The notes below the pieces were generated by a model that worked only from the letters and a program-made list of their open reading frames with translations, ran no database searches and had not been told where the DNA came from. Positions 1 through 64,000 of a DNA stretch of 64,000 nucleotides are shown piece after piece. The position numbers and the translations under genes were made by a program. This stretch comes from Desulfocapsa sp. (lineage in GTDB: Bacteria > Desulfobacterota > Desulfobulbia > Desulfobulbales > Desulfocapsaceae): positions 1 through 64,000 of the forward strand of contig VMSP01000164.1 in NCBI GenBank assembly GCA_013792135.1, in the 5' to 3' direction. Within the stretch, counting starts at the first letter, position 1. Each line of letters starts with the position of its first letter.

Positions 1-1
1 A

Positions 2-142
2 CTGGATAAAGTTCGGTCATCAGGTGAGTTTGCCGAAGATGTTGTTTTTGCTATGATTGATGCCATTATGGGGGCAGCAGTTGAGTTCATTCAAACAAGC
101 AGACGGTTAACTGTCAATTCTGTCATGCATTCAAGAAGTTAA
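2..142 (+). CDS. C-terminal fragment of an unidentified protein
   Basis: An open frame enters from the left edge and stops with TAA at 140-142, giving about 46 residues. It contains a hydrophobic stretch (around FAMIDAIMGAAVEF) and ends in a basic tail. Nothing in it identifies a family. It could be the end of a real gene or a chance frame. It is followed by a non-coding gap. Confidence 0.3.
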   Translation: MDKVRSSGEFAEDVVFAMIDAIMGAAVEFIQTSRRLTVNSVMHSRS

Positions 143-456
143 GTCAACACAGAAAGTTGAGTAAATAACATGTCAACAAGCTCCGGAGCTATTCGAGTCT
201 CTCTTTTTAGGTATCTGACAAGCCAATAAGTCCTGAACCCAAAAAACTTTTAAGATGAGACGTGCCAGAAAATTTTACACAAGCCTATAAATGGGAAATA
301 TACTGCACATGAAAAAATGGCTACAACCCCTCGGTTCTTACTTTTTGAAATTACCGTCGTTTTTTGGTGTAATGAATGGTGACTGCAGTGATCTTCTTCA
401 AAAAACAGTCAATGGTCATTCAAAATGACCATTGACACCCGTGAGTTGTAACAATC
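143..456. other. Intergenic region
   Basis: Non-coding gap of about 310 bases downstream of nhaD on the minus strand. The only structure recognised is the terminator hairpin at 399-435. No convincing promoter, RNA gene or small gene was seen in the rest, which is AT-rich. Confidence 0.5.
399..435 (-). terminator. Rho-independent terminator of nhaD
   Basis: Perfect 12-bp inverted repeat (409-420 with 424-435) around a 3-nt loop. Read on the minus strand, it is followed within three bases by a run of six T. It lies 22 bases past the nhaD stop codon and is oriented to terminate that gene. Confidence 0.8.
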
Positions 457-1905
457 TCACATCGGTATCCCGTTGAAAAACCGGCCGTTAATCAGGAAAT
501 GTACCCCGATACTGGCCGCGTAACCCAAAGCAATTACCGGCAACCATTTCAAATGCCCTCCAAAGGTATACATTCCCCGAGCCTGGCCCATGAGTGCCAC
601 CCCTGCGGCTGAGCCGATGGAAAGCATACTGCCACCGACACCGGCGGTCAGAGTAACCAGCAGCCAGTGGCCTGTGGACATGTCGGGCTTCATGGTGAGC
701 ACGGCAAACATCACCGGAATGTTGTCGACGATGGCGGAAAGAACACCAACCATGATATTGGCGGCTGTCGGACCCCAGTCACCATACATGACTTGGGAGG
801 CCATGGTCAGGTATCCGATAAAGCCAAGGCCACCGACACAGAGGATAACACCGTAGAAAAACATCAGGGTGTCCCATTCAGCCCTGGCAACATGCCTGAA
901 CACATCAAAGGGTACCGTGTCACCAATCTCTTCTTCTGCCTTGTCCGGGTCATAACTTTGGCTGCCGTGGCCGTTTTTATGGGTTTTTTTCAGGTAAAAA
1001 CCAAATATTTTCAGATAGGCAAGACCTGTCATCATCCCCATCATCGGCGGCAGGTAGAGAAAATTATGGAAGCTGACTGCGGTGGCAATAGTCAGAAGGA
1101 AGAGGATCATAACCATAATAGCACCGCGTTTCATCTTGACACCACTCTCACAGGCAGAAGGATGAACCTTGGGCACGGCAAAACACATGATCACGGCCGG
1201 CACCAGCCAATTCACGGCAGCGGGAACAAAGAGGTTGAAAAATGTCCAGAAGTCAACAATACCTTTCTGCCAGACCATGAGGGTCGTGATGTCGCCAAAA
1301 GGACTGAAGGCACCGCCCGCATTGGCGGCGACAACAATATTAATACAGGACAGGCTGATAAATTTAACATTGTCCTTACCAATGGCCATAACCACGGCAC
1401 ACATGAGCAAGGCGGTGGTCAGATTATCGGCCACCGGTGAGATGAAAAAGGCAAGGAGTCCGGTAATCCAGAAGAGTTGGCGGAAGGAATAACCGGCACA
1501 GACCAGTTTGGCCCGCAAGGCCTCAAAGATCTGCCGTTCCTCCATGGCATTGATATAGGTCATGGCCACAAGCAGAAAGAGAAGGAGTTCGGCATACTCC
1601 AAAATGTTATGGCGTACCGCCACCTCAGCGGCATGGGTAAAACCGTTACTGGCGTAAACCCAGGCAATGATACCCCAGATCAGACCGGCAGCCAGCAGCA
1701 CCGGCTTGGATTTACGCATGTGGGTATACTCTTCGGCCATAACCAGACCATAGGCCACAACGAAAAGAAGAAGGGAAACATAGCCGACCCAGCTTGCAGT
1801 GAGGTCAAGATGGTTTCCAGCGGCGGCATCCATTGCCATTGCAGCACCTGGTACGCCAAACAGCATGAAGACAAGAAAAAACAACCTATAAGATATTCTG
1901 AACAC
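457..1905 (-). CDS. nhaD: Sodium:proton antiporter, NhaD family
   Basis: Predicted inner-membrane Na+/H+ antiporter of the NhaD (ion transporter superfamily) type, 482 aa, with an N-terminal hydrophobic signal-like segment and about a dozen hydrophobic spans. Family-typical motifs include SPVADNLTTALLMC near residue 155, NAGGAFSPFGDITTLM near 195, and VDNIPVMFAV near 395, with polar and acidic residues inside membrane spans. It would exchange Na+ for H+ for pH and sodium homeostasis. It stands alone with its own terminator downstream. The alternative within the superfamily (an arsenite- or citrate-type permease) is less likely because the DNLTTALLM and DNIPVMF motifs are those of NhaD. Confidence 0.9.
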   Translation of the reverse strand: MFRISYRLFFLVFMLFGVPGAAMAMDAAAGNHLDLTASWVGYVSLLLFVVAYGLVMAEEYTHMRKSKPVLLAAGLIWGIIAWVYASNGFTHAAEVAVRHNILEYAELLLFLLVAMTYINAMEERQIFEALRAKLVCAGYSFRQLFWITGLLAFFISPVADNLTTALLMCAVVMAIGKDNVKFISLSCINIVVAANAGGAFSPFGDITTLMVWQKGIVDFWTFFNLFVPAAVNWLVPAVIMCFAVPKVHPSACESGVKMKRGAIMVMILFLLTIATAVSFHNFLYLPPMMGMMTGLAYLKIFGFYLKKTHKNGHGSQSYDPDKAEEEIGDTVPFDVFRHVARAEWDTLMFFYGVILCVGGLGFIGYLTMASQVMYGDWGPTAANIMVGVLSAIVDNIPVMFAVLTMKPDMSTGHWLLVTLTAGVGGSMLSIGSAAGVALMGQARGMYTFGGHLKWLPVIALGYAASIGVHFLINGRFFNGIPM

Positions 1906-2130
1906 TACAGACCTCCTCTTCCATGAATTTAAAGTTACCTTTTACTTTTGGCGCCACACCTCCACCTGATATCCGGAGTGCACGAGCAAAAATAAAATTT
2001 TAACACGGGGGTTTATGCAGACAACTCAACCACCCGACATAACTTTTTTAAAATTACCTTTACCTCACAAGCCATTTAACTCAAGGGCCAAACAAATAGA
2101 CCACTGATTGAGATGAGGCGCTTACAACTA

Positions 2131-2751
2131 TCACGACATAGTCTTACCTTTGCAAAATTCCTGGTTCCCTCTTTCGATATCAACACATGGGAGACAGAGG
2201 GATCGCTTGTCAACGATCGTAACCCTGGGTACCATTACCTTCTCCCCGCACCTGGCACAACGAATACTGGGATTGACACGGGCCTGCTCCGGCAGTTGTT
2301 CTTTGACTCTTCGGATCTCAAAGAGAGCCTCCGTATCAGCCTGGAGAATTGCCTGAATCTTCCTGCCCTTATGGGCCTTGATCGCCCGCATGACCTCGGT
2401 TGACCGATCGCCCCGGGAAAAACGCTGCCAACAGGCGGTCATCTCCTCATCTTCCGGCGGGGCAATCCAGGTGACACTGATTCGCACCCCTTCCCCTTCC
2501 GGTCGTTTGAGAAAGGTATAGACCTGTTTCCCATAATCCCTGACCACCAGGTTTCCTTTTCCAAAGGTACAACCACTCACCACCTGAATGGCATCAACAG
2601 CACAGGAACAATTTTCCACCACCGCCACCAGTTCTTCATCCCTGGAACGCGCACCCATGGCATCAAGGGCCGCTTGCGCCACCCGGAAGCCAAAGGCCAG
2701 ACCTGGACAGACGTGGCCATGGAATTGAACAACCTCTTCAAAGGATTTCAT
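2131..2751 (-). CDS. FmdE-family protein (formylmethanofuran dehydrogenase subunit E-like)
   Basis: A 206-aa protein starting at the ATG at 2751, preceded by GGGAGGAG; the open frame extends further upstream but lacks support there. The N-terminus has the FmdE signature FHGHVCPGLAFGFR (residues 10-23) and a second conserved cysteine region (ENCSCAVDAIQVVSGCTFGKGN). The C-terminus has a CARC...CLPC zinc-ribbon-like pair. Members bind Fe-S or zinc and occur in methanogens and sulfate reducers, often near molybdopterin enzymes, but their role outside the formylmethanofuran complex is not established. It lies 38 bp downstream of umuC on the same strand and may share its transcript. Confidence 0.85.
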   Translation of the reverse strand: MKSFEEVVQFHGHVCPGLAFGFRVAQAALDAMGARSRDEELVAVVENCSCAVDAIQVVSGCTFGKGNLVVRDYGKQVYTFLKRPEGEGVRISVTWIAPPEDEEMTACWQRFSRGDRSTEVMRAIKAHKGRKIQAILQADTEALFEIRRVKEQLPEQARVNPSIRCARCGEKVMVPRVTIVDKRSLCLPCVDIERGNQEFCKGKTMS

Positions 2752-2789
2752 TTTCTCCTCCCTGTTGATAATGGCAAACGTCTTGTAAC

Positions 2790-4067
2790 TTATACCAGAG
2801 ATGCCTTGACCAGCGGCAGCTCCTGCCAACTGCTTGTATAGGCCGACGATTTGTACGACTGGCGCATCCCCCATAATTTGTGTGCTCCGGTCAATCCATA
2901 TCGGATGGTATCCTGCCCCCACTTATCATTGATCCTGTCGAGCGCCGTCATCAGCGGTTTATTTTCCTCGGTCGTCGGGGCAAAAAGGCTCTGCTGCTTA
3001 TATCCCTGAGGGGACAGAGCTGACAGGAGAACCCCTGCCTTCTGATATCTATATCCCGCTTTATAAAGGGACTGAAGACAGCGCAAGGCCGTGGTTATCA
3101 ACATTGAGGTGTCTGACGTCGGGTGGGGCAAAGGCACGGTTTGGCCATTAAAATACGAGACTGCCTGATCACCAAAACGATTAGTGGCCAAAAAAAGATG
3201 CAGCGCGCCAGCCTCAAGGTTCTGTTCCCTCAGCTTTACCGCCGCCCTGGAGGAAAAGCTGATGACCGCCTCTCTGAGATCACTCAATGCCGTTACCGGT
3301 TGGCCAAAAGATCGAGAGGTGACGATGGATTTTTTGGCGGCTGGGGCCTTCTCCAGAGGCAGGCAGGAGATACCATTCAGCTCCATGACAATCCGTGCCC
3401 CAACCACCGTCAGATGCTTGCGGATCCATGCATCATTGGCCCTTTTCAGTTCAAGGGCGTTATGAATCCCCTGCCTGCCCAGTTTTTCCGTAAAGCGCTT
3501 GCCAATCCCCCAGACATCATTGACCTCTGTCTGCCGGAGGACATCATCCATCTGGCTGCTGTCAGCCAGATCAAACACGCCCTGATAGCGGCCTTCTTTT
3601 TTGGCAACCCGACCGGCAATCTTGGCCAGGGTTTTGCTTGGCCCAATACCAATGGATACAGGAATCCCCACATATTTCCTGATTCGTTCCCTGAGCTCTG
3701 CCGCATAACTGATCCGGTTCCAGTTCCTGCTAACCGGCAGGGACAAAAAGGCCTCATCAATGGAATAGACCTCCATCTCCGCCTCCATCTGGTGCAGGAC
3801 ATCCATCACCCTGGCGGAAAGATCTCCATACAAGGCATAATTGGAAGAAAAGACATGGATATTCTGCCTGCGGGCAAAGGCCTTGATCTTGAAATAAGGC
3901 TCGCCCATGGGAATCCCCAGCGCTTTGGCCTCATTGGACCGGGCAATCACGCAGCCGTCATTATTGGAAAGCACAACCACCGGTTGGATGTTGAGCGCAG
4001 GACGAAACAAACGCTCGCAGGAGACATAGAAGTTGTTGCAATCAACCAGGGCAAAGACTTTTTTCAT
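2790..4067 (-). CDS. umuC: DNA polymerase V catalytic subunit UmuC
   Basis: Y-family translesion polymerase, 425 aa (E. coli UmuC is 422). The start is placed at the ATG at 4067, giving MKKVFALVDCNNFYVSCERLF; the upstream extension overlaps umuD and has no family similarity. Visible motifs are the palm DCNNFYVSCERLF with the first metal-binding Asp, NNDGCVIARSNEAKALG, and YSIDEAFLSL with the catalytic Asp-Glu pair near residue 100. The helix-hairpin-helix and little-finger regions follow. It is expected to act with UmuD' in SOS mutagenesis. Seven bases separate it from the umuD stop, indicating an operon. Confidence 0.95.
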   Translation of the reverse strand: MKKVFALVDCNNFYVSCERLFRPALNIQPVVVLSNNDGCVIARSNEAKALGIPMGEPYFKIKAFARRQNIHVFSSNYALYGDLSARVMDVLHQMEAEMEVYSIDEAFLSLPVSRNWNRISYAAELRERIRKYVGIPVSIGIGPSKTLAKIAGRVAKKEGRYQGVFDLADSSQMDDVLRQTEVNDVWGIGKRFTEKLGRQGIHNALELKRANDAWIRKHLTVVGARIVMELNGISCLPLEKAPAAKKSIVTSRSFGQPVTALSDLREAVISFSSRAAVKLREQNLEAGALHLFLATNRFGDQAVSYFNGQTVPLPHPTSDTSMLITTALRCLQSLYKAGYRYQKAGVLLSALSPQGYKQQSLFAPTTEENKPLMTALDRINDKWGQDTIRYGLTGAHKLWGMRQSYKSSAYTSSWQELPLVKASLV

Positions 4068-4074
4068 AACACCA

Positions 4075-4512
4075 TCAAAATTGATGAATGACACTGGTAA
4101 CCACGCCCCACACCTCGCACCCGGCCTCTTCACTGATCTTCACCGCAGGATACGCAGCATTGGCCGCCACCAGCTGCCAGGAGGAATCCCTGCCCATCAG
4201 CCGTTTTACGGTCAACTCGCCATGAATAATGGCAATGACGATCTTACCGTGACCAGCCTGCAATGATCTGTCTACAACCAGAATATCGTCATGATTAATC
4301 CCGGCATCGGTCATGGAATCGCCGGCCACCCTCACAAAAAATGTGGCCGCCGGGTTTTGAATCAGCAGTTCGTTCAGATCCAGTTTCCGATCAACATGAT
4401 CGTCGGCAGGTGAAGGAAAACCGGCAGAAACTCCACAGGAGAAGAGTGGACGGATCACGTTGGTCTTTTGCTCTAGACCATATATGACAGCGATCGAAGA
4501 ATCTGTTTTCAT
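4075..4512 (-). CDS. umuD: UmuD, SOS mutagenesis protein and S24-family autoprotease
   Basis: A 145-aa LexA/UmuD-like serine peptidase. Start taken at the ATG at 4512; an in-frame extension upstream looks like a chance hydrophobic stretch. The self-cleavage region reads CGVSAGFPSPADD, matching the E. coli CGFPSPAADY site with Ala-Gly at the probable scissile bond. The catalytic Ser is in GDSM and the catalytic Lys in TVKRL. After RecA-stimulated cleavage, UmuD' would join UmuC. No E. coli-type LexA box was seen upstream, so SOS control is inferred from the family only. Confidence 0.92.
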   Translation of the reverse strand: MKTDSSIAVIYGLEQKTNVIRPLFSCGVSAGFPSPADDHVDRKLDLNELLIQNPAATFFVRVAGDSMTDAGINHDDILVVDRSLQAGHGKIVIAIIHGELTVKRLMGRDSSWQLVAANAAYPAVKISEEAGCEVWGVVTSVIHQF

Positions 4513-4566
4513 GGGGAAGCCAAAGTACCAAGACAGCAAGAGGAAAAGAAAGGACAAGAAAGTGTT

Positions 4567-4617
4567 CAGCGATCAGCTTCAAGTCAGACAGTTGCTCTGC
4601 CAGGAAGCTGATCGCTG
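4567..4617. terminator. Perfect 14-bp inverted repeat, probable terminator of the FadL-type gene
   Basis: Arms 4567-4580 and 4604-4617 are exactly complementary with a 23-nt loop. The repeat lies 10 bases past the stop of the outer-membrane protein gene and about 55 bases upstream of umuD. Read on the minus strand, the sequence after it is T-rich but without a pure U-tract, so an attenuator or operator for umuDC is also possible. Confidence 0.5.
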
Positions 4618-4627
4618 CTGAAGCCAC

Positions 4628-5863
4628 CTAGAAGGTATAGGTAAGCCCTACAGTCAGAAGATGGGCGGCAGAATCGGTAAAAGTACCGTCCACGATGGCA
4701 TTGGTGACCGAGCGGCTCTTTTTATAATCATAGAGATAGCCGGCGCCAAGCTCCACCTGTGCGCTTACCTTGTAACGCGCGCCCAAGGAATAGAGATAGG
4801 CATCGGAGTCAGGGAGATCAAAGCCCAGGGTGGCGTCAGGGACAGGTGTTTGATCATAGGCAAAGCCAGCCATCAGAGTCCAGGCCTCATTGAGATCATA
4901 GGAAATCCCCAAGCGATAGGCATCGCTGTCATCCCAGTTTTTGACAATGGGAGTACCAAAGGCACCGATTATTACCGGATTACGCAGGGTGGTATCATAT
5001 TGAAAGATGATATTCTCATAGTCTGACCAGTATGTACGATCCCAGGTCAGATCAACGGTCAACTTATCAAAGGTATAGGCCGCGGAGAGGCTCAAAACCG
5101 CTGGAGCCGGAATGCTGACACTGCCACCTGTGGCCACAGGAGCAGCCTGGGTGTTGGTGCCGAGCAGAGCGTCACCGTCGAGATCAAGATCCACCTCGGA
5201 ACGATAGGTCACAGCCAGGGTCATGTTCTTCATCGGCCGGGCGGAAAGAGCGGCGTTCCAACCCAGCTCAGTGGTGTCTCCTTCCATAAAACGGGTCGCG
5301 GTGTAGCCCATCGTACGCGAGACAACACCATTACTGCTCACCTTGGCAGAGCTGTAAAGTATGCGCGGACCTGCGGCAACGGCGAAATAGTCACAAAGTT
5401 TATAAGAAATCGTGGGGTTGATATCAAAGACCTTGAGGCTATACTCTTCAGAAAAGGTTCGGGGGAAGGGTTGTTGCCAGCGCTTGGACAGACCATAGGG
5501 GGCGGTTACGGAAAAACCAACCCTGAAATTATTATAGTCAGGGGAAACCATGAATACCGTTGGCAGCAGAAAGTTTTCTTTCTCGGACTCACCGTTCATG
5601 GTTACTGAACGATCATCACTATAGGTTATCGACGGCAGATGGATATAGGTCAAATCACCCTCAACCTGCCATGTGTCAGCACTGTTCCAGGACATATTGG
5701 CCGGATTGAAATAACTGGCATCAGCACCATTGGCTGAGGCGATATGAGCACCTGCCTTTGCCGTTGAATCCACCGACTGCTCAGGAATCCGGTAGCCAGC
5801 GGCCCAGGCTGACCCAGCAGTCAAAAGAGCTGCCAGGGAAACCACAGAGATTATCTTCTTCAT
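4628..5863 (-). CDS. OmpP1/FadL/TodX-family outer-membrane transporter
   Basis: Predicted 14-stranded beta-barrel channel for long-chain fatty acids or other hydrophobic compounds, 411 aa. It has a clear Sec signal peptide (MKKIISVVSLAALLTAGSA, cut near AWA-AGYR). The mature N-terminus GYRIPEQSVDSTAKAGA and ANGADASYFNPANMSW match the FadL hatch region, and the chain ends in LTVGLTYTF with the terminal aromatic residue of barrel proteins. It follows an acyl-CoA ligase gene by 83 bp on the same strand, so uptake and activation of a fatty or aromatic acid may be coupled. The exact substrate cannot be read from the sequence. Confidence 0.9.
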   Translation of the reverse strand: MKKIISVVSLAALLTAGSAWAAGYRIPEQSVDSTAKAGAHIASANGADASYFNPANMSWNSADTWQVEGDLTYIHLPSITYSDDRSVTMNGESEKENFLLPTVFMVSPDYNNFRVGFSVTAPYGLSKRWQQPFPRTFSEEYSLKVFDINPTISYKLCDYFAVAAGPRILYSSAKVSSNGVVSRTMGYTATRFMEGDTTELGWNAALSARPMKNMTLAVTYRSEVDLDLDGDALLGTNTQAAPVATGGSVSIPAPAVLSLSAAYTFDKLTVDLTWDRTYWSDYENIIFQYDTTLRNPVIIGAFGTPIVKNWDDSDAYRLGISYDLNEAWTLMAGFAYDQTPVPDATLGFDLPDSDAYLYSLGARYKVSAQVELGAGYLYDYKKSRSVTNAIVDGTFTDSAAHLLTVGLTYTF

Positions 5864-5946
5864 TTCTTCTCCTCAATAATATTTTTCTTTCCAATCAACC
5901 AGAGCATCCGGTTAACCAATAGACACACTTTGCAAAAACCATGGTC

Positions 5947-7650
5947 TCAGGACATCATGCTTCCACCAGCATAAAGATACCGTTTAATCTTATGAGTTGC
6001 TGTCTTGACAAAGGGTTCCCGGCGCTCAAGCATCCTGGTCAATCGCGCGGCCGGCGACACCTGTTCATTTATCTCCGCCCGCATCTCCGCCAGCAACCCT
6101 TCTATGTACTCATGCCGCTGAAGCCGTGACTGATCGGTGGTTGCCGCATCAACATACTCATAATCAGGATAGACCCAGGCCTCAAGACGGTTATTATTTT
6201 CAACCACCAGCGAATCCACAACCCAGGGACGCACATTCATCTTATGTTCAATGGCCTCAGGATAGACATTTTCACCATTGGACATGACAATAACATTCTT
6301 GGATCGACCCCGGACATGTAAATTGCCCAGATCATCAATGTACCCCAGATCGCCGGTGGCCAACCAGCCATCTTCGGTGATAGCTTCAGCGGTAGCGTCC
6401 GGATCATTATAGTAGCCTCGCATCACATTCGGGCCACAACCATAAATCTCGCCGATACCAGTCTGGGGATCAGGGTCGACAATTTTTACCTTCACTCCGG
6501 GAACAGGCTTGCCTGTTGAACCTACAACAATAGTTTTATCGCCTGGCGGCCCACCTGCCAGCAAAGGTGCACACTCAGTCAAGCCATAGCCGATAAGATA
6601 AGGAAAACCGGCATTATACAAAAACTGTTCAACCTCCGGGTTGAGGGCCGCCCCACCTATTCCCATCAGTTGCAGATTCCCGCCAAAGAACTCCAGAAGC
6701 TTTGCCCCGATGCGTTTATGGATAAATTTTTTGCCCGCCTCAAAGCGACAAATCAGAGACAAGGCGAAACTTTTGCTAATCTGTGGGAGTACCCGTTTTT
6801 TATAAATTTTTTCCAGTACAAGAGGCACCGCAAAGATGGCATAGGGCTTTTCCTGGCTGCAGATTCTCTGCAGGACGGCCGGCGTCGGTGTCTTACCTGC
6901 ATAGGCAATTCTGGCACCCCACGACAAGGGCAGGATAAATCCTAATGTAAACTCATAGGTATGTGACATGGGAAGGATGGAAAGAAAAACAGCTCCCGGC
7001 TCGACATCAATCATGGCAGAAGCGGATCTGGCATTGGCAACCAGATTCTTATGACTGAGCATGACGGCCTTGGAATATCCTGAGGTCCCTGAGGTATAGA
7101 GGATAGATGCCAGATCATCTTCAAGCACCTTATCGAAGACAATATTCCCTTTTGCTGCCGCCTCTTCCCGCATTTCCAGAGCACCCACCAGATAGCCAGA
7201 AAAGGTCTCCACAGCAAGAAAGTCGAGGCTGGCAGCAGAGTCATCGAGCATAACAATCCGCTTCAGGCTCTTCTGATTTAACTCATATATTTTTTCTATC
7301 TGCCGCTCGGTGGTGAAAAGAACCGGTACCCGCATCTCTGTGAGGATATGATGGACATCCGCCTCCGGCAAATCAGGCAAGACGGGAACAGCGACAGCTC
7401 CCAGACGGACAATGGCAAAATAGGCGGCGCCCCAGTTTTGGGAATTTTCCGCCAGAATGGCAATATGATCACCTTTTTTGATCCCTTCCCTCGACAAGCG
7501 TACCGCCAGCGCGATAATCCGCTCATAAAAAACCTGATAACTCAAAGGAGTTTCAAGGGCCATTCCTACTGCCGGCAAGTCAGCAAATTTTTTCTGACTT
7601 GCATCAATGATATCATTCAAGGTCATATGCACACTGGTGTCATCCGGCAC
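5947..7650 (-). CDS. AMP-dependent acyl-CoA synthetase (long-chain fatty acid-CoA ligase-like)
   Basis: A 567-aa ANL-superfamily adenylate-forming enzyme that would activate a carboxylic acid with ATP and CoA. The start is a GTG at 7650 preceded by AAGGGG at good spacing. Visible motifs are the phosphate-binding loop LYTSGTSGYSKAVMLSH (near residue 187), the A5-type motif YGLTECAPLL (near 358), and the A7 motif WLATGDLGYID with the hinge GRSKNVIVMSNGENVYPEAIE. The C-terminus has a typical catalytic-Lys region (FVKTATHKIKRYL). Its place upstream of the FadL-like channel suggests long-chain fatty acids, but other acids are possible. Confidence 0.88.
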   Translation of the reverse strand: MPDDTSVHMTLNDIIDASQKKFADLPAVGMALETPLSYQVFYERIIALAVRLSREGIKKGDHIAILAENSQNWGAAYFAIVRLGAVAVPVLPDLPEADVHHILTEMRVPVLFTTERQIEKIYELNQKSLKRIVMLDDSAASLDFLAVETFSGYLVGALEMREEAAAKGNIVFDKVLEDDLASILYTSGTSGYSKAVMLSHKNLVANARSASAMIDVEPGAVFLSILPMSHTYEFTLGFILPLSWGARIAYAGKTPTPAVLQRICSQEKPYAIFAVPLVLEKIYKKRVLPQISKSFALSLICRFEAGKKFIHKRIGAKLLEFFGGNLQLMGIGGAALNPEVEQFLYNAGFPYLIGYGLTECAPLLAGGPPGDKTIVVGSTGKPVPGVKVKIVDPDPQTGIGEIYGCGPNVMRGYYNDPDATAEAITEDGWLATGDLGYIDDLGNLHVRGRSKNVIVMSNGENVYPEAIEHKMNVRPWVVDSLVVENNNRLEAWVYPDYEYVDAATTDQSRLQRHEYIEGLLAEMRAEINEQVSPAARLTRMLERREPFVKTATHKIKRYLYAGGSMMS

Positions 7651-7846
7651 GAAACGCCCCTTTTCATATTGTGTTAGTTATTATACTGACAATCATGGGG
7701 ATAGTAGGAAGAGATCGGGACCGCTAGTTACTGGCATAATCGTATTCGATCTTACCTAAAACAAACTTTTCGGTCAATTAAGAAGCAACGGAGAACCAAC
7801 TCCAAAAGCTTATTTTTTGTTTCTTTTACAAAAATGCTTTAATTTC

Positions 7847-7875
7847 TTGACAAGAAACAGCCTGTTATATAAAAA
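7847..7875 (+). promoter_or_regulatory. Candidate sigma-70 promoter for the S11 peptidase gene
   Basis: A consensus -35 TTGACA at 7847-7852 is followed by an AT-rich stretch giving TATAAA at 15 bp spacing or TAAAAA at 17 bp. The start codon is about 25-60 bases downstream. The -10 assignment is uncertain. Confidence 0.4.
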
Positions 7876-7898
7876 TAATCAAAGGTTTATAATTTCTT

Positions 7899-9065
7899 AT
7901 GATATCTTCTGTCCATCGGAACATACTTGCCCCTATGATAAAATCATCTATTCCCTCTTTTCTGTTGGCCAGTCTGTTGCTCTGCTGTTTTTTTATCGGA
8001 CTATCGGCCACGCCAACCATGGCTGTTCCTGTGCTGCAGGACAAGGCCAAGCGATCGGTGAATTCGAGCCGGACAAAGAGTACCATCAACAAAGATATCC
8101 CCCAGGAGATAAAGGTCCTCGGAAACTACAAGGACATCTCTCCACATAAAAAAAATATCGGCAAGGTCAGGCCAGAAGCTGCTCTTACGGCACAGGAAGT
8201 TACTGTCACCACAGTTACTGTCACCGAGGTCAGAACGACCCAGTGCTCATCTCGGGGCAGCAAGAAACTCGAGAAGAAGATCTCAGCAAAAAGTGCCTTC
8301 ATCATGGATGCAGCCAATGGTGAGACTATTTTTGCAGTGTCTCCTGATACCCCCCGCCAGCCAGCCAGCACCATCAAAATCCTGACCGGCATGATTGCCA
8401 TCAAATCCCTTGATTCCAACGACTCTGTCTCGGTCAGTTCCAAGGCCGCCGAACAACCAAGCTCCAAGGTCTATCTTGAGAGGAAGAAACAGTATAGGGC
8501 CGATGACCTGATCAATGCCGTTTTGCTCTCTTCGGCTAATGATGCCAGCGTTGCCCTGGCCGAAAAAATTGCCGGTTCAGAGAAATCCTTTGCCCGCATG
8601 ATGACCTTGCGAGCCAAACTCTGGGGCGCACAGAAAACAGTCTGCAAGACCGCCAACGGCTTGACCGCGGAAGGACAAAGCAGCACAGCCCGAGACTTGG
8701 CTACTATCTTCAGGCACGTCATGCAGGATAAAGAATTTTCGCAGAGGATGAAACAGATCAAGGCCCATACCGCAGAGGGGAAACTGCTCCGCAATCACAA
8801 CAAGGCCCTGTGGCAGATAGAAGGGGCGATAGGCGGCAAGACCGGCTTTACCAATGCGGCCGGACAAACCTATGTGGGGAAATTCAAAAGAGGATCCAGT
8901 GAGATCGTCGTCGCGATCATGGGCAGCAGAACCATGTGGGCGGATCTCAAGGCACTGGTGGAGTATGGTTTTGCGCAACAGACATCAACGGTCGCCGGCA
9001 CCATCGAGAAGTCAGGAAAGACAAAGGTTGTTGCCAGCCTCCCCATGGTCAGCCAGCAACAATAA
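7899..9065 (+). CDS. D-alanyl-D-alanine carboxypeptidase, peptidase S11 family
   Basis: A 388-aa low-molecular-weight penicillin-binding protein acting on peptidoglycan in the periplasm. It has a signal-anchor-like N-terminus (FLLASLLLCCFFIGLSA). The catalytic set is complete: SxxK in PASTIKILTGM, SxN in LLSSANDASVALAEKIAG, and KTG in GGKTGFTNAAGQTYVG. Between the signal and the SxxK motif is a low-complexity Thr/Val-rich linker (VTVTTVTVTEV). A second ATG at 7935 is an alternative start and would give a more compact signal peptide; neither has a strong ribosome-binding site. It is shorter than DacA-type enzymes with a full C-terminal membrane-anchoring domain. Confidence 0.88.
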   Translation: MISSVHRNILAPMIKSSIPSFLLASLLLCCFFIGLSATPTMAVPVLQDKAKRSVNSSRTKSTINKDIPQEIKVLGNYKDISPHKKNIGKVRPEAALTAQEVTVTTVTVTEVRTTQCSSRGSKKLEKKISAKSAFIMDAANGETIFAVSPDTPRQPASTIKILTGMIAIKSLDSNDSVSVSSKAAEQPSSKVYLERKKQYRADDLINAVLLSSANDASVALAEKIAGSEKSFARMMTLRAKLWGAQKTVCKTANGLTAEGQSSTARDLATIFRHVMQDKEFSQRMKQIKAHTAEGKLLRNHNKALWQIEGAIGGKTGFTNAAGQTYVGKFKRGSSEIVVAIMGSRTMWADLKALVEYGFAQQTSTVAGTIEKSGKTKVVASLPMVSQQQ

Positions 9066-9081
9066 AGAAGGGAAACCGTCC

Positions 9082-9525
9082 TTACGCGCGTTTCGCCTTT
9101 CGCCAGCCCTCGGCCTTCAAACGAGCAATCCGTTCAACCGCCCATGCGTTGATGGTCGTCAAATACTCCTGAGGATTTTTATCTTTCATGGAGACAATCC
9201 GCTTCCGCTCATCACCAATATCCCTGGTCTCACCCGGATACATCTCACGCCAGGTGACATAGCCCTCATCAAAGACAAAGCCCGGGTGTACCTGATCCGG
9301 TTCCACACCTAATTTGGCGATGGCATACATCCGGGCCAGATCCATATCATATTCAATGACCCACCCGTTATCCTCAACCATACTCTCCTGCTCCAAGGCT
9401 ACCGTTCCTGAACAGGCAGGACAGAAGAGACGATCAATAACCTCCTGGCTCATAATATTATCACGCAGATGAAAGGAGACATTTTCCTTTCCACAACTGC
9501 AATCTCTGTTTACTTCCTGGCACAT
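9082..9525 (-). CDS. Conserved hypothetical cysteine-rich protein
   Basis: A 147-aa soluble protein that I do not recognise. The first 40 residues contain several cysteines (MCQEVNRDCSCGKEN and LFCPACSGTV), suggesting a zinc ribbon. The rest is hydrophilic, with DMDLARMYAIAKLGVEP and a basic tail ending WRKAKRA. It converges with the S11 peptidase gene (16 bp between stops). Base composition and codon use resemble the neighbouring core genes. Confidence 0.65.
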   Translation of the reverse strand: MCQEVNRDCSCGKENVSFHLRDNIMSQEVIDRLFCPACSGTVALEQESMVEDNGWVIEYDMDLARMYAIAKLGVEPDQVHPGFVFDEGYVTWREMYPGETRDIGDERKRIVSMKDKNPQEYLTTINAWAVERIARLKAEGWRKAKRA

Positions 9526-9640
9526 GATTACCCTTCCATACTATGGGAATTTATTAACTAATATAGTCCGCTACCTTAAAGATATGTTCCATATTATGGT
9601 TCATTTTAATGCCCCTGTAAAGAGATAAAGAGAATCATTC

Positions 9641-11530
9641 CTATTTTTTCTTTCTTCTCGGCAGAAAATCTTTTTTGGACGCTGCCGTCTGTTTTCCATG
9701 CCGACCAGTTCTCTGCATCTGTCTTTCCAGCAGACCGCGCTGTTCTTTCCTCTCCGACTGGTTCCGGGCAACCGGGATGGGCTTATTGGTATCCCGATGC
9801 AGGCCGGTGACATACATGGCAGTGGACAACGTGCCGGGAGTCGGGGTGAAGTCCTGAAATTGTTTGACCGGCAGGTCCAGGGCCCGGAGCTTTCTGGTCA
9901 TGGCCTCCGTATCCCTGGCTGTGCAGCCGGGATGAGAGGCGATCAGATAGGGGGTAAAGATGATCTTTTTGCCGATCCCTGCCGCCACCTGGCGGCACTG
10001 GTGGAGGAAATCAATCAACTGTTGGTGCGACTCCTTGTGCATGAGGGTCAGCACTTCATCTTCCGTGTGCTCCGGGGCGATCTTCATGGCCCCTGGGGTG
10101 TGGCTGCGGATAATCTCCTGGAGCAGACGGGGGGTCTTGATCAGCAGTTCCATGCGCAGGCCGGAAGAGATAAAGACATGATTGACCCCTGCTATCTTCG
10201 AGATATCCCGCAGCAGATTCAGGAAAGTCTCTTCCTCCACCTGCAGATTGGGACAGATCTTCGGATAGAGGCAATCATGCTTGCGGCAGGAGCCGACCTT
10301 GCAACTGGTCCGATAGAGATTGGCGGTAGGGCCGCCCAGATCGCTGATGACACCGGTAAAGTTGTCCATACCGCTGACGATCCTGGCCTCACGCAGGATC
10401 GATTCCGGGCTGCGACTGCTGATGATCGGCCCCTGATGGCGGGTGATGGCGCAGAAGGAGCAGTTGCCGGAGCAGCCACGGACAATGGTCAGCGAATGGC
10501 AGATCATGCGGTAGGCCGGGATATCCGGGGTGGCCGGATGGGGTTTCCGGCTGTATGGCAACTCGTACACCTGATCGAGCTCGGCGGTGGTCAGCGGCAA
10601 TGCCGCCGGATGCTGGATGAGCCAGGCGCTCTGCTGGCGCTGCACCAACAGGTTCGGCAGACACCCTCGGGCATGAATGTCGACCATCCGCTCCGCTTCC
10701 ATGAACAGCCGTTTGTCCTGCTCTATTGCCTCCCAGGATGGCAGGATGGAACACGCCTCATTGCCGCTTACGGGAAGATCAGGAAGGCGTGAGCGGAATT
10801 CCGCCTCGGTCAAACGCTCGCAGCTGCCCGCAATCCCGTCGAGCCCCTTGCCTGCAGCCAGACGGTCAGCGGCCTCAACCACCGCCCGCTCACCCATGCC
10901 ATAAATGAGCAGATCACCCTTGGCGTCGGTCAAGAGCGAGGCGCGCAGTTTGCCCTGCTGATAATCATAATGAACAAAGCGGCGCAGCGAAGCCTCGACC
11001 CCGCCCAGGATAATGGGCACACCCTTGCAGGCGGCGCGGGCCAGATTGGCATAGATGAGGGTGGCGTGATCAGGCCGGCGCCGGTTGGTCCTGCCCTTCT
11101 CGCCGTCGCGCCAGGGATTGCCGCCCGGCGAATAGGCATCCTCGGTGCGCACCTTGCCGTTGCCGGAATAATTGGCGACAATGGAGTCCAGATTGCCGCC
11201 GCTGATCCCCCAGAAAAGACGGGGCGGGCCGAACTGGAGAAAGTCATCGAGCCGGTCATACCGGGGCTGGGCCAGGATGGCCACCCGATAGCCATGGCTC
11301 TCCAGCAGCCTGCCGATCAGGGCAATGCCGAAGGAGGGGTGATCGATATAGGCATCACCGCTGACCAGCACCACATCCACCTGATCCCAGCCGCGCGCCG
11401 CACACTCCGCCCACGAAGCGGGCAGCGGCAGGATGTCCCCGCCGCCCGGTGCAGACACAGAGGCGGCAACCGATGGTCTCGCCTTTTTCCTGATTGAACT
11501 GGTCACCATTGCCAATTTATTACCCGTCAA
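9641..11530 (-). CDS. YgiQ-family radical SAM protein
   Basis: A 629-aa protein matching the UPF0313/YgiQ family. The N-terminal domain (DVVLVSGDAYIDHPSFGIALIGRLLESHGYRVAIL, given here only as a landmark region at residues 53-87, key Asp and His) resembles a cobalamin-binding-type fold. The radical SAM cluster motif is CSGNCSFC (CX3CX2C) near residue 355. The C-terminus has FTPYLIASHPGC and the DFTPTPGT motif, followed by a basic tail. The function of the family is unknown. A second possible start lies at Met8. It is a single gene, followed by a short non-coding gap. Confidence 0.85.
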   Translation of the reverse strand: MTGNKLAMVTSSIRKKARPSVAASVSAPGGGDILPLPASWAECAARGWDQVDVVLVSGDAYIDHPSFGIALIGRLLESHGYRVAILAQPRYDRLDDFLQFGPPRLFWGISGGNLDSIVANYSGNGKVRTEDAYSPGGNPWRDGEKGRTNRRRPDHATLIYANLARAACKGVPIILGGVEASLRRFVHYDYQQGKLRASLLTDAKGDLLIYGMGERAVVEAADRLAAGKGLDGIAGSCERLTEAEFRSRLPDLPVSGNEACSILPSWEAIEQDKRLFMEAERMVDIHARGCLPNLLVQRQQSAWLIQHPAALPLTTAELDQVYELPYSRKPHPATPDIPAYRMICHSLTIVRGCSGNCSFCAITRHQGPIISSRSPESILREARIVSGMDNFTGVISDLGGPTANLYRTSCKVGSCRKHDCLYPKICPNLQVEEETFLNLLRDISKIAGVNHVFISSGLRMELLIKTPRLLQEIIRSHTPGAMKIAPEHTEDEVLTLMHKESHQQLIDFLHQCRQVAAGIGKKIIFTPYLIASHPGCTARDTEAMTRKLRALDLPVKQFQDFTPTPGTLSTAMYVTGLHRDTNKPIPVARNQSERKEQRGLLERQMQRTGRHGKQTAASKKDFLPRRKKK

Positions 11531-11935
11531 CCCATTCTCCTGTCAAAACAAAAATATACAGCAAGCAAACAACACCAAACGACACGAAAAAGCTCATCCC
11601 GACATCCATAACCCCACAATAAACACTGAAGGCAAAAGCCGCTTGCGATATCGACCTTTTTGTTCCTTTTTCAATCATCAACAACGGCAATACAACGACA
11701 GGCAACAGTTACGTGAAAAAACCGGTAACACTATAGCGCCAAACGAGGGTTACTATCCAATAATTTACGGAGATTATTAATAATTCGGAACAAGTTATCG
11801 TTTGACATTCCCCCCTGTCCCTGCCTATGATGAATAAATTTTATGATTTTCCAACAGGCTCGTCTTTCGATGCAAAAACAGGCCTAATTATACGGTTGGG
11901 CAGAAAACGACACAACATTACAGGAGAACAGCACC
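11531..11935. other. Intergenic region at the left edge of the accessory island
   Basis: About 400 bases, AT-rich, between the minus-strand ygiQ-like gene and the plus-strand ParB-like gene. The only feature recognised is the promoter at 11802-11831. It probably marks the transition from core genome to island, but no direct repeat, tRNA or integrase was found here. Confidence 0.4.
11802..11831 (+). promoter_or_regulatory. Sigma-70 promoter for the ParB-like gene
   Basis: TTGACA (11802-11807), an 18-bp spacer and TATGAT (11826-11831). It lies about 105 bases upstream of the start codon at 11936, which itself has a GGAG ribosome-binding site. Confidence 0.6.
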
Positions 11936-13321
11936 ATGATCGACTACTCAGACTGGGAACTTCGCAAACTATCTGTCGACGCCATAAGGCTGGATAAACA
12001 AAACCCGCGTCTACCGGAAGAAATGCTAAACGAGCCCCAGAAATCGATCATACAATACATGATTGAGGAATTTAAGATCCTGGAGATAGCGAAAAGCATC
12101 GCCAAAAACGGCTTTTTTATAAACGAATTGCCCATTGTCGCCAAAGAGGGAAACCACTTTGTTGTAGTTGAGGGGAACCGTCGCATTACGGCGCTAAAGC
12201 TCTTGCGCAACCCTGACATAGCACCTCCTCGCAAGAAACATACCTACTCCCGCTTAGCCGAAGATGTTGACACGAACCAATGGGAGAAATTGCCTATGTA
12301 CATTGCTCCGTCCAGGGAAGCTGTTGCTCCGATTCTTATTGCCAGGCACGGGTCAGAGATGACTTCTCCGTGGCAGCGTATCATGAAAATGCGCTTCCTT
12401 GCCGGAGACGTGCTCAAGAAAGTACCATATGAAGAGATCGCTGACCGCTACTCCGTGCCCATAGCTGAGGTGCGTACAGCGGCAGCTACCATGCTTGTTA
12501 GGGAAATGGTACGTGAGGCTGATATAGATGATGACAGAAAAGACAAATACCTCTCTGAGAAATTCCAGACATCAACCCTTACCAGATTTATGGAGACAAG
12601 CAGTTTTATCAAGAAAACAGGGTTTCAGGTAAATGGAGCCGCCCTGCAGTATGAGATTCCAAAAGACGAATTCCTGCAAATCATCTTAAGGATGTTCAAA
12701 GATATAGCTGACGAGACAATAACATCCAGAAACGAAGTCGATGAGCGCAAAAAATACATCTCCGACATTTTTGAAGAAATTACATCAGGTAAAAAAGAGG
12801 AAAATACCTTTGAGGCAGAACAAAGCGAATCTGAGCCGGACAAGCAGGAACCCCGCAAACCAAAACCACGCAAACGAGTTGAAAAATTGATCGCAGACAC
12901 TTTAGATTTCAACACGGGCTCACTAAAACTGAACGAACTTATAAAAGAAGGGCAAAAAATGTCCGTGGGGGTTTACCCCAATGCTGGCGGCCTGTTGATC
13001 AGGACGATTCTAGACTTGGCCGTCCAACGGCTATACGACATCAACGGAGCCATAAGTGAAACAGTAGACCAAAACGGACTTACCCTCGGGTTGACAAAGC
13101 GTATCAACAACCTGCATGGCCGCCATGGCGACTGGTTTGAAAGCACCGCAATTCGTAAAAAGTTTCAACGCTTCGTGGCCCATGACAGTCAATCATTTGT
13201 CCATATTGAAACATTGAACGATTACGTCCATGGCGATTATGGACGGCCGACGACAGATGATTTGCGCAATTTCTGGTCCCAAATCGAACCGCTTATCGAG
13301 ATGATACTCGAGGAAGATTAG
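11936..13321 (+). CDS. ParB-N-domain protein with HEPN/Abi-like C-terminus, possible defence protein
   Basis: A 461-aa protein, start ATG supported by an upstream GGAG. Residues about 8-95 form a ParB/Srx-type domain with the motif VVVEGNRRITALKLL (the GxxR element of ParB-like nucleases and CTPases). A helical middle part (about 130-240) resembles the helix-turn-helix region of ParB proteins (VPYEEIADRYSVPIAEVRTAA). A charged linker (about 270-325, rich in Glu, Lys and Pro) precedes a helical C-terminal domain with LLIRTILDLAVQRLYD and LNDYVHGDYG, reminiscent of HEPN or Abi-like C-terminal domains. It is not a chromosome-partition ParB: no parA, no parS and the wrong architecture. It converges with a D12 adenine methylase with a 4-bp stop overlap. 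A role in phage defence or DNA modification sensing is inference. Confidence 0.7.
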   Translation: MIDYSDWELRKLSVDAIRLDKQNPRLPEEMLNEPQKSIIQYMIEEFKILEIAKSIAKNGFFINELPIVAKEGNHFVVVEGNRRITALKLLRNPDIAPPRKKHTYSRLAEDVDTNQWEKLPMYIAPSREAVAPILIARHGSEMTSPWQRIMKMRFLAGDVLKKVPYEEIADRYSVPIAEVRTAAATMLVREMVREADIDDDRKDKYLSEKFQTSTLTRFMETSSFIKKTGFQVNGAALQYEIPKDEFLQIILRMFKDIADETITSRNEVDERKKYISDIFEEITSGKKEENTFEAEQSESEPDKQEPRKPKPRKRVEKLIADTLDFNTGSLKLNELIKEGQKMSVGVYPNAGGLLIRTILDLAVQRLYDINGAISETVDQNGLTLGLTKRINNLHGRHGDWFESTAIRKKFQRFVAHDSQSFVHIETLNDYVHGDYGRPTTDDLRNFWSQIEPLIEMILEED

Positions 13322-14184
13322 GCCATGGTAAATTTGGTCCCAATCTTGTCGGGCAACATCAACCAGGGAGGGGAAATTAAAAGCTCACAGCCCTGTTTTG
13401 GTTTGGCAGCAGAGTAATTCAAGGTGTATGTCGAGGTGATATTGTCTTGGTAAAGAACACGGATCTCTTGGGCGTCATCATAGGTCAACACCCAGAAATC
13501 TGAACTTGACATCTTGCCAAGCGCCCAAGCTAGATTTTCATGGTCGTCATATTCGTAGGCATTCAGATACAATTGATGACCTTTTTTGAAGTAGGGAGGA
13601 TCAAGATAGACAAGCTTTGGTCCATCAATGCTTGGAACAACCTTCTGTAGGAGATCGATCGCGTCAAGATTGTAGACACTAATTCTCTCCTTGTATCGCT
13701 CGATTCTTCTAATTTTTTTAATAAGGTCCTCCCGATTGAAACGAGCGTCTATTGTATATGTCCCCGTTTGATGCTGGCCACCGATGGGCCCGGCCTTAAG
13801 AATGCCCGATCGATTACAGCGGTTCAGGAAGAAAGCTGCAAAGCCAACATCAAAAATGTTTTGCTGTTTATGGGTATTAAGAATATTTTTCTGACGGTGC
13901 CATTCCTCAATGCTGAGGGGGGCAGAGGAGATTCTTCGGACGAACTCGTCAGGTTCATTAAGAACGGAGACCCAAAAGGCATAAATAGCAGGGTCGAAGT
14001 CATTAATAACTATGTGGTTCACTGTGCCATGAAAAAGCAAGTTCAGGGCGGCACCGGCGCCCCCCGCATAGGGCTCAACATAAGTTCCGCTTTGGAGGTC
14101 ATTAAGCTCAATAACTTGGGCAAGGAACAAACTGAGAGACGACTTGCCGCCCGGATATCTTAACGGAGTGTTAGTTATTGGCAT
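13318..14184 (-). CDS. D12-class N6-adenine DNA methyltransferase (Dam-like)
   Basis: A 288-aa MethyltransfD12 protein. Visible motifs are the N-terminal PLRYPGGKSSL, the SAM-binding motif YVEPYAGGAGAALNLL (near residue 35), and the catalytic LVYLDPPY (near residue 198). It would methylate N6 of adenine in an unknown target. Its 3' end overlaps the stop of the ParB-like gene by 4 bp in convergent orientation. No restriction endonuclease gene adjoins it, so it is an orphan methylase or the partner of the ParB-like protein. AT-rich sequence upstream is consistent with horizontal origin. Confidence 0.9.
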   Translation of the reverse strand: MPITNTPLRYPGGKSSLSLFLAQVIELNDLQSGTYVEPYAGGAGAALNLLFHGTVNHIVINDFDPAIYAFWVSVLNEPDEFVRRISSAPLSIEEWHRQKNILNTHKQQNIFDVGFAAFFLNRCNRSGILKAGPIGGQHQTGTYTIDARFNREDLIKKIRRIERYKERISVYNLDAIDLLQKVVPSIDGPKLVYLDPPYFKKGHQLYLNAYEYDDHENLAWALGKMSSSDFWVLTYDDAQEIRVLYQDNITSTYTLNYSAAKPKQGCELLISPPWLMLPDKIGTKFTMA

Positions 14185-14313
14185 CTATCTGCTCTAAAAT
14201 ATTTAAAAATATTGACCGCGTATCTGTTGATAAAACTAGCTTACGTTTTTTTTACGCGAGTGACCACTTCTTTTTTTGGGGGAAATAATTCTGACAATTG
14301 AATACCAAATTCC

Positions 14314-14354
14314 AACAATAAAATACACCGGATAAACCGGTATATTTTATTGTT
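14314..14354. repeat. 18-bp near-perfect inverted repeat
   Basis: Arms 14314-14331 and 14337-14354 pair along 18 positions with one mismatch around a 5-nt loop (ataaa). The outer part is AT-only and the inner part is CCGG. It ends about 20 bases before the start of the small membrane-protein gene. No T-run follows it, so it is not an obvious terminator for either strand. It could be an operator, a leader hairpin or part of a mobile-element end. Confidence 0.7.
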
Positions 14355-14374
14355 CATACCCACGGGTGACTGAT

Positions 14375-14833
14375 ATGGCAGATCAAGAAACAAGAAACAT
14401 TGAACCGCTCAAGGTTTTGTATGACGGGGGACTCGCAACGTTACGATCCTTGTCGGAAAGGTCTTTTACGACAACACTTCAGGTTCTTACCTTAGACGTC
14501 GCTGTGGTTGCGGGTCTAATTGGGAGCAAGGCCGAACTTTCGTTTATTGGCAAGTCTATCGGTTGTGTCTTACTTGTTCTGTTCAATGGCTTCGTAATCG
14601 GTTATCTCGCATCAAAAGCACGGGCACATTATCGGGAGAAGCAGCAATTCATCACTGTTCAGTCCGCTTTATACCGACTATCTGGATTGAACAATAATGG
14701 TAACGAAGAAAACAACGTGTCGTTCTGGCGATCTTTTTTCGGTGGCAGTGGTTTATTTATCGCATCAGTAGCTTTGGCTTGTGTTGTTGCCGCCGCAGCT
14801 TTGTGGGTGCCGATGCTCAGCACATCGGGCTAA
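14375..14833 (+). CDS. Small membrane protein, probable gene-cassette product
   Basis: A 152-aa protein with three hydrophobic segments: about residues 33-50, 56-77 (IGCVLLVLFNGFVIGYLASKA) and 125-147 (FIASVALACVVAAAALWVP). A soluble, charged loop lies between the second and third. An in-frame GTG at 14366 is an alternative start. I do not recognise the family. The stop codon falls inside the left core of an attC-like site, the usual arrangement for integron gene cassettes. Its position in the island suggests an effector or immunity-type membrane protein, but that is only inferred from context. Confidence 0.6.
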   Translation: MADQETRNIEPLKVLYDGGLATLRSLSERSFTTTLQVLTLDVAVVAGLIGSKAELSFIGKSIGCVLLVLFNGFVIGYLASKARAHYREKQQFITVQSALYRLSGLNNNGNEENNVSFWRSFFGGSGLFIASVALACVVAAAALWVPMLSTSG

Positions 14834-14890
14834 CCTTCGCTCCAGCGGGACGCGCCGCAAGCGGCGCGTCCCTGAGCTTTGACGTTAAAT
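14827..14890 (+). mobile_element. Integron attC-like recombination site
   Basis: The site has a left simple element with CTAAC (14830-14834) followed by TTCGCTC. A perfect 12-bp stem follows (14847-14858 with 14861-14872). The right side reads GAGC, then GTTAAAT at 14884-14890, matching the GTTRRRY core. The arms outside the stem (TAAC...GCTC against GAGC...GTTA) are also partly complementary, giving the two-box folded structure typical of attC. The upstream gene's stop codon lies in the left core. No integrase gene and no second attC were seen. A plain terminator is less likely because no T-run follows the stem. Confidence 0.65.
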
Positions 14891-15096
14891 TTTCGGAGGT
14901 TCATTGAAGCCAGAGCTACTCGTCAAATCAGACAATGGTCAAGGAGAAACGGTGTCAGGCTTCCAAGTTAGCAAGTTGACCAAAATAAAAAAAACAGAAT
15001 CAGGGATTGACCATCCCCCGGACATCACCCCATGGGTGGCTGGCTTCAATTTGTGCTCGGCTGACGGACCTCAATTCACAAAGATCGGGAAGAGAG

Positions 15097-15432
15097 CTAC
15101 TCACCATACATCTCGGTAATGATTCTCCGTAACTGGGAAGCATCATCATCAGGCAACTGATCAATTTTTTTCTTTAGTCGTGTTTTGCTGATTGTTCGTA
15201 TCTGATCAACAGCAACTTCAGCCTGTTTGTCGACACACGTAATCTGAAAGCGTGTTCTCCATGTTGGGTGGATTTTCGAAGTTATCGGACAAATGACAAC
15301 CGTTTCCAGATATGTGTTCATGGCGTCATCGCTAATGATAACAACAGGACGGATTTTACTGATTTCGCTGCCGAGGGTTGGATTCAAGTCTGCAAAATAG
15401 ATTTCGTATCGTTTAGGCGTCAACGTCGTCAT
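15097..15432 (-). CDS. mazF: MazF/PemK-family mRNA interferase toxin
   Basis: A growth-inhibitory endoribonuclease of the type II toxin-antitoxin family, about 111 aa. Characteristic N-terminus KRYEIYFADLNPTLGSEISKIRPVVI-type (key features: DLNP, the GSE turn and the R-P-V-V strand), then VVICPITSKI and VDQIRTI. The ATG at 15432 sits immediately after GGAGG; a TTG three codons further (15423) has better spacing and may be the true start. The gene overlaps the upstream antitoxin gene by 10-20 bases, depending on the start. Confidence 0.9.
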   Translation of the reverse strand: MTTLTPKRYEIYFADLNPTLGSEISKIRPVVIISDDAMNTYLETVVICPITSKIHPTWRTRFQITCVDKQAEVAVDQIRTISKTRLKKKIDQLPDDDASQLRRIITEMYGE

Positions 15433-15685
15433 CCTCCAATCCGTCAAGCAGTGTCGGGTCATACTCGCTCCAGTCTTCCCCCTCATTGGCCATGGCCTTA
15501 TAGGTGTCAGCCCAGGAGAGCTTGTCGTCTTGTTTCTTCCGGAGGAGAAGCCCCTGAGCGGTTTCTTCCAGAACCAGGGAATGAGTGAAACCGTATTTTT
15601 GCAAGAGGACTTTGGGCAAGCGGACCCCCAGTGAGTTGCCTATATGCACTATCTTAATATCCCGAGAGCGTAACGTTTTATCCAT
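15413..15685 (-). CDS. mazE: MazE-like antitoxin, AbrB/SpoVT fold
   Basis: A 90-aa antitoxin. The N-terminal half has the swapped-hairpin AbrB-type DNA-binding motif (IKIVHIGNSLGVRLPKVLL). The C-terminal half is acidic (EGEDWSEYDP...LEDDDVDA), as in toxin-neutralising tails. It is translated first in the operon and should autorepress with MazF. A TGTAATTACA palindrome lies about 45 bases upstream of its start. Confidence 0.9.
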   Translation of the reverse strand: MDKTLRSRDIKIVHIGNSLGVRLPKVLLQKYGFTHSLVLEETAQGLLLRKKQDDKLSWADTYKAMANEGEDWSEYDPTLLDGLEDDDVDA

Positions 15686-15728
15686 GGTGGCACCTGCATT
15701 TGAATGTGAGCGGCATTATTGTGATTAC

Positions 15729-15738
15729 TGTAATTACA
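15729..15738. promoter_or_regulatory. Candidate MazE operator
   Basis: Perfect 10-bp palindrome TGTAATTACA, directly preceded by a degenerate copy TGTGATTAC. It is positioned in the presumed promoter of the mazEF pair. Assigned from position and symmetry only. Confidence 0.35.
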
Positions 15739-15969
15739 CGATGCCACGGGAAGCAAAATAAATCAAGACAAAATCAAGCGAATCAAGCGGGGTCAGACCA
15801 CATTTCCTGTACTTGACGGGGTACGACACAGCCTGCAACATCCCCCACACTGGTCGAGGAGCCGGAAAAATTGGCACTTTCAGCCAAAGAATGATACATT
15901 ATTCTCAGTTGTTCTCTATCCTCAACGCCTATCACAAAAAACCAGACCATCCACCACAAGGAGAGACTC

Positions 15970-17115
15970 ATGTTTGATTTCACCTTTCACAACCCGACCA
16001 AGATCATCTTCGGCGCCGGCAAGGAGGCCCTGATCGGCGCGGAACTGAACGCTGCCGGAATAACCAGGGTCCTGCTGGTTTATGGCCGCAACTCGATAGT
16101 CAAAAGCGGCCTGCTCGACCGGGTCATGGCCAGCCTCAAGGCCGGCGATATCACCTGCAGCCAGTATGGCGGGGTGGACTCCAACCCGCTTCTTTCCCAT
16201 ACCAGGGAAGGCGTGGTCCTGGCAAGGCGGGACAAGGTTGAGGCGATCCTGGCAGTGGGAGGCGGTTCAGTTATAGACGAGTCCAAGGCCATCGCCGTGG
16301 GCGCCCTGAGCGACACGGATGTCTGGGACTTCTTTGTCGGCAAGGAGGTGGAGCGGGCCCTGCCGGTCTTCACCATCCTGACCCTGGCCGCCACCGGCAG
16401 CGAGATGAACGGCAACTCGGTGGTCACCAATGCCGAGACCCGCCAGAAATACAATATCGCCTCGCCCCACGTCTACCCCAAGGTCTCCATCCTCAATCCG
16501 GAGCTGACCCATTCCGTGCCGCTGAATTACACGGCCTACAGCGCCGTGGACGCCATCGCCCATGTAATCGAGGGCTACTTCACCAAGAAGCCCGGCACCC
16601 ATCTCCAGGACCGGCTGGTGGAAGGGATCATCAAGACGGTGATCGAGACCACGGATCTGATCATGGCCGAGCCCGGCCACGCCCAAGCCCGCGCCTCCTT
16701 CATGTGGACCGCCACCCTGGCCCTCAACGGCCTGACTCCGGCCGGGATCGGCGAATACAGCTTTCCCAACCACATGATCGAACATGCCATGAGCGCCATC
16801 TACAATATCCCGCACGGGGCCGGACTCTCCATCGTCATGCCCGCCTGGATGAAGTGGTACGCCGCCAAAAACCCCAGCCAGTTTGAACGGTTCGCCAAGG
16901 AGATCTTCGGGCTGGATTCTGCCGCAGCAGGGATTGCTGCCCTAGAACAGTGGTTTGTAACGATCAAATCGCCGGTGCGTCTGGGCGAGGTGAAGATCCC
17001 CGCCGCCGACATCGAAGCAATCGCCGAAAACGCTGAAGGCCTGGCCCGCCAATGGGGTATTGGTGGGCTCTACACCAAGGAAACCATTGCCGAGATTCTG
17101 AGGCTGGCGGTATAG
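15970..17115 (+). CDS. Iron-containing alcohol dehydrogenase (butanol dehydrogenase-like)
   Basis: A 381-aa group III alcohol dehydrogenase that would interconvert an aldehyde and alcohol with NAD(P)H. An AGGAGAG ribosome-binding site precedes the ATG. Visible features are the N-terminal FHNPTKIIFGAG, the nucleotide loop VGGGSVIDESKAIAVGA (near residue 97), and the metal ligands in DAIAHVIEGYF (Asp and His near 195-199), NHMIEHAMSA and NIPHGAGLS. The sequence is notably GC-rich compared with the island on its left. It stands alone with no obvious partner, and the substrate cannot be predicted. Confidence 0.92.
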   Translation: MFDFTFHNPTKIIFGAGKEALIGAELNAAGITRVLLVYGRNSIVKSGLLDRVMASLKAGDITCSQYGGVDSNPLLSHTREGVVLARRDKVEAILAVGGGSVIDESKAIAVGALSDTDVWDFFVGKEVERALPVFTILTLAATGSEMNGNSVVTNAETRQKYNIASPHVYPKVSILNPELTHSVPLNYTAYSAVDAIAHVIEGYFTKKPGTHLQDRLVEGIIKTVIETTDLIMAEPGHAQARASFMWTATLALNGLTPAGIGEYSFPNHMIEHAMSAIYNIPHGAGLSIVMPAWMKWYAAKNPSQFERFAKEIFGLDSAAAGIAALEQWFVTIKSPVRLGEVKIPAADIEAIAENAEGLARQWGIGGLYTKETIAEILRLAV

Positions 17116-17407
17116 GAACGGTTTACACCATCAAAGCCGTCTTATCATGGCAGACACACACCCCTTACACTCTATATGAACGGAGGAGTATAAAGCAAAT
17201 CCCCACCTGAAAAATTTAGTTTTGATCAGCTGGGTACTGGACGACATCCGTTTAAGGGCATCTCATGCTTCATCAGAACTATGACTAACCTCATGTTGAC
17301 ATGAAGATAAAGCTATAGTTGTATACATATATTAAGCAAACACCCAAAATAAATCCTGTTGCAGGAAAACAGCTTATCTATTTAACGACACGAGTCTCAA
17401 CCCATAT

Positions 17408-18853
17408 ATGTCTTTCAATATCGACAAAGCCTTACAAATCCTGGAACAGGAAGTAAAAAATTATCAGGTCCCGGTAGTGGACCTGATTGCCATACAAACC
17501 CATGACCCCTTCAAGGTCCTGGTGGCGACTATTCTTTCGGCCAGGACCAGAGACGAAGTAACCGCACAAGCCGCTGCCCGCCTGTTTGCCAGAGCTTCCA
17601 CCCCCCATGCCTTGGCACTTCTTGACGAAAAGACTCTACAACAGCTTATCTATCCGGTGGGGTTTTACAAAAACAAGGCCAGGTATCTGGCAGCCCTGCC
17701 AGAGGTCCTCAAAAAACAATTCTCCTTTCAAGTTCCCGACGGCATCGAACAACTCACCTCCCTGCCGGGAGTCGGCCGAAAAACAGCCAATCTGGTACGG
17801 GCCCAAGGATTCGGTAAAGCGGCGATCTGCGTGGATACCCATGTCCACCGGATCATGAACATCTGGGGATATGTGCAGACCGCAAACCCCTTGCAGACCG
17901 AGATGGTCCTGCGGGAAAAACTTCCTGAGCACTATTGGATCCGAGTCAATTCTCTGTTGGTGGCCTTTGGCCAGGGAACCTGTCGACCTGTTGGTCCCCA
18001 CTGTGAGAGCTGCGTCCTTGACGCTCTCTGCCCCCGGATCGGCGTCACCCCAAGAAAACTCAAGCTAGCAAAAACACAAAAACAAGCCGGGGTCAAACGA
18101 TTGATTTCCTGGAATGTCAATGGCCTGCGAGCTGTGGCCAAAAACGGCTTTGTCGATATCGTGCGCGATCTAGCCCCGGACATTCTCGCCCTTCAGGAGA
18201 TCAAGGCCTTGCCTGAACAGTTGCCGGACTCGGTGCGGGAGATGGACGGATTTACAAGTTATTTTAACTCTGCCCCAAAAAAAGGCTACTCAGGAGTGGC
18301 CATTTACAGCCGGGAACCGGCAGACAAGGTCTATCATGGCATTGGTGATCAGCGCTTTGATGAAGAAGGGCGGGTCCTGACCCTGGAATTTGGCGATTTC
18401 TATCTCGTGAACTGTTATTTCCCCAATTCCCGCCATGACCTAAGCCGACTGGAGTTAAAACAGGAATTTAATTGTGCGGTACACAACTTTATTAAAGATC
18501 TGGCCCGTGACAAATCCGTAGTGATCTGTGGTGATTTCAATGTCGCCCATACCGAGATAGACCTTGCCAACCCCGCAGCCAACACAAAAAACGCCGGTTT
18601 CACTCCGGAAGAACGGAAATGGATGGACTCATATATCGAAGAGGGATGGATTGACACCTTCAGACAGTACAATCAGGAACCGGGACAGTACTCCTGGTGG
18701 AGTTACCGCAGCAACGCCCGCGAGCGGAATATCGGCTGGCGTATTGATTATTTCTTTGTTGATTCCGCCAGTAAAACAAGAATAGTTGGCGCCGACATCC
18801 TGGCCGACATCCTAGGTTCAGATCACTGCCCAGTAACACTGGATTTCAAATAA
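17408..18853 (+). CDS. Endonuclease III-exonuclease III fusion (bifunctional base-excision repair enzyme)
   Basis: A single 481-aa frame joins two repair enzymes. Residues 1-212 are endonuclease III (Nth). They carry the helix-hairpin-helix LPGVGRKTANLV with catalytic Lys125, Asp143 in VDTHVHR, and the [4Fe-4S] loop C192-x6-C199-x2-C202-x5-C208. A linker of about 17 residues follows. Residues 229-481 are exonuclease III (Xth), with ISWNVNGLRA, ALQEIKA (metal Glu), CGDFNVAH and the terminal GSDHCPVTLDF. The product could remove oxidised pyrimidines and then process the AP site with one polypeptide. All catalytic residues of both halves appear present, so it is not a degenerate fusion. The frame is uninterrupted across the junction. 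Confidence 0.93.
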   Translation: MSFNIDKALQILEQEVKNYQVPVVDLIAIQTHDPFKVLVATILSARTRDEVTAQAAARLFARASTPHALALLDEKTLQQLIYPVGFYKNKARYLAALPEVLKKQFSFQVPDGIEQLTSLPGVGRKTANLVRAQGFGKAAICVDTHVHRIMNIWGYVQTANPLQTEMVLREKLPEHYWIRVNSLLVAFGQGTCRPVGPHCESCVLDALCPRIGVTPRKLKLAKTQKQAGVKRLISWNVNGLRAVAKNGFVDIVRDLAPDILALQEIKALPEQLPDSVREMDGFTSYFNSAPKKGYSGVAIYSREPADKVYHGIGDQRFDEEGRVLTLEFGDFYLVNCYFPNSRHDLSRLELKQEFNCAVHNFIKDLARDKSVVICGDFNVAHTEIDLANPAANTKNAGFTPEERKWMDSYIEEGWIDTFRQYNQEPGQYSWWSYRSNARERNIGWRIDYFFVDSASKTRIVGADILADILGSDHCPVTLDFK

Positions 18854-18880
18854 TCTCCTCTTACCCCGCTGGATAAACCC

Positions 18881-19192
18881 ATGCCGACCGAGACAACCCA
18901 AGCGCATCAAGGACTAGGCCCAACCCTTGGCAAAGAGCTTATAGAAAACAACACCCTCAATTGCCGTCCCAAACGTCACAAGCCACAGACCGTAGCATCC
19001 ATCAAGGTAACCCCGCGCGAACAGGAGATTTTAGCCATGGTAGCCAAGGGACAAACCAGTAAGATAATGGGAGAACACTTGGGCCTCAGCATCAGAACCA
19101 TCGAACGCCATCGTGCCAACCTGCTCAAAAAATTCAGCCAGAAAAACAGCATCTCCCTGATTCAAACCGCCCTGCGCCACGGATTACTCTGA
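18881..19192 (+). CDS. Minimal LuxR/FixJ-type helix-turn-helix regulator
   Basis: A 103-aa protein with only a GerE/LuxR DNA-binding domain in residues 43-100 (VTPREQEILAMVAKGQTSK, then GLSIRTIERHRANLLKKF). There is no receiver or ligand-binding domain; the first 40 residues are polar and without recognised motif. It starts 27 bases after the nth-xth fusion gene on the same strand and may be co-transcribed. Its targets are unknown. Confidence 0.8.
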   Translation: MPTETTQAHQGLGPTLGKELIENNTLNCRPKRHKPQTVASIKVTPREQEILAMVAKGQTSKIMGEHLGLSIRTIERHRANLLKKFSQKNSISLIQTALRHGLL

Positions 19193-19239
19193 GAGAAGAA
19201 GACAAGCTCACGATATAATACGAGGAACGACTGTTTTTT

Positions 19240-20040
19240 TTACCTGCTCTGCCGGCGCCAAAAAACAATCCAGAACATGAAACCGCTGGCAATCATCAGA
19301 CTGCTGAGAAGCTGTCCCATGGTCAACAGACCAAAGAAAAAGCCGAGCTGCGAATCCGGCTCCCGTACCCTTTCCACCAGGAACCGGAAGACACCGTAAC
19401 AAATGAGGAAAAGAAAGACCATGCTGCCATGCGGCCAGCGGGGACTGCCCTGCCAGGGCCTGTGTTTCTGTGACCAGAGGATAGTAAAAAGAATTATCCC
19501 TTCAAGAAACATCTCGTAGAGTTGAGAGGGGTGTCGGGCCAGAGGGCCGCCACCGGGAAAGATCATCCCCCAGGGAAGATCAGAGGTCCGGCCATAGAGC
19601 TCGCCATTGATAAAATTGCCCAGCCTACCCAGCCCCAGACCAATGGGCACGGTCACCACATAGATATCTGCCGTCTTCCAGTAGTCAAGTTTCTTGTTGC
19701 GCGCATAGAGCCAGCCACCCACAAGCACCCCGATGCAGGCGCCATGGAACGACATGCCCCCGGTCCAGGTTGCTGGAATCTCCAAGGGGTGGTGGAGGTA
19801 ATAGGAAAAATTATAGAACAGGACATAGCCCAGACGCCCGCCGAGCACCACCGAGAGGATGAGCACCAGATTCAGATTCTCGAAATGGGCTTCCAGCTCC
19901 TGGTAAGAGAAGAGGCGGATCTGCCTGCGCACCAGAAAATAACTGGCCATGAAGCCGAGCACATACATAAGCCCGTACCAGCGGATATGCAGGGGGCCTA
20001 AAGAGAGAAGAATGGGATCGATATTGGGAAAGGTCATCAT
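19240..20040 (-). CDS. lgt: Prolipoprotein diacylglyceryl transferase
   Basis: Inner-membrane enzyme transferring diacylglycerol from phosphatidylglycerol to the lipobox cysteine of prolipoproteins, 266 aa. Seven or so hydrophobic spans are visible. The Lgt signature region is GLGLGRLGNFINGELYGR (near residues 133-150), and the conserved His-containing motif is GGMSFHGACIGV. It begins 12 bp after the mnmG stop on the same strand, so the two may share a transcript. Length and motifs are normal for the family. Confidence 0.95.
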   Translation of the reverse strand: MMTFPNIDPILLSLGPLHIRWYGLMYVLGFMASYFLVRRQIRLFSYQELEAHFENLNLVLILSVVLGGRLGYVLFYNFSYYLHHPLEIPATWTGGMSFHGACIGVLVGGWLYARNKKLDYWKTADIYVVTVPIGLGLGRLGNFINGELYGRTSDLPWGMIFPGGGPLARHPSQLYEMFLEGIILFTILWSQKHRPWQGSPRWPHGSMVFLFLICYGVFRFLVERVREPDSQLGFFFGLLTMGQLLSSLMIASGFMFWIVFWRRQSR

Positions 20041-20051
20041 GAAAAGATCCC

Positions 20052-21977
20052 CTAGATCTTCTTTGCCATCTTTTTCAAATGGACCTGCAGGATAGATATC
20101 GCAGCCGGGGTTATCCCGGAGATCCGTGACGCCTGACCCAGGGACAGAGGACGCACCGTGGACAATTTCTGCACCACTTCATTGGAAAGGCCTGCCAGAC
20201 CTTTATATTCAAAGTCTTCAGGCAGAGCAAGTGCCTCCATCTTTTTAAATCGATCCACCTGCTCCTGCTGCCGCTGGATATAACCATGAAATTTAATCTG
20301 CAGCTGAATCTCATCCCTGACCGCAGACTCTGCTAGTTGCAGAACACGATTCTGGGTTTCCACATCCAGAGGCAGTCTCGCCAGTTCCGCAAGTCCCAGT
20401 TCCGGCCGGCGCAGAAGTTCGGCAAGGGTCATCTTCTGTTTAAGATCAACGCTTCCCAAGGCAAACAGGACCTCATTGGTCGCCTTATCCGGCCTGACCG
20501 GAATAGATTCAAGAAGAAGCACACCCTGCTCAATGGCAGTCTGTTTTCCCCTGTATTTCTGATATGCCTGATCATCGAGCAGGCCGATATCATGACCAAT
20601 CTGACAGAGACGGGTATCGGCGTTATCCTCGCGTAAGAGTAGCCGGTATTCGGCCCGCGAGGTAAAGAGCCGATACGGTTCTTTGGTACCACAGGTGACC
20701 AAGTCATCAATGAGCACCCCGATATAGGCCTGGGAACGATCGAGAATCAGGGGTTCCTGATTCCTGACATGATGAACAGCATTAATCGCAGCCATAAGAC
20801 CCTGGGCTGCGGCCTCCTCATAGCCGGAGGTGCCGTTGATCTGGCCGGCCAGAAACAGACCACGGATACGTTTAGTCTCAAGCGATGGTTTGAGTTCCAG
20901 CGGATCCACATAATCATATTCAATGGCATAGCCGGGCCGGATGACCCGGACCTGCTCCAGCCCTTTGATACTCTGGAGCATGGCCACCTGAGTGGCCAGA
21001 GGCAGGCTGGTTGGCAGCCCGTTGGGATAGACCTCGGTGGTATCCAGGCCTTCCGGCTCCAGAAAGACCTGATGGCGCTCTTTCTCTGGAAAACGCATGA
21101 CCTTGTCCTCAATAGACGGACAGTACCGGGCTCCGATCCCTTCAATGATCCCGGCATACATGGGAGACTTGTCGATGCCCGCCCGGATGATTGCATGGGT
21201 TTGGGGATTGGTATAGGTGATATAACAGGGCCGCTGGGGCAGGACGTAGTCACCTGCGCTGTTAAAGGAAAAATGGGCCGGTGGTTGGTCACTGTGCTGG
21301 ATCTCAAGTTCGGAGTAATCGATACTGTTAGCCGCAATGCGGGGAACCGTTCCCGTCTTCATCCGCCCCACCCGAAACCCGGTTTCCTTAAACCATCGGG
21401 CCAGACTGGTTGAGGGACTGTCGCCCATACGGCCGGCCGGAAAGTTTTTGAGCCCCACATGGATCAGACCGTTGAGAAAGGTACCGGTGGCCACCACCAC
21501 TGCCCTCACTCGAATCTCTTCTTCAAGCGAGGTGATCAAGCCGCAGATGCGGCCATCCTCGACTAGCAGCGAATCGACCACTGTCTGCCGAATCTCAAGA
21601 TTTTCCTGATTCTCAAGGATAGACTTCATCCGCAAACGATAAAGCAGACGATCCGCCTGGGCCCGGGAAGAACGGACTGCCGGCCCCTTACTGGTGTTGA
21701 GACGTCGGAACTGAATGGATGTGGCATCAATATTCCTGCCCATTTCACCACCGAGGGCATCGATCTCCCGCACCAGATGCCCCTTGGCAAGACCGCCAAT
21801 GGCCGGGTTACAGGACATGGCACCAATAGTGTCAACATTGATGACCGCGACCAGGGTCTTGCATCCCATTCTGGCGGCAGCCAAGGCGGCCTCACAGCCG
21901 GCATGCCCGGCGCCAATCACCACAACATCATAGTTGTTTAGGAGCCGTTGTGAAATAGCTGCTGTATCTTTTTCCAT
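20052..21977 (-). CDS. mnmG: tRNA uridine-5-carboxymethylaminomethyl modification enzyme MnmG (GidA)
   Basis: FAD- and NADH-dependent subunit of the MnmE-MnmG complex that modifies the wobble uridine of certain tRNAs, 641 aa. It has the FAD-binding motif [21 protein letters not shown] at residues 15-34 (key GAGHAG). Signatures [21 protein letters not shown] and [21 protein letters not shown] regions (key residues [11 protein letters not shown]) are intact. Its partner mnmE lies 5 kb away on the opposite strand. A repeat related to one upstream of mnmE abuts, and slightly overlaps, its start codon (ATGG). Confidence 0.96.
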
Positions 21978-22048
21978 TTCGTTACGGCTCCTTATGCCGT
22001 TTTTGTCATCCAGATTGGTATTATTTTTTTATAACGGCTTATTTCCTG
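21974..22048 (-). repeat. Non-coding repeat, copy 1 (mnmG leader)
   Basis: Read on the minus strand, this sequence runs TAAGCCGTT, TAAaAAAATAA, a variable centre, then AACGGC and ATAAGGAG, ending GTAACGAAATGG, where ATG is the mnmG start. The order and spacing of these blocks are shared with the region upstream of mnmE (copy 2) and partly with 62745-62790 (copy 3). The GCCGTT and AACGGC blocks form an inverted repeat. It carries the probable mnmG ribosome-binding site (GGAG). Confidence 0.6.
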
Positions 22049-22056
22049 TTGTGACA

Positions 22057-22917
22057 TTAGTTCTCCAGAGGACTATCTTTTTTCCACCAGATAAGGGCCC
22101 ACTGGGGAGGATAGTCCCGGCGGATGGTAATCTGTTTTTTTTCTGAATGGATGATCTTTGAGTTGAGATAACTCCGTAAGGCGTCATTTTCTTGGGCAGT
22201 AAGGTCTTTAAACATCCAGGCATAGGAGCGCAGGGCCTCTTCGATATCAATAAAAGTGTTATCGCGGTCCAGTTGCAGGATATCTACACAGGGATGGATA
22301 CCCATGGCATAGAGCATATTGACGGTGTAAATATAATCAGGGCCTGATTGGAACTCACGGCCAATGGCGGCGAAGGCAGATGGATCAAAAGGGGTAGGCG
22401 CTATCCGATCAGCAATGAAGACATATTGTCGAGCATGATCGTTCATTTTCTCCAGGGCCATGGAAAGATTATCAACCGCCAGCGATCGGGAGGCAATAAC
22501 AATATCATGCATCCCGATATCCAGTTGCTGCCAGTCATCCTCCCAGGCTCCCTGGATGGTTCGGATATTGGGTATTTTTTTCTCTTTTATCTGCCTGTTC
22601 AGGACATCAAGCATCCCAGCTGAATAATCAACAGCAGTCACCGAGCGAACCAGTCCCGCCAGTGGAATAGCCAGAGTTCCCGGACCGGATCCCATGTCGA
22701 GAACGGTTCGATCAAGAGCCAGCGGCAGACGCTCCAAAAAAAGAGTGGTATACAAAGAACCCGCATTTCTGGAGGCAAAAGAATCAGCCTTTTTATCCCA
22801 GTCCGCTGCCCCCTTGCTGGACCATGATTTCTGTTTTCTGGCATTCTGCCACAGCAGATTCCAGTCAATATCTGTCAATATTGTTTCAGGGGGAATGGGC
22901 ATGAACGCACTCAACAA
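22057..22917 (-). CDS. Class I SAM-dependent methyltransferase
   Basis: A 286-aa protein with a Rossmann-type SAM-binding domain: motif I VLDMGSGPGTLAIPLA near residue 71, then VTAVDYSAGMLDVL. The substrate is not predictable; the C-terminal half is specific to a small group of proteins. A second start at Met6 (MPIPPETI) is possible. It precedes mnmG by about 80 bp on the same strand, separated by the repeat described there. Confidence 0.85.
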   Translation of the reverse strand: MLSAFMPIPPETILTDIDWNLLWQNARKQKSWSSKGAADWDKKADSFASRNAGSLYTTLFLERLPLALDRTVLDMGSGPGTLAIPLAGLVRSVTAVDYSAGMLDVLNRQIKEKKIPNIRTIQGAWEDDWQQLDIGMHDIVIASRSLAVDNLSMALEKMNDHARQYVFIADRIAPTPFDPSAFAAIGREFQSGPDYIYTVNMLYAMGIHPCVDILQLDRDNTFIDIEEALRSYAWMFKDLTAQENDALRSYLNSKIIHSEKKQITIRRDYPPQWALIWWKKDSPLEN

Positions 22918-23016
22918 ACAAAAAAGATTAAAAAAAGAATCAATTAAATTGAAAGGTGAAAAGTAGCACAGCTTTCATACTTCTGCAAGTGAAGCCCGAA
23001 AGAGCAGTGAAATTGT

Positions 23017-23046
23017 TTGACAGTTGCCGGTATCTGTGTTTATAAT
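23017..23046 (+). promoter_or_regulatory. Consensus sigma-70 promoter of the rpmH operon
   Basis: TTGACA (23017-23022), an 18-bp spacer and TATAAT (23041-23046), both hexamers matching consensus perfectly. Transcription would begin near 23053, about 250 bases before the rpmH start codon. Confidence 0.8.
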
Positions 23047-23146
23047 CTTTCTTTCGTTTTGTATCCTGCAATGTGCGATATTCCAACAAACCGTTGTTCA
23101 AAAACAACTGGAATGGCGTGATCGGCAAAAGCAAAAGAAGCCGGAA

Positions 23147-23180
23147 CGAAATAATAATCAGCTATATAATTATTATTTCG
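23147..23180. repeat. 12-bp perfect inverted repeat in the rpmH leader
   Basis: Arms 23147-23158 and 23169-23180 are exactly complementary (AT-rich, with CG at the ends) around a 10-nt loop. It lies in the long transcribed leader of rpmH and could form an RNA hairpin about 125 bases before the start codon. No T-run follows. Confidence 0.55.
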
Positions 23181-23306
23181 CCACGACTTCTCAAGAGCTG
23201 GGCAGGGCTATTGGGGCTGGAAGAATCAAAATAAATTTCAGAGAATCAACTTTTCCAGCTGGTAAAATAAGAAATATCCATGGATATCCAGGATCAGGAG
23301 TGAGTA

Positions 23307-23444
23307 ATGAGCAAACGTACCTTTCAACCAAGTAATATCAAAATGAAACGTAAACATGGTTTTCGTCACCGCATGAGCACCGCAGCGGGTCGTGCCATTA
23401 TAAGTGCCCGCCGCGCCAGAGGACGAAAACGGCTCTCTGCCTGA
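23307..23444 (+). CDS. rpmH: 50S ribosomal protein L34
   Basis: A 45-aa, highly basic ribosomal protein. It starts [18 protein letters not shown] and ends with the typical [22 protein letters not shown]-type tail (key features: FRHRM, T.AGR, RRA.GR). The ATG at 23307 is preceded by CAGGAG. It is the first gene of the rpmH-rnpA-yidD-yidC-jag-mnmE cluster and lies behind a consensus promoter. Confidence 0.97.
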
Positions 23445-23787
23445 TTGTAACCAGGTGTTCAGACTCCCGAAGAGTCACCTGTTGCGTAAAGGGTGGGAGT
23501 TTGAACAGGTATACAAACAGGGCAGACGATTGCATGGCAAAGGGTTCACCCTGATTTTTAACCGGAACGAGTTCGGATATAGCAGGATTGGGATCAGTGT
23601 GCACAGGCAGATCAGAGGTGCCGTGAAAAGGAATCGAATCAAACGGATAATAAGAGAGTCTTTTCGCCTGCATCGTGAATTATTCCCGGAAAGTGCTGAT
23701 ATCATTTTTGCCATTCGTCCGGGAATGGTGCTTGCGTCAACTGCTGAAGTCAATCAAGCAGTAGCTGCTTGCAGTCGAGCAGCATGA
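23404..23787 (+). CDS. rnpA: Ribonuclease P protein component
   Basis: Protein subunit of RNase P, which removes 5' leaders from pre-tRNAs. The RnpA signature is [18 protein letters not shown] (near residues 71-88), with [24 protein letters not shown]-type N-terminus (key R.G..F..VY..GRR). The frame opens with a GTG at 23404 inside rpmH, giving 127 aa. A GTG at 23455 (110 aa) is closer to the usual family start. Neither has a clear ribosome-binding site, so translation is probably coupled to rpmH. The stop overlaps the yidD start as ATGA. Confidence 0.92.
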
Positions 23788-24035
23788 CGCCTTCCAGACT
23801 TCCTACCATGAATACAAGCCTTGCCATAAAAAGAATTTTTGTTTCGTTTATCAAGGGATATCGATATATTATTTCTCCCCTGCTCCCACCTGCCTGTCGT
23901 TTCACTCCCACCTGTTCATTATACGCAATTGAAGCGATAGAACGTTACGGTGTATGGCGTGGCGTTTATCTTGCAACCCGTCGCATCCTGCGCTGTCATC
24001 CCTTCTGCCGGGGTGGGTATGATCCAGTTAAATAA
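23784..24035 (+). CDS. yidD: Membrane protein insertion efficiency factor YidD
   Basis: An 83-aa small protein assisting YidC-dependent membrane insertion. Signature region: [35 protein letters not shown] (key Y...SP and CRF.PTCS.YA), with [11 protein letters not shown] at the end. The start is the ATG of the ATGA overlap with rnpA; an earlier in-frame ATG at 23769 and a later one at 23808 exist. Placement between rnpA and yidC is the usual one. Confidence 0.94.
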
Positions 24036-24147
24036 TACCTCCCCCCGCAGAACTCGGATCATTGGCCAGAACTGGTCTCAGAGAGATCAGAACATTTTTT
24101 ATATAATAGGCTCTCCTCGATAGAGCGAATTATTTCAGGGACATGGT

Positions 24148-25827
24148 ATGGATACCTATAGAGCACTTTTAGCTGTTGTCATTTCGTTTGTTATTCTGGT
24201 TGGCTATCAATTCTTTTTTGTGGGCTTTGATTCTAAAAAGGCAGCGAACGAACCAGCGTCCACGGCGTCTGTCACATCTATCACAACACCAGCTGCCACT
24301 AATCAGACGAGTCAGCTGACATCCACGAAACCAGAAGATCTGAAACAGCCTCTGGCCTCACCTGTTCAACCAGACCGCCCGGCCCGTGAAATTATCGTCG
24401 ACACTGACCTCTACAGCGCAGTAATCACTGAAAATGGCGGCGCCATTAAAAGCTTTATCCTGAAAGGTTACAAAGAAAGCCGGGCCAAAAATTCTGCCGG
24501 AGTACAACTGATCAACACCACAGAGCAGGAGGGGCTCCCCTTGACATTTTCCTGGGGAGGCGTGGCCGCTACCAACACATTTTACAGCGCGGATACTGAT
24601 AAAATACAGTTTGTCGGAGCTGAAACCACAAGCACCCTGACCATGAAGGGTATTAACGAGTCTGGTCTTGAGCTGGAACGAACCTACCGCTTTGACCGCA
24701 ACACCTATCTCATGGAACTTGCCTTCAGGGTAAAGAATACCTCTTCCACTCCCCTGCAGGGCTCTGCTTTATTACACCAGGTGAACCTGCCCTTTGAGAA
24801 AGAAACGACTGGCTCCATGGTCGCACTCTTTAGCGGTCCTGCACTCTTTATTGATGGTGAGCGTTCGGAGTTCGCCAGCAAGGTCTTGACAGAGGGGCCA
24901 AAGACTGTACAAGGGAACGTGGATTGGGCCGCATACGACAGTACCTATTTCATGTGCAGCATCCTGCCTAGAAATGAAGGTGTTACCAGTGTAAGCATGC
25001 AGCAAGCGGACAAAATGGTGACCATGCAGATTGGCAGCGCACTCGACGTGCTGCAGCCCGGCCAGGAAAAGGTTTATAAATATCACGCTTATTTTGGCCC
25101 CAAGAAACTCTCCCTACTCGAGAAGACTGGATATAATCTGGACAAGGCCGTCAATTTCGGCTGGTTTGACGTAATGGCCAAGCCCACCCTCTGGCTGCTC
25201 AATTTTTTCCATACCTATTTTAAAAATTACGGGATCGCCATTATCCTGGTGACTGTTGCCTTCAAACTTGCCTTCTGGCCTATCGCCCAGAAGGGCCTCA
25301 AGTCCATGAAGAATATGCAGAAACTGCAACCCAAAATGGTCAAGCTCAAGGAAAAGTACAAAGACGATCCAGCCATGATGAACAAGGAGGTCATGAACCT
25401 CTACAAGACCTACAAGGTGAACCCCCTCGGCGGTTGCCTGCCCATGGTCCTGCAGATTCCAGTATTTTTCGCCCTGTATAAGGTTCTGCTCATGTGCATT
25501 GAGTTGCGGCATGCCCCTTTCATGCTCTGGATCACCGACCTTTCCGCTCCTGATCGCCTGATGATTGGCATCGACATTCCTTACCTGGGGGGCCTTCCGA
25601 TATTAACTCTACTCATGGGGGCATCGATGTTCCTGCAGCAGAAGATGACACCAACCACTGCGGACCCGACCCAGGCTAAAATCATGATGTTTTTGCCGGT
25701 AATGTTTACCTTTATGTTCTTAAATTTTGCATCAGGTCTGGTTCTGTACTGGTTTGTCAACAATATGCTGGCCATCCTGCAGCAGTACTTGATCAACAGA
25801 CAAGCCAATAAGACTGTGACTGTGTAG
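24148..25827 (+). CDS. yidC: Membrane protein insertase YidC
   Basis: Inner-membrane insertase/foldase, 559 aa, of the long Gram-negative type. An N-terminal anchor (LLAVVISFVILVGYQFFF) is followed by a Thr/Ser-rich linker, a periplasmic beta domain (about residues 75-335), and the conserved five-helix core. In the core are IAIILVTVAFKLAFWPIAQKG (near 366), NPLGGCLPMVLQIPVFFALYK (near 430) and the C-terminal FASGLVLYWFVNNMLAILQQ (key GLVLYW). It lies in its standard operon. Confidence 0.97.
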   Translation: MDTYRALLAVVISFVILVGYQFFFVGFDSKKAANEPASTASVTSITTPAATNQTSQLTSTKPEDLKQPLASPVQPDRPAREIIVDTDLYSAVITENGGAIKSFILKGYKESRAKNSAGVQLINTTEQEGLPLTFSWGGVAATNTFYSADTDKIQFVGAETTSTLTMKGINESGLELERTYRFDRNTYLMELAFRVKNTSSTPLQGSALLHQVNLPFEKETTGSMVALFSGPALFIDGERSEFASKVLTEGPKTVQGNVDWAAYDSTYFMCSILPRNEGVTSVSMQQADKMVTMQIGSALDVLQPGQEKVYKYHAYFGPKKLSLLEKTGYNLDKAVNFGWFDVMAKPTLWLLNFFHTYFKNYGIAIILVTVAFKLAFWPIAQKGLKSMKNMQKLQPKMVKLKEKYKDDPAMMNKEVMNLYKTYKVNPLGGCLPMVLQIPVFFALYKVLLMCIELRHAPFMLWITDLSAPDRLMIGIDIPYLGGLPILTLLMGASMFLQQKMTPTTADPTQAKIMMFLPVMFTFMFLNFASGLVLYWFVNNMLAILQQYLINRQANKTVTV

Positions 25828-25931
25828 TTGTTCTCTTCTGTGTATCCCCTTTGTATGCGCCTTCCCTCTTTCTCCTTGCGCAACAGGGCAACACGAATTT
25901 CAGATGATAAGTGACCATTGAAGGATAATCC

Positions 25932-26858
25932 ATGGCTTTAGAGAAAAAAGATTTTATTGGAAAAACAGTAGCAGATGTGATCAAGCAGGCTTGTGATGCC
26001 TTTCAAACACCCCAGGAAAACCTGGATATAGAGGTGATAGAGACAGGCTCAACTGGTATCTTCGGTTTTATTCGCAAGAAGGCCCATATCAGGGCCAGCC
26101 TCAAAGAGGCTGTTGTAGCCACAAAGAGTAAGGCCAAAAAGTCCCCGGTAATCGAACAGCCTTTACCTGCTCAACAGGAAGCTGCTGCCGAGAATCCCGT
26201 TCCACCGGAGACCACCCTCCCTCAAGCAGAAGCCATTGAGAGTGACGTAGCCTCCGGTGAAGATGACGAGGATGATCTTGCCGTCCCTTCAAACTCAGAA
26301 GAACCACTCAGCCAGGAAAGTATCGAATGCGTTCAACAGGAGCTTACCCAATTGCTTCAGTTAATGGGGTTTCCTTCCAAAATAGAGGTTGAGGCACAAG
26401 GCAGCTCTGTAAGATGCCACGTGAGCGGCGACTTTGAAGAAGATCTTACCGGACAGGAAGGAAAGACTCTGGACAGTCTACAGTACCTACTCCGCAAGAT
26501 CATCGCCAGAAAGGTCTCTGAACGGGTACGGATCTCTATTGACGTAGGTGATTTCAGGGAGAAGAGACAGGACGAATTACAGGATCAGGCCTTGGCGCTT
26601 GCAGTGTTGGTAAAGGAAGATGGCAAGACCCAGGTCATCCCCTCTTTAAACCCATCTGAAAGACGTGCTGTCCATATGGCATTGCAAAATGATAAAGAGA
26701 TCCGCAGCCGCAGTGTGGGCGACGGTCTCTTTAAAAAAATCCTTATCTATAAGCCAGGCGAGCCCAAGAGTGGCGGCAACAACAGAAAACGCCCACAATC
26801 TCGAGGAAGAAGAGGGAAAGGCAATAAACCAACAACCGACAATGGTGAGCAGGAATAA
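25932..26858 (+). CDS. jag: Jag/KhpB-type RNA-binding protein (SpoIIIJ-associated)
   Basis: A 308-aa protein with the Jag N-terminal domain (residues 1-56, FIGKTVADVIKQACDAF and GIFGFIRKKAHI). A long acidic/proline linker follows (about 65-130), then a KH domain (about 135-215, GKTLDSLQYLLRKIIAR) and an R3H domain (LNPSERRAVHMALQND) with a basic C-terminal tail. It probably binds RNA at or near the membrane in concert with YidC; its precise role in Gram-negatives is unclear. Order yidC-jag-mnmE is conserved. Confidence 0.93.
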   Translation: MALEKKDFIGKTVADVIKQACDAFQTPQENLDIEVIETGSTGIFGFIRKKAHIRASLKEAVVATKSKAKKSPVIEQPLPAQQEAAAENPVPPETTLPQAEAIESDVASGEDDEDDLAVPSNSEEPLSQESIECVQQELTQLLQLMGFPSKIEVEAQGSSVRCHVSGDFEEDLTGQEGKTLDSLQYLLRKIIARKVSERVRISIDVGDFREKRQDELQDQALALAVLVKEDGKTQVIPSLNPSERRAVHMALQNDKEIRSRSVGDGLFKKILIYKPGEPKSGGNNRKRPQSRGRRGKGNKPTTDNGEQE

Positions 26859-26879
26859 AAAAACTTTTCCCAGACCTCA

Positions 26880-27007
26880 ATTTAAGGGCCGTTACAAAAT
26901 AACCATTACCTAGTTAACCATTTCGTCACAGCCTCCCCGCTTATGTGCCGTTCACGGTATTTCAATGTTACAGTTATTTTCTTACAACGGCTTAATTAAA
27001 ACAGTCC
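26880..27007 (+). repeat. Non-coding repeat, copy 2 (mnmE leader)
   Basis: On its reverse strand this region reads TAAGCCGTT, GTAAGAAAATAA, a variable centre, AACGGC, ATAAG, GGGGAG, then GTGACGAAATGG. These are the same blocks, in the same order, as in the mnmG leader. An additional inverted repeat (GTTACAAAAT near 26890 and the ATTTCGTCAC side near 26925) extends this copy. It ends about 10 bases before the mnmE ATG. Confidence 0.6.
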
Positions 27008-28402
27008 ATGTCTTCTAAAAACGAGACCATTGCCGCTATTTCCACGCCTCCCGGCGCCGGCGGTATCGGGGTGATCCGCATAAGTGGATCACGCGCCTTT
27101 GAGATCCTCAAGCAGATCTTCAAACCCCACGACCCCTCCTGTTCCTTCCGCAGTCATCAGCTCTATTACGGCCATATTATCGCCCCAGGACTCTCCGGGA
27201 AGAACACAATTGTGGATGAAGTTCTTGCTGTTTTTATGCGGGCCCCCAAGACCTACACTCGCGAAGATGTAGTCGAAATCCATGGTCACGGCAATTTTCT
27301 GCTTCTCCAGTCCATCCTTGAACTGCTACTCCGCTATCCGGTTCGCCTGGCTGATCCCGGAGAATTCACCAAACGTGCTTTTTTGAATGGACGCATCGAC
27401 CTGACCAAGGCTGAAGCAGTGATTGATCTCCTCTCAGCCAGGACCAGGAAGGGGATAGAACTTGCCCAGGGCCAGCTTTCAGGCAACTTATATGATCGGG
27501 TTGACTCCATCCGCAAGGCCCTGATGCATATGCGGGCTATTGTCGAGGTCGCCATTGATTTTCCTGACGAAGATCTGGAGATTATCAATCATAAAGAATT
27601 AGGCCAACAACTCGAGAGTAAAGTAAGGGTTCCCCTTGCCCTATTGTTGCGCAATGCAGAACAGGGTAAAATTTTCCGGGAAGGAATTACCGTGGTCATT
27701 GCCGGGCTTCCCAACGTAGGAAAATCCAGCCTGCTCAACACCCTCCTCCAGGAAGAACGGGCCTTGGTCACCGCCATTCCTGGAACCACTCGCGATACCA
27801 TCGAGGAATATGTTGATATTGAAGGGATGCCGGTGCGCATCATCGATACCGCAGGGATTCGTGAAAATGCAGAAGAGGTTGAAGAGTTGGGGATCAAGCG
27901 CGCCAAAGAGCAGATAAGCCAGGCTGATCTTGTCTTGTTTATGATTGATCTGGCAAAGGGAATCAGTAACGCGGATCTTGAACTATTTCACAGCATCAGA
28001 CATAAGCAGGTGATCCTGGTTGCCAACAAGATGGATCTTTTGCCGACAGAGGCACAGAATCTGTCGGAATTTCAAAAACATACCTTGGCTCTGATGCAAA
28101 TCTCAGCAAAAAAGCAACAAGGAATCAGCGAACTGAAACAGGCCATTTTCAATGCAGTTGTCGGCAATAGAGAGCAGTGGGAGGAAGGCGGCTGCGCCCC
28201 AAATCTCCGGCACAAAGATGCCCTGACAAGGGCCTATACGGCCAGTAAACGGGTGTTGGACGGGCTGCAGACCGGAATTACCAGCGACCTGCTGGCCATC
28301 GATCTCCAGGAATGTCTGGCCGAGCTTGACGCCATTATAGGCGTGACCTCAACGGAAGATATTCTGGATCTGATTTTTCAGCAGTTCTGTTTGGGGAAAT
28401 AA
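27008..28402 (+). CDS. mnmE: tRNA modification GTPase MnmE (TrmE)
   Basis: GTPase partner of MnmG in wobble-uridine modification, 464 aa. It has an N-terminal tetrahydrofolate-binding domain (ETIAAISTPPGAGGIGVIRISG region, key AISTPPG.G), central helices and an inserted G domain. The G motifs are G1 GLPNVGKSSLL (near residue 232), G2 GTTRDT, G3 DTAG and G4 NKMD. The usual C-terminal C-x-G-K is present as QFCLGK. Length and order are normal. Confidence 0.96.
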   Translation: MSSKNETIAAISTPPGAGGIGVIRISGSRAFEILKQIFKPHDPSCSFRSHQLYYGHIIAPGLSGKNTIVDEVLAVFMRAPKTYTREDVVEIHGHGNFLLLQSILELLLRYPVRLADPGEFTKRAFLNGRIDLTKAEAVIDLLSARTRKGIELAQGQLSGNLYDRVDSIRKALMHMRAIVEVAIDFPDEDLEIINHKELGQQLESKVRVPLALLLRNAEQGKIFREGITVVIAGLPNVGKSSLLNTLLQEERALVTAIPGTTRDTIEEYVDIEGMPVRIIDTAGIRENAEEVEELGIKRAKEQISQADLVLFMIDLAKGISNADLELFHSIRHKQVILVANKMDLLPTEAQNLSEFQKHTLALMQISAKKQQGISELKQAIFNAVVGNREQWEEGGCAPNLRHKDALTRAYTASKRVLDGLQTGITSDLLAIDLQECLAELDAIIGVTSTEDILDLIFQQFCLGK

Positions 28403-28466
28403 CAGAACCAGTTATTAGTGACTGAATTATTTTAGCTGCCTCCCTTGCCAGCTGACAGGAGAGTAA

Positions 28467-29075
28467 TTATCGACCGCCTCCGCCTCCGCCACCATTTCCT
28501 CCTCCACCTCCGCCTCCGCCACCATTTCCTCCTCCGCTTCCACCGCCACCACCATTTCCACTACTACCTCTACTTCCTCTGGCCCCGCTGCCCGACCGAT
28601 CACCGCTCCCCATTCCGCCGCCAGCCCAGTTTGGATGGCCGGAGGCATCGCGGAGAATCACCGCCAGCCCTTGACTGGTTTCAGTAATTTCCTGGGCCAG
28701 GATATAGATAACACCATCCTGCCCTTGGGCCTTGGAGCCTCGAACCACTACCCTATCTCCCACTTTCAAGGGAACGCCCTGATCAACCCAATACCGCTGC
28801 GGACCAAGAAAAACCATCATCCTGGTTCCACTATCATCAATCTCCAACTGGAGATTAGGCCGATCAACACTACTTTGGATTGAAAGTATCTGACCAGTCA
28901 CAGTCGTCACGGTATTGACATCATACCCCGATTCAAGGTTCAAAGCAGGTGAGTTCTCTTCATCATTTCCCCAAAAGGCCTGTGCGGAAAAGGGAACAAT
29001 CAAGAGAAGTATCAATAGATGGAAAAAAGTGATGAGTTGTAGTCGCATATCACATGTCGTTTCACTGGAGGACAT
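28467..29075 (-). CDS. Secreted OB-fold-like protein with glycine-rich tail
   Basis: A 202-aa predicted secreted protein. The start at 29075 has a well-placed GGAGG, though the hydrophobic signal begins at Met10 (MRLQLITFFHLLILLLIVPFSAQA, cut near AQA-FWG). Residues about 50-130 contain small beta-strand motifs (TVTGQILSIQSS, GDRVVVRGSKAQG), like bacterial OB-fold periplasmic proteins. The last 50 residues are almost all Gly, Asn and Ser. The gene sits behind another glycine-rich secreted protein gene; I do not recognise a named family. A strong hairpin covers its ribosome-binding site. Confidence 0.72.
   Translation of the reverse strand: MSSSETTCDMRLQLITFFHLLILLLIVPFSAQAFWGNDEENSPALNLESGYDVNTVTTVTGQILSIQSSVDRPNLQLEIDDSGTRMMVFLGPQRYWVDQGVPLKVGDRVVVRGSKAQGQDGVIYILAQEITETSQGLAVILRDASGHPNWAGGGMGSGDRSGSGARGSRGSSGNGGGGGSGGGNGGGGGGGGGNGGGGGGGR
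28475..28560. repeat. Glycine-codon-rich tandem repeat
   Basis: Low-complexity array of short Gly-rich coding units (on the plus strand, repeats of CCTCCGCCACC-type blocks) encoding the tail of the secreted protein. This is a coding microsatellite likely to vary in length between strains. Confidence 0.7.
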
Positions 29076-29093
29076 ATCTGTCCTCCAGTGAAA
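29060..29093. promoter_or_regulatory. 15-bp perfect hairpin over the start of the secreted OB-fold gene
   Basis: Arms 29060-29074 and 29079-29093 pair perfectly around a 4-nt loop. On the minus strand the GGAGG ribosome-binding site lies in one arm and the ATG at 29075 lies at the loop edge, so the mRNA hairpin would hide the translation start. On the plus strand it is followed by a run of eight T, so it could instead terminate antisense transcription. Confidence 0.6.
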
Positions 29094-29102
29094 CTATTTT
29101 TT

Positions 29103-29462
29103 TTATTCAGTTACCGCTGCTGCCGGCACTGCTGGAGTAGTCAAACAACTTCCATCCTGCACGCCATTGACATTGCCAGGACGACTGGTGGCACCACTAG
29201 CGGTGGTGCCGGTGGTCAGAAAGGTGCCATCGCGACGTTGTTGTGAATCTGCCAGGCGTGTTGTTGTGCTTTGTGAAGTGGATTGCGCCTGGCCTCCCTG
29301 CCCAACTCCGCCTCCACCACCGTTCCCGCCTCCACCACCGTTCCCGCCTCCACCACCATTTCCGCCTCCACCACCATTTCCACCACGAGCCATTGCCTCT
29401 CCAGCCAACGTCATGGCACACATTAGCGCCAATCCCAAGACCATCATTTGTCCTGTTTTCAT
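29103..29462 (-). CDS. Small secreted glycine-rich protein
   Basis: A 119-aa protein with a signal peptide (MKTGQMMVLGLALMCAMTL, cut near AMA-RGG). The mature chain begins with about 30 residues of (G,N) repeats, followed by a Gln/Ser/Thr-rich stretch and a C-terminal part (TFLTTGTTASGATSRPGNV...). It has one Cys, near the C-terminus. Family unknown. The signal resembles that of the 44-aa peptide encoded next upstream, suggesting duplication of the export region. Operon with the OB-fold gene downstream is likely. Confidence 0.68.
   Translation of the reverse strand: MKTGQMMVLGLALMCAMTLAGEAMARGGNGGGGGNGGGGGNGGGGGNGGGGGVGQGGQAQSTSQSTTTRLADSQQRRDGTFLTTGTTASGATSRPGNVNGVQDGSCLTTPAVPAAAVTE
29308..29395. 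repeat. 18-bp tandem repeat encoding Gly/Asn
   Basis: Four to five near-identical 18-bp units (plus strand unit ccaccaccgttcccgcct) encode the glycine-rich segment of the small secreted protein. Confidence 0.75.
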
Positions 29463-29593
29463 AATATATTTTTCCTTATAAAGAGTAAAGAGCCATCAGG
29501 AAACAACAATTCAATTTCTGACTCCATCATTTGACAACGGCCATACATAGCCTTTCAATATTAATTACGGCACTTATTCAGCCACAATTAAGT

Positions 29594-29728
29594 TCATGGT
29601 GCACAGGTTGAAGTCGGGGTACGAATCTTGGTACGACTCTGCGCTTTGGTAGCGGCCATGGCCTCACCAACCAGGGTCATTGCAAAAATTGCCGCCAATA
29701 CCAGAGCCATCATTCGTTTTGTTTTCAT
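29594..29728 (-). CDS. 44-aa secreted peptide
   Basis: A short open frame starting at the ATG at 29728 with GGAG nine bases upstream. The first 22 residues are a signal peptide (MKTKRMMALVLAAIFAMTLV, then GEAMA) closely resembling that of the glycine-rich protein downstream (both end in GEAMA). The mature part is about 20 residues, basic and Thr-rich (ATKAQSRTKIRTPTSTCAP) with one Cys. It could be a secreted peptide, or the remnant of a longer paralogue. It is too short for a family assignment. Confidence 0.6.
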   Translation of the reverse strand: MKTKRMMALVLAAIFAMTLVGEAMAATKAQSRTKIRTPTSTCAP

Positions 29729-29810
29729 GTTCAATTTCTCCTTGTGGTTTCAAACTGCCTATTATGTTTAACCAGGGGAAATCCCCGGCAAACGTTCAGT
29801 CATAAGGATT

Positions 29811-29825
29811 CCACAATCTGTGCCA
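29811..29825 (-). promoter_or_regulatory. Weak sigma-54-like promoter element
   Basis: The minus strand reads TGGCAC, five bases, then GTGGA. The -24 half matches the sigma-54 consensus (TGGCAC); the -12 half (TTGCA) matches poorly and lacks the GC. It is placed about 85 bases upstream of the 44-aa peptide gene, next to a sigma-54 activator gene. Suggestive only. Confidence 0.25.
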
Positions 29826-29901
29826 GTTATACAGCTCTCACCAACTAATTGAAATTAAACATTTTTATTTATAGCAATCCATCCATCACCTAAAAAAACA
29901 G

Positions 29902-29916
29902 TGCAGATTCTGCACA
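29902..29916. promoter_or_regulatory. Palindromic site, candidate activator-binding enhancer
   Basis: Perfect 15-bp palindrome with central base (GTGCAGA-T-TCTGCAC), with a further half-site TTGCAC 15 bases away. It lies between the 3' end of the NtrC-type regulator gene and the 44-aa secreted peptide gene, about 80 bases upstream of the sigma-54-like element, a typical enhancer distance. Confidence 0.4.
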
Positions 29917-29952
29917 AGCAGGGAAAATCTTGCACTATTCTTCCTCTTTCTC

Positions 29953-31296
29953 TTAATCCGACATCCCATATTCCTTCAGGCGATACTGGAGGGTTCGTAG
30001 CGATATCCCCAGACGGTCTGCAGCCAGTCGGCGATTGCCGGCCATGGCCTTGAGGGCGGCAATAATCGCCTGGTGTTCAGCCTCCTTCAGGAGACCACTT
30101 TCACCCGGAAACGCACCATTTTCTGTCGCCCGGAAGAGTTCAGGGAGTTCCGCACTTGTCACCTCACCCCGCGATAAAATAACAGCCCTTTCCATCACAT
30201 TCTGCAGCTCACGGATATTACCTGGCCAGTGATAGGAGCGCAGGGCTTTAAGCGCCGATGTGGCGATTCCAGAAATTCGCTTTCCCATGCTATGAGCATG
30301 CAGACGAACAAAAAATTGCGACAGGACATCGATGGCATCCCGACGATCACGCAGCGAGGGCAGAGTAATGGGAAAGACATTGAGTCGGTAAAACAGATCT
30401 TCCCGAAAGTGGCCAATGGTTATATCATGGGCAAGATCTCGATTGGTGGCCGCCACTACCCGCACATTGGCATGAATTTCACGACTGCCCCCCACTCGCT
30501 GAAAGGTTCGTTCCTGAAGCACCCGCAGCAACTTCGCCTGCATCGGCAACACCATCTCTCCAATTTCATCGAGCATGATGGTACCGCCGGAGGCCAGCTC
30601 GAATTTCCCCTGACGGGCAGTTGAGGCGCCGGTGAAGGCACCCCGTTCATGACCAAACAACTCACTCTCCAGCAGATTTTCCGGTATAGCCGCACAGTTC
30701 ACCGCAATGAAGGGACCATTTTTACGAGGGCTTACGAGATGAATATAACGGGCCAGTAGCTCCTTGCCGGTACCGCTTTCACCCCCAATTAAAACCGTGG
30801 CCTCAGTCGGCGCCACCTCTCCCACCAGCCAGCGTACTTGATCCATAGACTTGCCCGCAAAGAGGATGTCCAGGGGGGGAAGGCCTTCCATCTCAGCCTC
30901 ATCAAGTGCGTCCAGCCGCCGTTTTCGGCAATGTTCGGTCAGAAGACGCTCCACCAGCGCTCGAAGGGTGGCTGGATCCTTCAACGGCTTGGTCAGGAAA
31001 TCACTGACTCCGTCCTTGATGGCCGCAACGGCTTCCTCCACCGTTCCGAAGGCCGTGATCAGGACAAAGGGCGGGGCTGAAACATCCTGGCGACTGGCTT
31101 GAAACAGCTCAATCCCCCCCATTTTCGGCATTTTGAGATCAGACAAGACCAGATCAAAGGATTCCTGCTGCAGTTTTACCAGACCTGCTGCGCCATCTAC
31201 CGCCTGATTCACCTCGTGTCCCGCATCTTCAAGGATGGCCGTAAGCAGACCTCGAAAAGTGCCATCATCTTCAACAACCAGGATTCGACCTGTCAT
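29953..31296 (-). CDS. Sigma-54-dependent response regulator (NtrC family)
   Basis: A 447-aa three-domain regulator. The receiver domain covers residues 1-120 (RILVVEDDGTFRG; phospho-acceptor Asp in LVLSDLKMPKMGG). The AAA+ domain covers about 145-380, with Walker A GGESGTGKELLARY and the sigma-54 contact loop GAFTGAS. A Fis-type DNA-binding helix-turn-helix forms the end (NRRLAADRLGISLRTLQYRLKEYG, key residues RLGIS). The start is placed at the ATG at 31296, which overlaps the kinase stop as ATGA. It probably controls nearby genes such as the secreted proteins; this is inferred from position. Confidence 0.93.
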   Translation of the reverse strand: MTGRILVVEDDGTFRGLLTAILEDAGHEVNQAVDGAAGLVKLQQESFDLVLSDLKMPKMGGIELFQASRQDVSAPPFVLITAFGTVEEAVAAIKDGVSDFLTKPLKDPATLRALVERLLTEHCRKRRLDALDEAEMEGLPPLDILFAGKSMDQVRWLVGEVAPTEATVLIGGESGTGKELLARYIHLVSPRKNGPFIAVNCAAIPENLLESELFGHERGAFTGASTARQGKFELASGGTIMLDEIGEMVLPMQAKLLRVLQERTFQRVGGSREIHANVRVVAATNRDLAHDITIGHFREDLFYRLNVFPITLPSLRDRRDAIDVLSQFFVRLHAHSMGKRISGIATSALKALRSYHWPGNIRELQNVMERAVILSRGEVTSAELPELFRATENGAFPGESGLLKEAEHQAIIAALKAMAGNRRLAADRLGISLRTLQYRLKEYGMSD

Positions 31297-32546
31297 GCAC
31301 TGTCTCCATTCTGCAAAACAATCGGTAAACGAACGATACACTCTGCCCCGCCGTCTGTTCCATTTCTCAACTCTATACTGCCGCCACAACCATCAACAAT
31401 CTTCTTACAGACCGCCAGTCCCAGACCAGCCCCCCGGGCCTTGCTGGTACGAAAAGGTTCGAAAAGCACGTTCTGCATCTCTGCCGCAATACCAGGGCCA
31501 TTATCTTTCACCCTAAGCTCAACCCATTTCCCCTCGCGCCGCCCCTGAACGACAATAATGCCACTAACTGGAGATGCCTGCAGCCCATTGGTAAGCAGAT
31601 TAAGCAAAAGCTGTTGCAGATCGGTATCCGAACAGGATACCATCAACTCTTCAGGAATATCAGATGAAAAACGAATATCCTGTTCCTGCGCCTGAAGAGA
31701 CAGCAGTTCCAACACCGTCGACGCAACCACAGCAGGTTGACCTGCCCCTGCCACAAGGGACTCTGAACGAGTATAGAGCAAAATATCATGGGCCAGCCCT
31801 TCAAGACGCCGAGCCTCATTGACAATCAGGGCTGCAAAGCCACGCTCTCTCCCCTCCGGCAACCGTTCTTGCAGAAGCTGACCATATCCCTTGATTCCGG
31901 CCAAGGGGTTACGGATCTCATGGGCCAACACCGCCCCCACCTCGCCCAATCGTGCCAATTCCTGCTGCCGCGCGACCTGATACTGCTGTTGCACCTGCCT
32001 CCGTAACAGCCAGATGATAATCAACCCCATCATCCACCCAACTGTCAGCAGGGAGAAGATAACTGTCATCCCCTGACGTGCCCGACGCATGACACTCTCA
32101 GAGCGCCAGGTATGCAGGGCAAGACGAAGGATAGAGGTCTGACCTGAGAAATGCACAGGGGTCTGAAATTCATAAACCGTTTCCCCGGTGCCCAATCCTA
32201 TACGCTCCTCACTCAAACCTCCTCTTGTCAATAATGGACGGTAGCGCCCATCCGCCACATCAGAACCAACAAGATCGGAATTTGTATGAAAAAGAATCTT
32301 CCCTTGGGAAGAAAGAAGGGCCGCATAGGCTATCTCTGGGGTCTGGAACGAGGCCAAAGATTTCAGAGAAGGATCACGAGCCGCCACCCCTTCCATGGCA
32401 GTTGCCATGGTCAAGGCCAGACCTCGCAGATTTTCCTGGGCCATCGGCGCAGCTGAACGATAATTGTCCAACACAAACCAGATAAGACCACCTGTTAAAA
32501 CAAGGGCTGCAATAAGAGTCAGAAAAAAAGCGCTGTTACGAATCAT
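31293..32546 (-). CDS. Sensor histidine kinase (ZraS/AtoS-like)
   Basis: A 417-aa membrane kinase. It has an N-terminal transmembrane helix (FFLTLIAALVLTGGLIWFVL), a periplasmic sensing region (about 30-155) and a second helix (VIFSLLTVGWMMGLIIIWLL near 170). The dimerisation/H-box is LAHEIRNPLAGIKGYGQLL (His near 210), and the ATPase domain has N- and G-boxes (NLLTNGLQAS, DNGPGIA, GAGLGLAVCK). It would phosphorylate the overlapping sigma-54 regulator. The ligand is not predictable. Confidence 0.92.
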   Translation of the reverse strand: MIRNSAFFLTLIAALVLTGGLIWFVLDNYRSAAPMAQENLRGLALTMATAMEGVAARDPSLKSLASFQTPEIAYAALLSSQGKILFHTNSDLVGSDVADGRYRPLLTRGGLSEERIGLGTGETVYEFQTPVHFSGQTSILRLALHTWRSESVMRRARQGMTVIFSLLTVGWMMGLIIIWLLRRQVQQQYQVARQQELARLGEVGAVLAHEIRNPLAGIKGYGQLLQERLPEGRERGFAALIVNEARRLEGLAHDILLYTRSESLVAGAGQPAVVASTVLELLSLQAQEQDIRFSSDIPEELMVSCSDTDLQQLLLNLLTNGLQASPVSGIIVVQGRREGKWVELRVKDNGPGIAAEMQNVLFEPFRTSKARGAGLGLAVCKKIVDGCGGSIELRNGTDGGAECIVRLPIVLQNGDSA

Positions 32547-32576
32547 GAATTAGGAATACTAATCTGCAACCTGGAA

Positions 32577-33107
32577 TCAGACAGGAGTCTTGAGATGATA
32601 GATTGCCGGTAAGTGGCGATATTGCTCATTAAAATCAAGGCCATACCCAACAAGAAACCCATCAGGAACAGAAAAACCGCAATAATCAAGCTGCACCTGA
32701 TGAGCACGACGCTCTGCCTTATCAATAAGGGCACAGATCTTAACTGAGCGAGCCCCCTGAGATATAAAATGGTTGCTCAGCCACTGGAGAGTGAGGCCGC
32801 TGTCAATGATATCTTCCACCAGCAGCAGATCATAATCCTGTACGGCAATAGTCGGTTTACTGCGCACAATGATATCACCTGACGAAGACGAAGCATGGCC
32901 ATAGGAAGAGACCTGAATAAAATCGACAACCAACGGAATATCGATGGCCCGGATCAAGTCGGCCATAAAGACAAATGCACCTTTCAGAACTCCGATTACC
33001 AGCAAATTTCCGGTTGCATAGTCACGACTGATTGCCTGCCCCATTTGCACCACCCGCTCATGGATGGAAAGGGCATCCAAAACAATTTCCCGATCACTTT
33101 CCTGCAT
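32577..33107 (-). CDS. hpt: Hypoxanthine phosphoribosyltransferase
   Basis: A 176-aa purine-salvage enzyme forming IMP or GMP from hypoxanthine or guanine and PRPP. The PRPP-binding loop is LLLVEDIIDSGLTL (residues 93-106), and the flexible-loop/N-terminal core is VIGVLKGAFVFMADLIRA. The C-terminal motif VPDGFLVGYGLDFNEQYRHLP (key VGYGLD) is that of HGPRT enzymes. It ends 30 bases upstream of the histidine kinase gene and is likely independent of it in function. Confidence 0.94.
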   Translation of the reverse strand: MQESDREIVLDALSIHERVVQMGQAISRDYATGNLLVIGVLKGAFVFMADLIRAIDIPLVVDFIQVSSYGHASSSSGDIIVRSKPTIAVQDYDLLLVEDIIDSGLTLQWLSNHFISQGARSVKICALIDKAERRAHQVQLDYCGFSVPDGFLVGYGLDFNEQYRHLPAIYHLKTPV

Positions 33108-33270
33108 ACTGCTCTCCTGTTTTTTGTCTTGATCTTATACTTTCCACTCTCTTTATGGTACGAGGGAAGGTCAAAGTCAAGATTTTAATGGCCTGTCCAG
33201 TGGCTATATTCCAAGACAAAAAGTTGTGCTAAAGGCTTGCTGAGATCAGTTAATAATGAATTTTCACCTG

Positions 33271-33299
33271 TTGACAAAAAAGATTGGTTCAAGTAAATA
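33271..33299 (+). promoter_or_regulatory. Candidate promoter for the HdrC-MvhD-MetV operon
   Basis: TTGACA at 33271-33276, a 17-bp spacer and TAAATA at 33294-33299. The -35 is consensus, the -10 weak. It lies about 90 bases upstream of the HdrC-like start. Confidence 0.4.
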
Positions 33300-33391
33300 T
33301 AAATTTCATTTATGAAATGTATCAATCAACGTGGTGTCGTTTTTTCGATTACCACCTGAAGAAAAATGACGAAAAGCCAAGAGTTGTCAAA

Positions 33392-33952
33392 ATGGGAAAA
33401 CCAGTCACTACATTAACTCCTGCCTTTAACAGCGAGGTTGTTGCTGTTCCAGGCGGTGAACATCTAAACAGTTGTTTTTCGTGTGGGGCATGCAGCGGCA
33501 TATGCCCTGTCAGTCAGGCCATTCCTGAATTTGACCCACGAAAGATTATTCACATGATCCGGATGGGGATGAAGGATCGATTGCTCGGCTCCGACTTTCT
33601 CTGGTATTGCTCCGGCTGTAAATCCTGTGTTTTTGTCTGTCCACAAGATGTGCGTTTTGCCGAAATCATGGGCGCGCTGGCCAAACTGGCCCTGAAAGAG
33701 GGCTATGTCAGCGAGCAGGATCTGATCGACAAAGGCAAGTCCGCCCAGGTGGATCGTGACCTCTGTGTCGCCTGCCTCACCTGTATTCGCGTCTGCCCTT
33801 GGTCCATTCCCACAATTGACAAGCAAGGCGTGGCAGTCATTGATGTTGAGGCATGCAGGGCCTGCGGGATCTGCGTTGAAGAGTGCCCAGCCCGGGCTAT
33901 CAGGCTGAATGAATCCGAGGATGGACGGTTGATTGCAGCCTGCGGGGCTTAA
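33392..33952 (+). CDS. HdrC-like protein fused to a 2[4Fe-4S] ferredoxin domain
   Basis: A 186-aa electron-transfer protein (start at the ATG giving MGKPVTTLT; the longer frame upstream has no support). Residues about 25-80 hold the two [4Fe-4S] motifs of heterodisulfide reductase subunit C (CFSCGACSGICPVS and CSGCKSCVFVCPQD). Residues about 125-175 add a bacterial ferredoxin pair (CVACLTCIRVCPW and CRACGICVEECPA). The second pair is not part of classical HdrC. It likely links cytoplasmic electron carriers to the MvhD/MetV proteins encoded downstream. Confidence 0.85.
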   Translation: MGKPVTTLTPAFNSEVVAVPGGEHLNSCFSCGACSGICPVSQAIPEFDPRKIIHMIRMGMKDRLLGSDFLWYCSGCKSCVFVCPQDVRFAEIMGALAKLALKEGYVSEQDLIDKGKSAQVDRDLCVACLTCIRVCPWSIPTIDKQGVAVIDVEACRACGICVEECPARAIRLNESEDGRLIAACGA

Positions 33953-33998
33953 ATCAGACGGCGTGTGCAAAGGTCGTTTAGAGGGACGAGGAATAAAA

Positions 33999-34412
33999 AT
34001 GAGTTTTGAACCAAAGATAACCCTGTTCAGTTGTCATTACGCATCACAGCAGAGTTGTGCTGAAAAAGGAAAAGAGTTGCAACAGCTTGGGTTTCCGGCA
34101 TCCATAAATCTGGTCAGAGTTCCATGTACCGGTAAAGTGCAGGTGACAACCTTATTGCAGGCCTTTGAAGACGGCGCCGATGGCGTCTATGTGGTTGGTT
34201 GTCCGGTGGATGGCTGTCACAATGTCAAGGGAAGTGTCAGGGCTGCCAAAAGAGTTACGGCCGTGAAAAAAGCCCTGGAAGAGCTCGATGTTGAGAGTGG
34301 AAGGATAGAGATGTTTCACCTTCCCCGTGGACTGCATCCGGAATTTGTGGCTGCAGGGATAGCAATGGATAAAAAGATCCGTGCCCTTGGGCCAAGTCCG
34401 TTTCAAAGTTGA
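33999..34412 (+). CDS. MvhD/FlpD-family iron-sulfur electron-transfer subunit
   Basis: A 137-aa protein of the hydrogenase iron-sulfur subunit (MvhD) family, carrying a [2Fe-2S] cluster. Visible cysteines are in FSCHYASQQSCA, LVRVPCTGKV and VVGCPVDGCHNVKGS. The ATG at 33999 follows a GAGG...GAGG-type purine-rich site. MvhD proteins connect hydrogenases or other donors to heterodisulfide reductase-type enzymes. It lies 46 bp after the HdrC-like gene. Confidence 0.9.
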   Translation: MSFEPKITLFSCHYASQQSCAEKGKELQQLGFPASINLVRVPCTGKVQVTTLLQAFEDGADGVYVVGCPVDGCHNVKGSVRAAKRVTAVKKALEELDVESGRIEMFHLPRGLHPEFVAAGIAMDKKIRALGPSPFQS

Positions 34413-34509
34413 AAAGTAAAGTTGAACACAGGAGTTGAACACAGCAGACATGCAAACTGAGCCGTTCAATTTTCACCGTTCTACTATTTTTTTATCAGGA
34501 GTGTAGAGG

Positions 34510-35178
34510 ATGATTGTCGCAGAACGAAAGCCAATGGCTGAAATTTTAGGAATGGTAAAGGATTGCTCCAAGGTTTTGGTTCTGGCCTGTCGCGGGTGCG
34601 TAACCGTTTGTTCAGCCGGTGGTGAACGCGAGGCCGCAGCCCTGGCCTCCTTGATCCGTCTTGGCATGAAGAAAGAAGGAAAAGCCATTCAGGTCATCGA
34701 AGGAAGCCTGGTCAGGCAGTGCGACAAGGAATATATCGATGCCATGGACGAATGGGATGGTCAATACGACGCCATTGTCTCCACGGCCTGTGGAGTCGGC
34801 GTCAACTTCATTGCCAATCTGCGCAAAGAAACTATGGTGTATCCAGCGCTTAACACCACTTTCTTCGGCGGTTCTGCCGAGCAGGGTATCTGGACGGAAC
34901 AATGCGCCGGCTGCGGCAACTGTGTCCTCCATCTCACCGGCGGTCTCTGCCCTGTAGCCCGATGCGCCAAAAGCCTGATGAACGGTCCCTGCGGTGGCTC
35001 AGTGGGTGGTAAATGTGAGATCAACAAAGACACCGAGTGCATCTGGCAGTCTATCCATGACCGCCTGGGCAGTTTTGGCAAGCAGTCGCAGATGGAAACA
35101 ATTGCCCCCATCCGTGACTGGTCAACAGCTGGTCATGGCGGCCCTCGCAAGACCGTACGTGACGACCTGACTCTATAA
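34510..35178 (+). CDS. MetV-like protein (methylenetetrahydrofolate reductase C-terminal, MTHFR_C domain)
   Basis: A 222-aa protein of the zinc/Fe-S MTHFR_C family (MetV of acetogens). Residues 25-105 include LVLACRGCVTVCSAGG and a CDKE loop. Residues 130-175 carry the cysteine cluster CAGCGNCVLHLTGGLCPVARC followed by NGPCGGSVGGKCE (key CxxCxxC...C). In acetogens MetV pairs with MetF for methylene-THF reduction. No metF gene is next to it here; the following gene is moeA. It is followed by a strong terminator, so it ends the operon. Confidence 0.86.
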   Translation: MIVAERKPMAEILGMVKDCSKVLVLACRGCVTVCSAGGEREAAALASLIRLGMKKEGKAIQVIEGSLVRQCDKEYIDAMDEWDGQYDAIVSTACGVGVNFIANLRKETMVYPALNTTFFGGSAEQGIWTEQCAGCGNCVLHLTGGLCPVARCAKSLMNGPCGGSVGGKCEINKDTECIWQSIHDRLGSFGKQSQMETIAPIRDWSTAGHGGPRKTVRDDLTL

Positions 35179-35261
35179 TGAGGATCTGATGGCATGGCCT
35201 GATGATTTCTGCCGAAAGCGACCTTGAAAACTCAGTAACTTCGAGGTAATTAAAAAAATAT

Positions 35262-35302
35262 AAAAAACGTTTTTGCCTTCAAATGCAGAAACGTTTTTTT
35301 TT
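35262..35302 (+). terminator. Rho-independent terminator of the MvhD-MetV operon
   Basis: The stem pairs 35264-35276 with 35285-35297 (about 13 bp with one G-U pair) around an 8-nt loop, followed by a run of nine T ending at 35302. Positioned about 85 bases after the MetV-like stop. Confidence 0.8.
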
Positions 35303-35334
35303 GTCCTCTTTCCCTCTTCTCCCCCAGCAAGATT

Positions 35335-36543
35335 ATGGATCAGCCCTCCACCCCTGACCTGCAGACAGCCCAGAGGCTTATCCTTGAACAGACCTCAACC
35401 CTACCTGCTCAGGCCATTCCTCTGGAAGAATCCCTTTACCGGACCCCCTCCCTTTCTCTGCCAGCCCTGCTCCCCTCACCCAGCTTCAATCATTCCACCC
35501 GTGACGGCTTTGTCTTAAGCGCAAGCCCGGATAGCCAGGGAAAATACCGTATAGCTGGTGAGATCCCTGCTGGGGATATCTGCAAAAACCATCTGACCAA
35601 AGGGGAGGCATGGCGGATTATGACCAGAGCCCAGCTTCCTACCGGTGGGGTCAAGGTCATCCCGCAGGAACAATGCACAGTCGAGGGTGACATCCTGCTC
35701 ATCTCTTCTAAAGGATTGCTGGCAAAGGATTCATTTATCCGAAAGCAGGGAAGTAATATTGCACAAGGAAAGGTTGTTGTTCCGGCCGGGACTCCTATCC
35801 AGCCTGAACATCAGGCACTGCTGGCTGGTGTCGGATATACCGAAATTCCTGTTCATCTTCGGCCCAAGGTCAGTTTTTTCTGCACCGGTAATGAACTTGT
35901 GGGGCCGACAGCTACAAAATTAAGCGGCCAGAAGGTTTCAGAAAATCGTTTCCTACTAAATAGCCTGATCCAACTCTTCGGGGCCATCCCCACCGACTGT
36001 GGTCTGGTCGGGGACAACAAGAACGAACTACACCGGGTCTTTGCCACCCTTGATTCCGATCAAACAGATGTTATTATTTCCACCGGCGGGATGGGGCCAG
36101 GGAAATACGATCTGCTGGAAGACGCCTTTATTGAGGCCGGGGGCCAGGTAATCTACAATGCCCTCAAGATACGCCCAGGGAAGGCCACTCTCTTTGGCAC
36201 GCTAGGCCAGAGTCTCTTCTTTGGCCTGCCAGGTCCGCCGCCAGCCGTACACCTGCTCTTTCATGAATTAGTGAGACCTGCCCTGCTTGCCTTGCAGGGA
36301 ATAAAACAGTGCCTCCCTGAAAGAATCAAAATTCGCCTAACAGAACATCTCACCTGTCCTGAAAAAAAAACTCCCTGTCTTAAGAGCGGTATCTTCCAAA
36401 TCAATCAGGGGATATGCACAGCCCGCTTAGCAAAGAAGAGTGAAGCGACGTCCTGCTACTTGGTCTGCCCTGCCCACCGCCAGCAATTCCACACAGGTGA
36501 ATGGATTCAGGCCCATTTAATCAATTCTCCCTTCCAAGGCTGA
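35335..36543 (+). CDS. moeA: Molybdopterin molybdenumtransferase (MoeA-like)
   Basis: A 402-aa enzyme that inserts molybdenum or tungsten into molybdopterin. Conserved points are STRDGFVL (the DGY/F motif, residues near 54), PTGGVKVIPQE, FFCTGNELVG and STGGMGPGKYDL (the GG-S/T-x-G-x-x-D motif with P and K variants near 245), then LPGPPPAV. Motifs in the active-site loop deviate slightly from the E. coli consensus, so a divergent MoeA is possible. It is alone, with its upstream boundary set by the terminator. Confidence 0.85.
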   Translation: MDQPSTPDLQTAQRLILEQTSTLPAQAIPLEESLYRTPSLSLPALLPSPSFNHSTRDGFVLSASPDSQGKYRIAGEIPAGDICKNHLTKGEAWRIMTRAQLPTGGVKVIPQEQCTVEGDILLISSKGLLAKDSFIRKQGSNIAQGKVVVPAGTPIQPEHQALLAGVGYTEIPVHLRPKVSFFCTGNELVGPTATKLSGQKVSENRFLLNSLIQLFGAIPTDCGLVGDNKNELHRVFATLDSDQTDVIISTGGMGPGKYDLLEDAFIEAGGQVIYNALKIRPGKATLFGTLGQSLFFGLPGPPPAVHLLFHELVRPALLALQGIKQCLPERIKIRLTEHLTCPEKKTPCLKSGIFQINQGICTARLAKKSEATSCYLVCPAHRQQFHTGEWIQAHLINSPFQG

Positions 36544-36724
36544 CATCGTTTATACCCATCCCTGCTCTTCCTGAATGCGAGACAATAACGTACCAATGAG
36601 CTTGTCTCTCAGCATCCACTTCGATATGTGTTCGAACACCAGTTGCCCTAATGGCATCACACGTCATAGAAAAAAACTCGGAACGACCTCTTGAATACGA
36701 CCGCGCTTTTACGCTCTTCAACAT
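36521..36724 (-). CDS. Uncertain small ORF
   Basis: A minus-strand frame of about 67 aa starting at an ATG at 36724, with no ribosome-binding site and a 22-bp overlap with the 3' end of moeA. The sequence (for example TCDAIRATGVRTHIEVDAE) is soluble and not obviously random, but no family is recognised. It could be a fragment of a lost gene. Confidence 0.25.
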   Translation of the reverse strand: MLKSVKARSYSRGRSEFFSMTCDAIRATGVRTHIEVDAERQAHWYVIVSHSGRAGMGINDVSLGREN

Positions 36725-36955
36725 GTTTGAATTACAATACAAACACCTTTCAACAAACTGATCCTGAAAGCAATCAAGGATATCATCTTTAAAAAGAAAT
36801 CAGCTACACCTTGCAATACACAACCACAGATATTATTGTCATCAATAGTTAGGATTAAATATCATTCCCACAAATTCTTCATTCCTTAAAGCTGATATCT
36901 AAACCATCGGTGTTGAAAAGCTCCATAATGGCACAATAAACAAAGGGAGAGTATT
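36544..36955. other. Intergenic region upstream of the multihaem cytochrome
   Basis: About 410 bases, AT-rich in its right half. Apart from the doubtful small ORF at 36521-36724 I see no gene. No clear consensus promoter for the cytochrome was found; a GGGAG ribosome-binding site precedes its start. Confidence 0.4.
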
Positions 36956-38497
36956 ATGAATAGGTGTAGTCAAAAAAATAATCTATTGAAACGCATTATT
37001 CCTTTGCAGGCAAAAGTAGCCATCCCTATTTTCAGTATTATCTTCCTGCTGGCCATACCCAATCTTGTCCAAGCCAAATCTAATCTGTTTCTCTTCCTTC
37101 CGGCAATAATTGGGAACGGACATAATTCTGCTCCTCCCCCAGGAATTGGGGTTTTAGCACCTCCAGGTTTAGGAACGCCGCCGAAAGGGAATGGACAATA
37201 CACTCTTATTGCCTGGAACGATCTTGGAATGCACTGCATGGATCCCAGTTTTGAGGATTTCTCAATTTTACCTCCCTACAATACCTTGTGGGCTCAGGTT
37301 ATTCGTCGTGGCGACGGACCTGCCATTGTCACCTCGAATATCACTGTCGAATATCGAATCCTTGGCAATACCCGTTCTGACAACAAAACAAACTTCTGGC
37401 AATATGCGCAAAAACTTTTTGGGGTATCCCTTGCCCCCAATATTGGTCTTAAAGGGAATGGTCTCAGTGGCCGCATGAAAGTGGACACTGACCATTTCGT
37501 TGCCGAGGCAATCCCGCTCACCGAATATCTGGACAGCAACACGACCACACCCTATCCCTATCAGGTGGCAGAACTCGTGGCTAAAGACAGCAGCGGTCAC
37601 ATTTTAGCCAGCACCCAGACTGTGGCTCCTGTTTCCACCGAGCTACACTGCGAAACCTGTCATGGTGACAACGGTTCTGCAAATCATGGTATTGCCACGG
37701 GCGTGGTGAAACAGAACATTCTCACACTCCATGATCAAAATCACTCTACCAACCTCATGGCTCAACGGCCTGTACTCTGTGCCAACTGTCACAGTTCAAA
37801 TGCCCTTGGTACTGCCGGAAAGCCAGGTATTCCAAATCTATCCAACGCCATCCACGGAAAACATGCGAGTGCGGGCATTGATGATGGAACAATGGAGGGA
37901 ACTTGCTATGCCTGTCATCCAGGTGCTCAGACTAAATGTCTACGGGGAGCCATGTTTCTGGCAGGTAAAACCTGCTATGACTGTCACGGCAACCTCACAG
38001 CTGTAGCCAACTCCAACCGCAGGCCCTGGATTGATGAACCGCGCTGTGACCAATGCCATGACGCCGCACACGGTGAAAATAGTGGCACCCTATACCGCTT
38101 CTCTAAAGGACATCAAGGTATCTACTGCCAGGCATGCCACGGCAGTCAACATGCTATAACCCCTTCAAGGGAAAAAAATGACAACATCCAGGCAATTTTA
38201 CTCCAAGGCCATGCAGGAACAATTGATACCTGCACTGTCTGCCATGTAACTCAACCTTCTTTTGGTGGTCCCCACAATGATATCATGCACCCAATTGGCC
38301 AGACTTGGGTTAGTGGGCATCAACACGCTAATAAAAGCACTTGTGCCCAATGCCATGGAACAACAAGCGCTGGAACCCCATACAGCGCGGTAAAGGTTGC
38401 TGAAACCATCAATGCAGGTGAGTATGGGATTAAACACTGGGCGGCGGGTTATCAAGTAAGTTGCTGGAGCTGTCATAATAGTCCCAATCCTGACTAA
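36956..38497 (+). CDS. Nine-CXXCH multihaem c-type cytochrome
   Basis: A 513-aa exported protein. A long N-terminal region with a signal segment (VAIPIFSIIFLLAIPNLVQA) precedes a domain with LGMHCMDPSFEDFSILPPYNT, known in deltaproteobacterial cytochromes, without haem motifs. From about residue 233, nine CXXCH sites follow: CETCH, CANCH, CYACH, CYDCH, CDQCH, CQACH, CTVCH, CAQCH and CWSCH. It should bind up to nine covalent haems in the periplasm or at the outer surface and transfer electrons. It stands alone; the redox partner is unknown. The count is by direct reading. Confidence 0.9.
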   Translation: MNRCSQKNNLLKRIIPLQAKVAIPIFSIIFLLAIPNLVQAKSNLFLFLPAIIGNGHNSAPPPGIGVLAPPGLGTPPKGNGQYTLIAWNDLGMHCMDPSFEDFSILPPYNTLWAQVIRRGDGPAIVTSNITVEYRILGNTRSDNKTNFWQYAQKLFGVSLAPNIGLKGNGLSGRMKVDTDHFVAEAIPLTEYLDSNTTTPYPYQVAELVAKDSSGHILASTQTVAPVSTELHCETCHGDNGSANHGIATGVVKQNILTLHDQNHSTNLMAQRPVLCANCHSSNALGTAGKPGIPNLSNAIHGKHASAGIDDGTMEGTCYACHPGAQTKCLRGAMFLAGKTCYDCHGNLTAVANSNRRPWIDEPRCDQCHDAAHGENSGTLYRFSKGHQGIYCQACHGSQHAITPSREKNDNIQAILLQGHAGTIDTCTVCHVTQPSFGGPHNDIMHPIGQTWVSGHQHANKSTCAQCHGTTSAGTPYSAVKVAETINAGEYGIKHWAAGYQVSCWSCHNSPNPD

Positions 38498-38534
38498 ATC
38501 ATCTTGGATTTACACAAAAAGCTCTACAGCCAGG

Positions 38535-38570
38535 CATATTATGAGAGAGATACATCTCTCCCATAATATG
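38535..38570. terminator. 16-bp inverted repeat between convergent genes
   Basis: Arms 38535-38550 and 38555-38570 pair with one mismatch around TACA. It lies between the stops of the cytochrome and mtgA genes and probably acts as a bidirectional terminator, although no long T-run follows. Confidence 0.5.
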
Positions 38571-38587
38571 TAACTTGGACAAGAGAA

Positions 38588-39352
38588 TTAGTCCCCCCTG
38601 TACTTGCCGGTTCTCTTGCTGCTCTTTAATTCTTTATCAGGCCTGATAAGTTGTTTCAGATATGCGCCGCCGCCCATGAGTTTCATCTGGCGCTCGATGT
38701 GCCTGGCGCGACTGAGGATATAGCTTGTTGGATGATCGAGGTCAGAACGCAGAGGACTGGGCAGGATTGCGGCAAGTAGCGCTGCATCAGGTGAGGTCAG
38801 CCTGATGGCTGACTTATGAAAATAGGTACGGCTGGCAGCCTCAACCCCAAAGATCCCTGGACCGAACTCCGCCACATTAAGATAGACCTCAAGGATCCGC
38901 TGTTTCGGCCACAATCCTTCAAGTAGCAAGGTAAACCAGGCCTCAACCCCTTTACGAAAAAAGGTTCGTCCCGGCCAGAGATAGAGATTTTTAGCCACCT
39001 GTTGCGAGATGGTGCTTGCCCCAAGTGGCCGACGTCGATGCTGGTTCGCCTGCCAGGCCTTGCCCATGGCGTCAAAATCAAAACCATCATGCTCAAAAAA
39101 CTTCTGATCTTCAGCGGCAATCACCGCCAGTGGGGCATACAAAGAGATTTGATCCAGACCGACCCAGGTATGGACCAATCGATACCCTTGATCACCCTGC
39201 CATTTTGCTGTTATCTGACGCTGGATCATCAGAGAGCTCAAGGGCAGAGGCACCCAGCGAAACAAAAGGGTCAGAACGACACTTACAGCCAGAAAGAGAC
39301 CAACACCTTGCAAAAATATGCGCCGGAGCGCACGCAGACTGACGAATCTCAC
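38588..39352 (-). CDS. mtgA: Monofunctional peptidoglycan glycosyltransferase
   Basis: A 254-aa membrane-anchored transglycosylase (GT51) polymerising lipid II. It has an N-terminal anchor (VGLFLAVSVVLTLLFRW) and GT51 motifs VIAAEDQKFFEHDGFD (catalytic Glu near residue 82), GASTISQQVAKNLYLWPGRTFFRK-type motif 2 (key GASTISQQ..KN) and RILEVYLNVAEFGPGIFG-type motif 3. It overlaps the manC stop by 4 bp (ATGA), so it is translated with the mannose-nucleotide genes. Confidence 0.94.
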   Translation of the reverse strand: MRFVSLRALRRIFLQGVGLFLAVSVVLTLLFRWVPLPLSSLMIQRQITAKWQGDQGYRLVHTWVGLDQISLYAPLAVIAAEDQKFFEHDGFDFDAMGKAWQANQHRRRPLGASTISQQVAKNLYLWPGRTFFRKGVEAWFTLLLEGLWPKQRILEVYLNVAEFGPGIFGVEAASRTYFHKSAIRLTSPDAALLAAILPSPLRSDLDHPTSYILSRARHIERQMKLMGGGAYLKQLIRPDKELKSSKRTGKYRGD

Positions 39353-40782
39353 TCAGCCTCTGTCACCTCTTCCCGGGCCCCCCGTCCATAATCATCATCA
39401 AAACGGACGATATCGTCCTCACCCAGATAACTGCCATTCTGCACCTCTATGAGCTCCAGGCCAATAACTCCTGGATTTTCCAGCCTATGCTGAACGCCGG
39501 ACGGGATATAGGTCGACTGGTTCTCATGTAATAAAAAGGTCTCATCACCATTGGTGATCCGGGCAGTCCCGGTGACAATCACCCAGTGTTCATGCCGATG
39601 GTGATGCATCTGCAGAGAAAGCTTTTTCCCGGGATAGACCGTTATCCGCTTGATCTGATACCGTGGCTGCTGCTCAAGGACTGTATAACTACCCCAAGGA
39701 CGAAAAACAGTGCGGTGAATCCTGAATTCATCACGCTGTTTTTTCTTCAGCCTGGTCACGATCTTTTTCACATCCTGTGACCGGGACAGAGGCGCCACCA
39801 GAACCGCATCGGCGGTCTCAACCACCAGCGTGTCTTCAAGGCCAACAGTTGCCACCAACTTACTTTCTGAACGGACCATACAATTCCTGGTCTCTTCCAG
39901 AATCACATCCCCAACAGTGACATTTCCCTGGTCATCCTTGCTGGAAATCTCCCACAAAGCCTTCCATGAACCGATATCACTCCAGTCAAGATTTGCCGCC
40001 ACTACCGCTGCTTTGTCGGTCTTTTCCATCAAAGCATAATCTATGGAGTCACTGGGAGAGCTGGCCATGGCTTTGCTGTCCAGGCGAAAGAATTTTCCAT
40101 CACGCATACCATGGCGCACAGCTTCTGCCATGGCGGTGAGCATCTCCGGAGCATGGATTTCCATCTCCTCACGAAAGGTTTTGATGGAAAAAGCAAACAT
40201 CCCACTATTCCAGAAGTAATTTCCACTCTGAACATAGTCCATAGCCGTAGCTAAATCAGGCTTTTCCTTAAACGAAAGGACAGATCCGCCCTCTCCCCGT
40301 TCTATGTAGCCATAGCCTGTTTCCGGACTCTGCGGTTCAATCCCGAAGGTAACAATGGCCCCATCAGCGGCCAGCTCCGCCGCCTTCCGCACCGCCTCGG
40401 CAAATGCTTCCTGACGCAGGATCAGATGATCGGCAGGCAGCACCAGAACGATGGTGTCATCATCGTCTGTCAGGGCGCAGAATTCCACGGCCCCACACAC
40501 TGCAGGCGCTGTATTCCTCCCCAGAGGTTCAAGAAGAATGGAATACGCTGAAACAACCCCCAGGGCATCAATCTGACTGCGGGTGATAAAACGATGTTCC
40601 TCACCGACCACCACCACAGGGGCCAGCACATCCGCAAGTTGACAGACCCGCAGTACCGTGGTCTGGAGCAATGAGGTCTCATCAATCAAGGGCAGAAGCT
40701 GCTTGGGATACAATTCCCGGGACAGGGGCCACAGTCTGGACCCGGTGCCACCGGCCAGGATTACGGGTTGGATTTTATACAC
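39349..40782 (-). CDS. manC: Mannose-1-phosphate guanylyltransferase / mannose-6-phosphate isomerase
   Basis: A 477-aa bifunctional type II PMI-GMP making GDP-mannose for polysaccharide or LPS synthesis. The start is a GTG at 40782 with AAGGAG at good spacing. The pyrophosphorylase signature GGTGSRLWPLSRELYPKQ is at residues 11-28. The isomerase part lies at the C-terminus as a cupin (GKKLSLQMHHHRHEHWVIVTG, key His residues). It pairs with the manB-type mutase 37 bp upstream. No glycosyltransferases using GDP-mannose adjoin it. Confidence 0.94.
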   Translation of the reverse strand: MYKIQPVILAGGTGSRLWPLSRELYPKQLLPLIDETSLLQTTVLRVCQLADVLAPVVVVGEEHRFITRSQIDALGVVSAYSILLEPLGRNTAPAVCGAVEFCALTDDDDTIVLVLPADHLILRQEAFAEAVRKAAELAADGAIVTFGIEPQSPETGYGYIERGEGGSVLSFKEKPDLATAMDYVQSGNYFWNSGMFAFSIKTFREEMEIHAPEMLTAMAEAVRHGMRDGKFFRLDSKAMASSPSDSIDYALMEKTDKAAVVAANLDWSDIGSWKALWEISSKDDQGNVTVGDVILEETRNCMVRSESKLVATVGLEDTLVVETADAVLVAPLSRSQDVKKIVTRLKKKQRDEFRIHRTVFRPWGSYTVLEQQPRYQIKRITVYPGKKLSLQMHHHRHEHWVIVTGTARITNGDETFLLHENQSTYIPSGVQHRLENPGVIGLELIEVQNGSYLGEDDIVRFDDDYGRGAREEVTEAE

Positions 40783-40819
40783 GTTGTTTCTCCTTAAGAT
40801 TGGCTGTCACCATTCTGCC

Positions 40820-42205
40820 TTATTCTTTCGATTCTCTGTTATCGCTGATCAGGGCCAGCAGCTCCCTGGTTTTTTCTGCAAGCAACGCAGGATCATTGCG
40901 GCTCTCCACATTCAAGCGGAGCAGTGGTTCAGTATTTGATTTGCGGATATTAAACCGAAACTTGGGAAAAGTCACACTCAGACCGTCGGTATCATCCTCT
41001 TCCCCTTGAGAAAATCGCGCCTTGACCCGGGCAATGGCCGCATCAGGGTCATCCACCACACTATTGATCTCACCTGAGACCGGATAGGCCGCCATCCGGT
41101 CTTTCACCAGACTGGCAAGGGTCGTCGATTTCCTGTTCAGGAGCGTGCAGATCAACAGCCAAGGGATCATCCCGGAATCACAATAGCCGAAATCCCGGAA
41201 ATAATGATGGGCGGACATCTCGCCGCCATAAATCGCATCCTCCTGCCGCATTCGCTCCTTGATAAAGGCATGGCCGGTCCGGGTCATCACCGGGATGCCG
41301 CTCGCACCCTGCACCAGCTCCTGGGTATTCCAGATCAGACGCGGATCATGGAGAATCTTGCCGCCCGGCTCCTGGGTGAGGAGTTCCAGGGCCAGCAGGC
41401 CGACAATATAATATCCCTCAATAAAATTACCATGGGCGTCCCAGAAAAAACAGCGATCAAAATCACCATCCCAGGCAATGCCCAGATCCGCCCCATGCTC
41501 ACGCACCAGCCTCCCGGTCTCTTCCCGTTTTTCCGGGAGCAGGGGGTTGGGGACGCCATGGGGAAAGGTGCCGTCCGGCTCATGAAAGGCCTTGATAAAG
41601 GTAAAGGGCAGCTCCGGCTCCAACAGATCAATGATAGCCCCGGCACAGCCATTACCACTGTTGACCACCAGCTTCAAGGGTTTCAGAGCACCCTTGTCCA
41701 CATAGCCAAGGAGGTGTTTGATATAGCTTTGCTTTCCTGAGACTGGACTCCGCTTTCCCTTTGTCACCGACAACTCAGGCAGCCTGCCGCTGACAATCAT
41801 CTCTGCCATTGCCTTCAGTCCCGACTCGCCGGTCACAGGCCGCGCCCCTTGGGTCACAATCTTCATGCCGTTATAATCAGCCGGATTATGACTGGCAGTG
41901 ACCACAATCCCGCCATCTACCCCTTCCTGCTCCAGACTGAAGGCCGCGTGATAGATCTCTTCGGTGCCGCACAGACCCAGATCGAGGACATCGACCCCTG
42001 AATCCAGCAGCCCGGAGATCAGGGCCTCGGTCAATGACGCACTGCTCAAACGAATATCGCATCCAACCGCCACCTTCCGCGCCGCAAAGAGCGCGGCAAA
42101 GGCCCGACCGATGTCTCGCGCCAACTGCGGATTGAGCTCATCGGGCACCCTGCCCCGGATGTCATAGGCCTTGAAACAGGCCGGTATGGGTATCATACTT
42201 TCCAT
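40820..42205 (-). CDS. manB: Phosphomannomutase/phosphoglucomutase
   Basis: A 461-aa alpha-D-phosphohexomutase of the AlgC/ManB class converting mannose-6-phosphate to mannose-1-phosphate. The catalytic phosphoserine loop is VTASHNPADYNGMKI (residues near 100-115). The metal loop is DGDFDRC (near 240). The sugar-binding GEMSAHHYF and the C-terminal phosphate site RKSNTEPLLRLN are present. It forms an operon with manC. All four domain signatures are intact. Confidence 0.94.
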   Translation of the reverse strand: MESMIPIPACFKAYDIRGRVPDELNPQLARDIGRAFAALFAARKVAVGCDIRLSSASLTEALISGLLDSGVDVLDLGLCGTEEIYHAAFSLEQEGVDGGIVVTASHNPADYNGMKIVTQGARPVTGESGLKAMAEMIVSGRLPELSVTKGKRSPVSGKQSYIKHLLGYVDKGALKPLKLVVNSGNGCAGAIIDLLEPELPFTFIKAFHEPDGTFPHGVPNPLLPEKREETGRLVREHGADLGIAWDGDFDRCFFWDAHGNFIEGYYIVGLLALELLTQEPGGKILHDPRLIWNTQELVQGASGIPVMTRTGHAFIKERMRQEDAIYGGEMSAHHYFRDFGYCDSGMIPWLLICTLLNRKSTTLASLVKDRMAAYPVSGEINSVVDDPDAAIARVKARFSQGEEDDTDGLSVTFPKFRFNIRKSNTEPLLRLNVESRNDPALLAEKTRELLALISDNRESKE

Positions 42206-42262
42206 TGGATTGTTCCCTTTGTATCAAAATTAACCATGACAATCATCATTTGCCAATCCGGC

Positions 42263-43051
42263 CTACGAGGCCAATTGCACCAGTTCTACCGCGCCCATCG
42301 CGCCCAGCACTTCACCGCAGATCACCACGGCCCCTTCGATCCCCTCAATTTCCTTCGCCTTTGCCAGTGCCCGTTCGACGCCGGCTTTGGCACTGAGCGT
42401 TGCACCCACCTCGTTGCCCAGACGGGTTGCCACCGCATCGGCCAGGGCGGTTGACCTGGCCACAACAGTTACCGAATCGGCCTTACCAAAACTAAGAGAA
42501 TGACCCACTGTCCCTGATGAGGTACAAACCCCGATCGGCATCAGGGAGGGGAGAAGACGCAGGCCAACCTTGTAACTCAATGGTGACTGCCCGGCAAAGA
42601 TGGCCACTGAACATTCCTTGAGCCGCTGCACATAGATGTCCCCGCCATTTTCAACAATGATCTCCTGAACCCCTTCCGCGACCAGCGCCTTGCCCACGAA
42701 CTCGGAAAGAACCCCAGCCACCGCAGCCATGGGGCCGACCCCTGCCTTTAAACCTGCGGCAAGCATCTCCCGCACTAAAGGTGGTGCCATAAAATCTATG
42801 GGCAGAGGATCAAGCGTTGCTAAAAACTGTGGATGCTTTACAATATAATTTTCAAGTTGCAGACGATACTGAAGAACAAGCTCTGTTGCTCGCTCTTTCA
42901 CATCAAAAGTGGCGATTTTTGTGGCAAGGATCTGAAGATCTGTCTCCTGAATCTGTACCTGGATTGCGACGAGCTCTCCCTGATCAGGAAACTGGCGATA
43001 CGTCCGCATACGGTATGATTCCGGTTTTTTGAGGCGTCTTCCTGCTTTCAT
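42263..43051 (-). CDS. UPF0280 family protein (ApbE-like fold)
   Basis: A 262-aa protein starting MKAGRRLKKPESYRMRTYR at 43051. The open frame continues 369 bases upstream, over the start of the divergent gene, but that part has no family similarity. Signature segments are IVENGGDIYV, CTSSGTVGHSLSFGKADSVTV-type (key CTSSGT..HS...G.AD) and DAVATRLGN. The family is distantly related to the FAD-transferring ApbE enzymes; its biochemical role is not established. Located downstream of no partner; 57 bp before manB. Confidence 0.85.
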   Translation of the reverse strand: MKAGRRLKKPESYRMRTYRQFPDQGELVAIQVQIQETDLQILATKIATFDVKERATELVLQYRLQLENYIVKHPQFLATLDPLPIDFMAPPLVREMLAAGLKAGVGPMAAVAGVLSEFVGKALVAEGVQEIIVENGGDIYVQRLKECSVAIFAGQSPLSYKVGLRLLPSLMPIGVCTSSGTVGHSLSFGKADSVTVVARSTALADAVATRLGNEVGATLSAKAGVERALAKAKEIEGIEGAVVICGEVLGAMGAVELVQLAS

Positions 43052-43105
43052 GTGCGATTCCTGACTGCTGTTTTCTTTACCTGCAAATTTACAATACGAT
43101 TGACG

Positions 43106-43744
43106 ATGCCGGTTCAACCAGATCTTGTCCTTCTTTTCACCCGCTACCCCGAACTTGGAAGGTGTAAAACCCGTCTTATTCCAGCGCTGGGACGGATCGG
43201 GGCAACACGTCTCCACCAAGAGATGACCCAGCGAATAGTTGCCCAACTGACTAGGCTTGCCGTCATCCACCCGCATTATCTGGAGATCCACTATGACGGT
43301 GGAACCGAAGAGCAGATGCGTTCCTGGCTGGGCAGTGACTATCACTATCGGAAACAGACGAATGGGGACATCGGCTGCCGTATGCAGGCTGCCATCAGCA
43401 GTCACCTTGGCCGAATGCACCGCCTGCTCCTCATCGGCTCTGACTGCCCTGATCTTAGCGCGGACATCATGAAAGAAGCCTTTGCCGCCCTGACCACCTA
43501 CGATCTGACCTTAGGCCCTGCCTGCGATGGCGGCTATTACCTTATCGGGACTCGTCAAGAGTCGTCAACTATTATCACTCAGACCCTGTTTCAGGATATC
43601 CCCTGGAGCACGAATGATGTTTATACTCTCACAAAAACACGAGCAGAACAGCACCAACTGCGCTGCCATTCCCTGACCAGACTCCATGACATCGATACCC
43701 CTGCAGACCTTAGACATTTCGATTATCATCCCCACCCTGAATGA
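43106..43744 (+). CDS. TIGR04282/DUF2064 family glycosyltransferase-like protein
   Basis: A 212-aa nucleotidyltransferase-like protein. The start is chosen at MPVQPDLVLLFTRYPELG (43106). Motifs: LLFTRYPELGRCKTRLIPALG (key RYPE.G..KTRL), LIGSDCPDLSADIM (metal-binding Asp) and LGPACDGGYYLIG. Family members are usually paired with TIGR04283 glycosyltransferases, as here, where the next gene overlaps it by 59 bp. The pair has been linked to arsenosugar or other glycan biosynthesis, but the substrate here is not known. Confidence 0.88.
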   Translation: MPVQPDLVLLFTRYPELGRCKTRLIPALGRIGATRLHQEMTQRIVAQLTRLAVIHPHYLEIHYDGGTEEQMRSWLGSDYHYRKQTNGDIGCRMQAAISSHLGRMHRLLLIGSDCPDLSADIMKEAFAALTTYDLTLGPACDGGYYLIGTRQESSTIITQTLFQDIPWSTNDVYTLTKTRAEQHQLRCHSLTRLHDIDTPADLRHFDYHPHPE

Positions 43745-44453
43745 GGAGACCCAGATCAGCAATTGGCAAAGGCTCCAGTCGCTGAGGAATGATCGTTCTT
43801 CATCCCTGTCCTGCGGTCGCTCCAGCGCCGTCCTTGGCGCCCGCGACACTGAAGCGTCCATACTTTACGAAATCATTATTGTCGATGGTGGCAGCAGTGA
43901 CAAGACCGTATCTCTGGCTCGCAGCCATGGATTACGGGTCGAGACCTGCAATTCCGGCCGTGGAGCCCAGCTCAACCACGGGGCCAGATTGGCCAGCGGA
44001 AAGGTCCTGCTCTTTCTCCATGCCGACACCGAGCTGCCCTGCGGTTTTGCCAAGTCAATTCTGCATTGCCTGAACGAGCCCGCAACCATTGCCGGAGCCT
44101 TCCGCCTCAAGATTCATAATGGAGGTCTGCTGCTGCGATTCATCTGTTTCTGTGCGAATCTGCGTTCACGCCTCCTGCAGCTTCCTTATGGCGACCAGGC
44201 CCTATTTATCAGGCGTGACGACTTTCTACAACTGGGTGGGTTCCCGGAAACCCCTATCATGGAAGATTTCATCTTTGTTAAAAAAGCCCGACAGGCTGGC
44301 AGAATCACCACCCTGCCCCTGAGTGTGACCACCTCGGCCAGACGCTGGCAGCGCGTGGGAATCGTCCGCACCACCCTTATCAACCAGCTGGTGATCCTTG
44401 GCTATTATACCCGTGTCCCTTTACAAAAGCTGGCCTCATTGTACCGAAGGTAG
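43686..44453 (+). CDS. TIGR04283 family glycosyltransferase with an inserted repeat
   Basis: A 255-aa GT2-type glycosyltransferase. The family start ISIIIPTLNEE (residues 11-21) and EIIIVDGGSSDKTVSLA (62-78) are normally separated by about 15 residues. Here there are about 40, because the palindromic repeat (43776-43859) is inserted in frame, encoding around residues 34-59 (key SSAVLGARDT). The rest (HADTELP, GDQALFIRRDDF, GGFPETPIMEDF) is intact. The insertion is at a loop between the first strand-helix and second strand, so the enzyme may still work. The start overlaps the preceding gene and lacks a good ribosome-binding site. Confidence 0.88.
   Translation: MTSIPLQTLDISIIIPTLNEETQISNWQRLQSLRNDRSSSLSCGRSSAVLGARDTEASILYEIIIVDGGSSDKTVSLARSHGLRVETCNSGRGAQLNHGARLASGKVLLFLHADTELPCGFAKSILHCLNEPATIAGAFRLKIHNGGLLLRFICFCANLRSRLLQLPYGDQALFIRRDDFLQLGGFPETPIMEDFIFVKKARQAGRITTLPLSVTTSARRWQRVGIVRTTLINQLVILGYYTRVPLQKLASLYRR
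43776..43859 (+). repeat. 54-bp coding palindromic repeat, copy A (with degenerate part-copy)
   Basis: The core 43814-43859 matches the shared element. It contains GTCGC (43816-43820) and GCGAC (43843-43847), an inner GCGCC/GGCGC pair and GCGACACT after the loop. The right end diverges from the other copies. A degenerate partial unit (from CAGTCGCT at 43776 to 43813) precedes it. The host frame remains open. Confidence 0.75.
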
Positions 44454-45083
44454 GGGGCCCACTGGGGATTTTTCTACTGGAGTTTTATTCACTGGTACCT
44501 GCTTCGCAGGAATTGACAATGGGACAACCGGCTCAGCAGCAGGCGCCACGGTCTGATCAGAAATCGCCGGTTCCTTCTTCTCAAAGGCCTTCCGTACCTT
44601 TTCATCCTTAATCACCTGCTGAAACAGGGTCATAGCTTGGGACAGATAGGGGCACAGCTGACACTGGCGCAGCATGGGCGTATCAGCGCCCAGAAAAGTG
44701 GTGAGAAGCATATGAAGGAGAATGGCAAGGATCAGGGCCTTGATCGCGCCAAAGAGGGCGCCAAGCACTTTATCAAACCAGCCGGCAATGGTCAATTGCA
44801 CCACTCCGGTCAAGGCCTTGCCAAGAAGCATGGTCAGCACATAGGTACAGGCAAAGACAATGGCATAGGCCAGAAGAAATACGACTTGAGGATTTTCTGA
44901 AACCCCTCGCAAAAAAGGAAAAAGTTTGTCATGATACTGCCCGGAGACAAGATATCCGACATAGAGGGCAACAAGCACCGTGACCTGGCCCAACAGCCCG
45001 ACCCAGATCCCGCGCGCCATAAAAAAAACAAAAATGGCTATGATGACAAGATCATACGCCGTCATATTAAACCAAATGTCCAT
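44436..45083 (-). CDS. CvpA family membrane protein
   Basis: A 215-aa protein with four hydrophobic segments in the first 140 residues (for example YDLVIIAIFVFFMARGIWVGL and VVFLLAYAIVFACTYVLTM) in the pattern of colicin V production protein CvpA. A Pro/Lys-rich C-terminal tail (about 175-215) follows. Its role is not well defined; in E. coli it is needed for colicin V secretion. It converges with the glycosyltransferase gene with an 18-bp 3' overlap. Confidence 0.85.
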   Translation of the reverse strand: MDIWFNMTAYDLVIIAIFVFFMARGIWVGLLGQVTVLVALYVGYLVSGQYHDKLFPFLRGVSENPQVVFLLAYAIVFACTYVLTMLLGKALTGVVQLTIAGWFDKVLGALFGAIKALILAILLHMLLTTFLGADTPMLRQCQLCPYLSQAMTLFQQVIKDEKVRKAFEKKEPAISDQTVAPAAEPVVPLSIPAKQVPVNKTPVEKSPVGPLPSVQ

Positions 45084-45205
45084 ATCTCTTCCCCACAGAA
45101 GATAATTAACAACTCAGACCAGCAAGGCCTACATCCTGCATCGTTTTTAGCAGGAACAGTTGAAATTGCAAGAAATTATTTCTCTCTTTAACCCGACAAC
45201 AGGCC

Positions 45206-46141
45206 ATGCAACTCGCTCCCCTCCCGGAATCCCTGTCCGTTATTATCAGCAAGATCTTTGCACAGACACGCCTTCAGGCAACAATGCTGGATCTTGGTCA
45301 GCTCTGCACTCTCCTCCACAACGGACAGGAAAAGGCCATATGCGAGAAGTGGTTGCACCAGGTTGAAGAGGAAAAACTAAACACCCTGCACTATGAGAAG
45401 AGACACCTTGAGTGGCTAGGCGGCAGGATCTGCGCTAAAGCAGCCTCCCTCCGATACCTCCTGGGCAGCCATGGCAATCAGTCAGAACAGACCTCCATAC
45501 CTGCTCCGCACCTCCAGATCATGCCCTCCGCCTCTGGCCGCCCCTTCCTCGACTGCAAGGCCCTGCCTAAAAATCTAAACATGCCCCATATCTCCATCTC
45601 CCATTCAAAGGGATATGCCATGGCCGTGGCCGCTTCCAGCCATTGCGGCATAGATATCCAGGCAGACAGCAAGGCCCTGGATCGGGTGAAAGATCGTTTC
45701 TGTTCCAAAGAAGAAGAAGAACTTCTTGGCCGCGAGTTGAAGCAATTGCAGCTACCAGAGCACCTCACCCTGCTCTGGGCAGCCAAAGAGGCTGTCAAAA
45801 AGGCCACTCCTCTTGAGAGCATGCCCGGATTTCTTGATCTTATGCTGACTCATATCCAGACGACGGCCAAGGATGGCCTAGTGTCGCGGGTGCCAGGGAC
45901 GGCGCAAGAGCGACCGACGGCCAAGGAAGGTCTTGTGTCGCTCGAGCCAGGGATGGCGCATGAGCGACCGTCCCCGAAGACAGAATCCCAGACGACCTGC
46001 CTCTTCACCCTTGATTTTCAAGAAGACCGGAAGAAGCCCTTCAGCCCTCAATTTCAATTCCAAGTAGCGGTCTGCCTGCACCAGGGATATGGAATTGGTC
46101 TGTGCGTCATTCCCTCTCAAGCTGGAGAAAACAATGCCTGA
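45206..46141 (+). CDS. Sfp-type 4'-phosphopantetheinyl transferase with tandem repeat insert
   Basis: A 311-aa enzyme that would attach phosphopantetheine to carrier proteins. Family motifs: HISISHSKGYAMAVAAS-type P1/P2 (key SHS), GIDIQADSKALDRVKDRF (metal-binding Asp pair) and LLWAAKEAVKKATP (WxxKEAxxK). It is longer than usual Sfp enzymes, largely because residues 220-255 are two 18-residue repeat units (TAKDGLVSRVPGTAQERP, then TAKEGLVSLEPGMAHERP) encoded by tandem 54-bp repeats. The insert lies after the catalytic core motif. It overlaps mutM by 8 bp. Confidence 0.88.
   Translation: MQLAPLPESLSVIISKIFAQTRLQATMLDLGQLCTLLHNGQEKAICEKWLHQVEEEKLNTLHYEKRHLEWLGGRICAKAASLRYLLGSHGNQSEQTSIPAPHLQIMPSASGRPFLDCKALPKNLNMPHISISHSKGYAMAVAASSHCGIDIQADSKALDRVKDRFCSKEEEELLGRELKQLQLPEHLTLLWAAKEAVKKATPLESMPGFLDLMLTHIQTTAKDGLVSRVPGTAQERPTAKEGLVSLEPGMAHERPSPKTESQTTCLFTLDFQEDRKKPFSPQFQFQVAVCLHQGYGIGLCVIPSQAGENNA
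45863..45970 (-). repeat. 54-bp coding palindromic repeats, tandem copies C1 and C2
   Basis: Two adjacent 54-bp units, 45863-45916 and 45917-45970, are 46/54 identical. They are inverted relative to copies A and B. Each is exactly 18 codons, so the host reading frame is preserved. On the minus strand each starts CGGTCGCTC and ends near TTGGCCGT. Confidence 0.85.
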
Positions 46142-47021
46142 ACTCCCTGAGGTCGAGGTCATCTGCCAGGGCCTGCGCCCGCACCTGACCGGGCGGGTCA
46201 TCACAGCCATCCAGAGCAGCGGCAAAGATCTGCGTCACCCGGTTCCCCATAGCCTCATGAACGAGATACTCTGCGGCCAGACGATCCGTGCTGTCACGCG
46301 ACGAGCCAAGTATCTGCTCATCGAGACCGAAGACGAAAAGCTCAGTCGCTCCTCCGCCGTCCTTGACGCCCGCGACACTAGATCATCCCTGACCGTCGTC
46401 ATCATCCATCTGGGCATGACCGGCAACCTTGGCATCTTCCCCCACGCTACCCCGCTCAAGATCCATGATCATGTCCGCTGGCGACTGGACAATGGTCTTG
46501 AGCTGCGCCTCAACGACACCAGACGTTTTGGCGCAGTGTGGCTGCTGACCCCCAAACAGGCAGAGAACATAGAGACGGATTTTTTCGGGACCACCGGGCC
46601 TGAACCCTTCAGCAAGACCTGCACCCCTGCCCATTTCATGGCCCTGGCTCGGGCAAGGAAGCAACCAGTCAAGACCTTTCTTATGGATAGCAAGGTGGTG
46701 GCAGGCATCGGCAATATCTACGCCAACGAGGCCCTTTTTGCCGCCGGCATCCATCCCTGCCGCGAGGTTTGCACCTTACAAGAAGACGACTGGCAGCTAC
46801 TCATCCAGCTGATCCGCCAGATCCTGATCCAGGCCATTGCCTGCGGCGGTTCAACCATCAGTGATTTTATCAATGCCAGCGGAGAGAGCGGCTACTTTCA
46901 GATGAACTTCAAGGTCTATGGCAGGAAAGGTCAACCCTGTCACCAGTGCGGCTCACCAATAGAAAAAACTCAGATAAGCGGCAGGGCAAGTTACTTCTGT
47001 CCCAGTTGCCAGAAAGGATAA
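46134..47021 (+). CDS. mutM: Formamidopyrimidine-DNA glycosylase with inserted repeat
   Basis: A 295-aa base-excision repair glycosylase for oxidised purines. The start at ATG 46134 (GGAG nine bases upstream) gives MPELPEVEV with the catalytic Pro2/Glu3. The zinc finger CHQCGSPIEKTQISGRASYFCPSC-type (key CHQC and CPSC) is intact at the C-terminus. Between the strands YLLIETED (residues 60-67) and VVIIHLGMTG (88-97) about 17 extra residues (key SSAVLDARDT) are encoded by repeat copy B. This region is a short turn in other MutM proteins. The rest is normal, so activity is plausible. Confidence 0.92.
   Translation: MPELPEVEVICQGLRPHLTGRVITAIQSSGKDLRHPVPHSLMNEILCGQTIRAVTRRAKYLLIETEDEKLSRSSAVLDARDTRSSLTVVIIHLGMTGNLGIFPHATPLKIHDHVRWRLDNGLELRLNDTRRFGAVWLLTPKQAENIETDFFGTTGPEPFSKTCTPAHFMALARARKQPVKTFLMDSKVVAGIGNIYANEALFAAGIHPCREVCTLQEDDWQLLIQLIRQILIQAIACGGSTISDFINASGESGYFQMNFKVYGRKGQPCHQCGSPIEKTQISGRASYFCPSCQKG
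46343..46396 (+). repeat. 54-bp coding palindromic repeat, copy B
   Basis: A full 54-bp copy running from CAGTCGCTCC to CTGACCGT. It shares GTCGC...GCGAC arms and the GCCGTCCTTG core with copy A, and the CATCC(C/T)TG(A/G)CCGT tail with the tandem copies. It lies in frame within mutM. Confidence 0.85.
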
Positions 47022-47041
47022 AAGGACCCCAAGCCCTTCCC

Positions 47042-47470
47042 TCACATCTGGCCGACAATCTTTTCGAGAATGGCACTGAACATCTCCTGCTCCTCGCTGG
47101 ACAGGGCAGATGTGATCTCTTCCGTCAACCGCAGATGATATTGATGGTGCTGACCAAAAAGCACCTGCCCTTTTTCCGTCAGTTCGATCAGCCAGGAACG
47201 GCGGTCTGTCTCATGGGGCGTTCTCTGCAGCAGCCCCTGCTCCTCCAACCGGTCCACCATCACCGTCAGGGTGCCGGTGGTCACCCCCATCTTTCTTGCC
47301 AGTTCCTTCATCTGCAGAGAGACACCATGCCCTACGATTTCAACGGTATGCATCTGAGCCGTGGAAAGCCCGGAGCCCCTGAGGACATCCTGCTCCCAGA
47401 ATGACATTTTCTCATACCATTCAACAAGTAGATGAGAAAGCTTTTCAATCCTGGTTAAAGGGACAGACAT
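47042..47470 (-). CDS. MarR-family transcriptional regulator
   Basis: A 142-aa winged-helix repressor. The start is chosen at the ATG at 47470, which is preceded by GAGGAAGAG; the longer frame is possible. It has the MarR wing pattern VSLQMKELARKMGVTTGTLTVMVDRLEEQGLL (key MKELA...GVT.GT.T..VDRLE) and RTPHETDRRSWLIELTEKG. It overlaps the end of the cation-efflux gene by 16 bp, so the two are co-translated. A large palindrome upstream of that operon is the likely operator. Metal or other ligand is unknown. Confidence 0.88.
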   Translation of the reverse strand: MSVPLTRIEKLSHLLVEWYEKMSFWEQDVLRGSGLSTAQMHTVEIVGHGVSLQMKELARKMGVTTGTLTVMVDRLEEQGLLQRTPHETDRRSWLIELTEKGQVLFGQHHQYHLRLTEEITSALSSEEQEMFSAILEKIVGQM

Positions 47471-48384
47471 GACTCTTCCTCGCAAATATTCAGCTCTATG
47501 GTCAGGTGCGAAATATCCTTAAAATCGCCCAGTAATTCCTTGTAATAGTCGATCTTCTGCGGGTGATGGGTGACAATGGAGATAATGGCCGCATAGTCTG
47601 CCGGCCCCACCCTCCAGACATGCATATCCGCAATCCGGTTGTCCAACGCTCCCTCAATTTTTTCCTTGATGACCGCCAGATTTTTGGCCTCCATGCTGCC
47701 ATCCAGCAGGATAAATCCCGTCTCCCGTAACAGACCATAGGCCCAGCGGGCAATAACTGCCGCGCCAACTATGCCGATCACGGGATCAAGCCAATTCCAG
47801 CCCAGATATTTACCGAGAATCAGAGCACCAATGGCAAGTATCGAAGTCAAAGCATCAGCCAGGACATGCAGGTAGGCCGCCTTGAGATTGTGATCATGGT
47901 GATACTGATCATCATCAGGGCCATGATGATCCCGAAGGAGAAAAGCACTGACGACATTGACCAAAAGCCCAAGGACAGCCACACCAATGGCCTCATTGAA
48001 ATGGATCGGATGCGGAGTCACCAAGCGCTGACCCGACTCAATGAGCATGATAAGGGAGACCACGCCCAAAATAATGGCGCTGGCAAAGCCCCCAAGCACA
48101 CTGACCTTGCCGGTCCCAAAGGAAAAGTCCTTGCTGCTCGTGTGCCTCTGGGCATAGCGATAGGCAAAGATCGCGATCATGAATGCGACCGCATGAGTGC
48201 CCATGTGCCAGCCATCGGCCAACAGGGCCATTGAACCATAAGTTATGCCCGCTGTCACCTCAAGAAGCATGGTAATGGCGGTCAGAATCAGCACCTGCCT
48301 GGTTCGTCGCTCGCCATGTTCCTGAATGACCACAAAGTCATGTTGATGCTGCCAGGGCTCAATTGAATGAGTATGCATCTGCAA
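47455..48384 (-). CDS. Cation diffusion facilitator (CDF) family metal efflux protein, DmeF-like
   Basis: A 309-aa inner-membrane divalent-cation/proton antiporter. Six hydrophobic spans are visible. The zinc/cobalt-type motif is LADGWHMGTHAVAF (near residue 57), with a second HVLADALTSI motif. A His-rich loop (HHGPDDDQYHHDH) precedes it, and the C-terminal cytoplasmic domain has DMHVWRVGP. The His-rich loop and the H-x-x-x-H pattern fit Zn or Co export. It is the first gene of the efflux-MarR operon. Confidence 0.9.
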   Translation of the reverse strand: MQMHTHSIEPWQHQHDFVVIQEHGERRTRQVLILTAITMLLEVTAGITYGSMALLADGWHMGTHAVAFMIAIFAYRYAQRHTSSKDFSFGTGKVSVLGGFASAIILGVVSLIMLIESGQRLVTPHPIHFNEAIGVAVLGLLVNVVSAFLLRDHHGPDDDQYHHDHNLKAAYLHVLADALTSILAIGALILGKYLGWNWLDPVIGIVGAAVIARWAYGLLRETGFILLDGSMEAKNLAVIKEKIEGALDNRIADMHVWRVGPADYAAIISIVTHHPQKIDYYKELLGDFKDISHLTIELNICEEESCLSL

Positions 48385-48440
48385 CCTCTCTAAAAAAAAC
48401 TGCCTTTATCCTTACCTCCACTTCAAGGAGAACAGATACA

Positions 48441-48487
48441 GCCATATTGTTTGACTGTCAAGATACTTGTCAGTCAAACAATATGGC
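48441..48487. promoter_or_regulatory. Large palindromic operator of the CDF-MarR operon
   Basis: Arms 48441-48457 and 48471-48487 are perfectly complementary (17 bp each), separated by 13 bases that contain a further CAAG/CTTG pair. It sits about 57 bases upstream of the CDF gene start. On the minus strand TTGACA is followed after 17 bp by TATCTG, so the palindrome would cover the promoter. Likely bound by the MarR protein; inferred. Confidence 0.6.
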
Positions 48488-48615
48488 CCATATGACCAAT
48501 CAGAACATGAGCCATCAACATTGTTGTTTCTTAATGTTTCTGGTATAAAAGAAAAGTTTTCTAAAAATATTTTTTCCCTTCTTCACCTTTTACACAGACA
48601 AGTAATCCTTTCCCC

Positions 48616-49398
48616 ATGATAGGTATCTTTGATTCAGGCATTGGCGGCATGACAGTGGCACGGGCAGTGGAACAACTGCTGCCCGATTACTCCATCGTTT
48701 ATTTCGGTGACATTGCCCGCACCCCCTATGGTTCAAAAAGTGCGGCAACCATCACCGATTACTCCCTGCGGAACACCGAATTCCTCCTCCAGAAAGGGGC
48801 GGAGATCATCATCATTGCCTGCAACACAGCCTCCAGCGTGGCAACTGAGGCATTACGCCGAGAATTTCAGGTGCCGATCATTGAGGTTATCACCCCGGCA
48901 GCCAACAAGGCCGTTGCTACCAGCAAATCAGGCAGGATCGGGGTCATCGGCACCAGGGCCACCATCAGAAGCGGGGTATACGAACAGACCATCTGCGATC
49001 AACGTCCTGATTTTCACGTATTCTCCGAGGCCTGCCCTCTGCTCGTCCCGCTTGTGGAAGAGGGGTGGACAAACAAACAGGAGACCAAGATGATTCTCCG
49101 GCGCTACCTGCACCCCTTGAGAGATAAGCAGATCGACACCCTGGTACTTGGCTGCACCCACTATCCTCTACTCACTCAACTGATCCAGACAAGAGTGGGC
49201 AAACGAGTTACCCTTATTGACTCCTCGGTGGAGACCGCACATTATGTCAAAGACCTTCTGACTGAACAACCGCACCTCGTCGCCAAAAAAGATCGCGGCA
49301 TAGCCACCCACCGCTACTATGTCTCAGACCTGACCGATTCCGCGCAAAAGGTTGCCCGGAAGATATTTGAACGCCCCCTGGAGCTGATCCTTACATGA
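48616..49398 (+). CDS. murI: Glutamate racemase
   Basis: A 260-aa racemase supplying D-glutamate for peptidoglycan. It starts MIGIFDSGIGGMTVARAVEQ-type (key DSGIGG with the Asp) and has the two catalytic cysteines in IIACNTASS (near residue 75) and LGCTHYPLL (near 186). Length is standard. It overlaps the lolA start by 4 bp (ATGA). Confidence 0.96.
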   Translation: MIGIFDSGIGGMTVARAVEQLLPDYSIVYFGDIARTPYGSKSAATITDYSLRNTEFLLQKGAEIIIIACNTASSVATEALRREFQVPIIEVITPAANKAVATSKSGRIGVIGTRATIRSGVYEQTICDQRPDFHVFSEACPLLVPLVEEGWTNKQETKMILRRYLHPLRDKQIDTLVLGCTHYPLLTQLIQTRVGKRVTLIDSSVETAHYVKDLLTEQPHLVAKKDRGIATHRYYVSDLTDSAQKVARKIFERPLELILT

Positions 49399-50150
49399 AA
49401 CCTTTTCTGACCCAACCATCCCTAGGAGCCCGCACACTTTTGCTATCGCTCTCCGCACTCATTTTCCTGCTCCTGCACCAGCCACTCTTTGCCGGCCTGA
49501 ACGTGATCGAGTCCCCGGAGGATATCGCCCGGAGACTGCAACAGAACTATGATCAGATCAAGAGTCTCAGCTTTCACTTCACCCAAAGCACTGAAGGGGA
49601 GCTCAGCGGCAGACCGCAACAGGGAAGCGGTACAGCCTGGTTTGTTAAAGAGAAAAAAAGTAAGGGATTTTCCGGCACCGTCGGCAAGATGCGCTGGGAC
49701 TACACCAGCCCGGACAAGCAGATTCTGGTCAGCGATGGCGTAGATTTTTCAATGTACTTTGCCAAACTTGAACAGATGATCATCAGTCCTGCCGAGTCCA
49801 TGCAAACAGATATCACCTACGCTTTTTTCACCGGCGCCGGTAACCTGCTTAAAGATTTTACCATCTCTGCACCCAATCCAGCGTTTACCCCGAGAAAAGA
49901 GGATGCCGGCCGCTACAAGGTCATCAAGCTCATCCCTAAGGAAAATAAATCCCAAGTGAGCGAGATCCATCTATGGGTGACCCCGGATTCACTGATCCAG
50001 CGCATGGAGATCCTTGACCATTTTGAGACTAAGACCACCCTTGAATTCAGCAATCTGGAGACCAACACCCTGCCCACTGATGACCCCAAGGCCATGGATG
50101 CGCTGTTTAGCTTTACCCCGCCTGAGGGAACAGAAATCATCTATCAATGA
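49395..50150 (+). CDS. lolA: Outer-membrane lipoprotein carrier LolA
   Basis: A 251-aa periplasmic chaperone carrying lipoproteins from LolCDE to the outer membrane. It has a signal peptide (LLLSLSALIFLLLHQPLFAG). The body matches LolA: IARRLQQNYDQIKSLSFHFTQ, then GTAWFVKEKKSKGFSGTVGKMRWDYTSPDKQILVSDG-type (key MRWDY and ...IL.SDG). It is embedded between murI and a radical SAM gene by two ATGA overlaps. Confidence 0.92.
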   Translation: MKPFLTQPSLGARTLLLSLSALIFLLLHQPLFAGLNVIESPEDIARRLQQNYDQIKSLSFHFTQSTEGELSGRPQQGSGTAWFVKEKKSKGFSGTVGKMRWDYTSPDKQILVSDGVDFSMYFAKLEQMIISPAESMQTDITYAFFTGAGNLLKDFTISAPNPAFTPRKEDAGRYKVIKLIPKENKSQVSEIHLWVTPDSLIQRMEILDHFETKTTLEFSNLETNTLPTDDPKAMDALFSFTPPEGTEIIYQ

Positions 50151-51961
50151 ACACGCCAGCGGCTGATGTCTTTCGGGTCGCCCTGATCTCCATGCCCTGG
50201 TCGATCTTGAATCGGCCTTCCATTCAACTGGGCGCTCTTAAGGCTTGGCTGGACCGCGATGACGCCATCCAGGCCCACATCTTCCACCCTTACCTCCAGG
50301 TCGCAAAGGCTCTTGGAACCGAGATCTATCACCATCTGGCCAGGAACAGTTGGGCCGGCGAGGCCCTCTACAGCCCTCTGCTCTTTCCAGAACAACGACC
50401 ACAGGCTGCACGGCTTTTTGACGAGAGTTGCAAAGGCAAGAGAGAGTTGCGCGCACTTGATTTTGATCAAACCGTCCAGATACTTGACCTTTCCCTCGAC
50501 CAATGGCTGGCTGACCTTGATCTCGCCAGCTTTCACCTGATCGGATTTTCCATCTGCTTCAATCAGCTGCTCTCTTCACTCACCGCGGCGCAGCGCATCA
50601 AAAAGATCCACCCCACCCTGCCCATTGTGATCGGTGGTTCCGGATGTGTCGGGACGATAGGTGCATCTCTGCTGGGAAACTTTTCTCAGATTGACTATGT
50701 TATTTCCGGGGAAGGAGAAGAAGCCCTGACCAAGCTCTGCCTTTGCCTGCAACAGAACAACGACCCGGAAACCCTGCCGCCACAGATCATCCTGCGGATG
50801 CGACCTTTCACCGAAGGCCCCTGCCGGGGTATTCCTGACCTGAACAGACTGCCGACGCCAGATTACGCCCCTTACTTTCAGCAGATGCAGGACACCTTCC
50901 CCGGCCAGCCCTTCATCCCCATTCTACCCCTTGAATTCTCCAGAGGCTGCTGGTGGAACCGCTGCACCTTCTGCAACCTGAACCTGCAATGGCAGGGATA
51001 CAGGTGGAAAAAAAACGACAAGGTGGCACGCGAGGTGGCAGAACAATCCCTTCGCCATGGCTGTCTTGACTTTACCTTTACCGACAATGCCCTGCCGCCA
51101 AAAGAGGCGGATCTCTTTTTTCAAACCATGGCTGAAGAGAAGATCGATTATGACTTCTTTGCCGAGATTCGGGTGATCAGTGATGGTGACAAACTGGCAG
51201 CCTACCGTCGCGGCGGCCTCTCTTCGGTCCAGGTCGGCATTGAGGCCCTCTCCACTTCCCTGCTCGCCAGAATGGAAAAAGGCACCACGGTCATGGACAA
51301 TATCGCTGCCATGAAACAGAGCCGATTGTGCCACATGCAGCTTGATGGCAACCTGATCACCGAATTCCCCGGCAGTACCAAGGAAGAAGTAGCTGAGACC
51401 CTTTACAATCTGGATTTCGTCCTTCCCTTCACCCCGCTTACCGCCGCCTCATTTTTCCTTGGACACGGCTCACCTGTCTGTAATAATCCAAAAGAGTTCG
51501 GCATCTCAGCTGTAATCCAGCACCCCAAAAACCGCAGGCTTTTTCCTCAAGAGCTCCTTGCCGGAATGGAGATGTTGATCAAGGAGCATCGGGGCGACCG
51601 AACCTTGCAGCGCCGACTCTGGCAGCCTGTCTCTCAAAAAATTGCCCAATGGCAGTCCTTCCACACCCATGGCGATCTTCATGGAATCCCAGCGCTGAGC
51701 TACCGGGACGGCGACTCCTTTCTCATCATCCGTCAGGAACAGATCAATGGCCCCTGCCTGCAGCACCGACTGCGCGGGACATCCAGAGCAATCTACCTCT
51801 ACTGCCAGGAGATCCGGAATCGAAAAGAGCTGGCTCAACAGTTCCCAACCATTCCGCCCAAGGCCATGAACGATTTCCTGACCGATCTGATCACAAAACG
51901 GCTCCTCTTCCAGGAAGAAGACCGGGTGCTGGCGCTGGCGATCCCGGCCTTCGCCCCATAA
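50147..51961 (+). CDS. RiPP maturation-type B12-binding radical SAM enzyme
   Basis: A 604-aa protein similar to TIGR03975 (RiPP maturation radical SAM C-methyltransferase). The N-terminus reads RVALISMPW...RPSIQLGALKAWL, typical of that family, followed by a cobalamin-binding-like domain (VIGGSGCVGTIGASLLG near residue 165). The radical SAM cysteine cluster is RGCWWNRCTFC (CX4CX2C) near residue 267, unusually spaced. The C-terminal part has an RNLQ-type region not assigned here. Translation is coupled to lolA (ATGA). No precursor peptide gene was seen next to it. Confidence 0.82.
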   Translation: MNTPAADVFRVALISMPWSILNRPSIQLGALKAWLDRDDAIQAHIFHPYLQVAKALGTEIYHHLARNSWAGEALYSPLLFPEQRPQAARLFDESCKGKRELRALDFDQTVQILDLSLDQWLADLDLASFHLIGFSICFNQLLSSLTAAQRIKKIHPTLPIVIGGSGCVGTIGASLLGNFSQIDYVISGEGEEALTKLCLCLQQNNDPETLPPQIILRMRPFTEGPCRGIPDLNRLPTPDYAPYFQQMQDTFPGQPFIPILPLEFSRGCWWNRCTFCNLNLQWQGYRWKKNDKVAREVAEQSLRHGCLDFTFTDNALPPKEADLFFQTMAEEKIDYDFFAEIRVISDGDKLAAYRRGGLSSVQVGIEALSTSLLARMEKGTTVMDNIAAMKQSRLCHMQLDGNLITEFPGSTKEEVAETLYNLDFVLPFTPLTAASFFLGHGSPVCNNPKEFGISAVIQHPKNRRLFPQELLAGMEMLIKEHRGDRTLQRRLWQPVSQKIAQWQSFHTHGDLHGIPALSYRDGDSFLIIRQEQINGPCLQHRLRGTSRAIYLYCQEIRNRKELAQQFPTIPPKAMNDFLTDLITKRLLFQEEDRVLALAIPAFAP

Positions 51962-52056
51962 CCTCTTTTTGTTTTTAACTTTCTTCATTTTGATGGTAGT
52001 ATATTCGCATTTATTCACTCGTTATCATATCAAACATCTACACAAGGGTATTACCC

Positions 52057-53265
52057 ATGAATCAGGAAACAACCGAACCAAGTTTTGCCGATCTGTTCCA
52101 GGAAAGTTCATCAAAATCCCTGCGCCGTCTGGAACCAGGCCAGAAAATAACTGCCACCATTGTTGGCCATAGCGGAAACTCGGTCTTTCTTGATGTCGGT
52201 GGTAAAAATGAAGGGATCCTCGAAAGCTCTGAATTAATGAATAAAGAAGGCGAGCTCTCCGCCACCATTGGCGACAAGGTGGAGGTCTATTTTCTCAAGT
52301 CTACCGGTGGCGCACAGCTCTTCACCATCAAGCTGGGTGGTGGAAAAAACACGACCCATCTGGAAGAGGCCTGGCGCAATGCTATTCCGGTTGAAGGCTT
52401 GGTCAAAGAAGAGATCAAGGGTGGTTTTGACATTACCCTTGGCGGCTCAGTACGCGCCTTCTGCCCTTTTTCCCAGATGGGACTGCACCGGGTTGATGAC
52501 GCCGGAGCAGAGTACACTGGCCGCCACATGACCTTCCTCATCACCCGCTTTGAAGAAAATGGCCGCAATATCGTGGTCTCAGCCAGGGCCTTGCTGGAGC
52601 AGGAACGAGAACAGCAGAAAGAAGCCTTGCAGGAAAGCCTTGTGGAAGGTGGCACCGTTCATGGCACCATCAGCTCCATCCGTGACTTCGGAGCCTTCGT
52701 CGATATTGGTGGTGTGGATGGATTGATCCCGATCTCGGAGATCGGCTGGAGCCGCGTGGAGGATATCAAGGAGCACCTTACCGTGGGCCAGGAGGTCACC
52801 GCAGTAATCAAAAAGCTGGATTGGAAGGCAGGACGCATCACCCTGAGCCTCAAAGAAACCCTGCCCAATCCTTGGGATATGGCCCGCGAGAACTTTACCG
52901 AAGGATCAACCCATAGCGGAATTGTAGCCCGCCTGACCACCTTTGGGGCCTTCGTCACCCTCGCCCCCGGCGTTGATGGCCTGATCCATATTTCCAAACT
53001 TGGCGGTGGACGCCGCATCAATCACCCGCGCGAGGTGTTGGAAGAAGGGCAGGAGATTGAGGTCAAGATAGAGGGGATTGACAATGAAACCAGAAAGATC
53101 AGCCTGGCCCCCACCGACTATGTCAGCAGCGAATCCGAAGAAACGGCCGAGAAGGACGAATATAAGAAATTCACTTCAAAGAATAAGCCGGTAAAAAAAC
53201 AGGAAGAGGCTGTCGGCAGCCTGGGAGCCTTGCTCCAGGAAAAACTTAAGAATCTTTCTAAATAA
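52057..53265 (+). CDS. S1-domain RNA-binding protein (RpsA-like)
   Basis: A 402-aa protein with four S1 repeats: about residues 26-96 (ATIVGHSGNSVFLDVGGKNEG), 107-178, 198-268 (GTISSIRDFGAFVDIGGVDGLIP) and 283-355 (GIVARLTTFGAFVTLAPGVDGLIHISKL). The pattern is that of the shorter ribosomal protein S1-like proteins; typical S1 has four to six. The end is acidic/basic and followed by SLGALLQEKLKNLSK. Probably an mRNA-binding translation factor; not certain to be the principal S1. Confidence 0.82.
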   Translation: MNQETTEPSFADLFQESSSKSLRRLEPGQKITATIVGHSGNSVFLDVGGKNEGILESSELMNKEGELSATIGDKVEVYFLKSTGGAQLFTIKLGGGKNTTHLEEAWRNAIPVEGLVKEEIKGGFDITLGGSVRAFCPFSQMGLHRVDDAGAEYTGRHMTFLITRFEENGRNIVVSARALLEQEREQQKEALQESLVEGGTVHGTISSIRDFGAFVDIGGVDGLIPISEIGWSRVEDIKEHLTVGQEVTAVIKKLDWKAGRITLSLKETLPNPWDMARENFTEGSTHSGIVARLTTFGAFVTLAPGVDGLIHISKLGGGRRINHPREVLEEGQEIEVKIEGIDNETRKISLAPTDYVSSESEETAEKDEYKKFTSKNKPVKKQEEAVGSLGALLQEKLKNLSK

Positions 53266-53473
53266 CAATCTTTTTCTCATGTCCTTATAGGCGCACACTA
53301 TCAAATATTATAGTTTTAGTTGAACGACGGTTTAGGTCAAAAGGCAGAGAAAAGAGACTGACAGAAATGATAAGAAGTTCTCAAATATCTGTTGATTTTC
53401 CCTCTGGGGTAGCATAACCTTTTTTAAGGATCCTGCAGCAACAACATCACCCACATCATCAACGGAGGCACCA

Positions 53474-54325
53474 ATGACCATTGCCAAATTCACGCTACTC
53501 GGCCTTACCGCAATCGCACTCCTCTCCTCCTCCTGCGTGGAAACTGGCATGCAGATGGGCAGCCAAAGCGCTAAAACCGTGGCCACAGGCAGTGCCGCAG
53601 GCAGCTCCACCAGTGGTGAAAGTTCTGCCCTGGAAAAATGTGCCGCGCCACTGGGCACCATTTCATTGATCGAAAACCAGTCAGCAGGCTGGTACACAAT
53701 TCTGACCAACGAATACCATCTTCCACCCACCGCCAATCTTCTGCGCCTGCTGATTCAGCAGTCTAACTGCTTTGTGGTGGTGGAAAGAAGCGCGGCCGGG
53801 ATGAATGCCATGTCCCGTGAACGAGCCTTGCAAGAATCCGGCGAGATGCGTCAAGGCAGCAACTTCGGCAAAGGGCAGATGGTCTCCTCCGATTATGCCC
53901 TTTCTCCGGAAATCGTGTTCAGTGAGGACACCGGCGGGATGTCAGGCGCTGTGGGATCAGTTCTTGGCGGGATGATTGGCGGCCATGCCGGCGCTCTTGT
54001 CAGTTCAGCTGGTGTCAACACCAAGACCCGTGAGGCCAGCGCCCTGCTGACCATGATCGATAACCGTTCCAGTGTGCAGATTGCCGCCGCCGAAGGCAGC
54101 GCCTCAAAAACCGATATCGGCGGCTTTGGCAACCTGTTCGGAGGCGCCGGTGGCATCGCAGGTGGGGCAGGACTGAGCGGTTACACCAATACCCCGCAGG
54201 GTAAGGTCATTGCAGCGGCGTTTATGGACGCCTACAACAACATCGTTCGCTCCCTGCGCAACTACAAGGCCCAGGAAGTCAAAGGCGGGTTGGGTAAAGG
54301 CGGTCAGCTAAAAGTAGGCAACTGA
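53474..54325 (+). CDS. CsgG/HfaB-like outer-membrane lipoprotein
   Basis: A 283-aa protein with a lipoprotein signal (LLGLTAIALLSSSC, cut before Cys). The central region has LLRLLIQQSNCFVVVERSAAGMNAM and YALSPEIVFSED, typical of the CsgG family of pore-forming curli or holdfast-type secretion channels. A glycine-rich hydrophobic stretch (GAVGSVLGGMIGGHAG, near residue 157) resembles glycine-zipper insertions. The C-terminus is also glycine-rich. No curli subunit gene adjoins it, so the substrate is unknown. Confidence 0.7.
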   Translation: MTIAKFTLLGLTAIALLSSSCVETGMQMGSQSAKTVATGSAAGSSTSGESSALEKCAAPLGTISLIENQSAGWYTILTNEYHLPPTANLLRLLIQQSNCFVVVERSAAGMNAMSRERALQESGEMRQGSNFGKGQMVSSDYALSPEIVFSEDTGGMSGAVGSVLGGMIGGHAGALVSSAGVNTKTREASALLTMIDNRSSVQIAAAEGSASKTDIGGFGNLFGGAGGIAGGAGLSGYTNTPQGKVIAAAFMDAYNNIVRSLRNYKAQEVKGGLGKGGQLKVGN

Positions 54326-54349
54326 GACCAGAAGCTACCTCCACATGAA

Positions 54350-54407
54350 ACCGCGCCCTGCAATCAATCGATATTAATAAAAAAAATCATTGATTGCAGG
54401 GCGCGGT
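54350..54407. terminator. Long 19-bp perfect inverted repeat
   Basis: Arms 54350-54368 and 54389-54407 pair perfectly around a 20-nt AT-rich loop. It lies between the convergent stops of the CsgG-like and rlmB genes. It is likely a bidirectional terminator although no T-run follows on either side. Confidence 0.6.
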
Positions 54408-54463
54408 CAGAAATCAAAACACAAACTGACTTTACAAAATTATAGACAACAGTACCAAACTGC

Positions 54464-55267
54464 TTAACTGATTCTCTGGCGAAGCATCTCAAACATAATC
54501 ACTCCAGCGGCCACAGAGCTGTTGAGGGAATCCAGACTTCCCTCCATGGGAATGGAGATCAGCACATCGCACTGCTGACGCACTAGGGGCCTGATCCCCT
54601 GTCCCTCACTGCCGACAACCACACAGACCGGAAGATTAAAATCTGTCTTATAGATTGACTGGGCAGCTTCATCTTTTACCGCCCCGAAGATCCAGGCCCC
54701 GGCCTTCTTTAATTTCTGCAGGGCAGTGGCCAGATTAACCACCTGACAGATATCAATATGGGAAATGGCCCCGGCTGAGGATTTGGCCGCGATCCCACCC
54801 AGAGGGGCGGAACGCTCTCTGGTGATCAAAACCCCACCAATACCTGCGGCATGGGCTGAACGGATAATTGCTCCCAGATTATGAGGGTCCTGCATGGAAT
54901 CGAGGACAATCAGACGGGGTGACTCACCTTGTTCAACCTTTGCCGCAAAATTGGCCAGCAGGGTATCAAAGGGGAGTAACGGCACCTGACTGGTCCTGGC
55001 CACCACGCCCTGATGACGGGCCTGGGCCGCATCAGGGCCGGTCAGATGAATCGTAGAGACAAAAGAGAGTTTTATCCCTGCCGCCTTGGCCAGCGCAATA
55101 ATCTCTTCCCGTTTGGCCCCTTTACGATCATTATGAAGGATAACTTCACTGATCCTCTCCGGTTCCTGCTGCAAGGCCTCATAAACGGGATGTGTGCCCC
55201 AGAGCAGATCCTCATCCATACGCAGAGTACGACTTTGCCCAGCTCTCTCAACCTTCTTCTCTTTCAT
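54464..55267 (-). CDS. rlmB: 23S rRNA (guanosine-2'-O-)-methyltransferase RlmB
   Basis: A 267-aa SpoU/TrmH-family 2'-O-methyltransferase. It has an N-terminal substrate-binding part (LWGTHPVYEALQQEPERISEVIL), then the SpoU knot with LDSMQDPHNLGAIIRSAHAAGIGG (key D..QDP.NLGA.IRSA), VVGSEGQGIRPLV and IPMEGSLDSLNSSVAAGVIM (key LNSSVA). All motifs are present. It overlaps gmk by 4 bp. Confidence 0.93.
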   Translation of the reverse strand: MKEKKVERAGQSRTLRMDEDLLWGTHPVYEALQQEPERISEVILHNDRKGAKREEIIALAKAAGIKLSFVSTIHLTGPDAAQARHQGVVARTSQVPLLPFDTLLANFAAKVEQGESPRLIVLDSMQDPHNLGAIIRSAHAAGIGGVLITRERSAPLGGIAAKSSAGAISHIDICQVVNLATALQKLKKAGAWIFGAVKDEAAQSIYKTDFNLPVCVVVGSEGQGIRPLVRQQCDVLISIPMEGSLDSLNSSVAAGVIMFEMLRQRIS

Positions 55268-55878
55268 AGTTCACCCAGAATCTCGATGGCCTGCCCTGTT
55301 GGCAGACGATGTCCCCGACTGCGCTCGGCAATCACAACAGCTCTCAGGGTATCAATGGCCTGTTCCAGACGATCATTGACAATCAGATACTCATAATCAA
55401 GCACTGCCTGCATTTCTACCCTGGCATTCTTCAATCTGAGGAGAATCGTCTCTTCACTGTCGGTTCCCCGACCACGCAGACGTCGTTCAAGCTCCTGCAA
55501 AGAAGGTGGGGTAATAAAGAGTGAGGCAGCGGGGATGGCCGCAGATTTTCGCAAAATTTCAGCACCCTGGACATCTATATCAAGGATAACATCCACCCCT
55601 GTTGCCAGTTGGGCAAGCAGTGCCGGTCTGCTGGTTCCATAGAGATTGCCATGGACCTCGGCCCATTCCAGAAAAGTGCCTTGCTCCCCCATGGCCTCAA
55701 ACTGGTCACGGCTGACGAAATGATAATCAACCCCATCCAGTTCACCTGCCCGGGGCAGCCGGGTGGTATGGGAAACAGAGAAGGCCAGACCTGGCAGGTC
55801 CGCCATCACCCTCTTCAACAATGTGGTCTTGCCAGCACCTGATGGAGCTGACAGTATAAACAATTTTCCAGTGGTCAT
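55264..55878 (-). CDS. gmk: Guanylate kinase
   Basis: A 204-aa enzyme phosphorylating GMP. It has the P-loop LSAPSGAGKTTLLKRV (residues 9-24) and the GMP-binding HTTRLPRAGELDGVDYHF. The later VILDIDVQGA and the lid region RLRGRGTDSEETI follow. Its start codon overlaps the remA stop by one base (TAATG), so translation is coupled. Confidence 0.96.
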   Translation of the reverse strand: MTTGKLFILSAPSGAGKTTLLKRVMADLPGLAFSVSHTTRLPRAGELDGVDYHFVSRDQFEAMGEQGTFLEWAEVHGNLYGTSRPALLAQLATGVDVILDIDVQGAEILRKSAAIPAASLFITPPSLQELERRLRGRGTDSEETILLRLKNARVEMQAVLDYEYLIVNDRLEQAIDTLRAVVIAERSRGHRLPTGQAIEILGEL

Positions 55879-56174
55879 TACTTGTCCTGTTTTTCCTGTT
55901 TCTGTGGCTGTTGATATTCTGCAAGATGATACTCAACCTCCAGCGCCGCCAGACGCTGACCAATGGTATCAGGCTGCACCGAAGAGAGAATCAGATGATT
56001 CGAATCCATAACCAGCATGGAACGAGTCCTTCTTCCCTCCGTCACATCAATCAGTTTCCCCTCTTGTTTTGCCAGTTCTTTCAACTTCCTGGATGGTGAA
56101 GATCCGGCATTAATCACGGCAATAATCCGCTCAATAGCAACAGTATTGCCAAAACCAATATTTAAAAGTTTCAT
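55878..56174 (-). CDS. remA: RemA/DUF370 family regulator
   Basis: A 98-aa protein whose N-terminal two-thirds match RemA/DUF370 (LLNIGFGNTVAIERIIAVINAGSSPSRKL, then GKLIDVTEGRRTRSMLVMDSNHLILSSVQPDTI; key SSP and TEGRR.R). In Bacillus RemA activates biofilm genes as a DNA-binding oligomer; the deltaproteobacterial role is not established. It lies in the common yicC-remA-gmk arrangement. Confidence 0.93.
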   Translation of the reverse strand: MKLLNIGFGNTVAIERIIAVINAGSSPSRKLKELAKQEGKLIDVTEGRRTRSMLVMDSNHLILSSVQPDTIGQRLAALEVEYHLAEYQQPQKQEKQDK

Positions 56175-56207
56175 CGATGGTTACCTTTCATTGAATATTG
56201 TCGCGAA

Positions 56208-57089
56208 CTATTCAATATTCTGAATCTGTTCCCGCATCTTCTCCAGTTCACTCTTCAACTCAACTGCGAGATAGGCGATGGCCACGTCATTAATCTTAGA
56301 GGCAATGGTATTGACCTCCCGCAGAAATTCCTGGAGGAGAAAATCCAGTTTTCTGCCAACGGCCTCCTTCTCGGTCAGAAAGGACTGAAACTGGCCTATA
56401 TGACTTTGCAGTCTGACAATCTCCTCTGTGACATCGGTTTTGTCAGCCAGGATTGCTACCTCCTGGCATAAGCGTTGTTCATCAAGCTGCACATTGCCCA
56501 GCAGTTTCTGCAAGCGATCACCAAGCACCTGTTCTCGCTGCCTGAGAAGTTCCGGAATTCCAGCCTCAATCTTTTCAATCGTCAGGGTAAACACCTGCAA
56601 GCGCGCCGACAGATCCTGGACCATGACGGCTCCTTCTTGCTGGCGCATGGTTTCACAAGAGACCAGAGCCTGGTCAAGGGCCTGTTCCAGATGCGGCCAG
56701 ACAGCCTCCATATCTTCACCTTGCTGTTCCTGAACCAGAACCTCGGGACGAGAAGCCACAAAGGCCAGATCAGGTGTCGTCTCCCTGCACAGTTCCTGGG
56801 CAATCTGCTCCATGGCAAGTTTATAGGCCCTGACCAGTTCCATATTCACATGCATCTTCACCAGATCAGAAGAATCACCGCTCACAGCCAGTAGCAGATC
56901 AACGCGACCCCGCTGGTGAAAACCGCTCACCTTTTTCCGGATCCGCTCCTCGAGCGCAGCATACCCCTGTGGCATCTTAATCTTCAGGTCAAGATATCGA
57001 TTATTTACACAACGCAGTTCCGCCATCCACACCTGTCCGCCAGAGGCAAGCTCACCCCGACCAAAACCGGTCATACTCTTACAGGCCAT
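56208..57089 (-). CDS. YicC family endoribonuclease
   Basis: A 293-aa protein of the YicC/YloC family. It starts MACKSMTGFGRGE (key SMTGFGR) and has WMAELRCVNNRYLDLKIKMP, with a C-terminal DUF1732 region (EVAILADKTDVTEEIVRLQSHI, GRKLDFLLQEFLREVNTIASK). Members have been shown to be RNases. It is 33 bp upstream of remA and 18 bp downstream of the heptose kinase gene, on one strand. Confidence 0.93.
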   Translation of the reverse strand: MACKSMTGFGRGELASGGQVWMAELRCVNNRYLDLKIKMPQGYAALEERIRKKVSGFHQRGRVDLLLAVSGDSSDLVKMHVNMELVRAYKLAMEQIAQELCRETTPDLAFVASRPEVLVQEQQGEDMEAVWPHLEQALDQALVSCETMRQQEGAVMVQDLSARLQVFTLTIEKIEAGIPELLRQREQVLGDRLQKLLGNVQLDEQRLCQEVAILADKTDVTEEIVRLQSHIGQFQSFLTEKEAVGRKLDFLLQEFLREVNTIASKINDVAIAYLAVELKSELEKMREQIQNIE

Positions 57090-57107
57090 TATTCCCCCAT
57101 TCCTCTT

Positions 57108-58106
57108 TTAAAGCTGCTCTCCTTTGAGCTCAGCCAGAATCTCTGCACTGCTCACCGTTGCCGTTCCGATTTTGCCAACCACAATCCCCGCCGCCACATT
57201 GGCAAGGGTTGCCGCCTCGGTAAAAGAAGCCCCGACCGCGAGACCAAGGGCCAGGGTGGCAATCACTGTATCACCAGCACCAGTTACATCAAAAACCTCA
57301 CGGGCCATGGTGGGAATGGTAACGATATCCTGTCCGCTCTCCAGCAAGGACATCCCAGCCTCTCCACGGGTGATGAGCACAGCCTCACAGGAAAATTTAG
57401 TTCGCAGGATTTCTGCCGCCTGAACCAAGTCCTGATCACTTGTGATCTGCAAGCCTGTTATCTTTTCAGCCTCCAGATGATTAGGGGTAATAATGGTTGC
57501 CCCTTTAAACCTGTCTGGCTGATCAGGTTTTGGATCCACGACCACCGGAATCCTGCGGCCACATTCCTGCTCCACCTCACGCACCTTTTGCAGCAGATGG
57601 CTCATCAAGGGTTGTGAAATAACTCCCTTATAATAATCAGAGATGATAACCACATCAAAATCAGCAAGATTCTTGTCAATAAAATCTAGCATGGCAGCAA
57701 TGGTCTGCTCTGAAGGGATGCCGGACTGCTCACGGTCAAAACGGACGACCTGCTGTCCTTGGGCAACCACACGGGTCTTGACAGTAGTCGGCCTCTTTCC
57801 CTGCACCAGGCCTTGACTCGAGGCTCCAAGATCTGTCAGCAGTTGTTGCAGTCGGCCACCCATCTCATCATTGCCGATAATTCCGCAGAGTACAGCCTTG
57901 CCCCCAAGGGAATAAATATTATGCAGGACATTGGCGCCACCGCCCAGCAACATCTCTTCTCTGGTTACATTCACCACCGGCACCGGGGCCTCTGGCGAGA
58001 TTCTGCTGACCGTTCCCCAGATAAAATGATCAACAATAATATCGCCAATAACCAGGATTCTGGTTCCGGCAAACTGTGGTACATATTTAACTAGATGGGT
58101 ATTCAT
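57108..58106 (-). CDS. hldE1: D-glycero-beta-D-manno-heptose-7-phosphate kinase (HldE N-terminal type)
   Basis: A 332-aa PfkB-family sugar kinase of ADP-heptose synthesis for LPS core. Signature parts are ILVIGDIIVDHFIWGTVSRISPEAPVPVV (key DxxxDxxxxG, with VSRISPEAPVP), LLGGGANVLHNIYSLGG and the ATP/anion hole DVTGAGDTVIATLALGLA. The adenylyltransferase domain fused in E. coli HldE is absent, so it is the RfaE1 form. It overlaps the DUF3786 gene by 4 bp. Confidence 0.92.
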   Translation of the reverse strand: MNTHLVKYVPQFAGTRILVIGDIIVDHFIWGTVSRISPEAPVPVVNVTREEMLLGGGANVLHNIYSLGGKAVLCGIIGNDEMGGRLQQLLTDLGASSQGLVQGKRPTTVKTRVVAQGQQVVRFDREQSGIPSEQTIAAMLDFIDKNLADFDVVIISDYYKGVISQPLMSHLLQKVREVEQECGRRIPVVVDPKPDQPDRFKGATIITPNHLEAEKITGLQITSDQDLVQAAEILRTKFSCEAVLITRGEAGMSLLESGQDIVTIPTMAREVFDVTGAGDTVIATLALGLAVGASFTEAATLANVAAGIVVGKIGTATVSSAEILAELKGEQL

Positions 58107-58999
58107 CCACTCAACTCCACTAAACGTTCGGCCATCCGCTCCGAGGCAAAAACCAGCGACTCTATATCCAGGACACTCAACACATTTTGATCATAGAGGA
58201 CCTTGACTCTGGAAGGAAAACCGTCTTCCAGATCTTCATCCCAGAAAAGCATAACAATAAGCAAACGCGGCAGCACTGCTACCTGAAAGGCAGCAGTGCA
58301 ACTCTGCTCCAAGTCATCTCTTGCCACCGTATCAAGCCTGCCGGCACATTCCCTGAGCAAGGCCTCTCTCCCACAAAAATGGCTGGCAATACGCTCCTCA
58401 CAATAAACCCTGAGGGTACGCACCTTAGCAATGGAGTTAGGCAAAGACTCCATTCCCACCCATTCACCAGAACTGGCATTTCCACCGCCATAATAAACAT
58501 AATTATACAAGAGAATCTGATCACGGGGATCCTCAACCTCTTTTCCACCAAAGAATACGCCCTCACTGGAGAGGGTAACATCATGTCCAAGATAGCGAAA
58601 ATGTAACGAGTTTGCCTCCACTCCCGACCAATCACATCCAAGATTGGACGCAATAGCAGAAAAATCCATCTCTCTGACTTTACCTTTCAAGTGGGTCACC
58701 AGGGCCATATCTTTTTCATCCTGAAGCCCGGCGACACCAGATAGCCCACCACTCCCGTGGTCGGTCACGGTAAAATCATCACCAAGACGTTTCAAATCGA
58801 CATAGGGACACTTCCCGGGATTTTCTCCACCTTTGCTCACTGCTGCAGCAAATGCCAGACAGGCGGCATAACCACATTCCCCGCAATTCGTCCTCGGGGT
58901 AAACTTTATAAATTCCAGGGGTTGCAATTCGTTAGATAAAGAGTCTGTACCCCAATGGCATCCCGTTGGGAGTATTAATTTTAAGATGGAAAGGAACAA
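58103..58999 (-). CDS. DUF3786 protein with N-terminal Fe4 cluster domain
   Basis: A 298-aa protein. The start is a TTG at 58999 with a nearby GGGAG; no better ATG exists in frame. Residues about 30-75 form a 4Fe-4S 'Fe4' domain (TNCGECGYAACLAFAAAVSKG, then GKCPYVD; cysteine spacing C-x2-C-x4-C-x16-C) as in corrinoid/Fe-S proteins. The rest is DUF3786 (LRVYCEERIASHFCGREALL and VLPRLLIVMLFWDEDLEDGFPSRVKVLYD). Function unknown; common in sulfate reducers. Confidence 0.85.
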   Translation of the reverse strand: MFLSILKLILPTGCHWGTDSLSNELQPLEFIKFTPRTNCGECGYAACLAFAAAVSKGGENPGKCPYVDLKRLGDDFTVTDHGSGGLSGVAGLQDEKDMALVTHLKGKVREMDFSAIASNLGCDWSGVEANSLHFRYLGHDVTLSSEGVFFGGKEVEDPRDQILLYNYVYYGGGNASSGEWVGMESLPNSIAKVRTLRVYCEERIASHFCGREALLRECAGRLDTVARDDLEQSCTAAFQVAVLPRLLIVMLFWDEDLEDGFPSRVKVLYDQNVLSVLDIESLVFASERMAERLVELSG

Positions 59000-59064
59000 A
59001 GATCTCCCTTCCTTAATTCAAGGTTTGTACAAGCCTGACGAACTCATAAGGCAGAAGCAGCAAC

Positions 59065-59114
59065 AAAAAAACGATGCAAAAGGCTTTATTTCCCTTGGCA
59101 TCGTTTTTTTTTTT
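59065..59114 (-). terminator. Bidirectional rho-independent terminator
   Basis: The stem ACGATGC (59071-59077) pairs with GCATCGT (59098-59104), extended by an A-run on one side and a run of ten T on the other. On the minus strand it terminates ompH with a seven-T run. Confidence 0.75.
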
Positions 59115-59156
59115 GCACACATACAACTGTGCCCAGCTATACATATATCGAAAGAA

Positions 59157-59693
59157 TTATTTCCTCATTGCCTGATCAAGGGCCTTGGTTAAATCAGCGC
59201 TGATATCAATGGCACTATTAGCATACAAAACACCAATTTTGGAATCAAGGATTACAGTGTAACCGTTTTTCTTGCCATAGGCCTCAACTACGGACTGCAA
59301 GGTCTTCAAGATCGGCTCAAGTTCTTTATCCTGCAACTGCTTGAGCTCAAAACGGGCATCCTCGGTCTTCGCCTGATATTCACGTCCCTTTTTCTGATAC
59401 TCACGAACCTGGGCCTCTTTCTTCTCAGCGCTCCAGGCTGAACTCTTTTTTTCAATCTCCTGTTGCATAGCAGTCAAGGCGTTCTCATCGTTCTGGAACT
59501 TTCCTTTAAGCTCCTTGGCCTTTGTCTCAAACAAATTTTTGGCAGATTTTCCAGATACAGAATCAAGAAGCACCTTCTGAACATTCATCACGCCTATTTT
59601 GAGCTCTGCAGCACTGGCAACAGAGATGTTCTGGCCACCAAAACTGACCATAACAAATAATAATACGGTAAAAACCAAAGGCCTTAACATCAT
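59157..59693 (-). CDS. OmpH/Skp family periplasmic chaperone
   Basis: A 178-aa protein starting at the ATG at 59693, preceded by GAGAGG at good spacing. Signal peptide MMLRPLVFTVLLFVMVSFGG, cut near VASA-AELKIG. The mature start LKIGVMNVQKVLLDSVSG matches OmpH. The long alpha-helical region (about 60-130, AMQQEIEKKSSAWSAEKKEAQ) would form the coiled-coil tentacles of Skp. It is 24 bases after pal on the same strand and ends at a clear terminator. Confidence 0.9.
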   Translation of the reverse strand: MMLRPLVFTVLLFVMVSFGGQNISVASAAELKIGVMNVQKVLLDSVSGKSAKNLFETKAKELKGKFQNDENALTAMQQEIEKKSSAWSAEKKEAQVREYQKKGREYQAKTEDARFELKQLQDKELEPILKTLQSVVEAYGKKNGYTVILDSKIGVLYANSAIDISADLTKALDQAMRK

Positions 59694-59731
59694 TTTATTT
59701 CCTCTCATATTTTCCCAACCTATCTGAATTT

Positions 59732-60238
59732 TTATTTAACGATGACAAAATCAGCACGCCTGTTCTGAGCCCAGGACAACTCATCATGCCCTTGTAACAA
59801 AAGCTGCTCCGCACCATAACTGATGGTGGTCATATTTGCTTTTGCAACACCTCTATCAGCAAGATACTTCTCAGCACTGAGGGCACGACGTTCACCAAGT
59901 GCCATATTATATTCCTGAGTACCACGTGGGTCACAGTTTCCTTCAATCCTGACAGAAACAGATTTTGCTTTCAGAAACTCAGCATTTCCATCCATACGGG
60001 CAATCTGATCCTGACGAACAGCAGAGGAATCAAAATCAAAATAAAGTGGTACCATGGGCCCTGAGGTACGGCCTTCCATAATACCAATCGGCTCTGAATC
60101 AAGAGATTCCTGAGCTCCCATGGCACCTTCCTGTCCGCCCTTCATCTCCTCACCTGTTTTTCCCTTGTCAGCACAACCAACCAGAGTCAACATCAACAAA
60201 CCCAGAACAACCGACAATACATTCTGCATCCTGCTCAT
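59732..60238 (-). CDS. pal: Peptidoglycan-associated lipoprotein Pal (OmpA-like)
   Basis: A 168-aa lipoprotein. The start at the ATG at 60238 gives MSRMQNVLSVVLGLLMLTLVGC with a lipobox LVGC. The OmpA-type domain (about residues 65-165) has YFDFDSSAVRQDQ, IEGNCDPRGTQEYNMALGERRALSA (key NCDPRGT..YN..LG.RRA) and GYGAEQLL-type peptidoglycan-binding residues ending in NRRADF. It anchors the outer membrane to peptidoglycan in the Tol-Pal system; no tol genes are adjacent. Confidence 0.92.
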   Translation of the reverse strand: MSRMQNVLSVVLGLLMLTLVGCADKGKTGEEMKGGQEGAMGAQESLDSEPIGIMEGRTSGPMVPLYFDFDSSAVRQDQIARMDGNAEFLKAKSVSVRIEGNCDPRGTQEYNMALGERRALSAEKYLADRGVAKANMTTISYGAEQLLLQGHDELSWAQNRRADFVIVK

Positions 60239-60490
60239 CACACGCACCTTCAATACGACAATTTATTATTTTTATGCCCTAGGACAGGGCTCCTCTTACT
60301 ATAGAGGCGACTATACACCTCCTTTATAAAAAAGGAAATGCTCTTCATGATGATTTTTTTAAAACCCAACCGTTTTTGCTTGAAAAAAATGGCCTACACA
60401 TCTACATATACATATTTATAAATATCTTTCAAAAATAGGCCCCTGCAGTATTTGTCTAAATTCAACACGTTACATGTCTGACAACAAACC

Positions 60491-62692
60491 ATGCCCTCTA
60501 CAAGCGACACCATCAATAGCGCCAACATTCATACTCTGATAGCATCTAATCAATTTGGTACTTTTTTTGGCATCCACCAAAAGATCCTTGACGCAGTATG
60601 GTCGAACCTGACCCATCCGGATGGAAACTCAGTCGCCTACATCTCAATGGAGATTGGAGCTGATCCCGATGTGTATAATCCCGTAAAGCAAAGGCTTATT
60701 GACCTCGAACTTACCAGCTCAATGGATAAGAGGCTAAAAGGGTTTATCAAAAAACTTTTTCAGGGACCTGAAAAAATACCCACCTACAGCGGAGGCCTTG
60801 GCGTTCTGGCAGGAGATACCCTCAAAAGCTTTGCTGATTGCAAGATCCCTGTAGTTGCGATCAGCCTCCTCTATCGACAGGGATACTTTTCCCAGATCGT
60901 TGATTCAAAACTTGGCCAGATCGTCCAGACAGTCAAGTGGCAACCGGAGGCCACCCATGGACTCTATCTGCTGCATGAACCCCACAATCCTAAGAAACCC
61001 CTGCATATCGAGATACCATTTTACAACGCCGATAATCAGATGACAGTAATAAAAGCCCAGGTCTGGATGAAAATGGAGATCAATCATTCCCTTGATTATT
61101 TCATCCCGGAAATCCTCCTCGATTTTTCCCTGCCGGAGACGCCAGAACTCTTTAAAATAGCTGCCGGACAACTCTACAACTCAGAAACTTCCATTATAAA
61201 AGCCCTGCAACGACGCATGCTCGGCACTGGAATCATCCCGGCACTACGCAAATTGGGCATTACCTCAAACATCTACCACCTAAACGAGCAGCACGGGGTC
61301 ATGGCCATACTCCAGCTTATCGCTGAAGAATTACATGGAGTTGTCGGATATCCTGATCTCAGCAAGGCCACTGACCAGCAGATCATGGAGGCCACTGACA
61401 AGGTTGCCCTCCGGACAATCTATACCATTCACACACCGGTCAAAGCCGGACACGATCGTTTTGACAAATCACTCTATGCAGGCATCAGCCATTCATCGTG
61501 TCAACGGATTCTGGATCTGCTTGCCCACGACGAGGAGAATCCCCATACATACAATTTCACAACCATGGCCATGAAAGTGAACAAGGCCGCTAACAGTGTC
61601 AGCAGGCTGCATCGTGATGTTACCCATAAGCAGTTTCCTCAATTTGCCAAAAAGATTGAGGCCATCACCAATGGCGTCCATCATCTTACCTGGATCAGTG
61701 ACGCCAGGGCCGAGGCCTTCAATCTTTTTCCAGAATTGCGGAACTGGCAGCATGACCCCGGCGTTTTTGCCAAGTTGGGTCTCCTGACCCAAGACCCGAG
61801 ATTTCGCAGCTACCTGAGCGAGGCGTGGAAAAAAGACACAGCAATCCTTTTCGATTTCATCAACACCATGCTCCTGCAGCACCGAAATCAGAAATTCGAG
61901 ACCTGGATTGATCCTCCGAATTTCTTTTCTTCTCTCATTAACCGCAACACTCAGATGAACCCCCGGATCTTTACTGTAGGCTTTGCCAGACGCTTTTCTA
62001 CCTACAAGCGGGCGGATCTGATTTTTGACAATATGGACACTCTCTGTGATATCCTGGTAAGCAACAACTGGCCCATAAATTTTATCTTTGCCGGTAAAGC
62101 GCACCCTGCCGACGAGCCGGGAAAATCAGTCATCAAGCTGATCCTGGACTACCAGCAAGAACTGCACCAAAAGAGCAATGGGCTGGCCAATTTGATTTTT
62201 ATTCCGAATTATGACATGAAAATCTCCAAAATGATGGTTGCTGGTGTCCATGCCTGGCTCAACAGCCCTAAGCGCCCCCTGGAGGCCTCCGGCACCAGCG
62301 GTATGAAAGCGGCCATGAACGGTGTGCCCAATATCTCCATCATGGATGGCTGGTGGGCGGAGGGATATCATGATGGTCAGACCGGATGGAAGTTTGGACT
62401 CGAAGGACCTGTTGAAGAGGCCAACCTCAGTGAGTCACCTGAAACGCTACTCTACAGTGAGGACTCAGCCTCATTTTATCAGACCCTGCCGACCATCCTC
62501 AAGGAATTCTATCAGTCCGGTAATAATTCTGCTTTTCTTGACAAGGCGGTCATGAACCTCGCCCTCAATATTCCTATATTCAACACCCATCGCATGGCTG
62601 CTGAATATCTGACGAAATATGACTTACGCCTCCCTGAAGAACAGGAACAAGAAATGCGCCATTTCCTCAGTCTTTACAACAGTAACAGTTAG
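60491..62692 (+). CDS. glgP: Alpha-glucan (glycogen) phosphorylase, TIGR02094 type
   Basis: A 733-aa GT35 phosphorylase releasing glucose-1-phosphate from storage glucan. It resembles the TIGR02094 (shorter) group rather than the E. coli MalP type. Visible motifs are YSGGLGVLAGDTLKSFADC (near 98), HLNEQHGVMAILQ, VGFARRFSTYKRADL and FAGKAHPADEPGK. The pyridoxal-phosphate region is EASGTSGMKAAMNGVPNISIMDGWW (key GTSGMKAAMNG, with the PLP Lys). It stands alone; no glycogen synthase or branching gene is adjacent. Confidence 0.92.
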   Translation: MPSTSDTINSANIHTLIASNQFGTFFGIHQKILDAVWSNLTHPDGNSVAYISMEIGADPDVYNPVKQRLIDLELTSSMDKRLKGFIKKLFQGPEKIPTYSGGLGVLAGDTLKSFADCKIPVVAISLLYRQGYFSQIVDSKLGQIVQTVKWQPEATHGLYLLHEPHNPKKPLHIEIPFYNADNQMTVIKAQVWMKMEINHSLDYFIPEILLDFSLPETPELFKIAAGQLYNSETSIIKALQRRMLGTGIIPALRKLGITSNIYHLNEQHGVMAILQLIAEELHGVVGYPDLSKATDQQIMEATDKVALRTIYTIHTPVKAGHDRFDKSLYAGISHSSCQRILDLLAHDEENPHTYNFTTMAMKVNKAANSVSRLHRDVTHKQFPQFAKKIEAITNGVHHLTWISDARAEAFNLFPELRNWQHDPGVFAKLGLLTQDPRFRSYLSEAWKKDTAILFDFINTMLLQHRNQKFETWIDPPNFFSSLINRNTQMNPRIFTVGFARRFSTYKRADLIFDNMDTLCDILVSNNWPINFIFAGKAHPADEPGKSVIKLILDYQQELHQKSNGLANLIFIPNYDMKISKMMVAGVHAWLNSPKRPLEASGTSGMKAAMNGVPNISIMDGWWAEGYHDGQTGWKFGLEGPVEEANLSESPETLLYSEDSASFYQTLPTILKEFYQSGNNSAFLDKAVMNLALNIPIFNTHRMAAEYLTKYDLRLPEEQEQEMRHFLSLYNSNS

Positions 62693-63028
62693 GCGACGTT
62701 ACGAAAGGTTAGCTGCTTTTCCGATCATTTTTATCCAGAACTCTTTATGCCGTTTTTTGGGTCATGTATAACGAAATTTTGCAACAAGGGTTGAGTTTTT
62801 TATTGGAAGATTAGTACGGATGCAGTACGTTTCTCGTTTTACTAGTAGTGAAAATAAAATCAGTGAATTGCTTGCCCTTCACTCGGAAATACCTGCAACA
62901 GATGCATAATCCATTACCATTCTGTTGCCAGGGATTTACACACATATTTTCATCTTATGAAATAAAAGAGACAGACAGTTTCCTTCAAGTCCTTTGTTCA
63001 CAATACGCTAACCGGAGAGTATATCATA
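62693..63028. other. Intergenic region
   Basis: About 335 bases, AT-rich, after glgP. It contains a partial copy of the mnmG/mnmE leader repeat (62745-62790) but no gene, promoter or terminator that I can support. Confidence 0.45.
62745..62790 (-). repeat. Non-coding repeat, partial copy 3
   Basis: The minus strand reads AATTTCGTTATACATGACCC, then AAAAAACGGCATAAAGAG. The ATGAC...AAAAACGGCATAARGAG section closely follows the mnmG leader copy. The rest of the element is missing or too diverged to see. Confidence 0.4.
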
Positions 63029-63454
63029 ATGGCCAAAGCTCATATCAGCCCCAATAACGCCACCGACAAAACAATACGAAGCATTGACCGCAAACGAGAA
63101 CAGGAAAGGCGATTCATGCTCCAGAAAGCCAGGGAAAATGCCGACGAGTTTGCAGCAAAGTTGGTGCAACGACTGATCGACAAAGGAATCGTGGAGACCA
63201 CTTCCGTTCAAAGCCTGCATGACACCTTCGAAGAGCAGCTCAAGAAACTGGCCAATCTGGACGAGTTTGAAATTCAGCTGAAGGTTGCACCCGTCCGCAC
63301 TCTGGTCCCGGATCCGAACATTATAAGCCTTTATCTCACCCAATTTATCATCGAAGACTTGATCAATCACTCAGCGATCCAGGATATTTATGGAGAGGAT
63401 CTGGAGATCTATCTGACCACAGATTCTATTTTCAAGACACTGCGCCCCCAGTGA
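63029..63454 (+). CDS. Conserved hypothetical protein, 141 aa
   Basis: A soluble, mostly helical protein: basic in the first 35 residues (IRSIDRKREQERRFMLQKA) and with no transmembrane segment or cysteine motif. I do not recognise the family. Its stop overlaps the next gene's start as GTGA, so the two are translationally coupled and may act together. Confidence 0.65.
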   Translation: MAKAHISPNNATDKTIRSIDRKREQERRFMLQKARENADEFAAKLVQRLIDKGIVETTSVQSLHDTFEEQLKKLANLDEFEIQLKVAPVRTLVPDPNIISLYLTQFIIEDLINHSAIQDIYGEDLEIYLTTDSIFKTLRPQ

Positions 63455-64000
63455 TCCATCCAGACACTCTTCCTTCTCTGGTTTTCGCCGATCCTCATGG
63501 CAACATCACTGATTTTTCTTCTCTGAACATGGCCGGCATGAGTGGCGGTCAGTTTTTTCAACCAGCCCCGGAAGATCTCATCCCTCTTCCCGAAGGCAGT
63601 GAGCTTTTTGTCCTTCCCGGTCGTTTGCCAGTGGGTTGTGACCAGACCACTGGCGAGCCTCTGCTCCTTGAAGAGGATCCCTACCAACCAAGAGCCACAG
63701 TGCAGGCTGTTGCCGCCTTCATGTCTCCGGCATACACGGCTATCTTTAATAGCGCCTATCAAACACGAGGCAGCCACGCCCAGCGCCTGCCGCTCTTTGC
63801 CTACACAGCTGTAGGTTGGCATCAAGGACGTTTCTGGGTTACGGCCTTTCGCAGCGACCCGGATAAACGTCAGGACGCCTGCCAATTTGACCAGAAAGAG
63901 ATCATCAAAAAAACCGGAACAAAGCTGCAAGAATACAGCAGCAACAGGCTGGTGCAACATTTAGGAAAATGCTGCCTGACTTATGGATGCCCGGCTGCCC
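63451..64000 (+). CDS. Probable radical SAM protein, N-terminal part (runs off the window)
   Basis: A GTG-start frame (63451-63453) remains open for 183 codons to the right edge. The visible part is a family-specific N-terminal domain (MAGMSGGQFFQPAPEDLIPLPEGS, key residues; LPGRLPVGCD; VQAVAAFMSPAYTA). It ends at GKCCLTYGCPAA, which resembles the cysteine region preceding the radical SAM cluster in a group of deltaproteobacterial radical SAM proteins. The radical SAM motif itself lies beyond the edge, so the assignment is inferred. Confidence 0.6.
   Translation, partial: MIHPDTLPSLVFADPHGNITDFSSLNMAGMSGGQFFQPAPEDLIPLPEGSELFVLPGRLPVGCDQTTGEPLLLEEDPYQPRATVQAVAAFMSPAYTAIFNSAYQTRGSHAQRLPLFAYTAVGWHQGRFWVTAFRSDPDKRQDACQFDQKEIIKKTGTKLQEYSSNRLVQHLGKCCLTYGCPAA

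Follow-up and report, generated by a model that had tools for sequence, protein, structure and literature searches.

We found that two convergent genes in a 64,000-nucleotide stretch of DNA from Desulfocapsa sp. (the window) belong, by the profile tests of both genes, to the PD-λ-5 family of defence systems, of which they are a divergent member. Gene A matched the PADLOC profile PD-Lambda-5_A (PDLC04017) at E 4.8e-100 over residues 2-459 of 461 (profile positions 4-465 of 473), gene B matched PD-Lambda-5_B (PDLC04018) at E 1.5e-115 over residues 1-281 of 288 (profile positions 1-279 of 291), and the adjacency of the two genes, with a convergent 4-bp overlap, agrees with this assignment. A functional selection in E. 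coli brought PD-λ-5 to light, and in that host it gave broad phage protection (Vassallo et al. 2022, PMC9519451). The first-pass annotation had proposed that the two genes form a defence system; since both match PD-λ-5 in PADLOC, the idea was right and already known rather than new, and the protection reported is that of the same-family E. coli system, not of this copy. The pair with its phage defence, and the combination of its parts, listed in 2013, are thus prior knowledge. What is added here, none of which we found stated elsewhere in a limited search, is the domain resolution of PD-λ-5 A, a count of its pairing, the exchange of methylases and effectors, and a testable set of residues. We propose, with about an even chance of being right, that in this divergent PD-λ-5 cassette methylation marks self DNA, a ParB-like part senses unmarked DNA, and a HEPN domain stops the infection.

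The locus and its two genes

A check of the whole window confirmed both open reading frames, each starting with ATG, at the coordinates first annotated (Table 1). The overlap of their stops, noted at the first pass, was borne out: four bases are common to both ORF ends, the stop codon of gene A being at 13319-13321 and that of gene B the complement of 13318-13320. The promoter-like sequence upstream of gene A is a consensus match only, and the region holds 8 such sites compared with 5.4 ± 2.4 in shuffled sequence.

Table 1. Features of the PD-λ-5 locus, in window coordinates; residues are those of the gene A product
Feature	Position	Strand	Residues	Remarks
Variable site holding the cassette	11531-15969	.		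between the radical-SAM (presumably YgiQ-type) and iron alcohol dehydrogenase genes; 4439 bp
Promoter-like TTGACA-18-TATGAT	11802-11831	+		104 bp 5′ of gene A; 11 of 12 consensus positions, consensus match only
Gene A	11936-13321	+	1-461	461 aa, ATG; PD-λ-5_A homologue, predicted ParB-like NTP-binding, ParB/Noc-type DNA-binding and HEPN-fold domains
ParB-type nucleotide-binding domain (predicted)	11936-12364	+	1-143	fold matches 7bnk, 6sdk
GNRR motif	12173-12184	+	80-83	invariant, 61/61
Helical DNA-binding (HTH) region, KorB/Noc/ParB-like (predicted)	12365-12790	+	144-285	fold matches 8qa9, 7nfu
HEPN-fold domain (predicted)	12911-13318	+	326-461	isolated-domain fold; top eight PDB entries HEPN
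R356	13001-13003	+	356	61/61
D360	13013-13015	+	360	[ED]360 in 61/61: E 54, D 7
H432	13229-13231	+	432	59/61; other 2 truncated by contig ends
Gene B	13318-14184	-		288 aa, ATG; PD-λ-5_B homologue, D12-class N6-adenine DNA methyltransferase with DPPY

Gene B carries the D12 motifs RYPGGK and DPPY in an alignment of 18 sequences and matched Pfam MethyltransfD12 (PF02086) at E 2.4e-20, in agreement with its earlier reading as a D12 adenine methylase; a sequence search of the PDB gave one relative, 7m6b (E 4.3e-16). The label "orphan", given because a nuclease partner seemed to be lacking, proved misleading, since gene B is the regular second member of a known pair. A known endonuclease domain was found in gene A neither by Pfam, nor by PADLOC, nor among the fold matches inspected. 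No significant Pfam or NCBIfam match was obtained for gene A, and among the 61 aligned members of its family Pfam recognized ParB_N in one (weakly), GmrSD_N in three and DUF5677 in one. For gene A, a sequence search of the PDB returned nothing at E <= 1, and the sole PDB match of its profile, a de novo designed protein (E 0.03), was judged to be due to chance. With the single protein as query, one locus was found in genome contigs and no match in viral contigs; an alignment-based query did find relatives.

The island is AT-rich, as first described: the window as a whole has a GC content of 50.7% and the island one of 45.6%, a value undercut by 3 of 120 stretches of equal length. The flanking genes have 60.3% and 60.9%; Pfam assigned them to the radical-SAM and iron alcohol dehydrogenase families, and we take the former to be of the YgiQ type. 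The island is carried on a contig of 92,957 bases and is presumably chromosomal. The gap between the same flanks measures only 702 bp in one genome of the genus (G016). We compared the site in the 5 of 16 other genus genomes that have both flanks on one contig, and in 4 of these 5 unrelated cargo was present: an AbiTii gene (G015), a NERD-domain gene (G011), a PIN-domain (VapBC-like) gene (G001) and unnamed genes (G002). The gap is a variable site that gathers accessory and defence-type genes. Besides the cassette, the island of the window holds a 155-aa protein, which looks membrane-bound, and a MazEF-like toxin-antitoxin pair. A Pfam scan of ten neighbouring proteins detected no ParA, as expected from the earlier remark that a partition context is absent, and a partition role for the pair was rejected on this ground; no phage genes were seen among the scanned neighbours.

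E. coli MSI001 has a cassette of this family (gene A matching PDLC03998 at E 5.3e-168, gene B matching PDLC04018 at E 7.9e-122) in a P2-like prophage; its two genes are on the same strand and are flanked by the replication endonuclease gene on one side and the portal gene on the other. This cassette is carried by 22 of 5426 E. coli genomes, all at >=99% identity, and a P2 prophage hotspot containing this position has been described (PMC9519451).

Predicted domains of gene A

For the gene A family, 75 long HEPN-type sequences were collected, of which 66 were distinct. Alignment A3 contains 60 of these plus the window protein (61 rows), omitting L058 and L062, which stand at contig starts, and the near-copies L107, L110, L113 and L124; alignment A4 has 59 rows, with L108 and L120, which are cut at contig ends, omitted. 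The AlphaFold2 model built from the 61 sequences had a mean pLDDT of 88.8. Its residues 8-143 superposed on the ParB nucleotide-binding domain of 7bnk with Z 9.7 (95 residues, 2.4 Å), and the same fold was matched by 6sdk (Z 9.6) and, in Foldseek, by 7bnr (E 4.3e-05). Looser matches extended over the following helical region, with 8qa9 (KorB) aligning to residues 8-288 (Z 10.4, 203 residues, 6.0 Å) and 7nfu (Noc) to residues 1-284 (Z 9.0, 198 residues, 5.5 Å); residues 147-180 weakly matched Pfam Sigma70_r4 (E 0.017).

Residues N23, R25, GNRR, H138, W146 and R356 were invariant in all 61 aligned sequences, the window included. The GNRR element, already read as ParB-type at the first pass, agrees in every sequence with the phosphate-binding motif GxRR, which has been named for VirB and ParB (PMC10770331). 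The E of the ParB motif GERR is N throughout, so the residue linked to hydrolysis is missing: in M. xanthus ParB, E93A is defective in CTP hydrolysis (PMC9178275), and E93 is the E of GERR as deduced from the numbering of R94/R95 (PMC10770331). Given this replacement, nucleotide hydrolysis may be lost in gene A, and nucleotide binding without hydrolysis is plausible.

The C-terminal part of the full model (residues 325-461) matched the HEPN domains of Csm6 (Z 7.8), HepT (7.2) and AbiV (5.5). When this domain was modelled alone (pLDDT 83.2), its eight best PDB rows were all HEPN (Z 6.7-9.1; next row 5.4), headed by 2hsb and 2q00. Among the eight, 2q00 and 2jpu are one protein, counted as HEPN via PMC3710099, and three are HepT-type toxins, with 7bxo counted as HepT from its sister entries. 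Foldseek on the isolated domain returned nothing at E <= 0.001 (2hsb: E 1.3, probability 0.90). Because this E value is insignificant and middling Z scores are common among helical bundles, the weight lies on the top rows all belonging to one superfamily. The window protein reached none of the Pfam HEPN families, and of the 61 aligned relatives a single one reached DUF5677. A HEPN-like C-terminus had been suspected at the first pass, with an unrelated fold named as the outcome that would speak against it; the predicted fold is HEPN. By this model, gene A is a ParB-like protein with a HEPN domain in place of the usual C-terminal dimerisation domain.

The N-x3-H motif, noted at the first pass at the end of this domain, held up in its histidine but not in its asparagine: H432 was retained in all sequences that are not cut, and position 428 is asparagine in just 21 of 61. 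What is conserved instead is the set R356, [ED]360 and H432, the first two lying on helix 348-369 of the model, ahead of the H432 helix 424-432. The canonical HEPN motif Rx4-6H was missing in the window protein, and among the 61 sequences an R occurred at H-6 in one and at H-5 or H-7 in none, so that the domain might have no activity or might rely on a different chemistry. The retention of R356 and [ED]360 in 61 of 61 and of H432 in 59 of 59 uncut sequences, at about 20% identity, suggests catalysis over a merely structural role. The C-terminus of gene A is, in the model, a HEPN fold that falls outside the canonical catalytic HEPN class.

Could the pair instead be an ordinary partition or transcription-regulator unit with no role in defence? 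ParB, KorB and Noc are indeed the best fold matches of the first 285 residues, but such a reading is very improbable in view of the missing ParA among the ten Pfam-scanned neighbours, the predicted HEPN fold that replaces the ParB C-terminus, the match, over the whole length, to a family whose defence role has been tested in E. coli, and the locations in a prophage and a variable site.

Pairing with methylases and exchange of parts

We then considered whether the two genes occur together elsewhere. The viral sample consisted of the best 80 of 133 confirmed relatives, and it is not random, because it was found via one GNRR-containing pattern and includes some near-copies. All 80 distinct viral contigs in this sample contained the ParB-like domain, and a methylase adjoined gene A in 75 of the 75 that could be judged, the other 5 contigs ending there; a lack of co-occurrence, which would have counted against the pair, was not what we observed. 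When a HEPN-type C-terminus was accepted either within the gene A ORF or in an ORF next to it, 57 contigs of these best 80 of 133 were HEPN-type, 54 of them with a D12 methylase <=0.5 kb downstream (46 on the same strand, 8 convergent) and 3 ending there. Long relatives without a detected HEPN domain had D12 in 5 of 5 cases, and the short relatives (<420 aa) had a C5 methylase <=1.2 kb away in 16 of 18, the other 2 contigs ending there (again among the best 80 of 133).

The gene A family was present in 6 of 395 genomes of a phylum-wide sample, the window's own included, and D12 stood beside gene A in 5 of the 6; the sixth (G470) has a 107-aa fragment with no methylase in the DNA examined. A copy from Azospirillum (L042) has no methylase B within 4 kb of gene A, and a weak relative (G076, E 4.3e-4) has none in the short stretch examined. 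The closest relative, a 78% identical partial gene A in a Desulfobulbaceae MAG (G132/L005), has no B downstream, and its contig terminates inside gene A, which puts the upstream side out of view. Among plasmid and phage records, the surroundings of gene A matches were inspected in 6 of 9 and 4 of 19, respectively. Four further phage or plasmid regions (L040, L041, L044 and L045) were reached via methylase matches only, and L043 comes from another portion of a record in which gene A was also matched.

Convergence, as in the window, is the minority state: of 71 pairs, 57 were same-strand and 14 convergent. The gene A tree (71 sequences) came from a quick-mode run and its branches are long, so we used only the minimum count of orientation changes, which is at least 7, with 6 forced by well-supported branches. 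The window gene A grouped with a convergent pair (L026, SH-aLRT 99), whose gene A is the nearest unbroken full-length one compared (35% identical). The pairing has survived repeated changes of orientation, which points to more than operon hitch-hiking. Distances of A and B correlated with rho 0.43 (500 permutations reached at most 0.16), a correlation that shared ancestry alone can give. L144 was a striking exception: compared with L034, L092 and L118, it has 80% identity in B and only 18-19% in A.

A scan with the methylase, covering the best 80 of at least 567 confirmed loci, gave a strong D12 match in 43. Within this sample of the best 80, 27 of the 43 strong-D12 viral loci adjoin a ParB-type/HEPN-type gene or a cassette with protein X (described below), 11 adjoin AAA ATPases of 469-582 aa, and 5 have no recognised partner adjoining. 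These ATPase loci, with a D12 of the same clade, indicate that B is not tied solely to gene A, and they bear on an unlikely reading in which gene A is a HEPN abortive-infection protein with another phage trigger, for instance nucleotide pools read by the GNRR pocket, and B is an accessory that silences gene A expression or shields the carrier element from host restriction. ParB-fold proteins binding CTP, ATP or GTP have been described (PMC12704722), which suits such a trigger; yet not one of the 75 judgeable viral contigs (best 80 of 133) lacks the methylase, and the choice between D12 and C5 would be poorly explained by a purely regulatory B.

Around the ParB-like domain, both the methylase (D12 or C5) and the effector half alternate. 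Short ParB genes mostly go with a C5 methylase, D12 taking its place at L037, L141, L154 and L156. In 12 of the 16 short-relative C5 loci (viral contigs, best 80 of 133), a protein X was also present. No family match was found for it, and its invariant residues D210, D214, Q234 and K245 (19 sequences) resemble those of a PD-(D/E)xK nuclease. As X is nuclease-like and the short relatives have no detected HEPN domain, the short branch probably acts on DNA. This branch, the missing Rx4-6H of gene A and the nuclease activity reported for ParB/Srx-fold proteins (cited in PMC12839542) would all suit a restriction-modification system, in which the ParB-like part attacks unmethylated DNA and the HEPN domain only dimerises or binds RNA. 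We regard direct DNA attack by PD-λ-5 as improbable nonetheless, since R356, [ED]360 and H432 are retained despite the low identity, and the best fold matches ParB, Noc and KorB bind DNA and nucleotide.

That one ParB-like domain is combined with methylases of different chemistry and with different effectors fits the logic of marking self and sensing the unmarked, in which an exchange of both mark chemistry and effector would be tolerable; the evidence for this is circumstantial. A broader view, which we put forward tentatively and hold to be rather less than an even bet, places PD-λ-5 as a single branch within a larger modular class. In this class a D12 or C5 methylase would set the mark, a ParB clamp would load only on unmarked sites, and its closure would switch on an exchangeable effector, either a HEPN RNase whose R/[ED]/H set is non-canonical or the PD-(D/E)xK-like protein X. 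A chromosome-segregation switch would then have been converted into a detector of self and non-self.

Proposed mechanism and comparison with known systems

In the mark-and-sense scheme that we favour, gene B would methylate host adenines at its recognition site and so probably marks the cell's own DNA, as judged by homology only. PD-λ-5 was cloned in a host deleted for the mrr region (PMC9519451), as would be expected if its methylase were active. The DNA-binding region of gene A would most likely recognise the same site when it is unmethylated. On incoming phage DNA, and with a nucleotide in the GNRR pocket, a ParB-type clamp would close, bringing two HEPN domains together; the paired domains would then cut RNA via R356, [ED]360 and H432, and the infection would be stopped. 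For gene A, we infer the methylation sensing, the clamp closure, the RNase activity and the cell-level outcome, and the appearance of unmarked DNA may lead the HEPN domain to halt the cell. A worked-out mechanism for PD-λ-5 was not found in the portion of PMC9519451 consulted or in the other literature of a limited search.

The analysis places a candidate flagged from raw sequence in a family whose defence role has been tested in E. coli, and it gives PD-λ-5 a testable architecture of predicted ParB nucleotide-binding, DNA-binding and HEPN parts, in which three residues can be mutated. The almost invariable presence of a methylase partner, together with the swaps, makes the mark-and-sense logic itself testable, and it could explain how two genes block many phages.

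Compared with PD-λ-5 of E. coli, both window genes are alike over nearly their full length, as a D12 methylase and a ParB-like protein; in contrast, they converge, as 14 of 71 pairs do, whereas the E. coli genes are same-strand, and they lie without phage genes among the scanned neighbours, whereas the E. coli copy occupies the P2 prophage hotspot. With the CTPase clamps ParB, Noc and KorB, gene A shares the nucleotide-binding domain and the HTH region by predicted fold, but it has GNRR for GERR, HEPN for the dimerisation domain, and no ParA seen nearby.

The predicted fold of residues 326-461 is shared with the HEPN proteins HepT, Csm6, AF0298 (2hsb) and Parep1/8 (2q00), but gene A is without Rx4-6H and has R356 and [ED]360 on an earlier helix than H432. 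Parep1/8 likewise retains the H without the usual R; HEPN families of this kind are thought to be able to use other basic residues, and 2hsb and 2q00 have been discussed as different kinds of HEPN motif variant (PMC3710099). A 2023 review lists HEPN (PF18735) in PD-T4-2, PD-T4-5, PD-T7-3 and ApeA, and PD-λ-5 is not listed in the portion consulted (PMC10952713). The 2013 listing already contains proteins in which ParB is fused to HEPN, as well as HEPN operons that include ParB and a DNA methylase (Saro_3948 and MAE_28990; PMC3710099), which, likened by description, have the same combination of parts as the window pair. Finally, PrrC/PrrI shares the logic of a methylation mark with a HEPN RNase as back-up (PMC3710099), but PrrC works with an ABC ATPase and, separately, a type I restriction-modification system, whereas the window pair would manage with two genes.

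Variable site and neighbouring genes

The interval 11531-15969, with the radical-SAM gene on one side and the iron alcohol dehydrogenase gene on the other, was found to be a variable site. In other members of the genus, it is occupied by cargo of the AbiTii, NERD-domain or PIN-domain kind. In the window, besides the gene A and methylase cassette, it contains a 155-aa protein, for which a family search returned no match, and a MazEF-like pair. Further along lies a 481-aa ORF, a fusion of the endonuclease III - exonuclease III type, with Pfam matches to HhH-GPD (8.6e-24) and exonuclease/endonuclease/phosphatase (2.5e-34) domains.

Features in the window and genes of the L039 module
Feature	Position	Orientation	Description
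155-aa protein	14366-14833	divergent from methylase gene	apparent membrane helices
MazEF-like toxin-antitoxin pair	15097-15685	-	PemK_toxin E 3.6e-28; MazE match weak
481-aa ORF	17408-18853		HhH-GPD base-excision repair glycosylase domain 39-173; exonuclease/endonuclease/phosphatase domain 233-473
Short ParB-like protein	L039 module		372 aa
Protein X	L039 module		330 aa
C5 cytosine methylase	L039 module and relatives	usually convergent

Partners and division of gene A in relatives

In a Desulfobulbaceae MAG (L005:895-3806), the 78% identical gene A is followed by a 434-aa protein, which had no match in a Pfam scan, and a Fic/DOC protein (E 1.6e-16); these two take the downstream place of the methylase, and there is no methylase on that side. 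In Vibrio phage ValB1MD-2 (L035:3132-4684), gene A was observed as two ORFs with overlapping ends, one for the ParB part and one for the HEPN part, while in the relative L229, whose ParB part shows 91% identity, the gene is an undivided single ORF of 539 aa. When the L144 locus was compared with L034, L092 and L118, the methylases were 80% identical but the ParB-HEPN partners only 18-19%, all pairs being convergent. From these identities, it looks as if the effector was exchanged next to the same methylase.

Related methylase modules

Escherichia phage vB_EcoM-12474II (L039:204-3240) carries a three-gene module of short ParB-like protein, protein X and C5 methylase, with relatives among L057-L228. 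It was matched in 139 of 5426 E. coli genomes, 36 of them with at least 80% of the module covered. D210, D214, Q234 and K245 of protein X are invariant among the 19 sequences compared, a pattern that we read as PD-(D/E)xK-like.

At L044:3125-5873, L045:2211-4846 and loci among L129-L160, the D12 methylase belongs to the PD-λ-5_B clade and is adjoined by an AAA ATPase of about 470-595 aa. This neighbour was present at 11 of the 43 viral loci with strong D12 matches among the best 80 of at least 567 confirmed methylase loci. The methylase and ATPase possibly form a separate defence pair, and the ATPases are similar to AriA, PtuA and other defence ATPases.
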